Source of the DNA: Ureibacillus acetophenoni
Lineage (GTDB): Bacteria; Bacillota; Bacilli; Bacillales_A; Planococcaceae
Length of the DNA stretch: 64,000 nt
NCBI RefSeq assembly: GCF_900220965.1
Contig: NZ_OBQC01000009.1
Coordinates: forward strand, 1 to 64,000
Direction of reading: 5' to 3'
Shown: piece by piece, positions 1-64,000 of the stretch
Layout: each line of letters begins with the position of its first letter
Position numbering within the stretch: position 1 is the first letter of the stretch
Position numbers and translations under genes: made by a program
Notes under the pieces: generated by a model
The model's database searches: none
Told to the model about the DNA's origin: nothing
What the model saw: only the letters and a program-made list of their open reading frames with translations

Positions 1-846
1 GGAGTTATTATTTCCAATCCCGATACATTTGTGTCGATTGGAAACTTATCATCACCTACGACTCTACTAGCGATTATTGGCTTGGTTATTACGATAGTTA
101 TGTTAGTACGTGGAATAAATGGAGGAATTTTTTATGGAATGATCATTACCACGATTATTGGAATGATTGTTGGATTAATTAATGTTCCTTCAAAAGTTAT
201 TGGAAGTATACCGAGCTTGAAACCAACGTTTGGTGTCGTGTTTTCTCATTTGGATCAAGTTTTCACCCCTGAATTATTGGCAGTGATCTTTACTTTTTTA
301 ATAGTTGCCTTTTTTGATACGGCTGGAGCTTTAATTGCACTAACCAGTCAAGCGGGAATGATGAAAGGGAATACGGTTCCGAATATAGGAAGAGCATTGC
401 TTGCCGATTCTACCGCTAGTGCAGTTGGGGCAATACTAGGAACATCCACACCTGCGACGAGTGTTGAATCATCTGCTGGAATTGCAGTCGGAGGAAGAAC
501 AGGCTTTACAGCTGTCATTATTGCTGCTTGTTTTACAATTGCTTTGTTCTTTTCACCAGTTCTTTCAGTTATTACATTGGAGGTTACAGCCCCTGCATTA
601 ATTATTGTAGGATCATTAATGGCAATGGAGATAAGAAAAATAGATTGGACTAAGCTGGAAATTGTCATTCCATCCTTTTTAACCATCATCATGATGCCCC
701 TAACTTCTAGTGTAGCAATTGGTCTTGCATTTGGTTTTATTCTTTATCCACTTTGTTTAGTAGCACAAAAGCGTTATAAAGAAGTTCATCCGATTATGTA
801 TGTGCTTTGTTTGTTATTTATACTATACTTTGCTTTTATAGTATAG
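1..846 (+). CDS. NCS2-family purine permease (AzgA/PbuG-like), 3' part only
   Basis: The frame is open from base 1, so the start lies upstream and only about the last 281 residues are present. The protein is a run of hydrophobic segments. The stretch ESSAGIAVGGRTG, near residue 155 of the visible part, is the hallmark of the AzgA branch of NCS2 transporters (family knowledge), which import guanine, hypoxanthine or adenine by proton symport at the cytoplasmic membrane. The exact purine cannot be told from this fragment. A strong terminator follows 25 bases after the stop, so it is the last gene of its transcript. Confidence in the family is high. Confidence 0.9.
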   Translation, partial: GVIISNPDTFVSIGNLSSPTTLLAIIGLVITIVMLVRGINGGIFYGMIITTIIGMIVGLINVPSKVIGSIPSLKPTFGVVFSHLDQVFTPELLAVIFTFLIVAFFDTAGALIALTSQAGMMKGNTVPNIGRALLADSTASAVGAILGTSTPATSVESSAGIAVGGRTGFTAVIIAACFTIALFFSPVLSVITLEVTAPALIIVGSLMAMEIRKIDWTKLEIVIPSFLTIIMMPLTSSVAIGLAFGFILYPLCLVAQKRYKEVHPIMYVLCLLFILYFAFIV

Positions 847-870
847 TGCTTAGCTACTATAAGAGTGGCA

Positions 871-910
871 AAAAGCCAAAATCCTTTAAAACAAAGGGTT
901 TTGGCTTTTT
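871..910 (+). terminator. Rho-independent terminator after the purine permease
   Basis: An AAAGCCAAAA-type arm pairs with TTTTGGCTTT around a short A-rich loop and runs into a T tract. It closes the permease transcript. Confidence 0.85.
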
Positions 911-991
911 CTAATCAAAACTATATGAATAGTGATAGGTAAACTGGAAAAGCTATCATTAATCTTTGAATGAACGGTGGTTATGAAATTT

Positions 992-1627
992 ATGGAATGG
1001 GATCATATATGGAAGGCCGTTTTAGTTGTTATTGCGGGAACAGTTCTTTTGAGAATTGCAGGTAGGAAGACGATTTCACAAATGACGTTGGCAGAAACAG
1101 TGATCATGATTGGAATTGGTTCATTACTTATTCAACCCATAGCTGGGGAAGATATTTGGACAACGATATTGGTTGGTGGAGTCCTAGTTGGAACACTGTT
1201 AGTAATGGAGTTTATGCAATTAAAATCTGATACTTTCGAAAAATTGATTACAGGTAAAGCTAAGGTAGTAATTGAAAACGGAAATTTGAATGAAAAAAAT
1301 TTGAAGAAACTTCGATTAACAGTCGATCAACTCGAAATGAAATTAAGGCAATATAACGTATCTAAATTAAGTGATGTGAAATGGGCAACGTTAGAACCAA
1401 ATGGACAATTAGGTTTTGAGCTCATACAGGATGCTCAACCAGTAACAAAAAAAGATTTCGAAGAATTTAAACAAATCATGCTCAATTTATCATTAAGTCA
1501 TTCTCAAGAAAATCATACCTTTCAACTATTAAACGAACTAAACAATAAGGTTGATAACCAAGACAATTTATTCGCAGAAGTTCATAACAAAGGTCATCAA
1601 ACCTCTCCGCCAAAGCACCTACAATAA
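992..1627 (+). CDS. DUF421-family membrane protein (YetF/YkjA-like)
   Basis: The N-terminal half has about three membrane segments with the signature GRKTISQMTLAETVIMIGIGS, shortened here in meaning to the DUF421 core. The C-terminal half is a soluble cytoplasmic domain (KAKVVIENG, then LRLTVDQLEMKLRQ) typical of this family. Function is unknown; relatives in Bacillus are sporulation- or stress-linked membrane proteins. ATG codons lie at 983 and 992 and a GTG at 977. The GGTGG at 976-980 fits the start at 992 best. It stands alone between two terminators. Confidence 0.75.
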   Translation: MEWDHIWKAVLVVIAGTVLLRIAGRKTISQMTLAETVIMIGIGSLLIQPIAGEDIWTTILVGGVLVGTLLVMEFMQLKSDTFEKLITGKAKVVIENGNLNEKNLKKLRLTVDQLEMKLRQYNVSKLSDVKWATLEPNGQLGFELIQDAQPVTKKDFEEFKQIMLNLSLSHSQENHTFQLLNELNNKVDNQDNLFAEVHNKGHQTSPPKHLQ

Positions 1628-1657
1628 AAAAGGGACGAGGTACTTTACCATCGTCCC
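1625..1657 (-). terminator. Terminator for the minus-strand M20 peptidase gene
   Basis: GGGACGA (1632-1638) pairs with TCGTCCC (1651-1657). The A-run before it on the plus strand gives the U tract for minus-strand transcripts. It may also stop the DUF421 transcript. Confidence 0.7.
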
Positions 1658-1671
1658 AAAATTAAATCCTA

Positions 1672-2940
1672 TTAAATTTCCTTAGTAAGCAATGGCCTCG
1701 AAACACCCTCTAAACCAACAAGCCCCAAAACAGTTAGAAGTAAATTCTGCACCCCATAATAAGCATCCTGAGGGTCAAAGTATTCATTTAACGTATGAAT
1801 GCCTCCAAAATCTCCACCTCCGCCAAGGGTTATGGCTGGGATTCCTAGAGAAATTGGAATATTGGAATCCGTACTTGATGCTGGATTTGAATCGGGTTCA
1901 AATCCGAGAGTTGATGCGGCAGCTGCAGCAGCTTGTACAATAATTGCGTCAGGGCTTTGTGAACCAGCAGGCCGATCTCCAACTTGTTCAATAGTCAGAG
2001 TGATATCATCGGATCGATTCCAACGAAGATTTTCTTCATCTTTTGCTTGATTGATAATAGTTAATACTTTATCTTCTAATAATTTTAACTCATCTTGAGA
2101 GTTTGAACGTAGATCAATGAACATCTCAGCTTTTTCTGAAATAGTATTAATGGATGTTCCACCTTCAATCACGCCTACATTAAAAGTAGTTTTTGGATTT
2201 TCTGGTGTTTCGATATCTGCGATTTTCGCAATTGCTCTACCCATTGCATGAATTGGGTTCGGTGTTCCAAAAGCTCCAAAGCTATGGCCACCTGGTCCTT
2301 GATAAGTGACTTTATAACGTTTGCTGCCCGTGCCTAAATAAGTAATTCGGCTTGGTTCACCAGGTTCGATGGAAATAAATCCGTCGATATCGTCTCTATT
2401 TTTAAATAAAGTCTTAACACCACGTAAATCTCCTAGACCTTCTTCACCAACTGTTGCACCTATTATTAAATCACCAACGGTTTGTAAATTGGCCTCATTT
2501 AAAGCTCTCGTAAGCGAAAGTACAACAGCCAAGCCTCTGCCGTCATCAGAGATTCCAGGAGCATATACTTTTCCATCTTTTCTCTTTGCAACAACATCTG
2601 TCCCTAAAGGAAACACTGTGTCTAGATGGGCACATACTACTAATTTTGGACCGCCGCCTGTACCTGGTCTAATTCCGAAAACATTTCCTACTTCATCTAC
2701 TGTAATATCCTGAATGCCAAGCTCTTCAAGTTTATTCTTGTAAAGTTTGCCTTTCGTTTCTTCCAAAAAAGTAGGTGCCTCAATAGCTGTCAGTTCGATT
2801 TGTTCTTCAGTTGTATTGTCGTTATCATCTTTCAGAAAGGAAAGTGCTTTCTCCACTTGAGCGTTAGAAGTGAGTACATTAAATAGACTATTCACTTGTT
2901 CACTAACGACAATCTTTTCTGTAACGGTTTCATTAATCAT
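1672..2940 (-). CDS. M20-family metallopeptidase (PepT-like aminopeptidase/hydrolase)
   Basis: A di-zinc M20 hydrolase predicted to be cytoplasmic. Visible motifs in order are AHLDTVFP (metal His with catalytic Asp), SDDGRG (bridging Asp), GEEGLGD (catalytic Glu and metal ligand), an IEPG acidic ligand and a late GGIHTLNEYFD (last metal His). The inserted dimerisation domain carries GPGGHSFGAFG. About 422 residues is usual. The upstream ATG at 2955 has no ribosome site, whereas GGGAG sits 8 bases before the ATG at 2940, so I chose 2940. It is divergent from a second M20 operon starting at 3188; the shared 250-base region carries an inverted repeat. The substrate, probably short peptides, is inferred. 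Confidence 0.85.
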   Translation of the reverse strand: MINETVTEKIVVSEQVNSLFNVLTSNAQVEKALSFLKDDNDNTTEEQIELTAIEAPTFLEETKGKLYKNKLEELGIQDITVDEVGNVFGIRPGTGGGPKLVVCAHLDTVFPLGTDVVAKRKDGKVYAPGISDDGRGLAVVLSLTRALNEANLQTVGDLIIGATVGEEGLGDLRGVKTLFKNRDDIDGFISIEPGEPSRITYLGTGSKRYKVTYQGPGGHSFGAFGTPNPIHAMGRAIAKIADIETPENPKTTFNVGVIEGGTSINTISEKAEMFIDLRSNSQDELKLLEDKVLTIINQAKDEENLRWNRSDDITLTIEQVGDRPAGSQSPDAIIVQAAAAAASTLGFEPDSNPASSTDSNIPISLGIPAITLGGGGDFGGIHTLNEYFDPQDAYYGVQNLLLTVLGLVGLEGVSRPLLTKEI

Positions 2941-3080
2941 TCTATCATCTCCCATATCTAAATAAAATATAAGCCCGTTTATTACTTAGATGCATATTAA
3001 TCTATTTTAAATTATCAGTCAATTAAGAAAGTTAGAGTGCTAGATTATAAACTCAAAAAAGTACGAGACTAGAAATTTAT

Positions 3081-3107
3081 TTTCTAACAATTCAAAATAG
3101 TTAGAAA
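3081..3107. promoter_or_regulatory. Inverted repeat between divergent M20 genes, candidate operator
   Basis: TTTCTAAC at 3081-3088 and GTTAGAAA at 3100-3107 are perfect inverted 8-mers whose centres are 19 bases apart, about two helical turns. The site lies some 80 bases before the start at 3188 and within the divergent promoter region. I infer a binding site, perhaps for the regulator encoded at 7511-8812. Confidence 0.4.
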
Positions 3108-3187
3108 GTTACTTGACTAGTATTTTTCAATTGTTTACCATTAAGGAAATATTTTTGGCAAATTTCCGAAAATGGGGGGATTTAAAC

Positions 3188-4573
3188 ATGGGAAAATCTA
3201 TAAATGAAATCATCAATGAAAATCGTGACCTTTATAAACAATGGCTCATCGATTTTTGTGCAGTCCCGAGTGTTGCAGCACAGAACAGAGGGATGGAAGA
3301 AAGCAAAAAATTTCTTCAACATTTATTTGATACTTATATAAAAGAGGAAGTTGAATTTATTGAAACAAGTGGATATCCAGTTGCTTATTCACATATAAAG
3401 TCTGATTCACCTTATACGATTAGTTTTTATAATCATTACGATGTACAACCTGAAGATCCGATTGAATTATGGAATTCACCACCATTTGAAGCGACTGAAA
3501 AGGATGGAAAAATTTATGCGCGGGGCATTGCTGATAACAAAGGGAATTTAATCGCAAGACTTGCAGCGGTACATGCGTTGAAACAACAAAATCCGTATCT
3601 TCCACTCAACGTAAAATTTATTTTTGAAGGGGAAGAAGAGATTGGAAGTATTCACCTTTCAGAGTTCGCTGAGAATCATACAGATAAAATTCAATCTGAC
3701 GGCAACGTTTGGGAGTTTGGCTATCGTGATGTGGATGGTAGACTACAAGTTTCCCTTGGCGTAAAGGGGATGCTTTATGTTGAACTTTCTGCTGAAGGAG
3801 CAAATACGGACCTTCATTCCGCAAACGCATCGATTATAGAAAGTCCTGCATGGAGACTTCTTTTTGCACTGACTAGCTTAAAGGATCAGAACGATAAAGT
3901 TTTAATTCCCGGATTTTATGATGACGTAATCGAACCAACAGATGAAGAAATTGAATTTCTTTCCCAATATTTATTTGACGAAGAGGCGAATAAAGAGCAT
4001 CTAGGAATCTCTCAATTTGTGAATAATTTAACAGGATTAAGTTTAAAGAAGAAGCATTTGTTTGAACCAACATGCAACATTTGTGGAATTAACTCCGGAT
4101 ATACAGGGGAAGGTTCAAAAACAGTACTACCTAACCATGCTTTTGCAAAATTAGATTTTAGATTAGTTCCAGGACAAGATTCAGAACGAATTTTAAAACT
4201 TTTACGAGAACATTTGGACAATCAAGGGTTCCAGGATATAAAAATCAAAGAAATGTCCGGTGTTCAAGCAGCGAGAACTCATCCTACAGAAACAATTGTA
4301 GAGGCAGTGATTGAAACAGTAACTGAAAGCGAAGAAATGTCTCCAAATATCGTACCGAATACACCTGGAACAGGGCCGATGTATGATTTATGCCAACGTT
4401 TTGGTATCCCATCTGTCTCCTTTGGTGTTGGACACTACGCATCGAATAACCATGCACCAAATGAAAACATTCGTGTACAAGATTTTTATAAACATATTGA
4501 ACAAGTGGCAGACCTTATTGTGCGATTTGAAAAAAAACTAGCAAGTAAAGGAGTAGTAAAATCATGCAATTAA
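3188..4573 (+). CDS. M20-family dipeptidase-like metallohydrolase
   Basis: A cytoplasmic M20 hydrolase of the dipeptidase/carnosinase-like branch, 461 residues. Motifs are NHYDVQPEDP (metal His and Asp), RGIADNKGN (bridging Asp), FEGEEEIGS (catalytic Glu pair), a lid region with LHSANAS, and a late SNNHAPNENI (last metal His). An upstream in-frame ATG at 3113 lacks a ribosome site; GGGGG lies 8 bases before the ATG at 3188. Its last codons overlap the next gene by 10 bases, so the two are translationally coupled. It likely hydrolyses short peptides delivered through the linked binding protein; the substrate is inferred. Confidence 0.85.
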   Translation: MGKSINEIINENRDLYKQWLIDFCAVPSVAAQNRGMEESKKFLQHLFDTYIKEEVEFIETSGYPVAYSHIKSDSPYTISFYNHYDVQPEDPIELWNSPPFEATEKDGKIYARGIADNKGNLIARLAAVHALKQQNPYLPLNVKFIFEGEEEIGSIHLSEFAENHTDKIQSDGNVWEFGYRDVDGRLQVSLGVKGMLYVELSAEGANTDLHSANASIIESPAWRLLFALTSLKDQNDKVLIPGFYDDVIEPTDEEIEFLSQYLFDEEANKEHLGISQFVNNLTGLSLKKKHLFEPTCNICGINSGYTGEGSKTVLPNHAFAKLDFRLVPGQDSERILKLLREHLDNQGFQDIKIKEMSGVQAARTHPTETIVEAVIETVTESEEMSPNIVPNTPGTGPMYDLCQRFGIPSVSFGVGHYASNNHAPNENIRVQDFYKHIEQVADLIVRFEKKLASKGVVKSCN

Positions 4574-5781
4574 CACAAAGCGAAGCATTCAAAAACGTAG
4601 AAAGTAAATACCCGGATATTAATAAAGCGATTTTACGAAATTTAGAAACTGTCATTCAAATTCGTAGAGATTTAAGACAGCATCCAGAACTATCATTTGA
4701 GGAAAAACGAACATCTAGTATTGTCGCAAACTACTTAAGAGAGTGGGGCTACGAGGTTCAAGAAGGCGTTGGTGGTACCGGTGTTGTTGGTATTTTAAAG
4801 GGAAAAAATCCAGGTAAGGTGATAGGGCTTAGAGCAGATATGGATGCCCTTCCGATGAATGATGAAATATCTGAACCGTATAAAAGTATCAATGAAGGTG
4901 TTGCACACACTTGTGGACACGATGTTCACACTTCAAATCTATTAGGAGTTGCAAAGGTTTTTAGTGAACTAGGTCTTGAAAAAGGAACACTAAAACTGAT
5001 TTTCCAACCAGCTGAGGAAATCGGTAAAGGTGCAAAAGCAATGATTGATGATGGAGTGTTAGAAAATCCAAAATTAGATAAGCTTATTGGATTACATGTT
5101 GCCCCTAATTTAGATGTAGGTGAATTCTCTCTAGCAAATTCAAAATATGATTGTGCAGCAGTTGATATTTTTGAACTAGTCATCGAAGGAAAAGGTGGAC
5201 ATGCAGCGCACCCTCATAAAGCAGTTGACGCAGTGATGATTACTGCACAAGTATTAGTTGCAATGCAGCAAATCGTTAGTAGACAAGTAGATCCTCTAAA
5301 GCCAGTAGTTTTAAGTTTCGGTCAAATCGTAGGGGGAACAAAAGGAAATATATTACCAAGTACAGTAACAGTGAATGGAACGGTACGAACATTAGATCCG
5401 GATGTTAGAAATCAAGTTCCAGAGTCAATGGAGAAAATCGCAAATGGAATTGCTGAGTCATTTGGAGCGCAGGCGCGTTTAGATTATCAAAGGGTTACTC
5501 CATCAATGAGCACCAACGAGCAAGCTAAAAATGAATTCGGTGAGCTAGTAACTGAACTGTTCGGCGAAGAATCAATGCATTGGTTAACTCCTTCTATGGG
5601 AGGAGAGGACTTTGCCTATTTCTCAAAACTTGTTCCATCTTTATTCTTCAGACTAGGTTCAAGATCTAGTGATCAAACAGATTATTCAATTCATCATCCA
5701 AAGTTTGATATTGATGAACAAGCGATTCGTTATGGCATGACGTTATTTAGTGTTTTATCATACAAATTTTTAAATGAGTAA
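4564..5781 (+). CDS. M20D-family amidohydrolase (N-acyl-amino-acid/hippurate hydrolase type)
   Basis: About 405 residues. The M20D signature is complete: RRDLRQHPELSFEE near the start, GLRADMDALP, THTCGHD-type CGHDVHTS (metal Cys/His), QPAEEIGKGA (catalytic Glu), IEGKGGHAAHPH in the lid domain and MGGEDFAYF near the end. Such enzymes cleave the amide bond of N-acylated amino acids or related conjugates in the cytoplasm. The ATG overlaps the upstream peptidase gene, and the binding-protein gene follows after 14 bases, so the three form one operon. The natural substrate cannot be read from sequence. Confidence 0.87.
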   Translation: MQLTQSEAFKNVESKYPDINKAILRNLETVIQIRRDLRQHPELSFEEKRTSSIVANYLREWGYEVQEGVGGTGVVGILKGKNPGKVIGLRADMDALPMNDEISEPYKSINEGVAHTCGHDVHTSNLLGVAKVFSELGLEKGTLKLIFQPAEEIGKGAKAMIDDGVLENPKLDKLIGLHVAPNLDVGEFSLANSKYDCAAVDIFELVIEGKGGHAAHPHKAVDAVMITAQVLVAMQQIVSRQVDPLKPVVLSFGQIVGGTKGNILPSTVTVNGTVRTLDPDVRNQVPESMEKIANGIAESFGAQARLDYQRVTPSMSTNEQAKNEFGELVTELFGEESMHWLTPSMGGEDFAYFSKLVPSLFFRLGSRSSDQTDYSIHHPKFDIDEQAIRYGMTLFSVLSYKFLNE

Positions 5782-5795
5782 AAGGGGGAATAGAT

Positions 5796-7355
5796 ATGAA
5801 AAAGACGTACTTAATTGTGATTATGGCTTTTCTATTAGTACTATCAGCATGTAGCAACAATAGTGAAGGTACATCAACATCAACAGCTGACAACGGGAAA
5901 ACAACAGACCAACAAAGCGAGAAAAAGGTATTAGTCATTGCAAATGGGAATGATATGGTTTCATTTGATATCCATAATCACAACAATACGAGTACAGAAG
6001 CTATCCACGTCAATATGTTTGACTACTTAGTTAGAAATACAGGAGATGGGTTTGAAGGAGTATTAGTTGAGAGTTTTGAAAATATCGATGATACTACTTG
6101 GTCGTTTAAATTAAAAGAAGGGGTTACATTCCATGATGGTTCCCCATTAACAGCGGAGGACGTAAAGTTTTCTCTGGAACGTGCAGCAAAAGACAACACA
6201 TTACTTGAACATGGTAGTTATAAACAAATTAAAGAAGTAGTCGTTAAAAGTGAACTAGAATTTGATATTGTCACTGAAAATCCAGAACCAGCACTTTTAA
6301 ACCGTATTTCCCGTATTGGTTCAGGAATTTTACCAAAGAACTAAATTGAAGAAAATGGTTGGGATGTATTTTTACAAAAACCTATAGGTTCAGGTCCATA
6401 CAAATTTAAAGAATGGAAAAAAGATGACCGCGTCGTCCTTGAGAAAAATGAAGATTATTTTGGCGGAACACCAAAATGGGATGAAGTTGTCTTCCGTTCT
6501 ATTCCAGAAGATTCAACGCGTGTATCTGAAGTGATCACAGGTGGTGTTGATATTGCGGTGAATATTCCACCTACAGATGTCCAAAGAATTGATTCAACTG
6601 AAGGTGTATCAATTGTAAAATCTCCCACACAACGTGTATTGCTATTAGCTCTTCGAACAGGTGGCGATGGCCCAACTGCTGATCCAAAAGTACGTGAAGC
6701 AATTGATTTAGCGATTGATAAAAAAATCATTGTCGATACGCTATTACAAGGTATGGGAACTGTAACAAGAACTCGTGTTACTCCTGGTAACGTTGGAGCA
6801 AACGAAAGCCTTTATGGTGTTTCCTTATATGACCAAGAACGTGCTCGTGAGCTACTTAAAGAAGCTGGATATGAAGATGGGTTAACAGTCACAATGTCAT
6901 CTCCAAGCGGACGTTATTTAAAAGATAAAGAAGCAGCAGAATTAATAACTGCCATGCTTGCTGAAGTCGGCATTACAGTTAAACTAGAGTTTTTAGAATG
7001 GAGTAGCTTTAGCGAAAAATATCAAGGCAAATCGTTTGGTGATATTTTCATGATTGCTTACGGAAACTCTATGTTTGATGCTTCGTTAGCGTTAGATCGA
7101 TTAAAGTTTGAAAAAGCAGCAGGAGAAACGGATTACAACAATCCAGAAGTAGAAAGTTTACTTCAAGAAGCTGAGAAAAACATGAACTTAGAAGAACGCG
7201 CACAACAATATATGAAAGCACAAGAAATGATTGCAGAAGATCGTCCGTACATTTTCTTATATCAAATGGATTCAGTTTACGGAGTTAACGATCGTATTGA
7301 ATTTAACCCTAATTTAAATGAAATGTTTTATGTTGATGAAATCACTTTGAAATAA
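5796..7355 (+). pseudogene. Oligopeptide-binding lipoprotein (SBP family 5), interrupted by one in-frame TAA
   Basis: The gene starts with AAAGGGGG and a good spacing. It encodes a signal peptide with lipobox LSAC, then a family 5 extracellular solute-binding fold (VTFHDGSPLTAEDVKFSLER, PIGSGPYKFKEW, late domain II). The frame is broken only by TAA at 6342-6344, between LPKN and IEENGW. The rest of the 519-residue frame is open and well conserved. One base change (TAT or TAC to TAA, or AAA to TAA) would explain it. No permease or ATPase genes accompany it, so it may feed another ABC transporter. It could be a real inactivation, a sequencing error or a read-through case. Confidence 0.85.
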
Positions 7356-7384
7356 TAAAAGGAGGTTAATCCTCCATTTAGGAG

Positions 7385-7426
7385 ATGACACCTGCCTTAT
7401 CTATGACATGCGGGTGTCATTTTTAT
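7385..7426 (+). terminator. Terminator after the M20/SBP operon
   Basis: ATGACACCTGC (7385-7395) pairs with GCGGGTGTCAT (7410-7420), followed by TTTTTATT. A small inverted repeat GGAGG...CCTCC precedes it at about 7362-7374. Confidence 0.85.
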
Positions 7427-7510
7427 TCACGAAGTCCATCATCTTACTGTTTGTTCACCCTTTACAAACAGAAAAATATAATTAAAAAATGTAATGGAGA
7501 GTAAGGGAAG

Positions 7511-8812
7511 ATGAAAGTGAAAATTGGTGCAATAGGAGCAGCGGATTCATTAGAAAAAATAAAAGATGTCGCGTTAAAAGACAATCGAATTGAATTGATT
7601 GGATTTTCTTATGACGATTATGAAGAATTAAAAAACATATTAAGAGAAAATAAAACAAAAGTAGATCAATGGATTTTCTCAGGACAGTATCCTTATGATT
7701 ATGCGATAAGACATCAATTAATTGATGAACAAGATGGAAGTTTTCCACCACTTCATGGAATTAGTTTTCTTGGAACTTTTCTACGAATAGTTAAGGAAAG
7801 AGGTCATTTCGTATCAAAAATTAGCTTAGATACGATTGATAAAAAAATTGTTCAACAATTACTATCTGAATTTTCCATTGATGATTGTTTAATTGCCTTA
7901 TCTCCATATGAATATAATAAATCCTCTGAAGAAATTATTGATTTTCATATAGAACAACATAGATTAGGAAATTCTGAAGTAGCTATAACCGGTTATTTAT
8001 CCGTTTATTTAGAACTGACGAAACGAAATATTCCTTGTTATCGTTTAGTTTCTTCCGAAATTGCTATTCAAAAAGAATTAGACTTATTGGTGACTAGAGC
8101 TCAATCACAATTAAATGAAAACTCCAGGGTTACTATTATCGGTATTGATGTAGTGGAAAATAATGAGCAATACTCGATTTATGAAAAGCAAAAACAGAGT
8201 TTAGAACTAGAACGAGAATTATTAGAGCTTACTGAAAAGTTAAATGGAAGTTTAAGAAAAGAAAATGATCGCATTTACATCTACACAACACATGGGGATT
8301 TCGAATTATCACTTGCTGACGAATCAATACTTCAAACTATTCGTGGTATCCAACTTTCCACAAATATAGAAATGAATATTGGGGTAGGCTCCGGTTATAC
8401 GGTTTATGAGGCAAAATTGAATTCGAATCTAGCTTGTGATGAAGGTAAACAGCGAGCAGGATCTAACATGCTCTACATAGATGAAAATAAAAATCTACTG
8501 GACATTTTGAGTCGAGAGAAAAATTCCGATACCTTGCCAAGGTTTTGGCAGGAAACTTTACAAAGGCATAACTATTCAACTACTACGCCATTGAAAATCT
8601 ATAGATACGTTATACTAAAGCAAATCGAACAATTCGGAAGCGACCTAATCACGAATCTATTAAAAAATACAGACCGAAACACACGACGTATTTTAAATGA
8701 TTTAGAAAAGATGGGACTGTTAGAATCGGTTTATGAGGAAGCGGTAGGAAAGCGAGGTCGACCGCGAAAGATTTATAAGATTGTTGCGGAGATGGATAAG
8801 CCGATAGCTTAA
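7511..8812 (+). CDS. Transcriptional regulator: sensor-like N-terminus, cyclase-fold-like middle, C-terminal winged helix
   Basis: I do not recognise a named family. Three parts are visible in 433 residues. The N-terminus begins MKVKIGAIGAADS and may be a ligand domain. The middle has NIGVGSGYTVYEAKLNSNLA near residue 290, which resembles the GGDEF/GTP-cyclohydrolase-III-like fold (inference). The C-terminus from about residue 365 reads as a winged helix ending GKRGRPRKIYKI. A gene with the same three-part layout lies at 42291-43556. Its position downstream of the M20 hydrolases and binding protein suggests it controls that operon. A ribosome site (AGGGAAG) precedes the ATG. Confidence 0.65.
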   Translation: MKVKIGAIGAADSLEKIKDVALKDNRIELIGFSYDDYEELKNILRENKTKVDQWIFSGQYPYDYAIRHQLIDEQDGSFPPLHGISFLGTFLRIVKERGHFVSKISLDTIDKKIVQQLLSEFSIDDCLIALSPYEYNKSSEEIIDFHIEQHRLGNSEVAITGYLSVYLELTKRNIPCYRLVSSEIAIQKELDLLVTRAQSQLNENSRVTIIGIDVVENNEQYSIYEKQKQSLELERELLELTEKLNGSLRKENDRIYIYTTHGDFELSLADESILQTIRGIQLSTNIEMNIGVGSGYTVYEAKLNSNLACDEGKQRAGSNMLYIDENKNLLDILSREKNSDTLPRFWQETLQRHNYSTTTPLKIYRYVILKQIEQFGSDLITNLLKNTDRNTRRILNDLEKMGLLESVYEEAVGKRGRPRKIYKIVAEMDKPIA

Positions 8813-8864
8813 TGCTGTCGGCTCTTTTAGATCGATACCGGGTTATATTCGAACCTACTAAATA

Positions 8865-9061
8865 ATAAATAGAGGTAAAAATTCCGCTTATTTGGAAATT
8901 CAATCAAAAAATAGCCGAAATAGAGGGAGAAATTACCCTTATCAACTTGAAATACCCTAAAATGGGGCGTTTTATTTCAAATAGAGGGAAATTTTACCCT
9001 TATTTTCCCCCAAAGTCATGCATCATTTTATCCTTAAAGGGAAATTCTCCCCTTATTTTTT
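8865..9061. repeat. Four-palindrome intergenic element, copy A
   Basis: This 400-base gap has no convincing gene. It holds four imperfect palindromes of about 27 bases at roughly 8865-8893, 8918-8944, 8979-9006 and 9033-9061, of the type AATAGAGGGA..TACCCTTATT. Start-to-start spacing is 53, 61 and 54 bases. The last unit runs into a T tract and could stop transcription. Copies B, C and D share the spacing. Confidence 0.75.
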
Positions 9062-9210
9062 TCATTTATCTTAGCTAGTTTTGCCAGACCTCTTTTCTAT
9101 CCGTCATTACATAATAATCCGCATAGATTACGACGCTTGTAAGATGTAGAGATATACACATTACCAATACTTAGATATCATTATTTGTAGTAACTAATTT
9201 GGAGGTATTT

Positions 9211-9705
9211 ATGTTTAGATTAGCAATGGAATCAGACTTACGTAAAATTATGGTAATAGTAGAGCAAATTGTTGAGGAAATGTCGACATCTGAGAATCGT
9301 CAATGGGATGAAACCTATCCATTAGCAGATGATTTTCTTCAAGACATCCATACCAATTCATTATATGTTTTTGAGGAAGACGCACAACTGAAAGGATTTA
9401 TTTCAATTAATAAAGAATACCCAGAGGAATATAATGAGCTGAATTGGAAAGCAGATGACTTTCTCGTTATTCATCGGTTAGCTGTAAATGCAGCAAATCG
9501 TAAAGAAGGAATTGCAACGAAGCTTATGCAATTTGCTGAACAACTTGCAAGAGAACGAGAAATCAAGTTTCTTAAATCCGATACATCTGAATTGAATGAA
9601 GGAATGAACCGATTATTTAACAAGCTTCAGTATGTGAAAGTTGGACAAGTTCGGTTAGGTGATAAGGACTTTAAATTTAATTGTTATGAAAAGGAACTTG
9701 ATTAA
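9211..9705 (+). CDS. GNAT-family N-acetyltransferase
   Basis: A 164-residue single-domain GNAT protein. The stretch VIHRLAVNAANRKEGIATKL is the acetyl-CoA-binding motif A with the R/Q-x-x-G-x-G/A pattern, followed by a helix and DTSELNEGMNRLFNKLQY, as in GNATs that act on small molecules or amino groups. The acceptor is unknown. I chose the ATG at 9211 because GGAGG sits five bases upstream; a TTG twelve bases earlier lacks a site. The gene is flanked by repeat copies A and B and has its own terminator, so it is monocistronic. Confidence 0.85.
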   Translation: MFRLAMESDLRKIMVIVEQIVEEMSTSENRQWDETYPLADDFLQDIHTNSLYVFEEDAQLKGFISINKEYPEEYNELNWKADDFLVIHRLAVNAANRKEGIATKLMQFAEQLAREREIKFLKSDTSELNEGMNRLFNKLQYVKVGQVRLGDKDFKFNCYEKELD

Positions 9706-9754
9706 CAAAATAGCTTATTTAATCGACCATAATACTAGGCGGTTGAAAAAAGGC

Positions 9755-9795
9755 AAAGCTAGCAGTCCATTGATCTGGATTGCTAGCTTTTATTT
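9755..9795 (+). terminator. Terminator after the GNAT gene
   Basis: AAAGCTAGCAGTCC (9755-9768) pairs with GGATTGCTAGCTTT (9777-9790) with one G-U pair, then TTATTT. Confidence 0.85.
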
Positions 9796-9798
9796 CTG

Positions 9799-9992
9799 AA
9801 TAAACGGAAAAATTCCGCTTAATTGGAAATTAAAATTGAAAATAGCCAAAATAGCCGGAGAAATTCCGGTTATTAACTTAAAAACCGTAAAAAAGCGACG
9901 TTTTATTTCACTTAGGCGGAGATTTTCCGCTTATTCTCCCCCAAATCAAGCATCATTTCACCTTTAACCGGAAAACCTCCGCTTATTTTTTT
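9799..9992. repeat. Four-palindrome intergenic element, copy B
   Basis: Homologous to copy A including the linkers (TTGGAAATT, then CGTTTTATTTCA). Palindromes lie at about 9799-9824, 9848-9874, 9909-9936 and 9962-9992, spacing 49, 61 and 53. Where copy A has GGG/CCC arms this copy has CGG/CCG arms, so the arms changed together. The gap 9706-10134 otherwise holds only the GNAT terminator and the next promoter. Confidence 0.75.
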
Positions 9993-10070
9993 ATCCATTC
10001 AAATTCAATATTGATGTTTACATTAAATCAATAACTTTTATCAAATTGTCATCTTTTTACACCTCATTGA

Positions 10071-10084
10071 ATAACATACGTTAT
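10071..10084. promoter_or_regulatory. Short inverted repeat upstream of tetR, candidate operator
   Basis: ATAAC and GTTAT flank a 4-base centre (10071-10084), 50 bases before the TetR start. TetR proteins commonly repress their own operon through such sites; the assignment is inferred. Confidence 0.3.
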
Positions 10085-10134
10085 ATAACACCTGATTCAT
10101 ATCATCTGATTTATAACAAGAAAGGAACGTAATC

Positions 10135-10713
10135 ATGCCACCAAAGAAAAAATTTACGAAAGAACAAATTATTGACGCTGCATTTGAGATTGCAAAAAAT
10201 GAGGGGTTGTCTAACATTACGATTCGAAAAGTGGCAGAGCATTTGGGGAGCTCCATTGCGCCGATTTATGTCAATTTCAAAACGATTGATGAGTTAATCG
10301 AGGCGGTCATGCAAAAGGTGAATGAACTAAGTTTTGAAATGTTAGGGGAAGTGAATTCAGGAACACCATTCCTTGACATTGGGATTGCTAGCCTTCGTTT
10401 TGCGAGAGATTATCCGGTTCTGTTTCAGGACTTTGTCTTCAGTCAAAACAAAATTAACCATAATTACGATGAAAATATGGGGGCCAGTTTAATCGAACAA
10501 ATGAAAGGTGATGAAGATCTAAAAGGATTTTCAACTGAAGAGTTGATGACCATTTTCATGAAAATGCGCATTTTTACAACGGGTCTTTCCATCATGGTTG
10601 CTGGAGGAATGCTTCCGGAAGAGTTTAATGAAGAAATGGGAATTGAGTTGATGAAGAGTATGGCCAATGACGTGATTACGTCTGCCTATAACCATAAGAA
10701 CGAGACTTTATAA
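10135..10713 (+). CDS. TetR/AcrR-family transcriptional regulator
   Basis: 192 residues. The N-terminal helix-turn-helix is typical: FTKEQIIDAAFEIAKNEGLS, then ITIRKVAEHLGSSIAPIYVNFKTIDEL. The C-terminal helical ligand domain (WxxF-like RFARDYPVLFQDF) is the broad TetR_C type. AAAGGAACG lies before the ATG. The serine hydrolase gene follows after 22 bases, so the two form an operon, probably autoregulated. The ligand is unknown. Confidence 0.9.
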   Translation: MPPKKKFTKEQIIDAAFEIAKNEGLSNITIRKVAEHLGSSIAPIYVNFKTIDELIEAVMQKVNELSFEMLGEVNSGTPFLDIGIASLRFARDYPVLFQDFVFSQNKINHNYDENMGASLIEQMKGDEDLKGFSTEELMTIFMKMRIFTTGLSIMVAGGMLPEEFNEEMGIELMKSMANDVITSAYNHKNETL

Positions 10714-10735
10714 AATAATAAGGAGGCTTATCGGG

Positions 10736-12664
10736 TTGAAACTTATCAAACCCTTACTAATTGTTTGTATGTTTTTTCTGTTCATGTTTACTTCTATTCA
10801 TTCGATTAGTGCGAGAAGTGCTACTGATTTTTCGGACATTGAAACGTTTATGGATGGATTCATACAGAAAAAAATGGATGAAGACAATATTCCAAATCTA
10901 ACAGTTTCCTTAGTAGCTGATGGAGATGTTGTTTTTGCGAAGGGGTATGGTTTTGCAAATATCAATGAGCAAACGGAGGTAAACCCAGAGACAACGATGT
11001 TTCGTCTTGGGTCTGTATCGAAACTTTTCACTTGGACCGCCATCATGCAGCTTGTGGAGCAAGGAAAACTGGATCTTCACACGGATATTAATCAATACTT
11101 AGATTTTGATATCCCAGCTACTCTTGTAGTAGGAGCGAATAAGGAACAGCCAAATCCAATTACGCTTTTTCATTTAATGACTCATACACCTGGATTTGAG
11201 GATTATTCAAGTTCTATCTATAAACTTTCAGCGGAAGAGATGCCTACGCTTGAACAATATGTAAAAGAGTATTTGCCAGAAAGAGTATATCCACCAGGAG
11301 AAGTAATAGCTTACTCTAATTATGGAACGGCTTTGGCTGGGTACATTGTGGAGAAAGTTTCGGGTATACCTTATTCGGAATATATAAAAGAAAATATTTT
11401 TAACCCCCTTGAGATGAACTACAGTACGTTTCAACAACCATTACCTAAAGATTTATCTACAAATCTAGCACAGTCATATAGGTGGATCGGTGGAGAATAC
11501 AAAGAAGGAAGTTTTGAGTATGTTCCATCAGCTGCCGGAAGTATGAGTAGTAGTGCAATGGATATGGCAAAATTTATGCAAATGTATCTTGAAGGTGGTA
11601 GTTTTAATGATATAAAGATTTTAGATGATGCAACCGTTCAGGAAATGTTCCAACAACAATTTACCGCTCATCCTACTTTAGATGGAATGACTTTAGGGTT
11701 TATGGAAATGACAATGAATGATAGAAAAATTCTCAATCATAATGGAAATACGACACTATTTGATGCAGGACTGTATTTATTACCAGATGAAAATGTTGGT
11801 CTATTTATTTCTTATAGTGGAAGCAATTTTTTAACACATAAAGAACTTTTCCAGGCATTCATGGACCATTATTTCCCCTCAGACAAAAGTGTTACAGTAA
11901 CGCCGATGAAAAGTGGGGACTCTAGCAAGTTTGTTGGGGAATATCAACAAAATAGGAGGAGCTTTACGGATCCAGATAAGTTTCTAAGTTTAACGATGGG
12001 AAAAGTCCTAGTCCAGAAGGATGATTCAGGGGATTTATTAGTTACCATAAACGGAAACACGAATCGATTTGTTGAGGTTGAACCTTTTATATACAAAAAT
12101 ATGCGTGAAGAAATGTCTTATGATGCTTATGGTGAATTTAATACGATCGTATTTCAAACAGATCAATTTGGGAATATAATGCTCACAACAGATGGACCTA
12201 TGAGCTATTCAAAGGCACCATGGTATGCTTCGAGTGGATTTACATTTTTATCATTAATTCTAGTAATCTTAACTTTTGTTGGAAGTCTTCTATTCTGGGG
12301 AATTAAAGCATTAGTGCGACGGAAACGGAAAACGTCTCAACCTAAAATAGAGGTATTTGGGAAAAGAATGGCAATTACTGCAGGAATACTGCTGTTGTTT
12401 TTATTGGCCAGCATTATCGTCACTGGGGCACCGGACCCACTCTATCAACTACCAAAAGTTGCAATGGGCATAGAACCTGCATGGAGCCTAATTGTTAATG
12501 TCATTCCAATCCTTTTAATGATGTCAGCTTTGGCAATGCTTATCTATGTTGTTTACCTTTGGTCGAAAAAATATTGTAGCATCATTCAACGCATTCATTT
12601 TACATGGTTAGTTCTCATGAACATGCATTTAATTTGGATTTTTTGGTATTGGCAGTTGTTTTAA
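10736..12664 (+). CDS. Membrane-anchored beta-lactamase-family serine hydrolase
   Basis: 642 residues starting at TTG, with AGGAGG nine bases upstream. A signal peptide or anchor (residues 1-26) is followed by a class C beta-lactamase/PBP fold: catalytic Ser93 and Lys96 in LGSVSKLF, Tyr-x-Asn in AYSNYGT near residue 193, and HNGN as the third motif. A C-terminal part of about 150 residues holds three or four membrane segments. Family members are D-aminopeptidases, esterases or penicillin-binding-like proteins; the substrate cannot be told. It is co-transcribed with TetR. Confidence 0.88.
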   Translation: MKLIKPLLIVCMFFLFMFTSIHSISARSATDFSDIETFMDGFIQKKMDEDNIPNLTVSLVADGDVVFAKGYGFANINEQTEVNPETTMFRLGSVSKLFTWTAIMQLVEQGKLDLHTDINQYLDFDIPATLVVGANKEQPNPITLFHLMTHTPGFEDYSSSIYKLSAEEMPTLEQYVKEYLPERVYPPGEVIAYSNYGTALAGYIVEKVSGIPYSEYIKENIFNPLEMNYSTFQQPLPKDLSTNLAQSYRWIGGEYKEGSFEYVPSAAGSMSSSAMDMAKFMQMYLEGGSFNDIKILDDATVQEMFQQQFTAHPTLDGMTLGFMEMTMNDRKILNHNGNTTLFDAGLYLLPDENVGLFISYSGSNFLTHKELFQAFMDHYFPSDKSVTVTPMKSGDSSKFVGEYQQNRRSFTDPDKFLSLTMGKVLVQKDDSGDLLVTINGNTNRFVEVEPFIYKNMREEMSYDAYGEFNTIVFQTDQFGNIMLTTDGPMSYSKAPWYASSGFTFLSLILVILTFVGSLLFWGIKALVRRKRKTSQPKIEVFGKRMAITAGILLLFLLASIIVTGAPDPLYQLPKVAMGIEPAWSLIVNVIPILLMMSALAMLIYVVYLWSKKYCSIIQRIHFTWLVLMNMHLIWIFWYWQLF

Positions 12665-12730
12665 AAAATCTTGTATATCATTGCAACAAAGATTTCCCAA
12701 TTACACAGTTGTTGGATTTAAAATAAATGA

Positions 12731-12763
12731 GGTCTGCTCTAAAAAAGAGCAGACCCGTTTTTG
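12731..12763 (+). terminator. Terminator after the serine hydrolase gene
   Basis: GGTCTGCTCT (12731-12740) pairs perfectly with AGAGCAGACC (12746-12755), then CGTTTTTG. Confidence 0.88.
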
Positions 12764-12835
12764 TATACCCGCTATGATATAATAAAAAGTAAATCAGATA
12801 TGTTAGACTCTGATGATTAATAGGAGGTACAAACC

Positions 12836-12958
12836 ATGTCAAAATTGATGAAGATTGCAAAACTACTTAATAATCCTAAAGTGAGAAAAGCGATTATAGA
12901 AAAAGGTGTACCTCTAATAAAGAATGAAATTGAAAAGAGAAAAAATAAAACGAAGTAA
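12836..12958 (+). CDS. Small basic protein, 40 residues, unknown function
   Basis: A short gene supported by a strong TAGGAGGT seven bases before the ATG and by its isolation between two terminators. The product begins MSKLMKIAKLL and ends with a Lys/Arg-rich tail (EKRKNKTK); it is predicted helical and basic, with no membrane segment. I do not recognise a family. Confidence 0.6.
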   Translation: MSKLMKIAKLLNNPKVRKAIIEKGVPLIKNEIEKRKNKTK

Positions 12959-13060
12959 TTGTCTTTGTTCGATGGAAAATCACGCAATCAGACACGTTTC
13001 TGAAATAAGGAAAATATCATTGAAATGCAACTTCTTGCATTATCATAACTCAACATAAAA

Positions 13061-13097
13061 AATGGATTGTCTATAACGGGACAATCCATTATCTTTT
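13061..13097. terminator. Bidirectional terminator between small protein and stress flavoprotein genes
   Basis: AATGGATTGTC (13061-13071) pairs with GACAATCCATT (13080-13090), with T-rich sequence after it and A-rich sequence before it. It ends the convergent gene at 13097. Confidence 0.8.
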
Positions 13098-13582
13098 TAA
13101 TTTAGTTCTAACGTTTCATTAATGTCTGTCGATTGAGAACTTTGCCCTGTCATGCGTTTGTAGAAATAAGCAACCTTTTTAATGAGATTTCCTGATTCCC
13201 AATATTCGGCTGCTTCTACTTTTACCTTTATTAAAATAACGTTAGGATCATCATAAGAAGTTTGCATGATATTATCGTACACTTTACTCCACAGTTCCTT
13301 TTTCTTTCCTAAATCTTCAACAATTTCAGCTCTTCCTCGTACGGATACATAAGATTTACCTACATAGGCTACGTTGACATGTTGATCATGTTGTATTTCA
13401 TCATACTTATCCGTATCTTTTTTAGTGAAAAACCATAAGTCACCATCAAACTCTACTTCTTGTGTTTTCATAGGACGAGATACAAGCCCTTCATCAGTAG
13501 CAGTCGTCAACATAGCTATGTCTATATCTTTAATTAAGTCTCTTAATGTTTCAATTTCTTCTTGATTCATCATGTTAGACAA
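13097..13582 (-). CDS. Pyridoxamine 5'-phosphate oxidase-fold protein (general stress protein 26-like)
   Basis: About 161 residues with the split-barrel flavin-binding fold: IAMLTTATDEGLVSRPM, then DLWFFTKKDTDKYDEI, NVAYVGKSYVSVRGRAEI and a C-terminal AAEYWES. This matches the general stress 26 group, which binds FMN or F420-like cofactors; physiological role is unclear. The start is uncertain: TTG at 13597, TTG at 13582 with AGAGG five bases upstream (chosen), or ATG at 13573. It is convergent with the small protein at 12836. Confidence 0.82.
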   Translation of the reverse strand: MSNMMNQEEIETLRDLIKDIDIAMLTTATDEGLVSRPMKTQEVEFDGDLWFFTKKDTDKYDEIQHDQHVNVAYVGKSYVSVRGRAEIVEDLGKKKELWSKVYDNIMQTSYDDPNVILIKVKVEAAEYWESGNLIKKVAYFYKRMTGQSSQSTDINETLELN

Positions 13583-13588
13583 ATTCAC

Positions 13589-13797
13589 CTCTTTCAAATT
13601 TATACTACCCTCTAAAAAAGCATTTATTCAGGTGTATAGGAATATTCAAAAGTGGCATTCCAATGTAGTCCAAACATTTGAAATATATGTTCATAATAAC
13701 TTTTTAGACTTTCTAGAACAGGCAAAGCTGATTAAAAGTTTTGCTGGTTATGAAACTAAGAGGAGTTAAAGATTCGGCTGCTTCTCACAAACGTAAA
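13589..13797. repeat. Long imperfect direct repeat, left copy (relic of the traX upstream region)
   Basis: By eye this segment matches 15607-15824 along its length. Shared landmarks are CTCTTTCA, TTTATACTACCCTCT, TTCATAATAAC, TTTTAGACT, GGTTATGAAA-like, AGAGGAGTTA, GATTCG and CTCACAAACG. In the right copy the last landmarks are the ribosome site and first codons of traX; here the traX frame does not continue. The remainder of the gap to 13999 shows only an AT-rich promoter-like stretch. Confidence 0.7.
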
Positions 13798-13999
13798 ATT
13801 TTCTTCCCATGTATCTATCTTCCCAATATGTTCATGAAACAATGAGTTAAGTTTCACCAGCACATTGATACCTTATTCAAACCTACGAATTATACTATGA
13901 TACAATGGAAATTAAATATAAGATTAGAATGAGACTAGTAATTGAGAGTTGCTTTGACTGTTATTGTCAGAGGTGAACTCTATGTAAAAGAGGGGTAAA

Positions 14000-15133
14000 A
14001 TGGTAGTAGATAATAAAAGTAATAAGAGTAAGTTCGTAGGAATTACCTCAATAGCAGATGGATTATCCACATTAAAAGTCGCAGAACTTCAAGACATCAG
14101 GAGAAAACTAAAAATAAAAAATGTAAGTTCTTTAAAAAAGGCAGAGTTGATACAATATTTGGCAGAGGCAATTCCATTCCATCTTAAAAACATTATCAGA
14201 TTGTACGATGAACGTCGTTTATTTTTAATAAAAAGCATGATTGCCAACAAAGGTATGATTACCGTAAAAAATTTAGAAATCGAGGAGTTAGAGTATTTCC
14301 GAAAAACAGGCTTTACATTTATGAGTTATTCGAATGGTAATCAGGCCATTATAATTCCTTTAGACCTAATGCACACTTTCGAGGAAATTGTTCGTGACGA
14401 AACGGTGCTTTATGATATTAAGCGAAACACAGAATGGATCAAGATCACCCGTGGTTTACTCTATTATTATGGAGTAGTGCCGCAAGATAAATTAGTTGAT
14501 TTAGTTGAAAAATATGCACCCATTCACCCTTATTACCTTGATTTCAATCAAGTTATTTTTGATGCGATGGATTACAACCAAGAAATTAACTTTGACAGGT
14601 ACGGTTTTTCCTTCTGGGAAGTGTTGGAGCCATTAAACATCTTAGAGGAGCAGGCATCTAGAAAGGGTATTGATTACTACCCATTCACAAAAGAACAGCT
14701 TCTTGAAGCAGGTGAAACGGATTTTGTAGAGCACCCAAAGGGGTATTCCCAACTATTAGCGCTTTTTACTAAGGAGTATGGGATGTCTAAGCAAGAGGCA
14801 ACGGAGCTTATTGAGGAATGTGTTTTGCAAGTGAAATTAGGCAATTTACCTAGTCAGCTTCTTCAATATTTACAAACTCAACTGACATTCGAAAGCTTAG
14901 AAGCTGTGCAAAGACTAGTGGATGCTTTGATTATTCTAATGAATAATACACGGGAATGGTACTTAAAAGGGTACACATCCTTAGAATTATCCTTACAAGA
15001 TAAGAAGGGGTTAAGCTCTTTATCCAATAAAAAAGGAGAGGTGATTCACCTTCATACTCTTCAAAAGGTTGGTAGAAATGAACCTTGTCCATGTGGTAGT
15101 GGGAAAAAATATAAGAAATGTTGCGGAAACTGA
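14000..15133 (+). CDS. SEC-C metal-binding protein with Rho-N/SAP-like N-terminus
   Basis: 377 residues. Residues about 24-55 ([17 protein letters not shown], then [10 protein letters not shown]) resemble the Rho N-terminal/SAP-like nucleic-acid-binding motif. The middle is a helical region without recognised motif. The end is a textbook SEC-C zinc motif, [19 protein letters not shown]. Proteins of this build are common in Firmicutes and of unknown function. AGAGGGG lies five bases before the ATG. It sits inside the segment bounded by the long direct repeat. Confidence 0.8.
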
Positions 15134-15246
15134 ATGTTAGAAAAGCAATAAAATGAAAAAAATTAATGGGAAGATAAAGAAATTATACAGATTTCGAGAT
15201 TGTAAATTTTCCTCACAATATATCCTAAAAAAGGAGATTCAGAGTT

Positions 15247-15477
15247 GTGGCAAAAAGTAATTCACAGGATTGGGTAGAGGCTAAAAAAAGATGCAGACTG
15301 AATGATACTGATATACAAATGGCTAAGAGGTTAGGGATGACACCAAAGAGTTTAATAAAAAATATCCCCACACCTAATCAACAGTGGAAAGCCCCCGTAA
15401 AAGTGTGGATTCGTGATTTATATGAAGAAAAGTTCAATCGGGATAAGGTGACAGGTTCCTCGTCTAAGCCATTTTAG
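15247..15477 (+). CDS. Conserved small protein of unknown function (76 residues)
   Basis: GTG start with AAGGAG ten bases upstream. The product begins MAKSNSQDWVEAKKRC and contains LGMTPKSLIKNIP and WKAPVKVWIRDLYEEKF, a pattern I associate with short hypothetical proteins of Bacilli without assigned role. It is soluble and basic. It follows the SEC-C gene by 113 bases on the same strand. Confidence 0.65.
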   Translation: MAKSNSQDWVEAKKRCRLNDTDIQMAKRLGMTPKSLIKNIPTPNQQWKAPVKVWIRDLYEEKFNRDKVTGSSSKPF

Positions 15478-15478
15478 A

Positions 15479-15606
15479 CTTAATAGGGACAAACCTATCC
15501 CACTTGGGAATTCCTACCGCTATAAAAAACGGGTTTTGGTAGGTGAATCAGCTATCACTATCGATGACGGTACAAACCCCACTTCTTTAGAGGTGGGAGT
15601 AGTCAG
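15479..15606 (+). mobile_element. Probable IS200/IS605-type right-end remnant
   Basis: No tnpA or tnpB is present, but the sequence looks like the 3' end of a tnpB-containing element: a GGGAC..CCTATCCCACTTGGGAATTCC stretch, then GGTGAATCAGC and a terminal hairpin CCCACTTCT-TT-AGAGGTGGG (15578-15597), as in IS605-type right ends. Omega-type guide RNAs normally overlap this region, so this may be a fossil. The homology of the right long direct repeat begins at its edge. Basis is pattern memory, not alignment. Confidence 0.55.
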
Positions 15607-15824
15607 CTCTTTCATATTTATACTACCCTCTATAAAAACATTTCCTCAGTAGTATCGGATTACTCAAAAGTTGCTTCCAATAAGTACTCCAGCGAAATTT
15701 AAATATTTTTTCATAATAACATTTTAGACTCTTTAAAACAGGGAACACTAATAGAAAGTTTTACTCGTTATGAAAAAAATATTTAAGAGGAGTTAGAGGA
15801 TTCGATGCTGCTCACAAACGCAAA
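15607..15824. repeat. Long imperfect direct repeat, right copy (traX upstream region)
   Basis: Counterpart of 13589-13797. It contains the ribosome site and first codons of traX at its right edge and abuts the IS605-type end at its left edge. The two copies bracket the SEC-C and 76-residue genes. Confidence 0.7.
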
Positions 15825-16524
15825 TGTAGTACAAAGAGAGATGACTTCTAACCAATTAAAATACATTGCGATTATTCTCATGTTTTTCGACCACCTATTT
15901 GCCGTTTTTATTGACCAAAGTAGTTTGGAAGGTGCGCTATCACGTATACCTGGAAGGATCGTAGCACCGATTATGTGTTATTTAATTGCTGAGGGATTCT
16001 TTTATACATCTAATGTCAATAAATACATTAAACGTTTACTAATCTTCTCTGCAATTTCTCATTTTCCATACGTCCTCTACTTTGGTATTCCATGGTGGAA
16101 AGGCACGAGTGTCTTTTGGTCGTTAGCTTTAGGGTTAATCGCATTAGCAGTGGTAAAAGGTACCAAGTATCCAGTTTACGTAAAAGTACTAGCGGTAATT
16201 GCGTGTTGTATATTGGCTGTTCCTGCTGATTGGTATTATATTGGCGTATTATGGATTCTGTTTTTTGGACTATTTAGGGGAGATATCGTAAAGCAATTGA
16301 TAAGCTTTGCTGTGATAGGTGTCCTCTTCCATGTTACCCATAGGATATACGATTTTGGTTGGTTATGGCTCAATCAATTAGGAATGTTTTTAGCTGTCCC
16401 ATTACTACTATTGTATAAAGGAAAACAAGGTAAGAAATCCAAAATTTTAAAATGGGGATTCTATATCTTTTATCCGTTGCATCTATTATTATTATATTAT
16501 ATCTATATAATAATTTACGCATAA
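15805..16524 (+). CDS. TraX-family membrane protein
   Basis: 239 residues with about six or seven membrane segments. The signatures MTSNQLKYIAIILMFFDHL, ISHFPYVLYFG and a late FYIFYPLHLLLLYYI are typical of TraX/acyltransferase-like integral membrane proteins; F-plasmid TraX acetylates pilin, while chromosomal homologues are of unknown substrate. The lipoprotein gene follows after 11 bases, so they are likely co-transcribed and may both act on the envelope. The ATG follows AGAGG closely. Confidence 0.8.
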   Translation: MLLTNANVVQREMTSNQLKYIAIILMFFDHLFAVFIDQSSLEGALSRIPGRIVAPIMCYLIAEGFFYTSNVNKYIKRLLIFSAISHFPYVLYFGIPWWKGTSVFWSLALGLIALAVVKGTKYPVYVKVLAVIACCILAVPADWYYIGVLWILFFGLFRGDIVKQLISFAVIGVLFHVTHRIYDFGWLWLNQLGMFLAVPLLLLYKGKQGKKSKILKWGFYIFYPLHLLLLYYIYIIIYA

Positions 16525-16535
16525 CGGGAGGGTAT

Positions 16536-17711
16536 ATGACAAGATTACTTCGTCGAAAAAATGCTATATTATTTCCACTTCTGTTGGCATTGATTTCACT
16601 AGTAACAGCCTGTTCAAACTCTACTAACGTAGAGGATATGGAAGATTCAAAAAGTGTATCAGAAAGTCCCGAAGATAAAATCCCGACTACTGTACAAATC
16701 CCACCTCCAACACCTGAGCATTACGTAGGAGATTTGGAATTGCCAGTAATAGGTGCGACAGGATTTACATCTGTACAGTTAGAGTTAAAGGAAGCTGCAA
16801 GTCTAGAGTCTGAAACAGTGCAGCTACTTGATGCAGGAACTGCTTTCGAGATTTTGCAGGAAGATGGCGACTGGTGGTTCATACAAAATGAAAAGTCAAC
16901 TGGATGGGTACTACATAAATATTGCTTTATCAATTTACCTGATGTAATCCCGTCCATTATTTATGATAATACAAATACTTATTCTGCTAAATATGTGTCT
17001 TCAGGAAAATCAATCCCAAATATAACAGGGGAACAGCTTTACCAAGGAAAAACGTTTAACAAGAGACTTGGAAAAGAAGAATTCATCGTTCCTGTTTTAT
17101 ATTCAATGTCGAAAAAAATCCATTTCGCACAGCAATACGCATTAGCAGATGGTAATTCTTTGCTCATTTATGAGGGGTATCGTCCTTTTTCAGCACAACA
17201 AGCTATTGTAAATGAATTAACGAAATTAGCTGCGGCAGATTTCGAAGTTGCTGCTGGTATAAGTTCCTCTCCATGGTCGATCGATTGGTTTATCGCAACA
17301 AACGTTTCGAATCATCAAGTTGGTTATGCAATTGATGTAAGTTTGGCAAAAGTTCACTCAAAAGAGGTCATCGTCATTGGAAATTACGCGGTTAATGAAA
17401 TCACCGATTATACCGAGTATACGATGCCTACACCAATTCACGAACTGAGCTTGGCATCGGCTACATTCGAGAAACCTGTAACGGCAGTTTCTGCGACGGC
17501 TTGGCGGGGTAATCAATTAGCTGACAATATGAACGAAGCCGCAATCAATTTACAAACTTACAATACTAAAGCAGGACTCACACCTTTAGCGTCCGAATGG
17601 TGGCACTTTAACGATTTAGATGCGTTAAATGAAGTGAAGGATAATAGTAGTGATGGAGGGTATGTTTTAACGAAAGTTTATAGTGTAGTACCTCCTAGCA
17701 AAAATAATTAA
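16536..17711 (+). CDS. Lipoprotein with SH3 domain and M15 (VanX-like) D-Ala-D-Ala peptidase domain
   Basis: 391 residues. The signal peptide ends in a lipobox VTAC. Residues about 75-125 form a bacterial SH3-like domain (LLDAGTAFEILQEDGDWWFI, ..GWVLHKYC). The catalytic part has EGYRPFSAQQ, SNHQVGYAIDV (the S-x-H-x-x-G-x-A-x-D zinc motif) and SEWWHFND (E-x-x-H), as in M15D VanX and related cell-wall D,D-peptidases. It should act outside the membrane on peptidoglycan stems. The frame stays open 84 bases upstream inside traX; GGGAGGG decides for the ATG at 16536. Confidence 0.85.
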   Translation: MTRLLRRKNAILFPLLLALISLVTACSNSTNVEDMEDSKSVSESPEDKIPTTVQIPPPTPEHYVGDLELPVIGATGFTSVQLELKEAASLESETVQLLDAGTAFEILQEDGDWWFIQNEKSTGWVLHKYCFINLPDVIPSIIYDNTNTYSAKYVSSGKSIPNITGEQLYQGKTFNKRLGKEEFIVPVLYSMSKKIHFAQQYALADGNSLLIYEGYRPFSAQQAIVNELTKLAAADFEVAAGISSSPWSIDWFIATNVSNHQVGYAIDVSLAKVHSKEVIVIGNYAVNEITDYTEYTMPTPIHELSLASATFEKPVTAVSATAWRGNQLADNMNEAAINLQTYNTKAGLTPLASEWWHFNDLDALNEVKDNSSDGGYVLTKVYSVVPPSKNN

Positions 17712-17721
17712 GAGTAACGAA

Positions 17722-17757
17722 GAAACCAATTTGAGAAATCAAGTTGGTTTCTTTTTG
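17722..17757 (+). terminator. Terminator after the M15 lipoprotein gene
   Basis: AGAAACCAATTTG (17722-17734) pairs with CAAGTTGGTTTCT (17740-17752) with one mismatch, then TTTTTG. Confidence 0.82.
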
Positions 17758-17762
17758 TAATT

Positions 17763-18280
17763 GACCGGAATACGCAAATAGGCGACCGGAAATCGCAAGT
17801 AAGCACCCGAAAATCGCAAATAAAGTACCAGAATTCGCAAGTAACTGAGAAATCGCAAATAGGCCTCCGGATATCGCAAATAAAGTATCGGGATTCGCAA
17901 GTAAGCACCCGAAAATCGCAAATAAAACACCAGAATTCGCAAGTAAATCAGGAAACGCAAATAGGCCTCCGGATATCGCAAATAAAGTATCGGGATTCGC
18001 AAGTAAGCACCCGAAAATCGCAAATAAAGTACCAGAACTCGCAAGTAACTGAGAAATCGCAAATAGGCCTCCGGATATCGCAAATAAAGTATCGGGATTC
18101 GCAAGTAAGCACCCGAAAATCGCAAATAAAACACCAGAATACGCAAGTAAATCAGGAAACGCAAATAGGCCTCCGGATATCGCAAATAGGGTACCGGAAA
18201 TCGCAAATAAAGTACAGAGATTAGCAAATAAGCACCCGAAAATCGCAAATAAAATACCAGAATTCGCAAGTAAATCAGAA
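17763..18280. repeat. Nested tandem repeat: 102-bp period built of about 21-bp subunits
   Basis: The marker AGGCCTCCGG recurs at 17861, 17963, 18065 and 18167, exactly 102 bases apart; the first partial unit begins near 17780. Each unit holds five degenerate subunits of the type TCGCAARTA..CCGRAW (four of 21 and one of 18 bases). Since 102 is a multiple of three, a long minus-strand frame stays open across it, but this is not a gene. The gap 17712-18338 contains nothing else but terminators. Confidence 0.85.
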
Positions 18281-18283
18281 AAT

Positions 18284-18328
18284 AAAAACTCCCCCTTACC
18301 AACGTGAAATTGGTAAGGGGGAGTTTTT
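18284..18328. terminator. Strong bidirectional terminator
   Basis: Nineteen bases at 18284-18302 pair perfectly with 18310-18328 around a 7-base loop (AAAAACTCCCCC.. / ..GGGGGAGTTTTT). It ends the minus-strand gene at 18339 and shields the tandem repeat. Confidence 0.9.
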
Positions 18329-18338
18329 GTTTATGAAT

Positions 18339-18764
18339 TCACCCAACCGTAATATTCACTTTCACTTTCGATTCATTTCGCTCGATTTCTTGGATATTCC
18401 AATTTCCAGAAATGAATTGTTTAATGCCAGCTAATTGCTCATCCGAAATTTCTAAGTTAAGGTATCCGTTTTCTACTTGCTCATAGTCACTTTCGGTAAT
18501 TTGGAATTTTAATCTCATCAGGTTTTTCAGTCCATTTCTTGTAACGAAACTAACTTTATAACCTTCTCCAATAATGGATTTAAATGCTTCTTCGTCCTCA
18601 GCAAGTTCTATTAGTCTTTCAAACTTAAAGTCTTTAGAAAACACTTTCCACGTATCCACATCTTTATTAAGTGTTTTTTGTATTAATTCCTCATTTGATA
18701 CTCCGTTACTTCGAACTGTTTCAATGATAAATGCATCCATTAAATTGATTGTATTTAATGTCAT
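18339..18764 (-). CDS. Hypothetical protein, 141 residues
   Basis: Not recognised. The product is soluble and acidic, with an N-terminal helical region (NTINLMDAFIIETVRSNG) and a C-terminal strand-rich end (VKVNITVG). AGGAGG lies seven bases before the ATG. It follows the M20D gene by 27 bases on the same strand and shares its terminator, so the two form an operon; a role linked to that hydrolase is possible but unproven. Confidence 0.7.
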   Translation of the reverse strand: MTLNTINLMDAFIIETVRSNGVSNEELIQKTLNKDVDTWKVFSKDFKFERLIELAEDEEAFKSIIGEGYKVSFVTRNGLKNLMRLKFQITESDYEQVENGYLNLEISDEQLAGIKQFISGNWNIQEIERNESKVKVNITVG

Positions 18765-18791
18765 GTTGGGTCCTCCTATCGCTGTAGGCTA

Positions 18792-19961
18792 CTATTTCTT
18801 ATTTGTTAACTGTTCAATTGCTTTTTCTGCTAAGTCTGCAAAGTATTTTGCACTTGGTAGAATGGCCGATTCATCTAATGTGAATTTTGGATGGTGCAAT
18901 CCATAGGAACCTGAAACTCCGATGTTCACAAATGCTCCTTTGATAGTTTGTTGATAAGAAGCAAAATCTTCTCCGCCTGCAGATGGTTCTGTTTCATATA
19001 TATTATAACCATGTTCTTCGGCAAGTGCTTTTACAAATTCCGTCCATTGTTCATCGTTGTTTACAGAAGGGGGACCAGGATGCCAGATTAATTCAGCTTC
19101 AGCGCCATAACTGTAAGCAGCCCCTTTAATAATGCGTTCCATTTTTTCAGGGATACTTTTACGAATATCTTCATTAAAAGTACGTACTGTTCCTTCTAAA
19201 TAAGCCGTATCCGGGATGACATTCCATGTGCTTCCACTGCTAATGTGGGTAACGCTTATTACAACCTCATCGTTGTATTTCAGTTGTCGACTGACGATAT
19301 TTTGCAAACTAGATACAATTTCACTTGCAATAATAATAGGGTCAATCCCCTCGTAAGGTCTCGCCGCATGGGCACCTTTACCTTTGATATTAATTTCAAA
19401 TCGATCAACACCAGCAGATGTAATTCCAGCTTTTGTACCAAATGTTCCAAGTTCAGTAAATGGATTGTTATGTAATCCGAAAATCGCCTCAACATCTTCT
19501 AAAACTCCAGTTTCAATAATGCTTTCAGCTCCGTGGCCAGTCTCTTCCGCAGGTTGAAAAATGACTTTTACTGTTCCTTTTAATTGGGATTCCTGTTGTT
19601 TCAATAAATATGCAGCACCTAGAATAACCGCTGTGTGAAAATCGTGCCCACAAGCATGCATCACACCAGGTGTTTGTGATTTAAATGGAAGATCTGTTTC
19701 TTCATGAATTGGTAGAGCGTCAATATCTGCACGAATGGCAATAATAGGTCCGGGTTGTTGTCCGGAAATTTCTGCAACAACCCCTGTTTTTAATGGTAAA
19801 TCTAATACACGAATTCCTGCTTCATTTAACCAATTTTTTATTTTTTTCGTTGTTATTACTTCTTCATTAGAAAGTTCAGGTTCTTGGTGAAGGTTTCTTC
19901 TAACATCGATTAAGTGTTCTTCCAATGACGAATCGGTTTTTAAAATTGTATTTAATAACAT
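18792..19961 (-). CDS. M20D-family amidohydrolase
   Basis: 389 residues with the full M20D set: RRNLHQEPELSNEE, AIRADIDALP, MHACGHDFHT (metal Cys/His), QPAEETGHGAE (catalytic Glu), INIKGKGAHAARP (lid) and SAGGEDFASY. It is predicted to be a cytoplasmic N-acyl-amino-acid or peptide-amide hydrolase. A TTG directly precedes the ATG; GAGGTG spaced five bases before the ATG at 19961 decides the start. It is divergent from the peptide ABC transporter genes at 20198, which suggests a joint role in uptake and cleavage of peptides or acylated amino acids. Confidence 0.88.
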   Translation of the reverse strand: MLLNTILKTDSSLEEHLIDVRRNLHQEPELSNEEVITTKKIKNWLNEAGIRVLDLPLKTGVVAEISGQQPGPIIAIRADIDALPIHEETDLPFKSQTPGVMHACGHDFHTAVILGAAYLLKQQESQLKGTVKVIFQPAEETGHGAESIIETGVLEDVEAIFGLHNNPFTELGTFGTKAGITSAGVDRFEINIKGKGAHAARPYEGIDPIIIASEIVSSLQNIVSRQLKYNDEVVISVTHISSGSTWNVIPDTAYLEGTVRTFNEDIRKSIPEKMERIIKGAAYSYGAEAELIWHPGPPSVNNDEQWTEFVKALAEEHGYNIYETEPSAGGEDFASYQQTIKGAFVNIGVSGSYGLHHPKFTLDESAILPSAKYFADLAEKAIEQLTNKK

Positions 19962-20124
19962 CAAATCACCTCTATATAATAAATAAAATCAATTTTTCTA
20001 GTAATTATATTAATAATAGTAGAATACTCGGAATTCAACAAAAGCACAAGCGAGGGTAAATTTAAAAATACTAATCACACAATTTAGTTTTCCTAATTTT
20101 ACAAAAATGAGGGGGAAAGGTATC

Positions 20125-20259
20125 ATGGTTTCATATTTGATTAAACCTATTGTTATGGTAGGTTTAAAAATTAATCAAGATGAAGGAGAAGTTTTCAGTG
20201 AAAAAGTTAAGTTGGTTATTATTTACAATGATATTAATGTTAATGATTGCTGGATGTAG
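20125..20259 (+). CDS. Possible 44-residue leader ORF overlapping the SBP start
   Basis: An ATG with GGGGGAAAGG four bases upstream opens a 44-codon frame that covers a large palindrome and ends inside the start of the SBP gene. The peptide begins MVSYLIKPIVMVG. Its codons do not look like a known family. I infer a leader peptide that couples translation to the hairpin; it may equally be chance. Confidence 0.3.
   Translation: MVSYLIKPIVMVGLKINQDEGEVFSEKVKLVIIYNDINVNDCWM
20137..20178. promoter_or_regulatory. Compound palindrome before the peptide ABC operon
   Basis: TTAAACCTA (20141-20149) and TAGGTTTAA (20159-20167) are perfect inverted 9-mers; outside them TTGATTAA (20137-20144) matches TTAATCAA (20171-20178). 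No T-run follows, so it is not a terminator. An operator or an mRNA hairpin is possible. Confidence 0.45.
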
Positions 20260-21748
20260 CAGTAATGAAGCAAGTAATAATGGCTCTTCCACATCAAATG
20301 ATGAAGATAAAGAAACACAAGAAGGTGGAGTACTAAACGTTGCAATTTCAAGCGAACCGCCAACATTAGATGTCCATATTAACGGTAGTTCTGTTCTAAA
20401 AGATGTTGGTCGAAATATTTATGAAAACTTAGTTACGTTTGATGAAAGTGGAAACATAGTACCGGATTTAGCAGAAAGTTTTGAAGTGAGTGAAGATGGA
20501 TTAACTTATTCTTTCAAATTAAGAGAGGGTATTAAATTCCATAATGGAAAAGAATTAACTGCAGATGATGTTGTTGCCTCTTTAAATCGTTGGATTAAAT
20601 TATCTAGCCCAGGAAAAACAAATTTCCAAGGATCAGAGTTTGTAAAAGTAGATGATTATAATGTTGAATTACATATTCCATCACCAAATATTAATACTCC
20701 AGCGCTACTAGCAGATCCAATTCCTGCAGCTGCTATTTATCCTAAAGAGGTTGTAGAAAGTGCTGAAGATACAGGCGTAAAAGAATATATTGGTACAGGT
20801 CCATTTAAGTTAAAAGAATGGAAGCAAAATCAATCGATTACAGTAGAAAGATTTGAAGATTACTCTTCTGAAGGTAGAGGAATTGCAAAAGAACCAAAAC
20901 TAGACGAGATTGTCTTTAGTTTTATTACTGACGAGTCTACGCGAATTTCAGGTTTATCAACTGGACAATTCCATGTTTCGAATATTTCTAGCGATAATGT
21001 TCAACAAATTGAAGGTTTACCAGATGTATCAACTGAATTGTCACCAGGTGGATTTATGGGGCTATTCTACAACAATCTTGAAGGTATTTCTACTGATCTT
21101 AATTTTAGAAAAGCCGTTAATGCGGCATTGAATATGGATGATATTCTTATTGCTTCATATGGTAATCCAGAATTCTATGAGCTTACATCTTCAATTGTAA
21201 ATCCGCAATATCCTAATTATTACAGTGAAGCAGGTAAAGAAGAATATAACCAAAACGACCCTGAAAAGGCGAAAGAGTATTTAGCGCAATCTAATTATAA
21301 CGGTGAAGAAATCATTTTATTAACTTCTCGTGATAACCAAGATCAATACAATTCAGCTGTAGTGATCCAACAACAACTTGAAGCAATTGGTATTAAAACG
21401 AAGTTAGAAGTATATGATTGGGCAACATTCCAAGAAAAATGGGCAGATCCAGCTGCATGGGATATATTAACGGTTGCTTGGGCATCACGTTCAACTATTT
21501 TCCAAGGATTCTGGGGATCAGACGGTCAACCGGTTGAAGAAAGCGTAAAATATTTAGATAAAATTAAAGCAGCTCCTTCTGTAGAAGAAGCGAGAACAGC
21601 AATTGATGAAACTCAAAGTTATGTTTGGGACCAACTACCATTTACAGTTCTTGGACATAGAAAACAAGTGAATGCAATTTCTAACAAAATTGCGGGTTAT
21701 CAGTATAATTTAGGACCAGTCTATTACAACATTAGTTTAACAAAATAA
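20198..21748 (+). CDS. Peptide ABC transporter substrate-binding lipoprotein (SBP family 5)
   Basis: 516 residues. Signal peptide with lipobox IAGC at about residue 20. The mature part is the Dpp/Opp family 5 fold: LDVHINGSSVLKDVGRNIYE, GIKFHNGKELTADDVVASL, YIGTGPFKLKEW. It binds peptides outside the membrane for the transporter encoded downstream. The upstream ATG at 20180 has no ribosome site, whereas AAGGAG lies eight bases before the GTG at 20198. The next gene is 200 bases away across a strong hairpin, which may set the excess of binding protein over permease. Confidence 0.88.
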   Translation: MKKLSWLLFTMILMLMIAGCSSNEASNNGSSTSNDEDKETQEGGVLNVAISSEPPTLDVHINGSSVLKDVGRNIYENLVTFDESGNIVPDLAESFEVSEDGLTYSFKLREGIKFHNGKELTADDVVASLNRWIKLSSPGKTNFQGSEFVKVDDYNVELHIPSPNINTPALLADPIPAAAIYPKEVVESAEDTGVKEYIGTGPFKLKEWKQNQSITVERFEDYSSEGRGIAKEPKLDEIVFSFITDESTRISGLSTGQFHVSNISSDNVQQIEGLPDVSTELSPGGFMGLFYNNLEGISTDLNFRKAVNAALNMDDILIASYGNPEFYELTSSIVNPQYPNYYSEAGKEEYNQNDPEKAKEYLAQSNYNGEEIILLTSRDNQDQYNSAVVIQQQLEAIGIKTKLEVYDWATFQEKWADPAAWDILTVAWASRSTIFQGFWGSDGQPVEESVKYLDKIKAAPSVEEARTAIDETQSYVWDQLPFTVLGHRKQVNAISNKIAGYQYNLGPVYYNISLTK

Positions 21749-21832
21749 TATTTAACTTCTTACTTAGCCAACAAAAGGCATATTTTATGTGATTTTTAGA
21801 TTACAAACTTTATATGTGAGAACGTGACGGAA

Positions 21833-21917
21833 ACTACCAATCAGTGGGGAGGAAATTACGTCGTCAAATCTTCGGTAGTAATTGCCCATCATGATTAGAC
21901 GATATCCCCACTATTGG
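21833..21917 (+). promoter_or_regulatory. Intercistronic structured element between SBP and permease genes
   Basis: CCAATCAGTGGGGA (21837-21850) pairs with TCCCCACTATTGG (21905-21917) with one bulged base, with GTCGTC/GACGAT inside. ACTACC (21833-21838) can instead pair with GGTAGT (21874-21879); the two pairings exclude each other at the CC. No T-run follows. It fits an mRNA-stabilising or conditional element; no known riboswitch was recognised. Confidence 0.5.
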
Positions 21918-21950
21918 ATGTTTCATTTTATAAGAGAGAGGATTTGTACA

Positions 21951-22904
21951 ATGGCTGGCTACATTATTAGAAGACTATTTTCCTTAATACCTGTATTAGC
22001 TGTAGTGGCGATTGTTGTATTTTTAATCATCCATATAACGCCTGGAGATCCAGCAGCAATGATATTAGGAGAAGGGGCAAGTCCTGAACAGATTGAAGAA
22101 CTAAGACACGAGATGGGGCTTGACCAACCGATTGTTACCCAATTCTTTTTATGGTTAACGAATGTTTTTAAAGGAGACTTTGGTGACTCTTATTTTCTTG
22201 GAAAGTCAGTACTACAAGCCTTTTGGGAAAATTTAGGGCCAACAGTTTCGTTAGCGATTCTAGCCCAAATTATAGGTGTTACATTAGCTTTAGTTTTCGG
22301 AATTATCGCAGCTAGATACAGAGGCACTAGATTAGATGAATTAGTAATGGGAGGAAGTCTATTTGGCATTTCCGTTCCAAGTTTTTTACTTGGTTCCATA
22401 CTTATATTACTATTTTCAGTTCAATTGAAGATTTTCCCGGTTTCAGGATATCAACCTCTAAGTGAAGGTTTAGGCGAACATTTGAAATACTTAATTTTGC
22501 CTGGTATTACTCTCGGAATTATGCAAGCAGCACTTATTACGCGGATGACTCGATCATCATTACTAGATGTCTTGTCGGAGAACTTTATTAAAACTGCAAA
22601 AGCAAAAGGTCTAAAAGAAAAGTCCATATTGTTAGGACATGCCTTACGAGTTGCGTTTCTACCTATTTTAACTGTAATTGGAGAATCTTTTGGTGGATTA
22701 GTAACTGGAGCAGCTGTTACAGAGGCTCTATTCAATATACCAGGATTGGGGCAGTTGATTATATCTGGTATTAGCAGACGCGATTATCCTCTTCTCCAAG
22801 GATCAATCCTATTAATAACGGTCGTGTATGTATTGATTAATTTAATCGTCGATTTGTTATACGCAGTTATAGATCCACGTGTAAGAAATTCTTATCGATC
22901 TTAG
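21951..22904 (+). CDS. Peptide ABC transporter permease (DppB-like)
   Basis: 317 residues, about six membrane segments. It begins MAGYIIRRLFSLIPVL and has the DppB landmarks HITPGDPAAMILG near residue 30, GLDQPIVTQFFLWL, and the EAA loop TAKAKGLKEKSILLGHALR. It forms the membrane channel with the DppC-like partner. An upstream in-frame ATG at 21882 lies inside the hairpin region; AGAGAGG before 21951 supports the start used. Confidence 0.92.
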   Translation: MAGYIIRRLFSLIPVLAVVAIVVFLIIHITPGDPAAMILGEGASPEQIEELRHEMGLDQPIVTQFFLWLTNVFKGDFGDSYFLGKSVLQAFWENLGPTVSLAILAQIIGVTLALVFGIIAARYRGTRLDELVMGGSLFGISVPSFLLGSILILLFSVQLKIFPVSGYQPLSEGLGEHLKYLILPGITLGIMQAALITRMTRSSLLDVLSENFIKTAKAKGLKEKSILLGHALRVAFLPILTVIGESFGGLVTGAAVTEALFNIPGLGQLIISGISRRDYPLLQGSILLITVVYVLINLIVDLLYAVIDPRVRNSYRS

Positions 22905-22919
22905 AAAGGAGGTTGGATT

Positions 22920-23846
22920 GTGACTAAAGAAGTAAAGGTTGAGTATTCAACTCAAGTTAAAAGTAAAAAGGAAAAGTCAGAAAAGTGGATTCGACTTACT
23001 TCGAATCGATTGTTAGTTACAGGTTCAATCATCCTTCTTTTTGTCCTACTGATTGGAATTTTTGCGCCAATATTAGCTCCTTATGATGTATTAGAAATGA
23101 ATCCGCAAAACCGATTTGTTCCACCTAGTGTTGATCATTTGTTCGGGACGGATAATTTTGGTAGAGATATTTTTAGCCGAGTGATGCACGGGGTTAGACT
23201 ATCTTTAGTTATCGGCTTTTTTGTAACATTATTCTCGACGATTATCGGTTTAATTGTCGGTTTGTTAGCCGCTTACAATAAAATATTGGACCATATTTTA
23301 ATGCGAATTTGTGATGGACTTTTTGCCTTTCCATCTATTTTATTAGCAATTGCTATTACAGCTGCCTTAGGTCCAAAAACAATCAACGTTGTTATTGCTT
23401 TAGTCCTTGTTTTCATCCCGTCAGTTGCAAGGATTGTCCGTTCACAGGCTTTAGTTGTAAAGGAGAAAACATTTATTGAATCATTAAGAGCGCAAGGTGC
23501 TAATCCGTTTCGTATTCTGTTTCTACATATAGCACCAAACGTAATGTCACCTTTAATCGTTCAAGTTACATATATTTTCGCAGTTACGATACTTACAGAA
23601 GCATCTCTAAGTTTCCTTGGGGCAGGGGTTCCAGCTCCAGAGCCAAGCTTAGGAAACTTGCTTTATGACGGTAAACTTTCAATTTATGTAGCATGGTGGA
23701 TGACTGTGTTCCCTGGTATATTTATCGTTCTAATTATTTTAGGATTAAATCTTTTTGGTGATGGTTTACGAGACTTCTTAGATCCTAAAGCAAAACAATT
23801 GAAAAAGAGGGGAATTATATGGAAAAGGAAAAACAACCGTTACTAA
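22920..23846 (+). CDS. Peptide ABC transporter permease (DppC-like)
   Basis: 308 residues with an N-terminal cytoplasmic tail rich in Lys, then about six membrane segments. Landmarks are LFGTDNFGRDIFSRVMHG and the EAA loop SLRAQGANPFRILFLHIAPNV. It pairs with the DppB-like subunit. AAAGGAGG precedes the GTG start. The next gene begins 28 bases before this stop, so translation is coupled. Confidence 0.92.
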   Translation: MTKEVKVEYSTQVKSKKEKSEKWIRLTSNRLLVTGSIILLFVLLIGIFAPILAPYDVLEMNPQNRFVPPSVDHLFGTDNFGRDIFSRVMHGVRLSLVIGFFVTLFSTIIGLIVGLLAAYNKILDHILMRICDGLFAFPSILLAIAITAALGPKTINVVIALVLVFIPSVARIVRSQALVVKEKTFIESLRAQGANPFRILFLHIAPNVMSPLIVQVTYIFAVTILTEASLSFLGAGVPAPEPSLGNLLYDGKLSIYVAWWMTVFPGIFIVLIILGLNLFGDGLRDFLDPKAKQLKKRGIIWKRKNNRY

Positions 23847-24829
23847 AAATTAACAACTTAAAAACCACCTTTTCCACGTATAAAGGTGAACTTTCCGCTG
23901 TTGATGGGGTTTCACTAGAGTTAAATGAGGGGGAAATTCTAGGAATTGTAGGTGAATCGGGTTGTGGAAAAAGTGTAACAGCAGAATCCATCCTACAATT
24001 ATTAGATGAAAATACGACAACTTACGATGGGGAGATTATCTTTAACGGTAAAAATCTTCTTAAAAGTTCAAATAGGGAGTTAGAAGAAATTCGAGGAAAT
24101 GAGATTTCGATGATTTTCCAAGATCCCATGTCTTCACTTAACCCGGTAATAACAATAGGTAAGCAAATTGCAGAGTCAGTTAGGATTCACCAAAAGCTAT
24201 CAAAAAAGGAATCTATGAAAAAAGCAGTTGAGTTATTACGGTTAACAGGAATTCCTTCACCTGAACAAAGAGTAAAGGAATATCCCCATGAAATATCAGG
24301 TGGAATGAGACAAAGAGTGATGATTGCAATGGCTCTATCTTGCCAACCTAAATTGTTAATTGCCGATGAACCTACAACAGCATTAGATGTAACGATACAA
24401 GAGCAAATTCTTAAGTTAATGTTACAGTTTCAAAAGGAATTAAATATGGGAATTGTCTTAATTACTCACGATTTCGGTGTTGTAGCTAATTACTGTACAA
24501 AGGTTGCTGTCATGTACTTAGGTCAAGTCATTGAAGAAACAGATGTAAAGAGTCTATTTTCTAGACCACTACATCCATATACAGTTGGTTTAATTAATTC
24601 AGTTCCACAACTTGACGGAGATCGATCTAAAGAATTAGCTACTATAAAAGGTGTTGTCCCATCTTTAACTCAAATTCCAAAAGGTTGTCGTTTTGCACCA
24701 CGTTGTCCTTTAGCTACAGAAAAATGTCTTGAAGAAATGCCAAACTTAGAAAGTGCAAAAGAAAATCATCAAGTAAGATGTTGGCATTACGAAAAGGTTT
24801 TAGAAGGAGAGCTGCAATATGTCAACTAG
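23819..24829 (+). CDS. Peptide ABC transporter ATP-binding protein (DppD-like)
   Basis: 336 residues with Walker A GESGCGKS, signature EISGGMRQRVMIAMA, Walker B LLIADEPTTALD and switch His in LITHDF. The C-terminal oligopeptide/dipeptide domain carries the Cys-rich CRFAPRCPLATEKC, which in relatives can hold an iron-sulfur cluster. It drives the permease pair. Starts inside the previous gene and overlaps the next by 11 bases. Confidence 0.93.
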   Translation: MEKEKQPLLKINNLKTTFSTYKGELSAVDGVSLELNEGEILGIVGESGCGKSVTAESILQLLDENTTTYDGEIIFNGKNLLKSSNRELEEIRGNEISMIFQDPMSSLNPVITIGKQIAESVRIHQKLSKKESMKKAVELLRLTGIPSPEQRVKEYPHEISGGMRQRVMIAMALSCQPKLLIADEPTTALDVTIQEQILKLMLQFQKELNMGIVLITHDFGVVANYCTKVAVMYLGQVIEETDVKSLFSRPLHPYTVGLINSVPQLDGDRSKELATIKGVVPSLTQIPKGCRFAPRCPLATEKCLEEMPNLESAKENHQVRCWHYEKVLEGELQYVN

Positions 24830-25814
24830 TACAATGAAAAGTGTAGGACAGCCATTATTAGAGGTCCGTAATCTAAAAAAGCACTACGCAGTAAGAAATT
24901 CCCTTGGGAAAACAACAGGTTATGTACGAGCAATTAATGATATTTCCTTTACGATTTATGAGGGAGAAACTTATGGATTAGTTGGAGAGTCAGGGTGTGG
25001 AAAAAGTACGACTGGTAGGACATTGTTAAGATTAGTAGAACCAACAAGTGGGGAAGCTCAATTTAACGGAAATAATATTTTTGACTTAAATAGAAAAGAA
25101 TTACGTGGAATTCGAAAAGATCTTCAAATGATTTTTCAAGATCCTCATACTTCTTTAGATCCAAAGAGAAAAGTTGGTTATTCCATTGAAGAGTCTTTAA
25201 TTATTAACGGAGTGAAATCAAAAGAAGAAAGAAAACGACTTGTAACAGAAATGTTAGTTAAGTTAGGTTTTAACGAAAATGATTATAATCGTTTTCCACA
25301 TGAATTTTCTGGAGGACAAAGACAAAGGATTGGTATTGCACGTTCTTTAATTTTAAATCCGAAATTAATTATTTGTGATGAACCTGTTTCAGCATTAGAT
25401 GTTTCTATACAAGCTCAGATTATTAATCTATTAAAAGATTTACAGAAGCAATTAACTCTATCATATTTATTTATTTCACATGATTTAAGTGTAGTTAGAC
25501 ATATTGCTGACCGAATTGGTGTGATGTATTTAGGGAATTTGGTTGAACAAGGTACGACTGAAGAAATTTTCTCAAATCCATTACATCCATATACGAAAGG
25601 ACTTTTATCTGCAGTTCCAGTGATCAATGAGTCTAGTGAAAGAGAAAAAATTGAGATCACGGGAGAAATACCTTCGCCAATTAACCCACCTAGTGGCTGT
25701 GTGTTTCGAACGAGATGCCCATTTGCTTTTGAGCGATGTTCACAAGAATCACCGGCTGAGATTCATGTTGGTGAACATAGATCAGTGAAATGTCATTTGT
25801 ATGACCATAAGTAA
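24819..25814 (+). CDS. Peptide ABC transporter ATP-binding protein (DppF-like)
   Basis: 331 residues: Walker A GESGCGKST, signature EFSGGQRQRIGIARS, Walker B LIICDEPVSALD, and the C-terminal CVFRTRCPFAFERC domain. It is the second ATPase of the heteromeric transporter. The stop codon lies within the terminator hairpin that ends the operon. Confidence 0.93.
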   Translation: MSTSTMKSVGQPLLEVRNLKKHYAVRNSLGKTTGYVRAINDISFTIYEGETYGLVGESGCGKSTTGRTLLRLVEPTSGEAQFNGNNIFDLNRKELRGIRKDLQMIFQDPHTSLDPKRKVGYSIEESLIINGVKSKEERKRLVTEMLVKLGFNENDYNRFPHEFSGGQRQRIGIARSLILNPKLIICDEPVSALDVSIQAQIINLLKDLQKQLTLSYLFISHDLSVVRHIADRIGVMYLGNLVEQGTTEEIFSNPLHPYTKGLLSAVPVINESSEREKIEITGEIPSPINPPSGCVFRTRCPFAFERCSQESPAEIHVGEHRSVKCHLYDHK

Positions 25815-25836
25815 AACTACTTATGGTTCTTGTTTT
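25804..25836 (+). terminator. Terminator of the peptide ABC operon
   Basis: ACCATAAGT (25804-25812) pairs perfectly with ACTTATGGT (25819-25827), then TCTTGTTTT. The stem includes the last codons of the operon. Confidence 0.75.
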
Positions 25837-25955
25837 ATAAGAAATCCTTCTAAACTACTTGGGATAATTGGGATAGTGTGCTAAGATAAATGAAATATAT
25901 TAACTTACAGATTATTTAGAAATTATTCCATAAGTAAAGTGGGTGAGATTATAAC

Positions 25956-26870
25956 GTGGAAATAAGAGCGATTAAAACGTTTATAACAGTGATTAAACAT
26001 GGTAGTTTTAAAAAAGCGTCGGAAGTATTAAATTATTCGCAACCTACTGTTACATTGCATATTAAAAGTTTGGAAGATCATCTAGGAAAAGAGTTAATCG
26101 TTAGAGGTAAAACGATTAAACTAACTGAAGCAGGTCATGTGTTTTATAAGCGGGCAAAGTCTTTACTTAAAGAATATGAAAGACTAGAACAAACAATGGA
26201 TGGTTTAGGTAATGGAAACGAGGGGTATATTCGCATAGGTGTTTCTGAACCAATAGCAAGTTTAGAGTTTCCGAAAATTATATCTCAATTTTTACAGAAA
26301 CATCCAAATATAGAATATAAAATTGAGATTTCAGATTCGGATACCCTTAGCAAGATGCTTGACCAAAACCAGATCGATTTTGCGGTATGTGACGAACCAG
26401 AAAAGAAAGTGAATAATCATTTTCAACCTTTGTTTGAAGAAAGAATAGTATTATTAGTGCCAAAGTTTCATAGATTCGGAACAAGAAATTCAGTTAGATT
26501 AAATGAATTAGAAAATGAACTTTTCATATTCACTTCTCAAAATTACCCGTTAGAAATAAAAGTAGAAAACGAAATTAAGCAAGCAACCGGAAAAAAATAT
26601 AAAAAACTTATTATTAATGATATTTTAGCTCAAAAACATTATGTGAATGAAGGGTTAGGGATTGCTTTCTTACCTAGCGGCGCAAAAGATCACCTAATTC
26701 CTGATCTAAAAAAAGTAGAAATAGAAGACTTAAAGACAAAGCTCGTTATAGGACTATTAATGAAGGAAGAAGTAGATTCCTTTGGCTGCGCAACGAAACA
26801 ATTACTATCATTAATAATGAATTACTTTACATATAAAAAGGATCATGAACAGTTACAAGTTAATAGATGA
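25956..26870 (+). CDS. LysR-family transcriptional regulator
   Basis: 304 residues. The N-terminal winged helix is typical: IRAIKTFITVIKHGSFKKAS, then LNYSQPTVTLHIKSLEDHLG. The rest is a LysR substrate-binding domain (IRIGVSEPIASLEFP, LLVPKFHRF, EGLGIAFLPSG). GTG start with GGGTGAG upstream. It stands between the peptide ABC operon and a thioredoxin-like gene in the same direction. Regulation of the transporter is a reasonable guess only. Confidence 0.9.
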   Translation: MEIRAIKTFITVIKHGSFKKASEVLNYSQPTVTLHIKSLEDHLGKELIVRGKTIKLTEAGHVFYKRAKSLLKEYERLEQTMDGLGNGNEGYIRIGVSEPIASLEFPKIISQFLQKHPNIEYKIEISDSDTLSKMLDQNQIDFAVCDEPEKKVNNHFQPLFEERIVLLVPKFHRFGTRNSVRLNELENELFIFTSQNYPLEIKVENEIKQATGKKYKKLIINDILAQKHYVNEGLGIAFLPSGAKDHLIPDLKKVEIEDLKTKLVIGLLMKEEVDSFGCATKQLLSLIMNYFTYKKDHEQLQVNR

Positions 26871-26912
26871 TCTGGCTTGATGGTTAAATACATAAAAAGA
26901 AGGGTGAGAGTT

Positions 26913-27263
26913 ATGAGTACTACTTATGAAGAGATTGTAAATAGTTTTGAGAAAATTGATTCCACAGAGGCGTTAGAATTAATTAAAAGCGATGCTGAGG
27001 CTGTTATTTATGTTGGCAAGGAGGTTTGTCCGTATTGCCAAAAGTTTGTAGTAAAACTTATAAAAGTTGCCGAAGAAACGAATACACATATTTATCATGT
27101 GAATAGTGTGGAAGAATCGGATTTGGAAGGGATTACTGCATTTCGAAACGAATACAATATCCCAACGGTTCCTGGGTTCATCTATACAAATGGTAACACA
27201 GTGAACGTGAAATGCGATTCATCGATGTCTGAAGAAGACATTAAAGCTTTTATAAATAAATAA
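26913..27263 (+). CDS. Thioredoxin-like protein (bacteriocin-transport-accessory type)
   Basis: 116 residues, thioredoxin fold with the active-site pair Cys39-Cys42 in VCPYCQKF and a cis-Pro region NIPTVPGFIY. Such short CPYC proteins are cytoplasmic disulfide reductases of unknown partner. Upstream ATGs in frame lack a ribosome site; GGGTGAGAG precedes the one at 26913. It may be co-transcribed with the LysR gene 42 bases upstream. Confidence 0.78.
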   Translation: MSTTYEEIVNSFEKIDSTEALELIKSDAEAVIYVGKEVCPYCQKFVVKLIKVAEETNTHIYHVNSVEESDLEGITAFRNEYNIPTVPGFIYTNGNTVNVKCDSSMSEEDIKAFINK

Positions 27264-27272
27264 TCCACTGGC

Positions 27273-27306
27273 AAAGCGACATGTACTGTGTACGGTCGCT
27301 TTTTAG
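27273..27306 (+). terminator. Terminator after the thioredoxin-like gene
   Basis: AAAGCGAC (27273-27280) pairs with GTCGCTTT (27295-27302) with GTAC/GTAC pairing in the loop, then T-rich sequence. Confidence 0.8.
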
Positions 27307-27395
27307 ATTAGATGAAAACCTAGCTAGTTGAACTTATACAAAAGTTTCCCAATTTTGTTATCCTTAGTAGTAGGTAATGGGAAAGGAGATGCAGA

Positions 27396-28529
27396 ATGCA
27401 GAAAAGAATAGAATTAGTAGATGCTCTTAGAGGGTTTTCATTATTAGGTATTTTAATAGCTAATATGTTGTACTTTCAATACGATCAACTTATATATGAT
27501 GATTTTCATCTTACAAATTGGTGGGAAACAATAGCCTATTATTTCACTAAAATCTTTGTAGAGGGATCATTCTTTCCGATTTTTGGATTTATCTTTGGTT
27601 ATAGCATCATTTTATTTGTCAGATCATTAGAAAATCGTGAATTGAGTACAAAAGGTCCATTATTTAGACGTGCGATTGGGTTAATAATTTTAGGTTTCAT
27701 ACATATTGTTTTTATTTGGGATGGAGACATATTAATAATTTATGGTTCAGGGTTACTAATCTTAATGTACTTTATAAAGCGAGAAGTGAAAACGATGTTC
27801 ATATGGGCGATTGTTTTATTCGTTTGTACGATGCCGTTTTTATTAATGAAATCTGATAATCTATCATTAATCTTGCCGAATTCAGAAGCTATGATAGAGG
27901 TTCTGAAAAATGGAACATATTTTGAAGTTATAAACAATCGTGTTGGTTTAGAAATGGACATTTCATTTATAACATTAATGATTGTATTGTGTTTCGTGGT
28001 TGTTTTTTTAACAATTATATCGTTTTTAGTGATAGGTCCCTTTGTATTAATAGGGATGGCTGCAGCAAAGATCGACTTCTTTAAAAATATTGAAGAAAAA
28101 ATAGGGTTGTTAAAACGACTAACTTTACTGATTCCAGCTGGACTAGTTTGTAAGGCATTTATCGAGTCGGAAATATTTGGTGGGAAGATATTATATAATT
28201 TAGGCTCAACTATGCTGGCAATTGGCTTTATCGCTGCTTTTGCAGTAGCCTTTATTTCAATGAAACAAAGCAAGCTAACACAAGCCTTTGCTCACCTTGG
28301 TCGTCTATCGTTAACTAGTTATTTAATGCAGTCGATTATATGTACAACGATCTTCTATGGCTATGGTTTTGGATTGTTCGGGAAAGTAGGAGTATTTCTT
28401 GGCCTTGTGTTAGCGGTTATTATCTACGTGCTACAGCTATTTGTAGCAAATTGGTACGGGCAGCGTTACTCGAAGGGACCGGCGGAGTGGTTGTTACGTA
28501 AGTTTGTTTACTTGAGCGAGCGACGATAG
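27396..28529 (+). CDS. DUF418-family membrane protein (YeiB-like)
   Basis: 377 residues, eight or more membrane segments. It begins RIELVDALRGFSLLGILIANM, the DUF418 start signature, and has FGFIFGYS and a C-terminal LTSYLMQSIICTTIFYGYGFG region followed by GPAEWLLRKFVY. These proteins are related to acyltransferase-3 membrane enzymes; the function is unknown. AAAGGAG lies seven bases before the ATG. Confidence 0.88.
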   Translation: MQKRIELVDALRGFSLLGILIANMLYFQYDQLIYDDFHLTNWWETIAYYFTKIFVEGSFFPIFGFIFGYSIILFVRSLENRELSTKGPLFRRAIGLIILGFIHIVFIWDGDILIIYGSGLLILMYFIKREVKTMFIWAIVLFVCTMPFLLMKSDNLSLILPNSEAMIEVLKNGTYFEVINNRVGLEMDISFITLMIVLCFVVVFLTIISFLVIGPFVLIGMAAAKIDFFKNIEEKIGLLKRLTLLIPAGLVCKAFIESEIFGGKILYNLGSTMLAIGFIAAFAVAFISMKQSKLTQAFAHLGRLSLTSYLMQSIICTTIFYGYGFGLFGKVGVFLGLVLAVIIYVLQLFVANWYGQRYSKGPAEWLLRKFVYLSERR

Positions 28530-28640
28530 GGAAATCAAAATGCCGCAGGATCTTCAAGCGAAGCGACTAATGTAGTTCCACTACTAGTTTTTGATGTTTA
28601 TAGAGAGTTGATTTTAGGATTGGCGAAATAGATAGATATT

Positions 28641-28680
28641 TAGGGTGAGAGATCGAAAGTGATTTTTCACCCTATTTTTA
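28641..28680 (+). terminator. Terminator after the DUF418 gene
   Basis: TAGGGTGA (28641-28648) pairs with TCACCCTA (28667-28674), then TTTTTATG. Confidence 0.75.
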
Positions 28681-28780
28681 TGTATTGAACGAAAAAATTG
28701 GTAAAAAGAGGATGCCGATTAATCGGCGAATCAAATATTTGAAACTGGGAGCGGATCTAATTTGAGTAATGTGCATTAGT

Positions 28781-28971
28781 AAAATAACGGGAGAATTTAC
28801 CGTTATTTATAGAATCAGGACTTTTTTAGGGAAAATAGGAGTAGATTTTCCTCTTATTTTAAGAAAGTCACCTCATTTAAGCCCTTTTTTAGCAAATAAG
28901 GGTAATTCCTCCCTCTATTTAAGCGGTTTTTCGGACTTTTTACTAAATAGGGGTAAATTCTCCCCTTATTC
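28781..28971. repeat. Four-palindrome intergenic element, copy C
   Basis: Palindromes at about 28781-28809, 28833-28860, 28893-28921 and 28944-28971, spacing 52, 60 and 51. Linkers match copy D closely (CACCTCATTT, TTTTTCGGACTTTTTACTAAA) but differ from A and B. The 720-base gap 28530-29250 holds only this element, the DUF418 terminator, a partial unit near 29055-29100 and a promoter region. Confidence 0.75.
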
Positions 28972-29054
28972 ATTCGATGAGTGAAATTCTGAGACCACAG
29001 GTAGATGGAAATGCCACACAGTATAAAACTTTCGCTTATATTTGCTTTTTTAAC

Positions 29055-29100
29055 CGGAAATTTTACGATAGACGGAAATTTCCCGCTTAAATTTCGGAAG
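29055..29100. repeat. Partial palindromic unit related to copies A-D
   Basis: AACCGGAAATTTT followed by GACGGAAATTTCCCGCTTAA resembles one or two units with CGG/CCG arms. It stands alone, 85 bases after copy C. Confidence 0.45.
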
Positions 29101-29250
29101 TCTCCCATCCACGTTACCTCTTGAAGTCTTTTTTCTCGATTCCCTCGACTAATTATTGGTATGCCACAATCTTTAACATTTTGTGTAACGGAAAGTTGAT
29201 AGAACTACCTATAAATCGCATATATAATGACTAGTAAGGAGATGAAAAAT

Positions 29251-29688
29251 ATGATTGGTATGAATATTCGTGTTTTACGTAAAAGGCATAAACTGAGTCA
29301 AGAACAATTGGCTGAGAAGGTAGACGTTTCACGGCAGACGATTGCAAAGTGGGAAAATGGAGAAGCATTACCGGATATTTATAAATGTAAGAAACTTAGT
29401 GAAATTTTTAAAGTAACTGTCGACCAATTATCAAGCAATTTGGATGAAGATGAAGTAAAACATCTCCAACCTAGAGGAAAGCAGTTTTTTGGTGTGGTGA
29501 AGGTAGGAGAGCGCGGTCAGATTGTGATCCCAAAACAAGCGCGGGACAACTATGGAATTCATGCAGGTGATAAATTAGTTGTCTTGGGCGACGATGCAAC
29601 GAAAGGAATTGCCGTTTTAAAAGCGGAAGGCTTCTTAGAATTTGCAGAGATGATTCGAAATGCTGAGCTAAAGGATGAGAGCGAATGA
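29251..29688 (+). CDS. XRE helix-turn-helix fused to a SpoVT/AbrB domain
   Basis: 145 residues. Residues 1-60 are a classic XRE helix-turn-helix (IRVLRKRHKLSQEQLAEKV, SRQTIAKWENGEALPD). Residues about 80-135 are an AbrB swapped-hairpin domain (VKVGERGQIVIPKQARDN..GIHAGDKLVVLG). Both can bind DNA. The ATG at 29251 is chosen because AAGGAG lies nine bases upstream; an ATG at 29227 overlaps that site. The stop overlaps the glycosyltransferase start (ATGA), so it is coupled and probably controls that gene. Confidence 0.85.
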   Translation: MIGMNIRVLRKRHKLSQEQLAEKVDVSRQTIAKWENGEALPDIYKCKKLSEIFKVTVDQLSSNLDEDEVKHLQPRGKQFFGVVKVGERGQIVIPKQARDNYGIHAGDKLVVLGDDATKGIAVLKAEGFLEFAEMIRNAELKDESE

Positions 29689-30857
29689 GTAAAATTGTAT
29701 TTTTTTCAATACCCGCCCACGGTCATACAAACCCTACCATACCAGTTGTAGAGGAATTAACAAAACGAGGGCATGAAGTTTGGTATTATTCTTTTACTGA
29801 ATTCCTGCAAAAAATAGAAGATGCAGGTGCGACCTTTATTGCTTGTGATGAGTATTTACCGAACATTTCACAAGAGGAAATCGATCAGAAAGCAGGTAAA
29901 GATTTTGCTGCATTGATTGAAATGGCTGCAGATACAACGATTGCGTTAGACGAGAAGGTGTGTAAAGAATTAAAGGAAATACAACCCGACTGCATCGTTA
30001 CAGACTCATTATGTTTTTGGGGGAAATTATTTGCTATTAAACTAGGCATTCCATATATTTCTTCAACTACATCCTTTGCTTTTAATAAGCACACAGTAAA
30101 GTTAATGAAGCAAAGTTTCATGGAAATTTGGAGAATGATTGTGGGCATGCCAAGGATTAATAAAAAAATAAAACTCTTAAATGAGCATGGTTATCGTGTA
30201 AAGAATTTTGTATCGTTAATTGAAAACGATAATGAAACAGATACAATTGTATATACTTCAAAGGAATTCCAGCCAATGGCAGAAACATTTTCAAACCACT
30301 ATGCATTTGTTGGACCATCCATTAGACAAACCTCACCAATTCAAAAAAATCATAATTCGAGAAAATTAATCTATATTTCTCTTGGAACGGTACTTAATCA
30401 AAATAAGGATTTTTATCAAAACTGTATTAAAGCATTTGCAAATACAGATTATGAGGTAGTGATGTCAGTGGGCGAAAAAACGGACATTTCATCTCTTGGA
30501 CCCATTCCGGAAAATATGATAGTGAAAAACAGAGTAGACCAAATCGCTATTTTACAGAAGGCCGATGTATTTATTACCCATTGTGGGATGAATAGCACAA
30601 ACGAAAGTCTCTATTTTGGAGTGCCAATGGTGATGTTTCCACAACATGGCGAACAAAAAATGGTAGCCAATCGAGTTTCGGAGCTTGGAGCTGGTACAAG
30701 TCTGAAAAAACAAAATCCTAAAATGTTAGCAACAGCAGTAGCAGAAGTGATTGCAAATCCATTATATAAAGAAAATGCACAGAAACTATCCGAAAGTTTT
30801 AGAAAAGCTGGTGGGGCAAAAGAGGCAGCCAATGTTATCCTAAATAAACTCTCATAA
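29685..30857 (+). CDS. UDP-glycosyltransferase, macrolide (MGT/YjiC-like) family
   Basis: 390 residues with a GT-B fold: SIPAHGHTNPTIPVVEEL at the N-terminus (acceptor side) and the sugar-nucleotide signature ADVFITHCGMNSTNESLYFG plus PMVMFPQHGEQ near residues 290-325. Relatives (YjiC, YojK, MGT) glycosylate macrolides, flavonoids or other lipophilic acceptors in the cytoplasm. Coupling to a regulator suggests induction by an antibiotic-like compound; this is inference. Confidence 0.88.
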   Translation: MSKIVFFSIPAHGHTNPTIPVVEELTKRGHEVWYYSFTEFLQKIEDAGATFIACDEYLPNISQEEIDQKAGKDFAALIEMAADTTIALDEKVCKELKEIQPDCIVTDSLCFWGKLFAIKLGIPYISSTTSFAFNKHTVKLMKQSFMEIWRMIVGMPRINKKIKLLNEHGYRVKNFVSLIENDNETDTIVYTSKEFQPMAETFSNHYAFVGPSIRQTSPIQKNHNSRKLIYISLGTVLNQNKDFYQNCIKAFANTDYEVVMSVGEKTDISSLGPIPENMIVKNRVDQIAILQKADVFITHCGMNSTNESLYFGVPMVMFPQHGEQKMVANRVSELGAGTSLKKQNPKMLATAVAEVIANPLYKENAQKLSESFRKAGGAKEAANVILNKLS

Positions 30858-30882
30858 AAGGACCGTAATTGGTTCTTTTTTA
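30858..30882 (+). terminator. Terminator after the glycosyltransferase gene
   Basis: AAGGACC (30858-30864) pairs with GGTTCTT (30871-30877) with one G-U pair and is followed by TTT. A modest stem. Confidence 0.6.
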
Positions 30883-30888
30883 AATAGA

Positions 30889-31079
30889 AAAATAACGGGA
30901 AAATTTCCCGTTATCTATTGAATTAAGCCTATTTTAGGGAATATAAGAGTAAATTTTCCTCTTATTTTAAGAAAATCACCTCATTTTCGCTTCTTTTAAG
31001 CAAATAAGGGTAAATTCTCCCTCTATTTAGGCGATTTTTCGGACTTTTTACTAAATAGGGGGAATTTCTCCTCTTATTA
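30889..31079. repeat. Four-palindrome intergenic element, copy D
   Basis: Palindromes at about 30889-30914 (AATAACGGGAAA/ATTTCCCGTTAT, nearly perfect), 30940-30967, 31001-31028 and 31051-31079, spacing 51, 61 and 50. It lies between two convergent genes and matches copy C in linkers. Confidence 0.78.
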
Positions 31080-31108
31080 ATTTTCCGAACCTTTTTCAGC
31101 ACCGTAAC

Positions 31109-32440
31109 TCACTTTATCACATTAAATTCTTCCAAAATCAAATCCTCCGTCTGTGGCATGGTAATCCCTAAGTGCCAACATCCGATTCCGCCCAACCCGT
31201 ATTCGTGGACTAGTCGTATTTTCGCGAGGAGGCTGCGCGGATCTTCAAACCACACTTCATGTAAAATTCCTTCTTCATCAACATAACGAAACCACGGTGT
31301 AGAGGCTACTTCATCATAGTATATTTCACTTTGGTAACGTGTATATAAATCAATTGCATGCTGTGTGGAATAAGCTGTACCTATTCGCTCATCCTCTGTT
31401 ATTGTCCAATCATATGCGTATTGTGGGATTCCAAGCATTAATTTTGAACTAGGAACAACAGATACAGCGTAGTCTAATGTCCTCCGCACTTTATCTATAG
31501 GTGATATTGGACCAGATGGACCACCTGGCCAATGCCAATTATAGGTCATTAAAAACATTCGATCTACGTATTGGCCGAGAGTTTTATAATCATATGCACT
31601 TGAGTAATCCGGTACATAATCACCTTGTTTTGGAGGTACAGCTATCATTACTTCCATACCCTTTGGATGCAGTCTTTCGGTTAACTCTTTAATAAATTGA
31701 TTTAGATTTTCTCTATCTTCTATTGGAACTAATTCAAAGTCGACAACTATACCTTTGTAATCATGACTGTCCAAAAGGGAATAAATATTCTCGATAAGTT
31801 TTTTCCGGATTGAAGGGTTGCTCATAATTTGGTGCGTTAAGTCAGCATCAAATCCTACTTCACTTAAATTCGTTAACGTAGCATATGGTGGAATATTTTT
31901 CTTCCAAGCCAATGTATGTGCTTCATTTTCTTCTAATAGGATGAGGTTTCCGTACGGATCCGGACGATATTCAAACACGAAAATACTTGAGAGAGTATCT
32001 TGGTAATGATCTAACATCCAAGCATTGGTGTTTTTGTCTTTAGGTACGAAATAAGTACCAGCCCATACATTTGCCTTTTGAGGGGAAGGAATCTCCAATT
32101 TTTGCCCCGGATGAATAACTCTACTCGTTAACTGATTGTGGCTCATTAATGTTTCCTCATTAGTAACATGACGGTTCGCAATTTCCCAAATACTATCTTT
32201 AGGTTGAACGATATAAGTAGAACCAGGAATCAATATAGCTTGACCAAGTACGAGGTGAGCATTTTCATCTAATCCATTTAATTTCGCAAGATCATTTACA
32301 GTAATTCCGTACTGTTTCGCTATTTCCGATAGTCTGTCTCCAGCTTTAACTTCATGAATGACTTGCGCGTTTGAAATCGTTGATAATGTTAAGAGAAAGG
32401 TAAAACAAATAACCATCATAGCCAAACACTTTTTATACAT
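31109..32440 (-). CDS. LysM-GH18 spore/cell-wall hydrolase (YaaH/SleL-like)
   Basis: 443 residues: signal peptide (MYKKCLAMMVICFTFLL..), two LysM repeats (IHEVKAGDRLSEIAKQYGIT and YIVQPKDSIWEIANRHV), then a GH18 barrel with catalytic Glu in GIVVDFELV near residue 234 and FLMTYNWHWPGG, ending ..GGIGCWHLG. Relatives are spore cortex N-acetylglucosaminidases (SleL/YaaH) or vegetative wall hydrolases. The ATG at 32440 has GGGGTGGG upstream; an earlier in-frame start at 32500 does not. Confidence 0.88.
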   Translation of the reverse strand: MYKKCLAMMVICFTFLLTLSTISNAQVIHEVKAGDRLSEIAKQYGITVNDLAKLNGLDENAHLVLGQAILIPGSTYIVQPKDSIWEIANRHVTNEETLMSHNQLTSRVIHPGQKLEIPSPQKANVWAGTYFVPKDKNTNAWMLDHYQDTLSSIFVFEYRPDPYGNLILLEENEAHTLAWKKNIPPYATLTNLSEVGFDADLTHQIMSNPSIRKKLIENIYSLLDSHDYKGIVVDFELVPIEDRENLNQFIKELTERLHPKGMEVMIAVPPKQGDYVPDYSSAYDYKTLGQYVDRMFLMTYNWHWPGGPSGPISPIDKVRRTLDYAVSVVPSSKLMLGIPQYAYDWTITEDERIGTAYSTQHAIDLYTRYQSEIYYDEVASTPWFRYVDEEGILHEVWFEDPRSLLAKIRLVHEYGLGGIGCWHLGITMPQTEDLILEEFNVIK

Positions 32441-32572
32441 TCGAACCCACCCCAATTCATTCTCATGATTAGTATGAGTAGTTTCTCCCCTAAAAACCAA
32501 GTGTGAAAGCAGAAATTACATTATTTCATATACTATTAATTCAGGAGGCGACGATTTTTTAGGAGGTTTGAA

Positions 32573-33280
32573 ATGGATTTTACGAAGCAATTCGATAAAA
32601 TAAAGGGCTCAGTTGTGAATATTTGTGTTCTTAATAATACAGAAGAGAAGAAAATACTTTCGTCCGGAACGGGTGTATTAATTGGCGATGGTACTAAAAT
32701 TATTACGTGTTCACACTGCATTAAACCTAAATTTGTAAATACTGCGAGATTTTCTGGGCAAGGTAGCGCTCAAAAATGTAAAGTAATTTTTAATGATCCT
32801 AAAATAGATATTGCGATTTTGGATGTGGGCAAGTCAATTGGAAAAGGGGTAAACTTAAGGGATTCTTCGACTGTAAAAATTGGGCAGGAGGCGTTTGTTG
32901 TTGGATTTCCTCTAAATATAAAAAAGATAACTGCCCTTTCAGCAAATATCGCTGGTTTTGAATCGTTAAATGAATTTGAATTAATTAGACTGGATTCATC
33001 TATTAATTACGGTAATTCAGGTGGTCCCTTATTTAATGAGAATGGAGAATTAGTCGGCATTGTGAATGCAAAACATGGACCGCTTTCTTACATTTTGACA
33101 GAACTTCAACAAGCAAAGCCAAAAGATAATGAATTAAAGGATAATGATAATCTTGTGGAACTTATTTTAGTATTGATTAATCAAATGCAAAGAAATTTGA
33201 ATCTTGGTATTGGGTATGCAATCCCTATAAATATTGTTGGAAAAAATGTAGAATTTGTAAATTCATTAATTCAAAAATAA
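32573..33280 (+). CDS. Trypsin-like (S1/HtrA-type) serine protease without PDZ or signal peptide
   Basis: 235 residues. The triad is visible as His48 (TCSHCI), Asp79 (DPKIDIAILDV) and Ser149 (YGNSGGPLF). There is no signal peptide and no PDZ domain, so it is predicted cytoplasmic, unlike HtrA. Short insert KPKDNELKDND before the last helix. TTAGGAGG lies six bases before the ATG. It has its own terminator. The target is unknown. Confidence 0.85.
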   Translation: MDFTKQFDKIKGSVVNICVLNNTEEKKILSSGTGVLIGDGTKIITCSHCIKPKFVNTARFSGQGSAQKCKVIFNDPKIDIAILDVGKSIGKGVNLRDSSTVKIGQEAFVVGFPLNIKKITALSANIAGFESLNEFELIRLDSSINYGNSGGPLFNENGELVGIVNAKHGPLSYILTELQQAKPKDNELKDNDNLVELILVLINQMQRNLNLGIGYAIPINIVGKNVEFVNSLIQK

Positions 33281-33295
33281 GACTAGAAACTCATG

Positions 33296-33334
33296 AACGT
33301 CAAAATCCTCTAGCGATTTTGGCGTTTTATTTCT
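33296..33334 (+). terminator. Terminator after the S1 protease gene
   Basis: AACGTCAAAATC (33296-33307) pairs with GATTTTGGCGTT (33315-33326), then TTATTTC. Confidence 0.82.
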
Positions 33335-33514
33335 TATAAATGAAGACCTGAATTTTTACAGAAATCCTTTAAATCATGGTCTGAAATGTTTAATTATCAT
33401 ATTTCAATAATTACAAAAAGAATAAGTTATGGTGAATTCCCTAAACCTTTTTACTTTCTTCATATACAATAAAAAAGGTATATTCTTTATACATGTATTA
33501 TTGGGAGAGGGAAT

Positions 33515-34702
33515 ATGAGAAAAATTATTTTACTAATGATCACTTTAATAGTGATCAATTCATTCATAACATTAAAAACCTACGCTCAAGATGAGCCATC
33601 TTCACCAAAATTGATAAGTGAAGCGGCAATTGTATTAGAAGCAAATAGTGGACAAGTGTTATATGAAAAAAATGCTAAACAGCAAATGTATCCGGCAAGC
33701 TTAACGAAAATTGCTACAGCTATCTATGCGATTGAAAAGGGTAATTTAAATGATGTCGTGACTGTCAGTGACAATGCTAGAAATGTAGACGGAACTAGAG
33801 TGTATTTAGAAGAAGGGGAAAAAGTTTCGTTGGAAAAGCTTGTTCAAGGACTTTTAATTAACTCTGGCAATGATGCGGGAGTTGCGATTGCAGAGCACAT
33901 GAGCGGGAACGTCGAAAAATTTGGAATCGAATTAAATCGTTATTTGGGAAAAGTTATTGGTGTGCGAGACACACATTTTGTGAACCCACATGGTCTATTT
34001 GATGCAGAACATACTACAACAGCCAAAGATTTAGCAAAAATCACTCAATACGCTATGAAAAATGAAACTTTCAGAAATATCTTTGGAGCGAAAGAATTTG
34101 TCTGGAATGGTGAGGCGTGGGACACAACACTCATCACTCATCATAAGATCCTTAAAGGCGAATTTCCATATGAAGGCGTTACTGGTGGGAAAACTGGTTA
34201 CGTCAACGAATCTGGGTTTACTTTAGCTACAACAGCTGAAAAAGATAATTTGAGCTTAATTGTCATTACTTTAAATAGTTATTATGAAGAACAATCCTAT
34301 CAGGACACACTCAAGCTGTTAGACTTTAGCTTTGAAAATTTCACAACCACTTCTGTAGAGGAAGGCACAACATTTACGGTTGGTAATGAAGAATTTATAA
34401 ACAATGAAGCACTGACTACTACAGCCATTGTAAATGATAAAATTGTTCAAAAAATAGAAAGTGACGGGAAATTGAATCTAGTGAATCAAGAAGGAATAGT
34501 AGTTGCTTCTTATCAACTGGAGAAAATAAATACAGGGGAAATAAATACCGGTGAAATAAATCATTCCGTTGAACTGGCAAACTCGTCAAATAATGAAGTT
34601 GATAAAATGATGGCCTTCGATACAAAAGTTTTTAGTTTCATAATAGTATTAATTGCATCCGTTGGTATTGTATTTCATTTGAAACGGAAATATGGAGTTT
34701 AA
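33515..34702 (+). CDS. D-alanyl-D-alanine carboxypeptidase (S11, DacF/PBP5-like)
   Basis: 395 residues with signal peptide (cleavage near residue 24). The three penicillin-binding motifs are Ser62-x-x-Lys65 (ASLTK), Ser117-Gly-Asn119 and KTG near residue 226. A C-terminal membrane segment (FSFIIVLIASVGIVFHL) anchors it. It trims the terminal D-Ala of peptidoglycan stems; DacF relatives act in sporulation. A short internal duplication, INTGEINTGE, lies before the anchor. GGGAGAGGG precedes the ATG. Confidence 0.92.
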   Translation: MRKIILLMITLIVINSFITLKTYAQDEPSSPKLISEAAIVLEANSGQVLYEKNAKQQMYPASLTKIATAIYAIEKGNLNDVVTVSDNARNVDGTRVYLEEGEKVSLEKLVQGLLINSGNDAGVAIAEHMSGNVEKFGIELNRYLGKVIGVRDTHFVNPHGLFDAEHTTTAKDLAKITQYAMKNETFRNIFGAKEFVWNGEAWDTTLITHHKILKGEFPYEGVTGGKTGYVNESGFTLATTAEKDNLSLIVITLNSYYEEQSYQDTLKLLDFSFENFTTTSVEEGTTFTVGNEEFINNEALTTTAIVNDKIVQKIESDGKLNLVNQEGIVVASYQLEKINTGEINTGEINHSVELANSSNNEVDKMMAFDTKVFSFIIVLIASVGIVFHLKRKYGV

Positions 34703-34716
34703 TTTAAATATAGTTA

Positions 34717-34746
34717 GCCTCGATTCTTGTTGAATCGAGGCTGTTT
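34717..34746 (+). terminator. Terminator after the carboxypeptidase gene
   Basis: GCCTCGATTC (34717-34726) pairs perfectly with GAATCGAGGC (34732-34741), then TGTTTC. Confidence 0.8.
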
Positions 34747-34771
34747 CACTTAAAATGAAACGTTGTGGTTA

Positions 34772-35341
34772 CTATTCTGGTGAAAGTTCACTTTCAATAA
34801 CCCACTTATGATTTTTCACCATTGGTCCTCCAGTAGTAGGGAAGTAATCAATCATATAAACTGTTGTATGCTCAGCTAAATCAATCGTTCCTTTTGCCCC
34901 TTTCATACCTTCTTTGTGGTTTGCTTCTATAGTAACTTCTGTTCCAGGCTCCGGGGTTTTAGTACCAGCATTTTTAATTTCCTCTTGAATCACCCATTTA
35001 TGATTTTTTACTATAGGCCCTCCCGTAGTCGGAGTGTAAGTAACAGCATATGCCGTCGTATCATAAGCACCAACGACTGTTCCTTTCGCACCGTACATTC
35101 CCTTCATATGGTCAGCTTGAACGATTATTTGACTACCAACTTTATAAGTTGGATTTTTTACTACTTTTAAACCTTCAGGGACTTGTGCAGAACCAGAAGG
35201 AATATCGCTCAATTTAATAGTGTTATAGCCCGTATTTATTGTTTCATCGGAACTATTCTGGCTTTCACTGTTTGTCCAAGCAGATAACATCAACACTAAA
35301 ATTATCATAAAAATCACTGATACAAATTTATTATTCTCCAT
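34772..35341 (-). CDS. DUF1541 (YdhK/CopL-like) protein, two repeats, lipobox Cys replaced by Trp
   Basis: 189 residues. Two DUF1541 repeats occupy about 65-125 and 130-189 (HMKGMYGAKGTVVGAYDTTAYAV.. and HKEGMKGAKGTIDLAEHTTVYMI..), each ending TTGGP.VKNHKWV. DUF1541 proteins such as staphylococcal CopL bind copper at the cell surface (family knowledge). The N-terminal signal ends LSAW where relatives have LSAC; the codon is TGG. Lipidation is therefore not expected and the protein may be secreted or stay anchored. It is divergent from a Met-rich membrane protein across a CsoR-like palindrome. Confidence 0.85.
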   Translation of the reverse strand: MENNKFVSVIFMIILVLMLSAWTNSESQNSSDETINTGYNTIKLSDIPSGSAQVPEGLKVVKNPTYKVGSQIIVQADHMKGMYGAKGTVVGAYDTTAYAVTYTPTTGGPIVKNHKWVIQEEIKNAGTKTPEPGTEVTIEANHKEGMKGAKGTIDLAEHTTVYMIDYFPTTGGPMVKNHKWVIESELSPE

Positions 35342-35436
35342 AATGACCTCCTATAATTAGTTTAAATATTAGCCAATCTATATTGTTTCCCTAGCTATCT
35401 AAATTATTAATATGGAATGAATATTGATTCTTGATT

Positions 35437-35465
35437 TATACGCATACCATCTCGGGGTATATAGT
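35437..35465 (+). promoter_or_regulatory. Possible CsoR-type operator within a promoter
   Basis: ATACC (35444-35448) and GGGGTAT (35454-35460) form the ATACC-N-GGTAT inverted repeat known from CsoR-family copper sensors. It lies between TTATAC (35437-35442) and TATAGT (35460-35465), spaced 17 bases, in the divergent region before the gene at 35510. No csoR gene is in the window. Inference from pattern. Confidence 0.4.
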
Positions 35466-35509
35466 ATATTTTATAGAGAATTAAAAACCTACAAAAAAAG
35501 GAGAGTTGG

Positions 35510-36073
35510 ATGGGGTATTACCAACTATTTATTTTAGGATCACTTCTCGTAATAACAATTACTGTATTTATACAATCGAGAATAGCTAAACGAAAAATCT
35601 CTTCCATGGAAGGGATGATGATTTCGATGTATTTTAGTATGAATTTAAGTTTAACGGTTGGGGTTCTTTTGGGAGTTACTTATCAAGGGGATTTATATCT
35701 TTCAACGATGTTGTCAATATTCATAGGCATCTTTGTAGGATTATTGTGTGGAAGTAATTTTGGGATATTGTCGGTGTTAGATGGTGTGATGGCGGGAATC
35801 ATGGGTGGTATGATGGGAGCCATGTTAGGTGAGATGATAAGACAAGATCAGGGTGTTACATTAGTTCGTATTTTTTTATTCCTTTCGATTTCGACGATAT
35901 TTTTATTTAAAATTATTTCTAAAGAAACAAATAGTAAGTATTGGTTTGTAACGCCCCTCGTCCTTACGATTTTGATTTCATTTTATTTTATTGGAGGGGT
36001 TTCATATGCAGAAAAACATTTCCCTGTATCAAATGATTCACAACATCCCATGGGACAAACTTCTCTAAAGTAA
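35510..36073 (+). CDS. Met/Gly-rich membrane protein, possibly copper-related
   Basis: 187 residues with about five or six membrane segments; no named family recognised. It carries a Met/Gly-rich centre, GVMAGIMGGMMGAMLGEM, and ends in a short His-containing tail (HFPVSNDSQHPMG). Met-rich helices and the divergent DUF1541 gene with a CsoR-like site suggest a role in copper handling; this is inference. AAGGAGAG precedes the ATG. Confidence 0.6.
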   Translation: MGYYQLFILGSLLVITITVFIQSRIAKRKISSMEGMMISMYFSMNLSLTVGVLLGVTYQGDLYLSTMLSIFIGIFVGLLCGSNFGILSVLDGVMAGIMGGMMGAMLGEMIRQDQGVTLVRIFLFLSISTIFLFKIISKETNSKYWFVTPLVLTILISFYFIGGVSYAEKHFPVSNDSQHPMGQTSLK

Positions 36074-36169
36074 TATTGTTTACTAAAATACTAGAAGTAT
36101 TATAGTTTCAGCATAGAATAAATAAAACAAAGCACAAGGTCCATACAAATTGAAACGTGAGGTGAGAAT

Positions 36170-36535
36170 ATGTGTGTCAATAACGATTTCATCGAAAATC
36201 AATCAAACCGTATTTATGAGGAAATAAGCAAAAGTACATTGTTGAAAGTAGCGAGAGTTGAATTTCAAGAGGGATATTGTTGGGAACCCCAATTCGAACC
36301 TATACAATTTAATAAAAATAATTTAATTACAAAAATAATTTTAAAAGATGATAAAAATAACTCTTTTACAATTAATCCAGATGAAATCGGTTTAAAATTT
36401 GCGAAGGGAGAAATCAGCTATAAAGAATATCTAAGAGTTCAAAAAGTAGACGACTTTAAATGGATAGGTTTTTCAATTCTCGGAGTTGGGATAATAATAT
36501 CTATGATGTTTACATTCTATATTTATTTCTCTTGA
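36170..36535 (+). CDS. Hypothetical protein with C-terminal membrane anchor
   Basis: 121 residues, not recognised. The first 95 residues are soluble (EGYCWEPQFEPIQFNKNN), the last 25 form one membrane segment (GFSILGVGIIISMMFTFYIYF), a tail-anchored layout. GAGGTGAG precedes the ATG. No operon partner is evident; pdxS follows after 144 bases. Confidence 0.6.
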   Translation: MCVNNDFIENQSNRIYEEISKSTLLKVARVEFQEGYCWEPQFEPIQFNKNNLITKIILKDDKNNSFTINPDEIGLKFAKGEISYKEYLRVQKVDDFKWIGFSILGVGIIISMMFTFYIYFS

Positions 36536-36679
36536 ATTAATAATTGATAGGAATGTGGGCGGGACAGCTATCTTCTAGTATCAACTGTAACTGACCTTAA
36601 TATTTTTTGTAAAATTGGCACTTTTCAAGTGGTCAATTAATACTAAACTAAAATTATTATAGGAATGGAGGTTATTTAC

Positions 36680-37561
36680 ATGATACAAGTTGGAACAGAT
36701 AGGGTAAAAAGTGGAATAGAAATACAAAAGGGTGGCGTTATTATGGACGTCATCAATGCTAAACAAGCAAAAATAGCAGAGGCAGCAGGTGCAGTGGCAG
36801 TAATGGCACTAGAACAGGTACCATCAGATATTCGTAAAGCTGGCGGTGTTGCTCGTATGGCTGATCCTCGAATTGTGGAAGAAGTAATAGGCGCAGTAAC
36901 GATCCCAGTTATGGCAAAAGCACGCATCGGTCATATTGTTGAAGCGCGTGTACTAGAGGCAATGGGTGTTGACTATATTGATGAAAGTGAAGTTTTAACA
37001 CCAGCTGATGAGGAATTCCATTTACTAAAGAGCGATTTTACCGTGCCATTTGTTTGTGGTTGCCGTGACTTAGGAGAAGCTGCGCGACGTATTGGAGAAG
37101 GAGCTTCTATGCTTCGTACAAAAGGTGAACCAGGTACAGGGAACATCGTCGAAGCAGTTCGTCATATTCGAAAAGTGAATGCTCAAGTACGTCGTGTCGT
37201 TGGGATGAGTACGGATGAATTAATGACAGAAGCAAAAAATTTAGGAGCCCCATTTGAATTATTACTGGAAATTAAACGGTTAGGTCGTTTACCAGTTGTG
37301 AATTTTGCTGCAGGAGGAGTTGCAACACCAGCAGATGCAGCGCTAATGATGGAATTAGGAGCTGATGGAGTTTTTGTTGGTTCTGGCATATTTAAATCAG
37401 AGAATCCTGAGAAATTTGCACGTGCCATTGTCGAAGCTACAACAAATTACAAAGACTATAAATTAATTGCTGAAATTTCTAAGGAACTTGGAACACCGAT
37501 GAAGGGAATTGACATTGCTACATTAAATGTAAATGAACGTATGCAGGAGCGAGGATGGTAG
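36680..37561 (+). CDS. pdxS: Pyridoxal 5'-phosphate synthase subunit PdxS
   Basis: 293 residues, the usual length, highly conserved. PdxS builds PLP from ribose 5-phosphate, glyceraldehyde 3-phosphate and ammonia. The two active lysines are Lys80 (VMAKARIGH) and Lys148 ([11 protein letters not shown]). The ATG at 36665 belongs to the ribosome site region; GGAGG then 9 bases gives the start at 36680 ([10 protein letters not shown]). The glutaminase partner gene pdxT, normally directly downstream, is absent from this window; a NADAR gene follows instead. Confidence 0.96.
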
Positions 37562-37599
37562 TAACCCAAATGTAAATGGCGAAACAAGGAGGAAATGTC

Positions 37600-38247
37600 T
37601 TGGCGAAGAGACCAATTTTCATTTCAAGTCCCAAATCTTCAATGTTATTTAAAAGGGAATTAATCGAATTTGAATGGTTTTCAGGTTTTTCTTTGAAACA
37701 AAAGCAAAGATCCATCCACTCCTTACATGATCGTGCTAGAGAAAAGTTCCCGGAAATTAAACTTCTTGAAATATCAAGTAAGTCAACTGAACAATTTGGT
37801 ATAGAACTTAGTGCATTTAATTTAATCATTAAAAAGAATAACATGAATTTTAGTGTAGAAACTGCATTCCAGGCAAGCAAGGTATTTGAACTTGCAGGTC
37901 CATTTTATGATTTATATGAAAAAAGCTCAAAGGAAGCAAAGAGGGATACGAGATTAAAAGAAAGTGGAAACCTTATAGCTTTCAGATATTTTGATAGGGA
38001 ATTTCCTATAAACCCAAAAACATTCTTCTATAACTGGCTATACATTAATACTTTGTCTACTCATCCTGATTTAGGAGAAAAAATAGTAGACTATGATGGG
38101 TTTACTGATATAGAGTTTAATCCGCATAAATCTATTAATTGTCAGGCAGAGGCAGCTGCAATTTACGTATCACTAGTGAAGAACAATCTATTAAACGATG
38201 CGTTGTCATCTCCGGAAGATTTTAAAAGTGCTGTTTATAATTACTAA
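37600..38247 (+). CDS. DarT1-associated NADAR-type antitoxin, no toxin gene adjacent
   Basis: 215 residues from a TTG with AAGGAGG seven bases upstream; an in-frame ATG at 37576 overlaps that site. Motifs FEWFSGFSLKQKQRSIHSLH, LEISSKSTEQFGIELSAFNL, VETAFQASKVFE, KTFFYNWLYINTL and DIEFNPHKSINCQAEAAA are, from memory, the DarT1-associated NADAR antitoxin family. NADAR enzymes remove ADP-ribose added to DNA guanine by DarT1. No DarT-like gene lies on either side, so it is an orphan here, 38 bases after pdxS. Confidence 0.75.
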   Translation: MAKRPIFISSPKSSMLFKRELIEFEWFSGFSLKQKQRSIHSLHDRAREKFPEIKLLEISSKSTEQFGIELSAFNLIIKKNNMNFSVETAFQASKVFELAGPFYDLYEKSSKEAKRDTRLKESGNLIAFRYFDREFPINPKTFFYNWLYINTLSTHPDLGEKIVDYDGFTDIEFNPHKSINCQAEAAAIYVSLVKNNLLNDALSSPEDFKSAVYNY

Positions 38248-38292
38248 TAGGTTATGAACTAAAAATTAATACACAGAGAATACAAAAAAAAG

Positions 38293-38327
38293 AAGGTTGG
38301 AAACACACGTTTCCAACCTTTTATAAT
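38293..38327. terminator. Bidirectional terminator between NADAR and the small HEAR-like gene
   Basis: AAGGTTGGAAAC (38293-38304) pairs perfectly with GTTTCCAACCTT (38309-38320), with T-run after and A-run before. Confidence 0.88.
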
Positions 38328-38335
38328 GTTTTCCC

Positions 38336-38521
38336 TTAGCTGTTTAATGATTTAGTGCTTCTCTCAATTGCATCTTCCCAACTTGGGAAATAAAATAATG
38401 CATTTCTCATTAATTCTGGATTTGTTTTCTTTATTTGTTTTTTTCGAAGGGGCTGGCCTTCTTTTTTCACCAACTCAGCAATTTTACTAACAACCTCATC
38501 AACACTCATATTAACTTCCAT
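38336..38521 (-). CDS. Small protein resembling a homing-endonuclease-associated repeat (HEAR)
   Basis: 61 residues with GGGAGG seven bases before the ATG. The segment KKEGQPLRKKQIKKTNPELM..ALFYFPSWEDAIERS follows the pattern of the short helical DNA-binding HEAR repeat (G-x-P-L..W..A). Here it stands alone. The gap to 38883 upstream holds no other gene. Confidence 0.55.
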   Translation of the reverse strand: MEVNMSVDEVVSKIAELVKKEGQPLRKKQIKKTNPELMRNALFYFPSWEDAIERSTKSLNS

Positions 38522-38794
38522 TTAAATTCCTCCCTTTTAGGTATTCATTACTACTCTCTCCAAATTAATGATTGAAAATACCTCTATTAAGTAAGAAAAT
38601 TCTGAATTTAATGAGTTGGATAAAGTTCAAAGGTCAGATTAACAATTAAATCATGGAAAACATTTCAATAAAAAAACTCCATGAATAAAATAGGTCTAAA
38701 AAATTTACTCAGAATACACATTTTGAGGAATTTTTTTATGGAAAAGTATTAGGAAACAATGCATTATTTAATCTTCCTTGAAAGTAACAATTGT

Positions 38795-38816
38795 GAATTA
38801 AGGACGAATTAAGGAC
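38795..38816 (+). promoter_or_regulatory. Tandem 11-bp direct repeat upstream of the transporter cassette
   Basis: GAATTAAGGAC occurs twice without gap (38795-38805, 38806-38816), 67 bases before the ATG at 38884. One helical turn per repeat suggests a protein-binding site, perhaps for the regulator at 42291. The rest of 38522-38883 is AT-rich without visible features. Confidence 0.4.
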
Positions 38817-38883
38817 GTGTCACTATTGGGAATTTTTTGATAAATTTGAATAAAGAATACTCAGGCAAAAGGGGGATGGCATT

Positions 38884-40137
38884 ATGGTTACAAAAGAAAA
38901 AGAAGTTACAGTTTCAGATTCTAAACCAAGTAGCGGAAATGGATTTTCAAAATTTTTAAAGATTTTAGGTCCTGGTTTAATTACTTCAGCATTAGTTTTG
39001 GGGCCAGGTTCAATTACATTGAACTCTAAAATCGGTGCAATTTATGGAACGGAATTAGTCTGGTCAATTATTGTGGCAGTCATATTAATGGCATGTTACA
39101 CAGAGATGGCCGCTAGAATCGGGATTGCAGGGAAAAGTACATTTATTAATCTTGTAAAGGAAAAATGGGGCCAATTTGCAGGAGTCTTTATCGGGATAGG
39201 TGCATTTTTAGTTTGTTCATCTTTCCAAGCAGGGAATGCTATTGGGACAGGTATTGCTATCGAAGCAGTGACTGGTGTTAATTCAAAAGTTTGGATCGTT
39301 GTCGCTACTTTATTAGGGGTTGCTCTATTATTCTTTAGTTCATTTTATAGAATACTAGAAAAGTTAATGTTGGCTTTAGTTATTGTTATGTTGTTCTCAT
39401 TTTTAATTACTTTAATTATCGTTAAACCTTCTATTACTGATGTTTTTAGTGGTTTTGTTCCAAAATTCCCTGATGGAAGTATGGCACTAGTAATAGGTCT
39501 TATTGCAACTTCGTTCTCAATTGTTGGTGCAATATATCAATCTTATTTAGTTCGTGAAAAAGGAGTAGTCCAAGCAAATGCAAAAGCAAGTATGTTTGAA
39601 TCCATATTTGGCATTTTCTTATTAGGTTTTATTTCATTTTTAATTATGATCACTGCTGCAACAGTTTTATATCCTGAAGGTATCATGGTTAATAACGCGA
39701 TTGAAATGGCAGATATTCTAAAACCTTCATTTGGAAGCTTTGCTGTATTTGTCTTTGTTCTTGGTTTATTTGGTGCTTCTTATTCCTCATTAATAGGAAA
39801 TGCCACAATTGGTGGTGGGTTATTAGCAGATGGTCTTGGTTTAGGACATCAATTATCATCTTTAAAAGTAAAAATTTCTATCATTGCTGTTATGCTTTTC
39901 GGATCTAGCATTGCATTAATCTTTGATGGTAACCCAGTGAACTTAATTACTTTTGCACAAGGTGTGACAATTTTCGTTGTACCATTTATCGCAATTGCAA
40001 TTTTATTCATTGCCAATTCGAAAGAAATTATGGGTGATATGAAAAATAGAATCTTCAGCAATGCACTTGGAATCATTGGTCTATTACTACTAATCTATCT
40101 AGCAGTTAATAACTTTATAAATATATTCTTAAAATAA
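38884..40137 (+). CDS. Nramp-related transporter lacking the metal-binding motifs
   Basis: 417 residues, about eleven membrane segments, Nramp fold by overall pattern (KILGPGLITSALVLG..). The canonical metal site DPGN in helix 1 reads GPGS here (residues 40-43), and the MPHN motif of helix 6 is absent (VGAIYQSYLV). It is therefore of the Nramp-related (NRX-like) type rather than a Mn/Fe transporter. It leads a cassette with an SDR, an aldolase and an oxidoreductase, so an organic substrate is likely (inference). AAAGGGGG lies before the ATG. Confidence 0.75.
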   Translation: MVTKEKEVTVSDSKPSSGNGFSKFLKILGPGLITSALVLGPGSITLNSKIGAIYGTELVWSIIVAVILMACYTEMAARIGIAGKSTFINLVKEKWGQFAGVFIGIGAFLVCSSFQAGNAIGTGIAIEAVTGVNSKVWIVVATLLGVALLFFSSFYRILEKLMLALVIVMLFSFLITLIIVKPSITDVFSGFVPKFPDGSMALVIGLIATSFSIVGAIYQSYLVREKGVVQANAKASMFESIFGIFLLGFISFLIMITAATVLYPEGIMVNNAIEMADILKPSFGSFAVFVFVLGLFGASYSSLIGNATIGGGLLADGLGLGHQLSSLKVKISIIAVMLFGSSIALIFDGNPVNLITFAQGVTIFVVPFIAIAILFIANSKEIMGDMKNRIFSNALGIIGLLLLIYLAVNNFINIFLK

Positions 40138-40151
40138 AAGGGGGATTTATT

Positions 40152-41171
40152 ATGGTAACTACTGTTGAACAACTTGAAGAATTTATGTCAATCCCATCTA
40201 AAACGTTAATAGAAGATGTGAAAAAACTTGATGGTGATTTTATTATTCTTGGAATTGGTGGGAAAATGGGTCCTACTCTAGCATATTTATTAAAAAATGC
40301 TATTGATGAAGCAGGTACAAATCAAAGAGTAATAGGTGTATCTAGGTTTTCTAATGATGATTTGAAAATACAGCTCAATTCAAAAGGGATTGAAACGATT
40401 TCTTGTGACTTATTAAATGACTCTGAGCTCCGAGAGTTACCTGTTGTTAAAAACGTTATTTATATGGCAGGTAATAAATTTGGAACAGCTGGTAACGAAC
40501 ATTTCACTTGGGCTATGAATAGTTATCTACCTGGCCGCGTAGCAGAGCATTATAAAGGATCTAGAATGGTCATTTTCTCTACAGGGAATGTCTATCCTTT
40601 ATCGGATGTAAAACTAGGCGGATGTGATGAATTGGTTTCGCCAGATCCAGTTGGAGAATACGGTCAGTCATGCTTAGGAAGAGAGCGAGTATTCACGTAT
40701 TTTTCTCATAGAGATAAAACGCCAATGTCAATTTTTAGATTAAACTATGCAATCGACCTTAGGTATGGTGTTTTGTTGGAAGTTGCAAAATCTGTTTATA
40801 ATGGCGAACCGGTGGATGTCACAATGGGTCATGTAAATGTTATTTGGCAAGGTAGTGCAAATGAGTACGCAATCAGGTCATTAATTCATGCATCGACACC
40901 ACCAACTATTTTCAACGCTACCGGTCCAGAGATATTATCAGTAAAATGGGTGGCAAATGAATTTGCAAAGTATTTTGAAAAGGAAGCAATAATTATAGGG
41001 GAAGAAGCGGAAACAGCATTATTAAGTAACGCTACAAAAGCTCATCGAATCTTCGGGTACCCCTCTGTTTCGATTAGAGAATTAATCGAATTAATAGCAA
41101 ACTGGATTCAAAACGATGGTGAGCTATTAAATAAACCAAGCCATTTCCAAGAGAGAAAGGGGCAGTTTTAA
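40152..41171 (+). CDS. NAD(P)-dependent epimerase/dehydratase-like protein with altered active site
   Basis: 339 residues with a Rossmann start ILGIGGKMGPTLAYLL near residue 33 and the extended-SDR layout. The Ser/Thr of the triad is present (FSTGNVYP, 143-144) and Tyr170 is in place, but the catalytic Lys four residues later is Cys174 (YGQSC). The enzyme may work on an unusual chemistry or bind only. It lies 14 bases after the transporter gene and directly before the aldolase gene (stop and GTG adjacent). Confidence 0.75.
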   Translation: MVTTVEQLEEFMSIPSKTLIEDVKKLDGDFIILGIGGKMGPTLAYLLKNAIDEAGTNQRVIGVSRFSNDDLKIQLNSKGIETISCDLLNDSELRELPVVKNVIYMAGNKFGTAGNEHFTWAMNSYLPGRVAEHYKGSRMVIFSTGNVYPLSDVKLGGCDELVSPDPVGEYGQSCLGRERVFTYFSHRDKTPMSIFRLNYAIDLRYGVLLEVAKSVYNGEPVDVTMGHVNVIWQGSANEYAIRSLIHASTPPTIFNATGPEILSVKWVANEFAKYFEKEAIIIGEEAETALLSNATKAHRIFGYPSVSIRELIELIANWIQNDGELLNKPSHFQERKGQF

Positions 41172-42224
41172 GTGCTTAGTAAAGTAGTTAAAGACAAACT
41201 AATGGACGGAGCATTTATTCCAGCCCATCCATTAGCACTATTTGAAGATAAAACGTTTGACGAGCTTTCACAACGACGTCTCACTCAATATTATATTGAG
41301 TCTGGGGTAGATGGATTAGCGGTCGGAGTTCATACAACACAATTTGAAATACATGATGATTTTTCTTTTTATCAAAAGGTTCTATCAACTGCTTTGGAAG
41401 AAATCCAAGCAAATGCATCTGCTGATTTCATTAAAGTTGCAGGTGTAAGTGGGGATGTAGAACAAGCTAAGAAAGAAGCACAATTTGTTAAAGATCTTGG
41501 ATACGATCTTGTACTATTAAGTAATAATGGACTCTCCCATTTTTCAGAAGAAGAACTGTTGGAAAGAGCAAAGGAAGTTGCATCAATTATTCCAATCATC
41601 GGTTTTTATCTACAAACTAGCGTTGGTGGTCGCGTTTTTAGTACAGAGTATTGGAAACAATTTTGTGAAATTCCAAATGTATTTGCCATTAAAATTGCAC
41701 CATTTGATCGTTATTTAACGATTGATGTTGCGAGGGCTGTAATGCATTCAAGTCGTCACGACGAAATAGCGCTATATACAGGGAATGACGATGCAATTGT
41801 ACATGACCTATTCACGGTCTTTGAAGAGGAAGTAGCAGGTAAGCTTCGTAAGAAAAGAATTGTTGGTGGTCTACTTGGCCATTGGGCAGCATGGACTTCG
41901 AAAGCAGTTGAACTTTTCCGTGAAATTAAAGAAGAACGAGAAAAAGAAGCGCTTAACTCAAAATGGATGACAGTTGCTCAACAAATAACTCATGTAAATG
42001 CAGCATTTTTTGACTCTCGAAATCAATTTAAAGGTAGCATTGCTGGTATAAACGAGATATTACGACGTCAAGGGTTAATTCGTTCAAATATTTGTTTGAG
42101 TGATCGAGAGGTATTGAGTAAAGGGCAATTAGAGTTAATTGATGAAGTGTATGAATTATATCCACATTTAAATGACGATGAATTTGTAAAACAATTCTTA
42201 ATAAATAACTCTACTAGAATTTAA
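41172..42224 (+). CDS. Dihydrodipicolinate synthase (DapA)-family aldolase/lyase
   Basis: 350 residues, TIM barrel of the DapA/NanA/KDG-aldolase superfamily. The Schiff-base Lys is Lys174 in FAIKIAPFDRY and the catalytic Tyr is Tyr146 in IGFYLQTS. It is longer than DapA (about 290), with a C-terminal extension after residue 290. The GTG start follows the previous stop at once, with AAAGGGG about ten bases upstream. Such enzymes cleave 2-keto-3-deoxy acids or related compounds to pyruvate; the substrate here is unknown. Confidence 0.8.
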   Translation: MLSKVVKDKLMDGAFIPAHPLALFEDKTFDELSQRRLTQYYIESGVDGLAVGVHTTQFEIHDDFSFYQKVLSTALEEIQANASADFIKVAGVSGDVEQAKKEAQFVKDLGYDLVLLSNNGLSHFSEEELLERAKEVASIIPIIGFYLQTSVGGRVFSTEYWKQFCEIPNVFAIKIAPFDRYLTIDVARAVMHSSRHDEIALYTGNDDAIVHDLFTVFEEEVAGKLRKKRIVGGLLGHWAAWTSKAVELFREIKEEREKEALNSKWMTVAQQITHVNAAFFDSRNQFKGSIAGINEILRRQGLIRSNICLSDREVLSKGQLELIDEVYELYPHLNDDEFVKQFLINNSTRI

Positions 42225-42233
42225 TAAATTAGT

Positions 42234-42272
42234 AATCGAATGGTTTATGATAGAATCATTCGATTATTTTTT
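42234..42272 (+). terminator. Terminator after the transporter-SDR-aldolase genes
   Basis: AATCGAATG (42234-42242) pairs with CATTCGATT (42257-42265), then ATTTTTTATTT. Confidence 0.85.
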
Positions 42273-42290
42273 ATTTGGAAGGTGGTTTGA

Positions 42291-43556
42291 ATGCTGAAGG
42301 TTGGCTTTATTGGTCCAAATTGGATAGAAAAAATGATGAAAAGTAGCTTCTCAATGTTTCCCAATATAGAGGTCATTTATCGATTGTCAGATGATATATA
42401 TGATGCTATTCCATTTACAGAAGAAATAATGAATGAAGTAGACTGTATTCTATATTCTAGCCGTGCAACTTACTTATTAGTGAACAACAATTTAAATCAA
42501 GCAATAAAGTCATACTATTTGCCTTTAAAAGGATCAGGCTTTTATGAAGCATTATTCTACTTAGTGAAAGATTATCAAATTGAATACATTAGTATTGATG
42601 GACTAGCTAAAGAGTATATACAGAGTGTTCTGGATCAAATAAATGGAATTGAATATGACATAGTAGAACATTTAGGAATTTTAGACGAGTACGAAAAAAT
42701 CGTGCAACGTCATTTTGAGGCTGTAAATGGTCGTTCTAATATAGGAATTATTACTTCCATAAAGAAGGTCAAGGATGCGCTTGATGAGAAAGGACTTCCT
42801 GTGGTTTGGTTAAAACCTACACAACAAGATATTATCGTTTGTATTGAACGTATCTTATTGTCTTCTTCACAAAGAAGGCAAAGAGAGAACCAGATGATTT
42901 ACGGAAAATTTATTATAGAATATACAGAAAAAACTGTACAAACGTTAAATAAAAAAGCCCGTATTAAATATAAATTAGAAAGAGCACTATATCACTTCGT
43001 TGATGAAATGTATGGATACATTATTCCGGTTAGTGAAGCGGAATATCATTTTATTGCTTACCGTGGTGATTTCGAGCGAATTACAGAAGGATATAAAATA
43101 TTAAATATTTTTAAAGAAATTAATCAATACCAAGAGTTGAGGATAAGTTTAGGTGTTGGATTTGGCATGTCTATACCCGTCTCAGTGTTTCATGCAGATT
43201 TGGCAGTGAGACAATGTAAACAACATTCATCAAATATTGCATTTATAGTCAATGAAGCAAGAAAAGTAATAGGTCCAATTATTATTAATATCCCTACCGT
43301 GTACCATCTAACAGATAACGAAAAAGAGTTTCAAAACAAGCAGATTGAAAAAATTAAGACTTATATACTTAAAAACAATCTAAGTTATTTTACTTCAGAT
43401 GAAGTAGCGATCAATTTAAACGTTACAAAACGTACAGCCAATCGTATTATATCCAGTTGGATGGATTCGGATTTGATTGAAGTTTATGGGTTAGAAAAGG
43501 TAAATGGTAGAGGTAGGCCAAGACAATGCTATATATTTAAGGGGGCAATATCGTGA
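42291..43556 (+). CDS. Second regulator with sensor-like, cyclase-fold-like and winged-helix parts
   Basis: 421 residues with the same three-part build as the gene at 7511. It opens MLKVGFIGPNW, has RISLGVGFGMSIPVSVFHADLAV near residue 286 and ends in a winged helix (SDEVAINLNVTKRTANRIIS) with GRGRPRQCYIF. No recognised family name. GGAAGGTGG precedes the ATG. It follows the terminator of the transporter genes and overlaps the oxidoreductase start (GTGA), so it is coupled to the latter. It probably controls this cassette. Confidence 0.65.
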   Translation: MLKVGFIGPNWIEKMMKSSFSMFPNIEVIYRLSDDIYDAIPFTEEIMNEVDCILYSSRATYLLVNNNLNQAIKSYYLPLKGSGFYEALFYLVKDYQIEYISIDGLAKEYIQSVLDQINGIEYDIVEHLGILDEYEKIVQRHFEAVNGRSNIGIITSIKKVKDALDEKGLPVVWLKPTQQDIIVCIERILLSSSQRRQRENQMIYGKFIIEYTEKTVQTLNKKARIKYKLERALYHFVDEMYGYIIPVSEAEYHFIAYRGDFERITEGYKILNIFKEINQYQELRISLGVGFGMSIPVSVFHADLAVRQCKQHSSNIAFIVNEARKVIGPIIINIPTVYHLTDNEKEFQNKQIEKIKTYILKNNLSYFTSDEVAINLNVTKRTANRIISSWMDSDLIEVYGLEKVNGRGRPRQCYIFKGAIS

Positions 43557-44410
43557 ATATAGGTTTGATTGGTAATGATACATCACACGTTGAGATTTTC
43601 TCTAGTATGTTACATGATATTGAACATCCATATTATGTTAATGATGCAAAATTTGTTGGTTTTATAGAATGCTATTCAGAGGATTTGCCGATTAGTCGAA
43701 ACCGAGCAGAAAAGTATAAACAAGTACTACATTCTTATTTAATACCTGAATATAAATCTATTCAGGAACTAAATGCTAGAGTCGACGCTTGGTGGATTAT
43801 GACGGTTGATGGAAGAAATCATTTAGATTGGTTTGTAAAGATAGTTTCCTTCCAAAAGCCCATTTTCATAGACAAACCAATGACCATTGGTTTGGACAAT
43901 TTCGACTTAATTGTAAAACAATCAGAAAAGTATCAAACACCTATTTTTTCCTCTTCTAGTTTACGTTTTAGTGAGATATTAAAGGAAATCGGTAATGATT
44001 TTGATTTTGTATATGCGTATGGTCCCTTACCATTACAAGAGAAAATGCCAGGCTACTATTGGTATGGAATTCATAGTTTAGAATGGTTGGATACATTATT
44101 TAATTGTGAACTAATTCATTTAAAAAGAAAGTGTTTTAAGCATTATGAAATCGTCGAGTTGCAATTTGAAGATGGTCGCCGTGCAATTTTTCGTGGGGAA
44201 TATGACTGGACTGATCAATTCGGTGGAATTGTGCACTATCATGGAAAATCTCCGAAAATACTTGATTTCTCGAAAATGGAAAAATCCTATTATGTTTCAT
44301 TATTAGATGAAGTTATACAATTTTACAAAAGTAAAAAGCCACCATTTTTAATCAACCAAACGAGAAGAATATTTACATGGATAGAAAAATTGGAGATACG
44401 AGATTGCTAG
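43553..44410 (+). CDS. Gfo/Idh/MocA-family oxidoreductase
   Basis: 285 residues. The N-terminal Rossmann part begins MNIGLIGNDTSHVEIFSSML and the family EKP-like motif appears as FIDKPMTIGL near residue 105. The second domain is short, with GYYWYGIHSLEWLDTLF. Relatives oxidise or epimerise sugars, inositols or sugar acids with NAD(P). GTG start overlaps the stop of the regulator. It is the last gene of the cassette. Confidence 0.8.
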   Translation: MNIGLIGNDTSHVEIFSSMLHDIEHPYYVNDAKFVGFIECYSEDLPISRNRAEKYKQVLHSYLIPEYKSIQELNARVDAWWIMTVDGRNHLDWFVKIVSFQKPIFIDKPMTIGLDNFDLIVKQSEKYQTPIFSSSSLRFSEILKEIGNDFDFVYAYGPLPLQEKMPGYYWYGIHSLEWLDTLFNCELIHLKRKCFKHYEIVELQFEDGRRAIFRGEYDWTDQFGGIVHYHGKSPKILDFSKMEKSYYVSLLDEVIQFYKSKKPPFLINQTRRIFTWIEKLEIRDC

Positions 44411-44425
44411 CCTCCAAATAAAATG

Positions 44426-44470
44426 AATCCAGTTCTGGTACCAACAGAGCTCAGAACTGGATTTTGTTAT
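44426..44470. terminator. Terminator between the oxidoreductase and the DUF4236 gene
   Basis: AATCCAGTTCTG (44426-44437) pairs perfectly with CAGAACTGGATT (44452-44463), then TTGTTATT. Confidence 0.8.
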
Positions 44471-44491
44471 TATACTAGAGTAGAAAAAACC

Positions 44492-45589
44492 TCACTTGTT
44501 AATCTTTTCTACAGCATGAAACCCCTTCGTCTTCAAAAACCTCATATTATGCTCAAAGTTATTCATCGAATCCGAGCAATCGATATAATCCAAATTTAAA
44601 GAATTTAATATAGATCGTTCTATTTTTACAGAAACGATTAGTATTCTTTCTTCGTGCCCTGTTTCAGTGTTAAGGAATTCATCGTAAGCATGGATAATAA
44701 CTGTTTCTAGTGGAAGTAAGGCGAATAAATCTCTGGCGATGCGAAGGATACAGCTACAAACGTAATCTTGTTGCAGTTCATAGTAGCGGGTTTTGCTCAA
44801 TGGCTTTGTGGATAGTTTTCCTGTTTTCGTTAATTTCTTTTCTTCTTTTGGGATTAGTTTGTCTGAGTGAACATCAAATTCTACTTCCATGTATGAGGGG
44901 TCATCTGTAGAGAACTCAAAACCACTTCCGAATTCAGCTAAATCAGCTAGTGGGTCCATTTCTTCAAGCACACGGAAATATGTATTGATATCACCAGCGA
45001 GTACTTTCTTCGCTAATTCAACAAGCTCTTCCCATAATTCATAGGCTTTTTGATCTTCCACTTTTTCAATCTCAATTTGGTTTGCTAATTGAGTTCGAGC
45101 TTTCTCTTCTTTTTTAAATAACCGTTCAAAAAATCCTGGTTTGTAATTTTGATATTTTATCATTGCTTCTTTTTCTCTCGGACCGACCTCACCTAATTGA
45201 AAAGGGGGAGGACCAGACACAATACTTGACCAATTCACTTCATCGTCACATTCTTTATGAATTGACTTTACAAGTTCACATTGGTTTTCATATAACTCAA
45301 CTTCAAATTTTGCACGTTCAAGTTCTTGCTCTTTTTGAATCGCTCTTTCTATACTCTTTAGACGTTGATTTGTTTGATAGGCTCTAGTTTTATAAGATTT
45401 CCCAGATGTTTTTGTCGTAACATACGAAAGGCCTGATCCTGGGATTCCGATACTCGTTGTCCGTCTACCACTACTATTAATGCTGTAACGCATTCCTTTT
45501 CCGCCAAAACTTATTCCTGTACTTTTTTTACCTACATTAATTCTAACCCCTGGTGCAACTTTGAAACTTTTACGAAACCTTAAACCCAA
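44492..45589 (-). CDS. DUF4236-domain protein
   Basis: 365 residues. Residues 1-55 are the DUF4236 domain (MGLRFRKSFKVAPGVRINVG, GKGMRYSINSSGRRTTSIGIPGSG). A coiled Lys/Glu-rich stretch follows (about 70-100), then an unassigned region and a C-terminal domain with CSCILRIARDLFALLP. Function is unknown. TTG start with AAAGGA about ten bases upstream. Its 5' end touches the truncated LysE remnant. Confidence 0.78.
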   Translation of the reverse strand: MGLRFRKSFKVAPGVRINVGKKSTGISFGGKGMRYSINSSGRRTTSIGIPGSGLSYVTTKTSGKSYKTRAYQTNQRLKSIERAIQKEQELERAKFEVELYENQCELVKSIHKECDDEVNWSSIVSGPPPFQLGEVGPREKEAMIKYQNYKPGFFERLFKKEEKARTQLANQIEIEKVEDQKAYELWEELVELAKKVLAGDINTYFRVLEEMDPLADLAEFGSGFEFSTDDPSYMEVEFDVHSDKLIPKEEKKLTKTGKLSTKPLSKTRYYELQQDYVCSCILRIARDLFALLPLETVIIHAYDEFLNTETGHEERILIVSVKIERSILNSLNLDYIDCSDSMNNFEHNMRFLKTKGFHAVEKINK

Positions 45590-45638
45590 TAATAACCCAT
45601 CCTTTCTACTGTTATTATTTGAAATAATTCTTAGTAAT

Positions 45639-45971
45639 ATGTTCCGTTTAACAAACTGGAAAAGAAATAAACCTTTTACTGCTTATGCATCGACATTTTT
45701 CTTAACGATAACTAACCCAGTAACGATTTTATCTTTCATTGCAATTTTTTCAGGACTTGGATTATCAAATAATAATTCAAATAATCTTGGCCTAATATTA
45801 GTATTAGGAGTATTTTTAGGATCAGCATTATGGTGGCTATTGCTAAGTTACATAGCGGGAATTGTTGCGAACCGCTCAAATTTTTCTTTAAGATTTGTTA
45901 ATCGTCATTCAGGACTAACATTATTATTATTCGGCTTATATGGTTTAATGATAATTGGGTTTGAAATATAG
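45639..45971 (+). pseudogene. LysE/RhtB-family exporter, C-terminal remnant
   Basis: About 110 residues match the second half of LysE-type exporters: NKPFTAYASTFFLTITNPVTILSF, then LGVFLGSALWWLLLSYIAG and a final membrane segment. The first half (three helices, about 90 residues) is missing; upstream sequence belongs to the DUF4236 gene. It keeps its terminator but has no ribosome site, so I treat it as truncated. Confidence 0.7.
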
Positions 45972-45973
45972 GG

Positions 45974-46007
45974 AAAAAGCTTAACTAAATCAAGGTTAAG
46001 CTTTTTT
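45974..46007 (+). terminator. Terminator of the LysE remnant
   Basis: AAAAAGCTTAAC (45974-45985) pairs perfectly with GTTAAGCTTTTT (45995-46006). The gap 46008-46311 after it shows an imperfect GTTAC/GTAAC inverted repeat near 46235-46270 and no gene. Confidence 0.85.
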
Positions 46008-46311
46008 ATGTTATGTAAGAGAATCTATTTCGAAAACAGCACACTTCTATCCATAAGAAAATTCCGGTTGAAAAATTCTAATGTTTTGAAGAATTTAAAT
46101 CCTACCCACTATCTATACTAAGCGTAAAATTTTAAAATCAGGTTAAACTTCAAAATAGATATTCTTTTGAATAAACTGTTTATTTGTTTTCCGCTAATAT
46201 TCGCAAAATATTCATTGCAATTGAAGTGAAAAGAGGTTACTATTTCGAACGGTAGTATAGTGGTAACTTCCATTGTAAGCGCGCACATATTAAATCATCA
46301 GGAGGTTACAT

Positions 46312-47493
46312 ATGCAATATGTTATTTCGATTTTAGGTATTTTTATCGTATTGTTTCTAGCTTGGATTGCTAGCACCAATCGAAAAAAGATAAAAATTAA
46401 ACCAGTGATCACAATGATTATCATTCAAATTATATTAACTGTGATCTTGTTAAATACAGAATTTGGATTAATTATTACGAAAGGTATCGCTGCTGTATTT
46501 ACTAAGCTGCTTGAATTTGCGAACGAAGGGATTGCTTTCGTATTTGGTGGCTTAGCAAATGAGGGAGAGTCACCATTCTTCTTAAATGTTTTGCTACCAA
46601 TTGTATTCATTTCCGCATTAATTGGAATTCTACAACACTTACGAATTTTACCTTTCCTTATGAAATGGATCGGTTTTATTTTAAGTAAAGTAAACGGGAT
46701 GGGAAAACTTGAATCATATAATGCTGTAGCATCGTTAATGGTTGGACAATCTGAAGTGTTCATTACCGTGAAAAAACAACTAGGAATATTATCCAAACAA
46801 CGTTTATACACATTATGTGCTTCAGCGATGTCAACTGTATCAATGGCCATCGTCGGTGCTTACATGACAATGTTAGAACCAAAATATATTGTTACTGCTT
46901 TAGTGTTAAACTTATTTGGCGGTTTTATCATTGCTACATTGATTAATCCATATGATGTAGATCCAAAAGAAGATATATTGGAAGTTAAAGATCATGAAAA
47001 GCAATCCTTCTTCGAGATGCTCGGGGAATATATCATGGATGGTTTTAAAGTTGCCATTGCCGTTGGAGCCATGTTAATTGGTTACACTGCTTTAATTGCA
47101 GGGTTTAATTATTTGTTTGAGCTAGTGATCAATATTTCTTTCCAAGAACTTTTAGGTTATATCTTTGCTCCAGTTGCCTTCATTATGGGGATTCCACTAT
47201 CTGAGGCTGTGAGTGCTGGTTCTTTAATGGCCACTAAATTAGTGACAAACGAATTTGTTGCGATGTTAGATTTATCTGGAGGGAATTATGAATTTAGCGA
47301 ACGTACAATGGGTATTCTTTCTGTATTCTTAGTATCCTTTGCCAACTTCGCATCAATTGGTATTATTGCCGGAGCTGTTAAGGGGCTCAATGAAAAGCAA
47401 GGAAATACAGTCGCGCGTTTTGGTTTGAAACTTTTATACGGTGCCACACTTGTCAGCGTTCTTTCATCAATCATTGTTAGTTTAGTTATTTAA
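46312..47493 (+). CDS. nupC: Concentrative nucleoside transporter NupC
   Basis: 393 residues, the length of Bacillus NupC, with about ten membrane segments. Family landmarks are [32 protein letters not shown] and [10 protein letters not shown]. It imports pyrimidine (and possibly other) nucleosides by cation symport. AGGAGGT lies six bases before the ATG. It is monocistronic, with its own terminator. Confidence 0.92.
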
Positions 47494-47522
47494 AATTAAA
47501 TGTGAAGACCACTAAAATCGTC

Positions 47523-47558
47523 AAAAAAAGGGTGTCAAACTTATTGGCACTCTTTTTT
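47523..47558 (+). terminator. Terminator after nupC
   Basis: AAAAAAAGGGTGTCAA (47523-47538) pairs with TTGGCACTCTTTTTT (47544-47558) with wobble pairs. Confidence 0.8.
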
Positions 47559-47674
47559 GTATGTTTTATTTTAATGTCAGATAATTACAAAAGATGAAGT
47601 TTAATGGTATTATAGTAAAAACATCATATGAATTAACTCTCATGAATTTTACAAAATTGAAATGAGGGATTGTG

Positions 47675-47950
47675 ATGAAACACAAAGGGTTGGGATTTGT
47701 ATTAGGGATATCGTTATTGGTTGGTGCTGGAACTGTAGGAGAGGCATCTGCAAAAAAGTCAGTGAGTAAGGATGTAGCTAATTCTATAAAAACGGTACAT
47801 GAAAGGGAATTACTCAGCAGAACGATAGTGTCGTTTGAGATATGGAATAATCGTAAAACGGCCAACAAAAGAAAAACAGTGTATGAAAATGAATTGTCAG
47901 ATCGAACAGTGATTGCGGATGAAAATGAAGCCGAAGAAGTAACGGAATAA
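47675..47950 (+). CDS. Small secreted protein with an internal repeat
   Basis: 91 residues. A signal peptide (MKHKGLGFVLGISLLVGAGTVGEASA) is followed by a Lys-rich mature part with two related segments, KTVHERELLSRTIVSFE and KTVYENELSDRTVIADE, and an acidic tail. No family recognised. The ATG at 47675 has GAGGG six bases upstream; a GTG one codon earlier is less likely. Confidence 0.6.
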   Translation: MKHKGLGFVLGISLLVGAGTVGEASAKKSVSKDVANSIKTVHERELLSRTIVSFEIWNNRKTANKRKTVYENELSDRTVIADENEAEEVTE

Positions 47951-47966
47951 CCGTTGCTTTTTTTTG
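47941..47966 (+). terminator. Short terminator after the small secreted protein gene
   Basis: AACGG/CCGTT around AATAA, then GC and a long T-run. The stop codon lies in the loop. Confidence 0.6.
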
Positions 47967-48055
47967 TGGGTAAATTAAAGATACAATATAGTTTCTAAAT
48001 AGATTATAATCATTATTTGAGAATAATTAAAATAAATAACAAAAAAGGGAATGAA

Positions 48056-49763
48056 ATGATGAAGTTAACAATATCTAAAAAAATGTGGCTTGGTTTTTCT
48101 TCTTTACTTACATTACTTTTGATAGTAAGTGCACTTAGTATGATTTTTCTATTTACTGTAACCGATAGATATAAAGAAATCATCAATGTAGATTTAAAGA
48201 AAGTGGATCTTGCAGAAGGTATTAAAGTCTTTTCAAAAAGATTTGGCGACGGCTATATTAGAATTTGTCATGTTCGGTGATGACGCAGCGATGCTTGGAG
48301 AAAACATGGCAATGGACAAATTTGAAAAAGGCATTGAAGAAGGAACAAATTATGCGAAAGCATTAATTGAAATGACGACAGATGAAGAATCTAAACAATT
48401 ATTACAAGTAATCCAAACAGAAACAGTAAAATTATTTGAATCAAATGAAAAAATAATTGAACTGAGAACAAATGGTCAAGATTTTACCAGCCATGCAGCA
48501 AACTCGGTAGAATTAAACACAAAGATCCTAGATACATTAGATCAATTGATTCTACTTCAGGAACAAAATTCAGCAAAGACCATAGAGACTCTTGAGGATT
48601 ATCAGCGCAATATGTTGTTATTTGTTACTGTAGTTTCATTGTTAAGTATAGTAGTTGGTTTATTGATTGCATACTTCATAAGTAGAGGAATTGCAAACCC
48701 TGTGAAGAAAATAACTACTGGATTAGAGGAAATTGCAGCAGGTAATTTACTAATTCAGCCGATACATATTAAAAATAAAGATGAAGTTGGCGTAATGGCA
48801 GCTACTTATAATAAGATGCTAGTGGATTTACAAAGTATTGTGTCAGGTGTCCGTGAATCATCTCTACAGCTTGCGGCAAATGCTGAGCAGCTTTCAGCGA
48901 GTGCTGAAGAAAGTTTAGCTTCTTCTCAAATGGTAGCGGTGACTTCTGAACAGCAAAAATCCTTAGGGAAACAGCAGGTAGAGTATATTAATCTATCTGT
49001 AAACTCATTGGCAGAGCTAAACGATAGTGTTGCACAAATTTCAAAGGACAATGAGGAAATGCTCAATGCAACGGATGGTGTGCAGACACTGGTTACAAAA
49101 GGTTCTGCTGTAGTTTCAAACGTGGCCAACCAAATGAATATGATTCATATTACGTTTGAGGAAGCAACAGATATTATGGAGAATATGGCAAAGCATTCAG
49201 ATGATATTCAAAAAGTAACATCACTTATAACTGACATTTCCGAGCAAACAAACCTTCTAGCTTTAAACGCTGCAATTGAAGCAGCCCGTGCAGGGGAATA
49301 TGGTAAAGGTTTTGCAGTAGTTGCTGAAGAAGTTCGTAAACTAGCAGAACAGTCGAAACAGTCAGCTTCCGAAATCGAAAGCATGATTAAACTAATACAA
49401 ACAGCTTCTAGTGATGGTGTAAAAGCAATCTCATCTGGAGGATTTAAAGTAAAAGAAGGGATAGTAAAGACTACTGAATCCCTACAAGTGTTTAGTAATA
49501 TAGAAGCTAGTGTTGGGGATGTTATTACTAGAGTTGAATCGGTGGCTAGCGCAATTGGAGAAATTCATGCTAAGGCTGAATCAATCACAAACAATGAAGA
49601 GCAAGTACAACAATTAGCTAAAAAAGCAGCAGAAAGTGCAAACGAAACAAACTCTGCAACAGAGGAACAATTAGCAACAACAGAGGAAATCACAACAAAT
49701 GCACAATCGTTAGCAGAACTTGCTGAAAAACTACAAAGTAAAGTGAATCATTTTAAAATATAA
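48056..49763 (+). pseudogene. Methyl-accepting chemotaxis protein with one frameshift
   Basis: A chemoreceptor with first membrane helix (residues about 8-32), a short extracellular part, a second helix, HAMP ([22 protein letters not shown]) and a complete signalling tip ([38 protein letters not shown], cited in part). The reading frame changes at the A5 run 48235-48239: frame 1 gives GIKVFSK then nonsense, frame 2 continues [10 protein letters not shown]. Four A instead of five would restore it. It may be an inactivated gene, an error in a homopolymer, or a slippery switch. The rest is intact. Confidence 0.85.
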
Positions 49764-49770
49764 AATAGGC

Positions 49771-49808
49771 ACGTCAAAACCCTAAGAAATAAGGGTTTTG
49801 GCGTTTTT
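49771..49808. terminator. Bidirectional terminator between the chemoreceptor and araC-type gene
   Basis: ACGTCAAAACCCT (49771-49783) pairs with AGGGTTTTGGCGT (49792-49804), then TTTTAC. Confidence 0.85.
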
Positions 49809-49825
49809 ACATTTTCCAAGTACTT

Positions 49826-50710
49826 TTAGTAGCTAAAGTTCTTCTTATACGCTAACGGAGTCATCCCCATAGAACTTCTAAATTCCTTAATAAAATAACT
49901 TGTACTATTAAAACCAACCTGGTAAGCAACATCGGTAATTGTGTAATTTTCTTGTTGTAATAGGGAGATGCTTTTTTGAATACGATAATCAATCACATAA
50001 TTGACAGGTGAACATTTTAAGTAACGTTTAAAATAGCGACAACATTCCGAACGGCTCAACTGGCCTGCACGAGCGATATCCTCTAGCTTTATCTTTTCTG
50101 CATAATGCTCATGGATCCAACTGAGCATTTGCTTCATTCTCTGACTTTTTACGATTTCTGTCTGAACATATTCTAATTTAAATCCGTTATCGATTAAATT
50201 TTTCCAAATGTATGTTAATTGCATCGTTATGTCCATTTCATAGTAAGGTGGAGTTTGCTCAATATATTGATAAATTTTTAAAATTGCCTCTAAAATGTTT
50301 TTCCCCCAGTTTTTCTGTGCATCAATGTATAAATAGGGTAAATTGGTCGCTTGAATATACGGTTTAACATACCTCGTAAAAAGCTCTGGAGACAAAATAA
50401 AATAAGGTGAAACATTTAGGCAAATATAGACACAGTCCGATTGCTCTTTATCTTTTGCCATGTGTAAGCATTCACTATTAATAAATAATCCATCTCCTTG
50501 TTTGACAGCAATCCATTCTTCATTCACTTGAAAAATAGCTTCCCCTTTAACGATGTATACAAATTGAATTTCATCATGCCAATGGAGTGGAATGTGGCCA
50601 TGTATATGTTGATTGATGGTCGTTTTATAACATGCAATTGGCAAAACGACTGTTTGATGCTTCGTTAATTCTTTTAAATTTTCATCAATTAAGAAGTTTT
50701 TCATTTGCAT
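49826..50710 (-). CDS. AraC-family transcriptional regulator with cupin domain
   Basis: 294 residues. The N-terminal half is a cupin-like sensor (HIPLHWHDEIQFVYIVKGEA). The C-terminal double helix-turn-helix is typical: KLEDIARAGQLSRSECCRYFKRYL and YTITDVAYQVGFNSTSYFIKEFRSSMG. The ATG at 50710 follows GAGG with eight bases; a GTG three codons earlier overlaps that site. It is divergent from the carbamoylase/diaminopropionate operon and probably regulates it (inference from position). Confidence 0.9.
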   Translation of the reverse strand: MQMKNFLIDENLKELTKHQTVVLPIACYKTTINQHIHGHIPLHWHDEIQFVYIVKGEAIFQVNEEWIAVKQGDGLFINSECLHMAKDKEQSDCVYICLNVSPYFILSPELFTRYVKPYIQATNLPYLYIDAQKNWGKNILEAILKIYQYIEQTPPYYEMDITMQLTYIWKNLIDNGFKLEYVQTEIVKSQRMKQMLSWIHEHYAEKIKLEDIARAGQLSRSECCRYFKRYLKCSPVNYVIDYRIQKSISLLQQENYTITDVAYQVGFNSTSYFIKEFRSSMGMTPLAYKKNFSY

Positions 50711-50819
50711 GTCATCCACCTCAATATATTTATATTTTTCTATTCAATATTAGTATTAATTTTAAGAATATTCAATTAACATGATATTATCGTTACATTT
50801 ATTTAAAGGGGATAGATAT

Positions 50820-52073
50820 ATGAAAGCTACTAACATACCTCAAACAATCAACTCTGCACGTCTACTTTCACGACTTCAAGAACTCGGACGTATTGGTCTT
50901 GATAATGACAATATACGTACAAGATTAGCAGCTACAGATGAAGATAAAGCTGGACGTGACCAATTAATTAGTTGGATAAAAGAAGCGGGTTTGGAAGTTG
51001 AAATTGATAGAATTGGTAATATATTTGGAATTTGGACTACAGAAGAAAATAAATATGAAAAACCAATTATGCTAGGTTCGCACATCGACACTGTTATTAA
51101 CGCTGGAATGTATGACGGCTGTTATGGGGTGCTTTCAGGACTTGAGGTAATCAAAACTTTGCAGGAGAAAAGGTTTAAACCAGCTCGTCCAATCGCAGTT
51201 GCCGCATTTACAAATGAAGAAGGTGTTCGCTATCAGCCTGATATGATGGGTTCTCTTGTATATGCTGGTGGGCTTTCTGTTGAAGATGCACTTAATTCAA
51301 TAGGTACGGATGGCACTGTATTAGGTAAGGAACTTGAGCGTATTGGTTACGCAGGTTCGAAGGAGCCTGGTTTTATTAAACCTCACGCATACATTGAGCT
51401 TCATATTGAACAAGGTCCGATTTTAGATAAAGAAGGGACTCCAATTGGAGCGGTTGAAAATCTACAAGGAATTTCATGGCAACGTATTACGATTACAGGG
51501 GTTGCAAACCATGCTGGTACGACACCAACTGAAATGCGTCATGATGCAGGACTTGCGGCAGCGCGGGTGATCACTTATTTAAGAAATCGTGCTAATGCTT
51601 CAAATGGACAAACTGTAGCAACAGTTGGGACGATTTGTTTTGAACCCAATGCAGTAAATGTAGTTCCAGCTTTAGCAACATTTACAGTTGACTTACGTAA
51701 CCCGAACGAAGAGAGATTACAACAGGAAGAAGAAGCACTTGCAAACTACCTTAAAGAACTAGCGGCAGTAGAGGAAGTAACGATTTCAACTGAGCAACTC
51801 GTTCGGTTTTCACCAGTTACTTTCGATGAAAAGATCGTAAACGTGATTGAAGAAGCTGCTAGTAAACAAGGACTTCCATCAAAAAGAATGACATCTGGCG
51901 CGGGCCACGATGCACAAATGATTGCACGAATTTGTCCAACTGCGATGATCTTCGTTCCAAGTGTTGATGGGATAAGCCACAATCCTAAGGAATACACGAA
52001 AGACACAGATTTGGTAGCTGGAGCGAATGTATTACTTAATGTGGTGAGTAATCTTACAGGTATAGAAGAGTAA
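50820..52073 (+). CDS. Zn-dependent amidase/hydrolase of the allantoate amidohydrolase/N-carbamoylase group (M20)
   Basis: 417 residues. The motifs of the hydantoinase/carbamoylase (AllC/HyuC/beta-ureidopropionase) group are GSHIDTVINAGMYDG, FTNEEGVRYQPDMMGS, ELHIEQGPILD, NHAGTTPTEMRHDAG and SGAGHDAQMIA. It cleaves N-carbamoyl or ureido groups from amino acids in the cytoplasm. An upstream in-frame ATG at 50781 has no ribosome site; AAAGGGG precedes the ATG used. First gene of an operon with an M20D hydrolase and diaminopropionate ammonia-lyase. Confidence 0.88.
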   Translation: MKATNIPQTINSARLLSRLQELGRIGLDNDNIRTRLAATDEDKAGRDQLISWIKEAGLEVEIDRIGNIFGIWTTEENKYEKPIMLGSHIDTVINAGMYDGCYGVLSGLEVIKTLQEKRFKPARPIAVAAFTNEEGVRYQPDMMGSLVYAGGLSVEDALNSIGTDGTVLGKELERIGYAGSKEPGFIKPHAYIELHIEQGPILDKEGTPIGAVENLQGISWQRITITGVANHAGTTPTEMRHDAGLAAARVITYLRNRANASNGQTVATVGTICFEPNAVNVVPALATFTVDLRNPNEERLQQEEEALANYLKELAAVEEVTISTEQLVRFSPVTFDEKIVNVIEEAASKQGLPSKRMTSGAGHDAQMIARICPTAMIFVPSVDGISHNPKEYTKDTDLVAGANVLLNVVSNLTGIEE

Positions 52074-52097
52074 GTTTGTTGGAGGTAGAGTATAAAC

Positions 52098-53249
52098 ATG
52101 ATAGATTTGAAACAACAGTTAGTAGAATGGCGCTATCATTTGCATCAGTATCCTGAAACGGCATTTGAAGAAGTGAAAACTTCAGCTTATATTGCAGAAG
52201 AGCTGAAAAAGATGGGGCTAGAAGTTCATGGAAATATCGGTGGTACAGGTGTTGTCGCTAACCTTACTGTCGGAGATGGTAAGGGTGTCATTGGGTTACG
52301 AGCGGATATGGATGCATTAAATTTAAATGAAATAAAAGATCATCCATACCGTTCGCAACATCCTGGGAAAATGCATGCATGTGGTCACGATGGACATATG
52401 ACAAATCTACTTGGTGCTGCAAAACTGCTTTCAGAACGAAAAAACTTTAATGGAACAGTTCGATTTATTTTTCAACCTGCTGAAGAAATCGGTAAAGGTG
52501 CGGAAGCGATGATTAATGATAAATTGTTTGAACGCTTTCCAGTAGACGAAATTTACGGATTACACAATATGCCTAATTTACCTGTTGGGACGATTCACAC
52601 TCGACCAGGTCCAATCATGGCTAGTGAGGATAACTTTGTCATTCGTATTAAGGGAAAAGGCGCCCACGCATCGAGTCCACATATGAGTGTTGACCCCTTA
52701 GTTATCGCAGCAGAAATTATCCTTGCTCTACAAACAATCGTTGCGAGAAATCTTGACCCTATTGAAACAGCAGTGGTGTCATGTACAGAAATTCACACCG
52801 ATGGAATTAGAAATGCAATTCCTTCAAACGTGGAAATCAAAGGGGATACGAGAAGCTTTAAACTGGAAGTTCAAAAATTACTTGAAGATCGAATGAGAAA
52901 AATTTGCGAAAGCATTTGCGAAATGTATGGCGCTGAATGCGAGTTTGAATATACCCATGAATTTTCACCTACGATTAATTGGGATGAATGCAATAAGATC
53001 GCGACAATGGCTGCGCAAAACATTGTTGGTGAAAAAAATACAAACAGTGATTGTGCTCCATTTATGGCATCTGAGGACTTCGGTAAGTTTCTCGAAACCA
53101 TTCCGGGCTGTTTTGTTTTCCTAGGTGTTAAAAATGAGGGAGAGGAATTGATTCCTCTACACAACCAGCTCTATGATTATAATGATGAAGTTTTAGTGAT
53201 TGGTGCTGAATTTTTGGCAGAAATAGTTCAGATACGCCTTTCTAAATAA
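52098..53249 (+). CDS. M20D-family amidohydrolase
   Basis: 383 residues with RYHLHQYPETAFEE-like start, GLRADMDALNL, MHACGHDGHMT (metal ligands), QPAEEIGKGAEAM (catalytic Glu), IKGKGAHASSPH and MASEDFGKF. It probably hydrolyses N-acyl or amide derivatives of amino acids. GGAGG lies about twelve bases before the ATG, a long spacing. It is 24 bases after the carbamoylase-like gene and 23 before dpaL, so the three are one operon. Confidence 0.87.
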   Translation: MIDLKQQLVEWRYHLHQYPETAFEEVKTSAYIAEELKKMGLEVHGNIGGTGVVANLTVGDGKGVIGLRADMDALNLNEIKDHPYRSQHPGKMHACGHDGHMTNLLGAAKLLSERKNFNGTVRFIFQPAEEIGKGAEAMINDKLFERFPVDEIYGLHNMPNLPVGTIHTRPGPIMASEDNFVIRIKGKGAHASSPHMSVDPLVIAAEIILALQTIVARNLDPIETAVVSCTEIHTDGIRNAIPSNVEIKGDTRSFKLEVQKLLEDRMRKICESICEMYGAECEFEYTHEFSPTINWDECNKIATMAAQNIVGEKNTNSDCAPFMASEDFGKFLETIPGCFVFLGVKNEGEELIPLHNQLYDYNDEVLVIGAEFLAEIVQIRLSK

Positions 53250-53272
53250 TATAAGAAATGGGGTAAAACAAA

Positions 53273-54466
53273 TTGAAATTAGTTAAATTTGATCGCAAAA
53301 CTGAAGGGAAAACTGATATTCAATTTTTAAATTTGGAAGAAGCAAATAATGTTCACAAGTTCCATAAAAGCTTCCCACAATATGAACCGACACCGTTAGC
53401 TGTTTTAGACAATCTAGCAAAAGAGCTGGGAGTTTCAAAGATTTTCGTAAAAGATGAATCCTATCGATTTGGTTTAAATGCTTTCAAGGCATTAGGTGGA
53501 TCTTTTGCAATTGGACACTACCTAGCTGAAAAGTTAGAAATTAATCCAGATGAATTAACCTATGACAAGCTCGTTTCACCTGAAGTGAAAGAAAGATTAG
53601 GAGAATTAACATTCATTACAGCAACAGATGGTAATCATGGTAGAGGAGTAGCTTGGACAGCAAAACAGCTACAACAAAAATCAGTTGTTTATATGCCAAA
53701 AGGGTCATCTGAGGAAAGATTAAACCATATTAAAAACGAAGGTTCAGATGCATCCATTACGGAGGTTAACTATGATGATGCAGTTCGCTTAGCGGCGCAA
53801 CATGCAGAGCAGAATAACTGGGTACTAGTTCAAGATACGGCTTGGGAAAACTACGAAGAGATTCCGAAGAAAATTATGCAAGGATATATTACGATGGCCT
53901 TTGAAGCTTATGAACAGCTTAAAGAATCAGGCGAAAAGCCAACTCATATCTTTATCCAAGCAGGCGTGGGGTCAATGGCAGCGGCAGTTCAAGGCTTCTT
54001 TGCAAATGTATATGGAGACGACCGTCCAATTACAGTTGTCGTGGAACCAGATAAAGCAGATTGCATATTTAAAACAGCCGAAGCCAATGATGGAACGTTA
54101 CATTTCGTAAAAGGCGACATGGATACAATTATGGCGGGACTAGCATGCGGTGAACCAAGTACGCTAGGTTGGGAGATTTTAAAGGATTATGCCGATGCAT
54201 TTCTATCATGTCCTGACAATATCGCGGCCCAAGGAATGAGAATTTTAGCTGCGCCTATCAAAGATGATGCGCAAGTAATTTCAGGTGAATCTGGTGCAGT
54301 TGGAGTAGGTGCTGTTAGTGAACTCGTTAGAAAAAGTGAATACGCACAACTAAAAGAACAACTACAAATTAATTCCGACTCAAAGATTTTATTCTTCAGC
54401 ACAGAGGGCGATACAGATGCTGAACATTTTAAAAAGGTAGTTTGGGATGGAGCGTATTCCGTTTAA
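53273..54466 (+). CDS. dpaL: 2,3-diaminopropionate ammonia-lyase
   Basis: 397 residues, PLP enzyme of the YgeX/DpaL type, which converts 2,3-diaminopropionate to pyruvate and two ammonia. The PLP lysine is Lys72 in RFGLNAFKALGGSFA; TATDGNHGRGVAW and IFIQAGVGSMAAAVQGFF are typical. TTG start with GGGGT upstream. Together with carbamoylase and M20 hydrolases it suggests use of carbamoylated, acylated or oxalylated diaminopropionate, comparable to the E. coli yge cluster (family knowledge; inference for this strain). Confidence 0.92.
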   Translation: MKLVKFDRKTEGKTDIQFLNLEEANNVHKFHKSFPQYEPTPLAVLDNLAKELGVSKIFVKDESYRFGLNAFKALGGSFAIGHYLAEKLEINPDELTYDKLVSPEVKERLGELTFITATDGNHGRGVAWTAKQLQQKSVVYMPKGSSEERLNHIKNEGSDASITEVNYDDAVRLAAQHAEQNNWVLVQDTAWENYEEIPKKIMQGYITMAFEAYEQLKESGEKPTHIFIQAGVGSMAAAVQGFFANVYGDDRPITVVVEPDKADCIFKTAEANDGTLHFVKGDMDTIMAGLACGEPSTLGWEILKDYADAFLSCPDNIAAQGMRILAAPIKDDAQVISGESGAVGVGAVSELVRKSEYAQLKEQLQINSDSKILFFSTEGDTDAEHFKKVVWDGAYSV

Positions 54467-54474
54467 GTTAATTT

Positions 54475-54511
54475 AGCTAGGTTCCTTTAGAGCGGGCCTA
54501 GCTTTTTTATT
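54475..54511 (+). terminator. Terminator after dpaL
   Basis: AGCTAGG (54475-54481) pairs with CCTAGCT (54497-54503), extended by TCC/GGG, then TTTTTA. Confidence 0.78.
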
Positions 54512-54573
54512 TTATTATCCATATCTATTATAATTACTAGAATAGTATTTTTTTCCACAAAGGGGGAATGGAA

Positions 54574-55830
54574 ATGTATTACGAGAATTTACGGAATAAA
54601 TTAATTCAAGAAATAAACGAGAAAGAAGGTTTTCTAGTAGAGCTTTGTTCAAAGCTAGTGAAAATCCCAAGTGAATCTCCAACCTCTGATACACAAGAGT
54701 TAGTGGAAATAATTGTAGAGTTTTTACAGGGAATTGAAGGGGCAGAAGTGTCGGTTCATACATTGGAAGAACCTATTCAAAATATAGTAGCTCGCATTAA
54801 AGGGTATGGTCCTGGCAAACGTTTAATTTTCAACGGCCATTTAGATACCTATCCAGTTGGCGATCCAAAGGCATGGACAGTCAATCCTTTTGGTGAGTTG
54901 AAAGATGGAAGGTTATATGGTCGTGGATCCTCTGATATGAAGGGTGGCATTGCATCCTATTTATTAACTTTTATGATTCTAGCAAACTATCGTAGTGAAT
55001 GGTCTGGGGAAATTGTATTAACCCTTGCTGGAGATGAAGAAACGATGGGGGGAAAAGGAACAAAATTTCTTCTAGACACCGTTCCAGAAGCTACTGGTGA
55101 TGCGATGATTTGCGGAGATGTGGGCTCGCCATTAGTATTGCGTTTTGGGGAGAAAGGCTTGTTCTGGCTTGAGTTGAATGCGGTCGGGAAACCTGGTCAT
55201 GGTGCACATGTGCATAAAGGAGTCAACGCGATCGATCGACTCGTTGAAGGCATTACTAAAATTAATGAAACCCTAAGAAAATTACCAGTTCAGCACGATG
55301 AGATGGTAAGAAGTGCGATATTGACAGCAAGCGAAATATCCGAAGAAATTTCCGGTAGGGGAGAAACGGAAGTTTTACAGAGCGTTACGGTGAACTTTGG
55401 TGAAATTGAAGGCGGAACATCTCCAAATCTAATTCCAGCCAAGGCAACAGCAAGAGCGGATATTCGAATACCTGTAGGAACAACGATTGCACAAGTGAAC
55501 GAAAAAGTGAAGGAAATCGTAGATTCAATAGAAGGATTGTCTTATAAAGTTCTACGTCAATATGAACCGAACTTTTCAGATGTAAATCATGAAATTTTCT
55601 CCTTAACAGCCCAAAACGTTCAAGAAATTATGGGGAAATCACCTGTAATCACAATGCGAGTTGGCGCATCGGATGCCCGCCACTATCGAATTTCTAAGCA
55701 AGTCCCAACAGTTGTATGTGGACTCACGCCATATAACCTTGGTGGGCCGGACGAATATATTGAGTTGGACGAACTGCTTGATGTTGCAAAGATTCATTTG
55801 TTGACTGCTATTGATTTTCTATCTAATTAA
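54574..55830 (+). CDS. M20-family hydrolase (ArgE/DapE/YgeY-like)
   Basis: 418 residues. Motifs are FNGHLDTYPVG (metal His and Asp), RGSSDMKGGIAS (bridging Asp), LAGDEETMGGKG (catalytic pair), KPGHGAHVHKGVNAI in the lid and a late RVGASDARHYRI. This fits the ArgE/DapE branch, which includes YgeY next to DpaL in E. coli. GGGGG lies seven bases before the ATG at 54574; an ATG at 54568 is too close. A terminator separates it from dpaL, so it may have its own promoter. Confidence 0.85.
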   Translation: MYYENLRNKLIQEINEKEGFLVELCSKLVKIPSESPTSDTQELVEIIVEFLQGIEGAEVSVHTLEEPIQNIVARIKGYGPGKRLIFNGHLDTYPVGDPKAWTVNPFGELKDGRLYGRGSSDMKGGIASYLLTFMILANYRSEWSGEIVLTLAGDEETMGGKGTKFLLDTVPEATGDAMICGDVGSPLVLRFGEKGLFWLELNAVGKPGHGAHVHKGVNAIDRLVEGITKINETLRKLPVQHDEMVRSAILTASEISEEISGRGETEVLQSVTVNFGEIEGGTSPNLIPAKATARADIRIPVGTTIAQVNEKVKEIVDSIEGLSYKVLRQYEPNFSDVNHEIFSLTAQNVQEIMGKSPVITMRVGASDARHYRISKQVPTVVCGLTPYNLGGPDEYIELDELLDVAKIHLLTAIDFLSN

Positions 55831-55886
55831 TATGCGGAGTGGTGCATCTCTCTGGTACCGCATGTAGGAAATGAGGTAACAAAGTT

Positions 55887-56942
55887 TTGGAAGTTCAAAA
55901 AACGATTTTAGAATACAAAGACATCCTTGAAAATATGAAGAAATTTGTCAGACCTAAAAGGGAAAAAACGGTGTTTTCTATTGGCGGACGAGGACATTAT
56001 GAAAATCCGATTAGTGATGTGTTGGCTTTCTTTTTAGATCCAAATGAGGAGCATCAATTTGATACTTTATTTTTATCTAGCTTTATTAAAGTTGTAGGAA
56101 AAGAGTTTGAAAGTGTTGAAGCGAGTCAAATCGAAAAGATTGAGCGTGAGGTTGTCACTCATTCGGGGAACCGCATCGACCTAATTGTTGAAAGTGAAAA
56201 TTGGGTGCTCATTATCGAAAACAAAATTTATCACTCATTACTTAATCCGCTAGAAGACTATGAAGATTATATAAAAATGAAGTACCCTCATAAACAGCCA
56301 ATATTCGCTTTATTATCAATAAATGAAATATCGAATATACCACCTAATTGGACAAGTGTTTTGTATTATGATTTTATTTCGGAAATTAAGAAACAAGCAG
56401 GACCGTATATGTTTAATGGTAACAGTGCGAAATGGTCGTTTTTTATGAAGGATTATTTATTAAATATAGAGGAATTGATAGGAGAGTCTAAGGTGGACAA
56501 GGAATTGGTGAATTTTGTACAGCAAAACTATAATAAGATTCTTGAGCTCATTGAGGTGAAGGATCATTATATTAATTCATTACGAAAAATGTTCTCTTCT
56601 ATTTTATCTGAAACAACGGGCAATAAAGTAGAAGACAAAGTTCATAATTGGTCGAAACGAGTAGCGATCCGCTTTTACTGCCCAGATCAGTGGGGGCAAC
56701 AATCAAACCTTGTTTTAGTCGTATTACCTCAAGGGGATTTCAAAGTTTATTTCTACTTATACGGAATTGAAGAAGAGCTGCAAGAAGAGGAAAATAAAAA
56801 GTTAATTATAGATGGATTTCATCATTGGAAGGAAAACAAAGGAACAGTTCTCTGTTATAAATCAGAAGAAAGATTCAATTTAGATGAAGCGAAGAAAGTA
56901 TTTATTTCTACGGCACAACACCTTAATCAATATTTTTCGTGA
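55887..56942 (+). CDS. PD-(D/E)XK nuclease-superfamily protein
   Basis: 351 residues. The nuclease core is visible as GNRIDLIVESENWVLIIENKI, with Asp98 and Glu111-x-Lys113, preceded by GGRGHYENPISDVLAFFLDP. It resembles the PDDEXK_4 group found in defence or DNA-repair contexts. The C-terminal 120 residues are unassigned. TTG start with GAGGT nine bases upstream. No restriction or methylase partner lies nearby. Substrate is unknown. Confidence 0.75.
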   Translation: MEVQKTILEYKDILENMKKFVRPKREKTVFSIGGRGHYENPISDVLAFFLDPNEEHQFDTLFLSSFIKVVGKEFESVEASQIEKIEREVVTHSGNRIDLIVESENWVLIIENKIYHSLLNPLEDYEDYIKMKYPHKQPIFALLSINEISNIPPNWTSVLYYDFISEIKKQAGPYMFNGNSAKWSFFMKDYLLNIEELIGESKVDKELVNFVQQNYNKILELIEVKDHYINSLRKMFSSILSETTGNKVEDKVHNWSKRVAIRFYCPDQWGQQSNLVLVVLPQGDFKVYFYLYGIEEELQEEENKKLIIDGFHHWKENKGTVLCYKSEERFNLDEAKKVFISTAQHLNQYFS

Positions 56943-57089
56943 GCAGGATCAACGCACATTTGAGATATGAGAGGACTGTACATAGGCGAATGTGTATTTT
57001 AGTAATGTAATTTTACACATTTTATGCAATAATTATCTTTTAAGAAATTGTTGAGTTAAAGCTCATACGTAGTGAAAGTAGGGATTATG

Positions 57090-57530
57090 ATGGCGACGGG
57101 AACACATACAGTTGAAATTCCAGTAGAAGTACAAGCAGTTTGGGATTATGTGAGTGACCTTGAAAAATGGGCAACAGAAGTGCCAGCTTATAAAGAACAC
57201 GAAATTCTCAATGACAAACAATCAATTTGGACTTTTGAAGGTAGCGTAAAAGGGATTAAAAAAACAATCCAAGCGCAAGTAGACATTATTGAATGGAACG
57301 AACCTTCAAATATTAAGTTTGAGTTAAAAGGATTATCAGATAACTTCACAGGAAGCGGTCAATTTACTGCAGAAGAAGTTAGTGGAAAAACAACAATGAC
57401 TTGCACGGTAGAAGTCAACGCAGGCGGGATTTCAGGTGCGCTGTTGACTCCAGTTATTAAATGGGCTGTTCCAAAAGTAGCATCTCGTTTAACAGAATCA
57501 ATTGCTCGTAAAATTTTGGTATTTGCGTAG
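57090..57530 (+). CDS. SRPBCC-fold protein (CoxG/polyketide-cyclase-like)
   Basis: 146 residues with the START/Bet v 1-like pattern: THTVEIPVEVQAVWDYVSDLEKW at the start, VDIIEWNEPSNIKFEL in the middle and a long amphipathic helix at the end (IKWAVPKVASRLTESIARKI). CoxG-like members bind lipids or cofactors. Two ATGs at 57087 and 57090 follow AGGG; the second has better spacing. It is monocistronic. Confidence 0.75.
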   Translation: MATGTHTVEIPVEVQAVWDYVSDLEKWATEVPAYKEHEILNDKQSIWTFEGSVKGIKKTIQAQVDIIEWNEPSNIKFELKGLSDNFTGSGQFTAEEVSGKTTMTCTVEVNAGGISGALLTPVIKWAVPKVASRLTESIARKILVFA

Positions 57531-57541
57531 TTTGTATGAGG

Positions 57542-57575
57542 GCCAATCCATCATCGGATTGGCTTCTTTTTTTGT
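57542..57575 (+). terminator. Terminator after the SRPBCC gene
   Basis: GCCAATCC (57542-57549) pairs with GGATTGGC (57556-57563), then TTCTTTTTTT. Confidence 0.87.
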
Positions 57576-57601
57576 TAATCAGGAAGTTCTATTGAAAATA
57601 T

Positions 57602-57817
57602 GTGATGAAAATATGTGAGTTATTTGACAGTATTTAGGGGAATTGAGGCAACTTGTCACGGAAACCGAATTTGCGAGACAAGGTTTAGGGGAATTCCGAG
57701 AAAGTGTCACGCAAAAGGAATTTACATGACAAAATTTTTGGAAATCCTAAAAAAGTGTCATGTAAAAGGAGTTTACGAGACAAGATATCTAAAAATCCAA
57801 ATAAAGTGTCTCGTAGT
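57602..57817. repeat. 51-bp tandem array with co-varying hairpins
   Basis: TGTC recurs at 57654, 57705, 57756 and 57807 and GACA at 57626, 57677, 57728 and 57779, all 51 bases apart. Hairpins pair the GACA arm of one unit with the TGTC arm of the next: 57670-57680 with 57705-57715, 57721-57731 with 57756-57766 (11 perfect pairs) and 57772-57782 with 57807-57817. The middle bases differ between units but change on both arms (CATGACA/TGTCATG against CGAGACA/TGTCTCG). The rest of the gap to 57939 shows nothing. Confidence 0.82.
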
Positions 57818-57939
57818 CGCTCATGATCCACTAATTTTTAATGGTTGATCGGCAACAAGCATTGTGAATAATGACATTTCCAACACGCTCCATTAATAAA
57901 AATATATCGTCTATTTCTAATCGATTTCTATATTCTGAA

Positions 57940-59133
57940 TTACCCTCTATTCATTTCATAACCCTTATATTTCACCATAAATACAATACCAAGTATCGGT
58001 CCAACGGCTAAAAAAGAAAATACCCACTCCCAACCAACCAATCTCTGTAGGATAGGGACTAGATTGATAGAAATTATAGTGAGTAGAAAGCCAACGCACA
58101 TTTGGAAGGTCAACGCTGTGCCAACATATTCTTCTTCAGCTATTTCAGATACGGCTGCAGAAAATTGAGCCGAGTCAGAAATGATCGACATTCCCCAAAT
58201 CAATGAAATCGTCAGTGTTAGCCAAATCGAATGACCAAATGTAAAACCAATACCAATGGAACAGATTGCACTAATGAACATAGACAGAATTGTTGAATTG
58301 GCTCTTCCCATTTTATCTGAAAGGAATCCACCAATCACACAACCAATTCCCCCTGCAAGACCAATGGAGGCAAATGCAGATAAGGCCACAAACCAATGAG
58401 GAGTTTCTGGCGAATTGCTTAAGAAACTAGCTGCTAAAAAGGCGGAAAGCCATGTCCACATTGCATATAATTCCCACATATGACCAAAGTAGCCGAAATT
58501 GGCAAGCATGATTGGTTTATTCAACACTACCTTTTTTATTAATTTGAACGAGAAAGGTAATTTTTTCAATTGAACAGGAGCATCTTCTAAAATAAAGGTA
58601 ACAATAATAGCTGATAAGAAAGCTAACAAGGAACTACAAATGATGACTAACTTCCAATTTAAAGAAGAGAAAAACAGAACAACAAAATGTGGTAATGATG
58701 AACCTAATGTTATTGCTCCTATTAAGATTCCAAGCGCCAGTCCACGCTTTTTGGGAAACCATTGGGATAAAATCTTCACACCAATTGGGTATACACCTGC
58801 AAGGGTCATGCCGGTAAGAGTTCTAAGAAGTATGCCGATGAAAGCGTGATCGACTAAAACTATTAAGGCATTAAATACTGCACTAAGAAATGCAGAAACT
58901 GCCAAAACTTTTCGTGGATTAAAACGGTCAGCAAGTCCGAAATAAGAACTTACTAATGCTCCAATGACAAATCCAAGAGGGACAGAAGCTGAAAACCATG
59001 CTTCTAATTGGGCGTTTATATTCCAAATTTCCATTAGTTCGGGTGCAATCACAGATGCACTAAACCACAAGCTTAATGCAAATAATTCTGCTAAACCAAT
59101 CCAACCTAACGCCCTCCATGATCCTTGAATCAT
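57940..59133 (-). CDS. MFS transporter
   Basis: 397 residues, twelve membrane segments. The loop 2-3 motif appears as YFGLADRFNPRKVL and the second-half counterpart as GGFLSDKMGRANST, typical for major facilitator transporters. The N-terminus (LGWIGLAELFALSLWFSASVIAPEL) resembles the NNP/CynX-like branch, but the substrate cannot be assigned. GGGG lies five bases before the ATG. It stands alone. Confidence 0.88.
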   Translation of the reverse strand: MIQGSWRALGWIGLAELFALSLWFSASVIAPELMEIWNINAQLEAWFSASVPLGFVIGALVSSYFGLADRFNPRKVLAVSAFLSAVFNALIVLVDHAFIGILLRTLTGMTLAGVYPIGVKILSQWFPKKRGLALGILIGAITLGSSLPHFVVLFFSSLNWKLVIICSSLLAFLSAIIVTFILEDAPVQLKKLPFSFKLIKKVVLNKPIMLANFGYFGHMWELYAMWTWLSAFLAASFLSNSPETPHWFVALSAFASIGLAGGIGCVIGGFLSDKMGRANSTILSMFISAICSIGIGFTFGHSIWLTLTISLIWGMSIISDSAQFSAAVSEIAEEEYVGTALTFQMCVGFLLTIISINLVPILQRLVGWEWVFSFLAVGPILGIVFMVKYKGYEMNRG

Positions 59134-59265
59134 CCAATCCCCGCCTCATAGTCTGAATTAGTATATTATACCAATTGAATGTTATAAAAAGACATTTCAT
59201 TATCAAGTTTTTTATAATTCCAAGGATGAATGTACTCTAAGAATCTGGGTCTTTAATCTATAAAT

Positions 59266-59595
59266 TTAATAACCTTTTGGCATAGATAAAACCCAAATAA
59301 AATCATCTTCAGGTAGTATTTGTATGTCAAAGCCAAGACTTATTAATTGCTTCGCCATTAGGTGTTTCGTACTGACACCACGACGTTTATTACCAAGAAT
59401 AACAAAATCCGTCTCCTTTGTAACAGCGCCTTGCAAAACTCCTCCAAGTGCCCGCACTTTCTTCGCAGCTTCTGAACGAGTCATTGTGGACAAGGCCCCT
59501 GTAAAGACGATTCTTTTATCATAAAAGGGGTGTGTAAATTGTTGTGATGAATCAGAAAGAAGGATCACTTCTGGGTTGTCTTTATTTTGGTTCAT
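59266..59595 (-). CDS. BRCT-domain protein
   Basis: 109 residues, essentially one BRCT domain: GKRIVFTGALS-type (KRIVFTGALSTMTRSEA), ALGGVLQGAVTKETDFVILG and HLMAKQLISLGFDIQILPEDDF. BRCT domains bind DNA ends or partner proteins, as at the end of DNA ligase; here the domain is alone. TAGGAG seven bases before the ATG. Confidence 0.85.
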   Translation of the reverse strand: MNQNKDNPEVILLSDSSQQFTHPFYDKRIVFTGALSTMTRSEAAKKVRALGGVLQGAVTKETDFVILGNKRRGVSTKHLMAKQLISLGFDIQILPEDDFIWVLSMPKGY

Positions 59596-59639
59596 TTTAT
59601 TTCTCCTAGATTGAGTAAAGAGTTTATATTGGGCGATTT

Positions 59640-59832
59640 TTACTCCTTATGAGGGAATGCTTTCCCTTTATTAGTAGCTTTTCGAGAGTTATACGAGCAA
59701 CTTTTCTTCTGTTATGAGCAAGTTTTACTCCCTTACGAGCGACTATTCTCGAATTACGAGCAAGTTTTGTCTACTTACGATCATCACCATCATTAGTCGC
59801 GCATTATGATCAACTTTCCAGAGTTACGAGCA
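59640..59832. repeat. Degenerate 21-bp direct repeat cluster
   Basis: About eight units of the type TTACGAGCAAGTTTTNCTCCC follow one another at about 21 bases (for instance near 59690, 59713, 59734, 59755, 59776, 59817). They are direct and imperfect. The architecture resembles the 21-bp subunits at 17.8 kb but the sequence differs. Confidence 0.65.
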
Positions 59833-59949
59833 ACTCCAATAAGAAACTATTATACAAAAATTATATGCAACTAGAAAAGAAAACATCTATAGTCACTGGC
59901 CTCCCCCATGTTCCCTACCATAACACTTTATGTTCCATGAAGTGAACAG

Positions 59950-60170
59950 TCGGTGTATTTACAATGGTTATTGCGGCAGACATTGTTGTTTCCTATGAGT
60001 TTGAACAGGAACTATTAAAATGTTATTAACTCGACCAGCAGCACGCTGAAAGATTTTATTGTCAAAACTTGTTGCGACTCTATTTATTGTGAGTGGGGCT
60101 GTGGCAATATTGGGGTGTTTGATTTTATGTGACGATTCTTTTTTATATTTGAAAGATGTCCCTATTTGAA
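59950..60170 (+). pseudogene. Relic of an ABC-2-type permease gene
   Basis: The plus strand encodes TVGVFTMVIAADIVVSYEFEQELLK up to about 60020, then, one frame over, LLTRPAAR, a TGA, and KILLSKLVATLFIVSGAVAILG. This reads like the ABC-2 permease stretch with FEQGTIKLLLTRPVSR and LLSK. At least one frameshift and one stop are needed, and both ends are missing. The rest of the gap to 60174 shows nothing else. Confidence 0.5.
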
Positions 60171-60174
60171 TAGA

Positions 60175-60220
60175 GAAACCTCCTTAATGTAGCATGACAC
60201 TACCTAATAAGGAGGTTTTC
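60175..60220 (-). terminator. Terminator of the germination receptor operon
   Basis: GAAACCTCCTTA (60175-60186) pairs with TAAGGAGGTTTTC (60208-60220), with TAG/CTA pairing inside. It lies four bases after the gerC-type stop. Confidence 0.75.
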
Positions 60221-60223
60221 ATT

Positions 60224-61381
60224 TTAATCAATCGTCGTTTTAAACGATTTTCTTCCAGAATCGTAATTATCTATAATAATGTTAATGTTGTGAATGGATT
60301 TCTCAGTAAGTGGAATTTTACCATCCGTATGCAGTTCGCTCCAAGCTTTATTGTTACTTCGATACAAAATTTCAGAAAGTCGATATATATCCGCATCTCT
60401 TTTGAGTCCTTCTTTAAAAGTTGTTTCAATTTCTTTTTTTACAGCCTTTTCAACAGTCTCGCGTATGTCAGCGGTCGTTATCGATTCTGAATAGCTGTTT
60501 AAGGATACGGTTGTATTTAGAGTGATATCAAATTTTACTTCTTTTCCTTCAATAACTGGTTCAATTTGAACTTTTAAACCTTGCAAAACAACCGTAATAA
60601 AATCGTCTTCTTTGGAAGAATCTACTTTGGAAGTAATTTGCGCTCTTGTTGTTTTATGAGATAACCATTGGAGCCCTTTCGCTTTTTCTTCCTTGATAAA
60701 CCCTTTAAATTGATTTGGTGCAATAACCCCTACGCCAGAAATTTCCACGGATTCATCTGGTCCCTTTTGTGTTTTCCAATCTTTGTTCATTGTCACATAT
60801 GGAATTTTCACATCATAACTTGGTTCGTTAAGCTGAATAATTAGTTGACGCATGCTTAACGGCTCTATATAGGATGCTTGTTCAAAGCTATTATAAGGAT
60901 CCGCTAATTTTGTTAAAGTAATTGAACGTTTGAGAAGGGGGAGGGCAAGTAAAAATTCTTCTAAAGGTTCATCTGTACAATAGACCAAAGTTTGATATCT
61001 CGTGTCTGTATGTTGTGTAAAAGTATTGATAATAGAGTTAATATGATCTTTTTTCATTAAATCCTCTGTCACAATAAAGAACGATAAATGCCCCCAATAT
61101 ACCTCTTCATCAATAGCATGGTAAAGTTGAAAAAGTGCTTCGGTAAATGTATTACCCTTTGCTGAATTCACTTCAGATTGGATTACATCTTGATTTACCT
61201 GTTCGGACTTTGCCACGTTTGAAAAACTGATGATTTGCATAAATACTTCGTACTGCTCATCTTTATAATCAATTCCAACTCCATGTACATAGAACATTCG
61301 CTCATTTTCTCTTGAGTCCCAACAACCAGAAAGTAATATTGATAATAAAAGAAGTGGAATAATCTGTTTCCAATGGTTCAT
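60224..61381 (-). CDS. Ger(x)C-family germination receptor lipoprotein (C subunit)
   Basis: 385 residues. Signal peptide with lipobox LSGC followed by WDSRENERMFYVHGVGID, the GerC start signature. Domain II and III regions follow (SFFIVTEDLMKKD.., ISGVGVIAPNQFKGFI, and the C-terminal ETTFKEGLKRDADIYRLSEIL). GerC subunits sit on the outer face of the spore inner membrane as part of the germinant receptor. The ATG overlaps the A-subunit stop (ATGA). Confidence 0.92.
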   Translation of the reverse strand: MNHWKQIIPLLLLSILLSGCWDSRENERMFYVHGVGIDYKDEQYEVFMQIISFSNVAKSEQVNQDVIQSEVNSAKGNTFTEALFQLYHAIDEEVYWGHLSFFIVTEDLMKKDHINSIINTFTQHTDTRYQTLVYCTDEPLEEFLLALPLLKRSITLTKLADPYNSFEQASYIEPLSMRQLIIQLNEPSYDVKIPYVTMNKDWKTQKGPDESVEISGVGVIAPNQFKGFIKEEKAKGLQWLSHKTTRAQITSKVDSSKEDDFITVVLQGLKVQIEPVIEGKEVKFDITLNTTVSLNSYSESITTADIRETVEKAVKKEIETTFKEGLKRDADIYRLSEILYRSNNKAWSELHTDGKIPLTEKSIHNINIIIDNYDSGRKSFKTTID

Positions 61382-62835
61382 TTTGATTCCCCATTATTGC
61401 TTCGTGATTTGTCCTGCGGATTTAACGTGCCGGGTCTTTTTGTATACTTATCCCTTGAAGCTCTAAAAAATGTCTTTTTAAAATTATCCCAACTTAAATC
61501 GACGGATATGTTCAAATATGGAACACCAAAAATACGCATGTTCGCTATATATAAAACCGTTAAGTAAATACACATGAAAAATCCAAATAACCCGAAAACC
61601 GCTGTAATTAGAATAAAAACGATTCGTAAAATACTAACCATTGTAACAAGCGATTGATTCACAATGGTATAAGATGCTACGACAGAAATGGCGATAACAA
61701 CAATCATCGCGGGACTAGTGATACCTGAACGAATAGCTGCATCTCCAATGATTAATCCACCAACAACACTAAATGTGCCACCTAAAACGCTAGGTAGACG
61801 TAGACTCGCTTCTCTAAACATCTCGAACATAATCACTAAGAAAAGCATTTCTAAAACTGCAGGAAATGGTAAACCGCGATTAGCGATAACTACTGTCGCA
61901 AGTAGTTGGAGTGGCAATTGATTTTGGTGAAATAGTGTTAAAGCTAACCAAAATGCTGGTAAAGTGGTCCCGATTAATATACCTATTAATCGTAAAATAC
62001 GTTCAAAAGCACCAAAGACTACTGGGGTTTCAAAGTCCTCAGCTGATTTCAATAAATAAGTTACATTGACAGGTGTCATCACTGCATAGGAAGTTCCATC
62101 CACCATTATTAAAAAACGACCTCTAATTAATGATTGAATGGCAAAATCAGGTCGTCCCGTATAATGGGTTGCAGGTAGAATCCAATTTTTTTTATTGATA
62201 AATTCCATTAATGAATCCGCACTAATAACAATGTCAGTGTCGATATTGTTTAACTCTCTTTTCAGTTCCTCTAAAATCCCTTTGTTAGCAATGTCATCGA
62301 TATAGAGAATGGCGACAGCGGTTTTTGTACGTTTACCGATTTCCAACTTTTCTACGCATAAAGAGTTAGAGGGGAATCGTTTTCGAATAAGGGCGATATT
62401 AATGGATAGATCTTCTATAAAATTATCCCTTGGCCCTTTTACAAGGGCTTCTAGGTTTGTATCTTCTGGGTTTCGATTCGGTTTTCGTGCAATATTACTA
62501 GCGTAAAGAAGTTGTAGTTCATCAAAACATATGAGTACCTTTCCACTGTAAACTGATGTTATTACGTCATCTTTGTTTGTAATGGGATTAAATTCAGGGA
62601 TTGGTAGTTGTTCAATCATGGTTTTATCTATTGATTGATTCGTTGATCCGTTAAAAAGATTCTCAATTTTTGGTAGAACGACTGAATATAACATTTGTTG
62701 GTCGACCATGGCATCACATTTCACAAAGTGAACTTCAGATCCATTAAAGATGAATGTACTGATTAATACATCCTCTGATTTTTCAAACAGTTGTTTAATA
62801 GTAGCTAAGGTTACTGCTTGTCCGGCTCTGTCCAT
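61378..62835 (-). CDS. GerA-family germination receptor A subunit
   Basis: 485 residues. A soluble N-terminal part (ISTFIFNGSEVHFVKCDAMVDQQMLY, then NPEDTNLEALVKGPRDNFIEDL) and a membrane part with about five helices (PLQLLATVVIANRGLPFPAVLEML, GLIIGDAAIRSGITSPAMIVV). Germinant receptors sense amino acids or sugars in the spore inner membrane. The first 20 codons overlap the small D-like frame. No clear ribosome site precedes the ATG, so coupling to the upstream frames is likely. Confidence 0.93.
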   Translation of the reverse strand: MDRAGQAVTLATIKQLFEKSEDVLISTFIFNGSEVHFVKCDAMVDQQMLYSVVLPKIENLFNGSTNQSIDKTMIEQLPIPEFNPITNKDDVITSVYSGKVLICFDELQLLYASNIARKPNRNPEDTNLEALVKGPRDNFIEDLSINIALIRKRFPSNSLCVEKLEIGKRTKTAVAILYIDDIANKGILEELKRELNNIDTDIVISADSLMEFINKKNWILPATHYTGRPDFAIQSLIRGRFLIMVDGTSYAVMTPVNVTYLLKSAEDFETPVVFGAFERILRLIGILIGTTLPAFWLALTLFHQNQLPLQLLATVVIANRGLPFPAVLEMLFLVIMFEMFREASLRLPSVLGGTFSVVGGLIIGDAAIRSGITSPAMIVVIAISVVASYTIVNQSLVTMVSILRIVFILITAVFGLFGFFMCIYLTVLYIANMRIFGVPYLNISVDLSWDNFKKTFFRASRDKYTKRPGTLNPQDKSRSNNGESK

Positions 62836-62978
62836 TCAGTATCACTACTTTCTCGTGCTGTGTTTTTATTTTCCGAGCGTGTACGTTGGACGGTTTTATT
62901 CGACTTTTTCCCGGAGATAAGTACAATAATCCACAATACAATTAGTAGAATGAAAAAGAAAATAAAAGTAGATATCAA
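62811..62978 (-). CDS. Small single-helix membrane protein in the ger operon (D-like subunit)
   Basis: A short frame lies between the B and A subunit genes, too small to stand out. It encodes one membrane helix (STFIFFFILLIVLWIIVLIS) and a charged tail (SGKKSNKTVQRTRSENKN..). Some ger operons carry such short D subunits that modulate the receptor (family knowledge). The start is unclear: TTG at 62978 is the first candidate and has no ribosome site. The 3' end overlaps the A-subunit gene by 25 bases. Confidence 0.55.
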   Translation of the reverse strand: MISTFIFFFILLIVLWIIVLISGKKSNKTVQRTRSENKNTARESSDTEWTEPDKQ

Positions 62979-62992
62979 AAATTCAAAATTGT

Positions 62993-63976
62993 TTAATGTA
63001 AAAAAAACGTATCATCTAAAAGGAATAGTATTAAATTAATAATGAAAAACGGTGGAACCATATAAGTCCAAATACGTTTTCGTTTACCAGCTATATTTAA
63101 TATGTCCGCAGCGATGAATAATAATAACCCCACGCGGATAAATGTCCCTGTTAACCATTGATAAATTGATAGGAAATCCATATGTTCAATAAAGCGACCT
63201 ATAGAAACTAAGCCCCACTCTTCATAGGCAGGATATCTATGCTTGGCTGCTTCTTCCGGGCCAAATTCTGTTATTGCACCAATAAGCGGACCCATCGTTA
63301 ACCATGATAAAATTACAATCATAATAACGATATGGAACCATTTAAATGATTTTTTTAAATGTTGCTGTATAAATAAAAGCAATGTGATTTCAATAAGCCC
63401 AGAAGCTGGATAGACGGCTGCTTTGAAAATTGGTGAATAACCATGTTCGAAAAAAGGCCTTAATAAGCTAAAATCTTTCACTTGTAAATTAACAAAAGCA
63501 ACATAAAAACCTAAAATGACAACAACAAATAAGACTAGTACATTGACCATTACAATTGTTTGAATGTTTGTTGAAACAAGTAAAAAACAAACAATTATAT
63601 ATATCGTGAGTAATATAAGTTGCGGTGTGGCATCTAGAAATGTATCGGATATCCAAAGTATTGTTTCGTGCATGGTGAAAGCGGCTAATAAAAAAAGATA
63701 AACTACAACAGTATATAAAATGATGGAAGACCCTACTCTCCCTAATTTCTCCCTTAACCAATCTTTCAGTGGCATTTGGTTTGTGCCTTTTTGAATATAG
63801 ATCATTAATAATAACAGAGGAAATATAAAAACCGCCGCAATAATGACGGAAGCCCATCCGTCTCTTTTCGCTTGCTCCAGTATAGGCGGAAGAATCGTCA
63901 CATGATTTTTCAACCCTATAAAGGTCATGACGAGTAAAATAGCATGAATTATACTAAACTTTCCGATTTTATTCAT
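62993..63976 (-). CDS. GerAB-family germination receptor permease-like subunit (B subunit)
   Basis: 327 residues, about ten membrane helices, of the amino-acid/polyamine transporter-like spore germination family: KFSIIHAILLVMTFIGLKNHV at the start, GTNQMPLKDWLREKLGR, and a late IYQWLTGTFIRVGLLLFIAADI. It is somewhat shorter than most (about 360). GAGGT lies six bases before the ATG near the window edge. It is the first visible gene of the operon, in the order B, D-like, A, C rather than the usual A, B, C. Confidence 0.9.
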   Translation of the reverse strand: MNKIGKFSIIHAILLVMTFIGLKNHVTILPPILEQAKRDGWASVIIAAVFIFPLLLLMIYIQKGTNQMPLKDWLREKLGRVGSSIILYTVVVYLFLLAAFTMHETILWISDTFLDATPQLILLTIYIIVCFLLVSTNIQTIVMVNVLVLFVVVILGFYVAFVNLQVKDFSLLRPFFEHGYSPIFKAAVYPASGLIEITLLLFIQQHLKKSFKWFHIVIMIVILSWLTMGPLIGAITEFGPEEAAKHRYPAYEEWGLVSIGRFIEHMDFLSIYQWLTGTFIRVGLLLFIAADILNIAGKRKRIWTYMVPPFFIINLILFLLDDTFFLH

Positions 63977-64000
63977 TCAAGAACCTCAATCAAAATTTGT

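Follow-up and report, generated by a model that had tools for sequence, protein, structure and literature searches.

Nramp relatives occur in metabolic operons, and there is disagreement over what they carry. In C. glutamicum, the NRAMP-family protein PxpT is needed for growth on 5-oxoproline (PMC13274462). In B. subtilis, the Nramp relative YcsG/MntG, which bears a G motif, is reported as a Mn importer whose over-expression raised cellular Mn (PMC10448178), and two papers claim a metal role for Nramp relatives in urea and 5-oxoproline operons (PMC10448178, PMC12873925). For the YcsG/PxpT type, two papers thus disagree on metal versus organic cargo (PMC10448178, PMC13274462). A 2026 preprint states that EleNRMT transports Mg and calls the Nramp-related groups besides the NRMT-like ones and that of MntG 'entirely uncharacterized' (PMC12873925).

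Here we examine a 64,000-nt stretch of Ureibacillus acetophenoni contig NZ_OBQC01000009.1 (the window, in whose positions all coordinates are given), which contains a five-gene cassette with an Nramp-related carrier (Table 1). The original prediction knew of no described pathway with this gene set, and among the matches listed by full-text searches of one library of open-access literature, made also to identify the substrate, there was no description of the cassette. The text examined of PMC9007349 mentions no dihydrodipicolinate, DapA or Nramp.

Layout and conservation of the cassette

Table 1. Features of the cassette and its flanking sequence in the window.
Feature	Position	Strand	Basis
Probable operator: direct repeat TTAAGGAC, 11-base period, plus degenerate inverted half-site	38798..38826	+	pattern search
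Nramp-related carrier without metal-site motifs	38884..40137	+	ORF, Pfam, alignment, tree
Extended-SDR-fold protein	40152..41171	+	ORF, structure match, alignment
DHDPS/NAL-superfamily class I aldolase	41172..42224	+	ORF, Pfam, NCBIfam, alignment
Terminator-like hairpin with T-tail, in the aldolase/regulator gap	42231..42268	+	hairpin scan vs shuffles
Transcription regulator, three-domain	42291..43556	+	ORF, structure model
Gfo/Idh/MocA-family protein	43553..44410	+	ORF, Pfam, alignment

The ORF calls bear out the tight packing proposed for the five genes, with 14, 0 and 66 bases between successive genes and then a 4-base overlap; the gap range first given, 0–65 bases, holds at its lower end and is corrected to 66 at its upper end. 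The data support a single operon, and we consider this assignment well supported. The hairpin between aldolase and regulator is one of 4 such sites in the stretch, where shuffles give 2.4 (sd 1.7). The same hairpin is present in two related loci (L005, L006), other hairpins occupy that spot in some loci, and there is none in L007 and L022. It may attenuate expression of the downstream regulator and Gfo/Idh/MocA genes.

For the comparison with relatives, one search retained the 80 best of its 549 confirmed candidates; removal of near-identical loci reduced the locus set from 104 to 98. Neighbouring genes were named by profiles of clusters built for this analysis (>60 bits), the named families being checked on representatives only. 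The identical five-gene order is found in 11 of these 98 non-redundant loci, the Nramp-SDR-aldolase order in 27 and the SDR-aldolase pair in 90. Relatives with 93% and 79% aldolase identity are among the loci sharing the cassette order; at 55% identity, one locus (G034) has an M20 gene between Nramp and SDR and no called Gfo gene. Because gene order recurs over the 98 loci, the cassette is more than a chance arrangement, and the SDR and the aldolase are its core. This core extends over Bacillota, Bacteroidota, Acidobacteriota and Chloroflexota, where the Acidobacteriota loci and some others lie outside the 98 and are named by profile alone. A defence gene was considered and rejected, with 19.1 bits against 370 for the NCBIfam 'anti-phage protein' model and none found by PADLOC.

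The Nramp-related carrier

The carrier matches Pfam Nramp at 240.5 bits, and its residues 19–411 align with MntH structures, one of which we take to be that of D. radiodurans. It differs from canonical Nramp/MntH proteins at the metal site, as the original prediction had stated for DPGN and MPHN. TM1 reads GPGS where MntH has DPGN, so that Gly replaces the metal-site Asp, and Ser, or Lys in some clade members, replaces the Asn. In TM6, where canonical proteins have MPH, the motif is missing and, by alignment with the MntH structures, its Met is absent, Ser or Ile standing there depending on a single alignment gap. The acidic residues of TM3 are also replaced. The TM1 motif GP[GS][SK] is found in 30 of 32 cluster members, and the other 2 have GTGS. 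In a phmmer search with the carrier, 7qia, presumably EleNRMT, scored 77.9 bits, below MntH at 90.9.

The data also support a separate lineage. In a 60-row tree with several long branches, an arbitrary root and no NRMT row, the 34 rows of cassette Nramp proteins form a single clade with 100/100 support, distinct from canonical MntH and from the YcsG/PxpT type, whose 6 YcsG-type rows form a separate 100/100 clade. The duplicates L114 and L115 were left out and the canonical Nramp rows thinned to one in three; two proteins of another Nramp-related type (L042_07, L065_13) were kept, fell outside the clade and were removed from the later Nramp profile. A PxpA neighbour was confirmed by Pfam for 4 of the 6 YcsG-type rows, and the host genome has a YcsG-type gene of its own beside PxpA/B/C-type genes on another contig. 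The cassette carrier resembles PxpT/YcsG (PMC13274462) in being a non-canonical Nramp relative in what may be a small-organic-acid operon with its own regulator, but it lies outside the clade linked to pxpABC, and the cassette, unlike pxpTABC, has no 5-oxoprolinase gene. It is plausible that metal transport by the carrier is unlikely. This stays unproven because YcsG/MntG, also with a G motif, is reported as a Mn importer (PMC10448178).

Enzymes and regulator

The second protein matched no Pfam family at E<=0.1, and structure comparison places it among the extended SDRs, with a fold of the sugar-nucleotide epimerase kind. Catalytic SDRs combine a Rossmann motif with an Asn-Ser-Tyr-Lys tetrad (YxxxK). 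The cassette protein keeps the Rossmann glycines (GxGGKMG) and Asn123, Ser143 and Tyr170, and has Cys for the Lys at Tyr+4; all 72 aligned sequences have Cys, Ser, Thr, Val or Ala there. The top structural match is a TerB-type extended SDR (TM 0.76 normalised to the query length, with 22% identity), but TerB aligns a Lys at this position. Given this uniform loss of the catalytic lysine, which ordinary dehydrogenase chemistry requires, the protein is not an ordinary dehydrogenase-type SDR. Thus, of the aldolase and two dehydrogenase-type enzymes first proposed, the aldolase stands while the SDR as an ordinary dehydrogenase does not.

That aldolase, predicted to be of the DapA family, scores 36.6 bits against Pfam DHDPS, over the cut-off, and has the TIM-barrel family, Schiff-base Lys and catalytic Tyr of a DHDPS/NAL-superfamily class I enzyme. 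The data support strict conservation, as Lys174 and Tyr146, assigned by alignment, are each kept in 77 of 77; the sequence comparison makes their predicted catalytic role well supported. These two residues are shared with N-acetylneuraminate lyase and DHDPS, and searches of both NCBIfam and the PDB match NanA best. We rejected NanA as its identity, however, with 33.3 bits against an equivalog cut-off of 382. Cassette aldolases further differ in being about 50 residues longer and in having near-invariant motifs of their own (HTTQF, TGNDD, GGLLGHW).

The Gfo/Idh/MocA protein scores 27.1 bits against a Pfam cut-off of 24. It has the Rossmann domain and Lys-Pro motif of that family; the DxSH, KP and WYGIH motifs are conserved, and K108 and P109 are invariant in 18 aligned sequences. 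For the Bacteroidota Gfo2 protein, assignment as a canonical GH109 was considered but is not claimed, its best PDB matches being entries named dehydrogenase and DgpA.

The regulator, predicted to be unusual, has no Pfam match of any kind at E<=0.1, and its structure model agrees with that description: a PrpR_N-like sensor (1–196), a degenerate GGDEF/cyclase-like domain (200–336) and a winged helix (about 341–416). The N-terminal domain folds like PrpR_N (Z 16.4 against 2q5c, 15.4 against 2pju), a likeness to the PrpR regulators of propionate catabolism. In PrpR, however, the PrpR_N domain is followed by a sigma-54 AAA+ domain, which the cyclase/GGDEF-like fold and winged helix replace here, so the protein is not a PrpR-type sigma-54 activator. 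No such layout was described among the open-access matches listed, as judged by title and start of abstract.

Candidate operator, importers and pathway

The candidate operator lies 57 bases before the Nramp start codon. In relatives its consensus, TTAARGAC-N3-TTAARGAC-WTGTCTTTAA, also stands ahead of the SDR and ABC operons and, in one case, of a gene of the enolase superfamily. With redundant loci included, 14 of the 17 Nramp loci that have the regulator carry a site before Nramp, and 19 of the 26 remaining loci with the regulator carry one before SDR; of the loci without the regulator, 0 of 56 do so. Many of the training loci are closely related, and some tested loci had been seen before the pattern was relaxed. 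Among held-out Bacillota loci, 13 of 21 that have the regulator show a site ahead of Nramp or SDR, versus 1 of 29 that lack it (p = 6e-6); four (L173, L175, L184, L186) of the 8 held-out regulator loci lacking it there have one before the regulator. Of 299 Bacilli genomes, 21 bear a site and 28 are SDR-positive, with 15 in both groups (p = 2e-13), and over all of them the pattern gives 25 sites versus 22 reversed-control matches, the excess being confined to SDR-positive genomes. Among Bacillota loci with an ABC binding-protein gene, the site precedes it in 9 of 18 regulator-positive versus 1 of 8 negative ones, which is not significant (p = 0.10). A few sites have no called regulator nearby (L075, L068, G142, G262), and the relative with 79% aldolase identity (L006/G022) has the five genes and no clear operator (best 16). 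The 3.98 Mb host genome has no second site at up to 2 mismatches, the R positions having been set after the 38798–38826 site was seen. The data support the regulon link, and on sequence grounds the TTAARGAC site is a well-supported candidate operator of the cassette regulon, presumably bound by the regulator. Control through carbon-catabolite (cre) sites was rejected: 5 of 23 loci have one-mismatch matches ahead of Nramp or SDR (<1 expected from shuffles), these are not conserved, and the window has none.

Neighbourhood analysis of homologues, called for in the original prediction, showed that the Nramp gene rarely accompanies an ABC importer and that both can have the same operator. Within 10 kb, the 98 loci have cassette-type Nramp alone (30), ABC permeases alone (32), both (3) or neither (33). 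This avoidance is significant when kinship is ignored (Fisher p = 1e-4); corrected on a tree of 97 loci, one short aldolase being dropped, it comprises 7 independent pairs, too few for significance. In 121 Bacilli genomes, all 6 carriers of the cassette Nramp lie within the 14 that are SDR-positive (p = 8e-7). That relatives have the same operator before sugar-type importers suggests that the carrier's cargo is a nutrient rather than a metal.

We assign a low probability to the alternative in which the carrier brings in a divalent metal (Mn or Mg) for some pathway enzyme that depends on it, while an unlinked transporter takes up the organic substrate. M20 hydrolases are metal enzymes, and their genes are neighbours in 9 of 33 Nramp loci, which favours a metal. 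So do the Mn increase with YcsG/MntG, the metal role claimed for the urea and 5-oxoproline operons and Mg transport by the Nramp relative EleNRMT (PMC10448178, PMC12873925). Against it, the TM1 and TM6 metal-site residues are replaced, and the Nramp gene is seldom found with ABC importers, some of which have the operator in common with it. Moreover, none of the five cassette proteins belongs to a family known to need a metal.

The neighbours bear on the substrate. Within 10 kb of the 98 loci are NagA (12), NagB-like (8), ROK kinase (11) and M20 hydrolase (20) genes, given as raw counts; no gene that fixes the substrate is common to all 98, and amino-sugar neighbours are a minority. The sugar-acid-like substrate first proposed is retained in part, as these neighbours point equally to amino-sugar or N-acyl compounds. 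Three further families, MDR (21 loci), FAD oxidoreductase (13) and IolE-like (12), are never within 10 kb of Nramp and mostly with ABC (18, 11 and 9 loci, respectively). This pattern fits a reading that we give somewhat less than an even chance, in which ABC importers take up a larger glycoside, trimmed by these enzymes to a small shared intermediate, and Nramp takes up that intermediate itself. One binding protein (L030) resembles oligosaccharide types, below their cut-offs, in keeping with such a difference in cargo; lineage effects may instead account for the pattern of neighbours, as on the tree these enzymes are found mainly in related Bacillota. This reading refines the main explanation rather than opposing it.

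That main explanation, which we consider probable, is a catabolic operon whose Nramp-fold carrier imports a small organic compound and whose aldolase splits a derived 2-keto acid to pyruvate. We infer the cargo, the substrate, the order of reactions and the mode of regulation as follows. The operator would control all five genes, and the cargo of the Nramp-fold (LeuT-fold) carrier would be a small organic molecule, the likeliest kind being an acidic sugar or amino-sugar derivative. Rearrangement or oxidation of this compound by the SDR-fold and Gfo/Idh/MocA proteins would give a 2-keto acid, and the aldolase would cleave that acid through a Lys174 Schiff base to pyruvate and an aldehyde. The regulator would sense a pathway intermediate through its PrpR_N domain, its cyclase-like domain perhaps being nucleotide-gated, and act on the TTAARGAC repeats to control the operon. 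The same core would be fed in relatives by a carbohydrate-type ABC importer, often with extra oxidoreductases and in some of them under the same operator. The missing SDR lysine, the 33 loci with neither transporter nearby and the Mn import reported for YcsG (PMC10448178) weigh against this explanation. Class I aldolases are reversible and SDRs of sugar-nucleotide epimerase fold are common in biosynthesis, so the two enzymes could instead condense pyruvate with an aldehyde or serve detoxification; we regard this as very improbable, given that the linkage to importers, the neighbours of deacetylase and kinase type and the PrpR_N-type regulator are what uptake and breakdown would call for.

In its most specific form, which we put forward tentatively and hold to be rather doubtful, the catabolic reading would have an Nramp-fold branch recruited as the dedicated importer of a sugar that is acidic or N-acylated, perhaps a nonulosonate or amino-sugar acid, for a multi-phylum pathway with a lysine-less SDR and a new aldolase at its core, under a Bacillota regulator of a new kind (PrpR_N, cyclase-like, winged helix) reading TTAARGAC repeats. 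The cassette is an undescribed candidate route to pyruvate, and it brings with it an SDR family that lacks the lysine and matches nothing in Pfam, as well as a regulator for which we propose a binding site. It places a further Nramp clade in a probable catabolic regulon where sugar-type ABC importers can replace it. Because one operator, one regulator and a two-enzyme core are combined with two transporter types, metal versus organic cargo is directly testable here.

Composition and spread of the cassette

The tight packing claimed in the original prediction was confirmed, with all five genes on the forward strand, gaps of 14, 0 and 66 bases and one 4-base overlap. An aldolase profile scan, using one genome per species, yielded at least 549 confirmed candidates. 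Among the best 80 of these, the nearest named relatives of the window aldolase were from Ureibacillus (92% identity), and clustering of neighbour genes in these 80 loci plus the window gave a core of the SDR-fold protein (72 of 81 loci) and the aldolase (77 of 81). The identical five-gene order was present in 11 of 98 non-redundant loci, the window counted in; in a 55% relative (G034), the Nramp and SDR genes are separated by an M20 gene. Whole-genome searches of 299 Bacilli genomes detected SDR relatives in 28. SDR matches numbered 8 of 247 in the phylum to which a Bacteroidota genome belongs, only 5 of these above 270 bits, and 11 of 149 in that of an Acidobacteriota genome, 6 of these above 380 bits. 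The existence of the cassette is well supported. Some other relatives carry different hairpins at the aldolase–regulator gap, where the window has a terminator-like one.

Coordinates of features in the window and in compared loci
Feature	Location	Strand	Remarks
Five-gene cassette	window 38884-44410	+	
Putative operator	window 38798-38826		motif match
Terminator-like hairpin	window 42231-42268		within the operon, in the aldolase–regulator gap; conserved in L005 and L006
Separate cluster	window 49826-54999		AraC-family regulator, two M20-family proteins, PALP-family enzyme (Pfam), the last presumably resembling diaminopropionate ammonia-lyase
Gene pair	window 36665-38247		presumably a PdxS-like gene, then a gene unlike PdxT
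YcsG-type gene	window genome (G000), contig C9 78815-79783 (L146)		adjoins PxpA-, PxpB- and PxpC-type genes
GTGS Nramp-related genes	L042 6339-7580; L065 16394-17632		both Bacteroidota
Second regulator-family copy and neighbours	L021 1829-8574		
Enolase-superfamily gene of G153	L232 1501-2757		unlinked to cassette

Support is also good for the aldolase's catalytic residues, with Schiff-base Lys174 and Tyr146 kept in 77 of 77 proteins. Its nearest family was N-acetylneuraminate lyase, at a score far under the family cut-off. The SDR-fold protein had no Pfam family match; its model (pLDDT 94.7) structurally matched TerB and sugar-nucleotide epimerases. Asn123, Ser143 and Tyr170 were invariant in 72 sequences, none of which has Lys at Tyr+4, the residue there being Cys (60), Ser (7), Thr (2), Val (2) or Ala (1). 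The Gfo/Idh/MocA protein retains Lys108-Pro109 and a WYGIH motif.

The Nramp-related carrier and the ABC form

The predicted motif loss was borne out by alignment to structures of MntH, the canonical Nramp metal transporter: GPGS replaces DPGN in TM1, and the TM6 Met is absent. By our reading of the alignment, the TM3 acidic residues of MntH align with Gln115 and Asn118, positions conserved in at least 93% of 32 carriers. Of the 60 proteins in a tree, 34 formed one clade (support 100/100), made up of 30 from cassettes and four from a Pfam search. It stood apart from both canonical MntH (9 rows) and the YcsG type of 5-oxoproline operons, itself a clade (6 rows, 100/100). The separateness of the cassette clade is well supported, yet two GTGS proteins from cassette loci (L042_07 and L065_13) fell outside it. 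A NagA-type gene adjoins one of their genes and a NagB-like gene the other.

A PxpA-type neighbour was seen in all four checked of the six YcsG-type rows. The only other Pfam Nramp of the window genome is a YcsG-type gene, and the Pfam search found no canonical MntH there. Cassette-type Nramp proteins occurred in 6 of 121 Bacilli genomes (G000, G022, G034, G079, G122 and G142), all six among the 14 of 121 with a relative of the cassette SDR (p = 8e-7).

Published relatives bear on the cargo. One study describes PxpT of C. glutamicum, of the NRAMP family, as required for growth on 5-oxoproline, its authors leaving metal transport possible (PMC13274462); another reports Mn import by YcsG of B. 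subtilis (PMC10448178). A third calls the Nramp-related groups paraphyletic and mostly uncharacterised (PMC12873925). The original view of metal transport as unlikely is plausible: we judge an organic cargo the likelier reading, with a metal cargo possible.

Within 10 kb, a cassette-type Nramp was present in 33 of the 98 non-redundant loci and both ABC importer permeases in 35; 3 loci had Nramp and ABC together and 33 had neither. In the representatives checked, the permeases were BPD_transp_1 and the binding proteins SBP families; the binding protein of L030 was nearest to oligosaccharide types, with scores below their cut-offs. For the rarity of Nramp and ABC together, Fisher p was 1e-4 uncorrected for the tree, and a tree-aware test with only 7 independent pairs was not significant. 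MDR (0 of 21), FAD-oxidoreductase (0 of 13) and IolE-like (0 of 12) genes, all common in the ABC form, did not occur with Nramp in the 98 loci.

The putative operator and the regulator

Upstream regions shared the motif TTAARGAC-N3-TTAARGAC (period 11), usually followed by an inverted half-site. With redundant loci included and unscorable loci excluded (1 with the regulator gene, 9 without), a score of at least 19 before Nramp or SDR was reached in 33 of 43 regulator-positive loci (Nramp 14/17, SDR 19/26), in 0 of 56 regulator-negative loci and in 0 of 43 shuffled controls. In Bacillota loci held out of motif discovery, the site was present in 13 of 21 with the regulator versus 1 of 29 without (p = 6e-6). 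The near relative L006 in G022 has no clear site, which counts against the operator; as a prediction from sequence, it is nonetheless well supported.

Across the window genome, the window site was the sole match at up to 2 mismatches, with two more places at 3; a reversed control pattern matched one place. The pattern was broadened once the window site was known, so its zero mismatches there arise by construction. A longer pattern matched 21 of 299 Bacilli genomes, 15 of them SDR-positive (p = 2e-13). The reversed control matched, on our tally, 20 of the 299, of which 3 are SDR-positive (p = 0.4). Total sites numbered 25 versus 22 control matches, the excess being confined to SDR-positive genomes. 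The longer pattern had no match in the window genome at up to 3 mismatches because the third half-site is degenerate there.

The site lies upstream of the Nramp operon in Nramp loci and of the SDR operon in ABC loci; in L169 it stands between M20 and SDR genes. Among loci with the regulator, 9 of 18 had it before the ABC binding-protein gene, versus 1 of 8 loci lacking the regulator (p = 0.10). In one genome, G153, an operator-like site lies 100 bases 5' of an enolase-superfamily gene. L055 encodes a protein reading as this type directly 3' of its aldolase gene, and L016 has one in the neighbouring ABC/Gfo operon. Among the best-named relatives of the G153 protein are acid-sugar dehydratases and racemases, none of them reaching cut-off, and a role in a route to a 2-keto acid would fit.

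In structure comparison of the regulator model (pLDDT 85.9, pTM 0.50), the N-terminus matched the PrpR_N fold (Z 16.4 and 15.4) and a cyclase/GGDEF-like domain matched GTP cyclohydrolase III (Z 12.4). From secondary structure and weak family matches, we read the C-terminus as a probable winged helix.

Clues to the substrate

In L021, a second regulator-family copy lies 3' of two M20 hydrolases and an M20-like protein and 5' of a transporter that we take to resemble AbgT, a neighbourhood suggesting a further role for this regulator family with N-acyl amino acids.

Raw counts of neighbours within 10 kb in the 98 loci were Gfo3 42, Gfo2 36, M20 20, NagA 12, ROK 11 and NagB-like 8. In representative loci, NagA scored above its NCBIfam cut-off and NagP below. 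The M20 protein of L052 was nearest to N-acyl-amino-acid hydrolases, and in L198 (Acidobacteriota) GH92, GH9, GH94 and nitrilase-family genes flank the SDR–aldolase pair. No single reading suits every locus; together, these neighbours suggest amino sugars or N-acylated acids as a possible substrate class.
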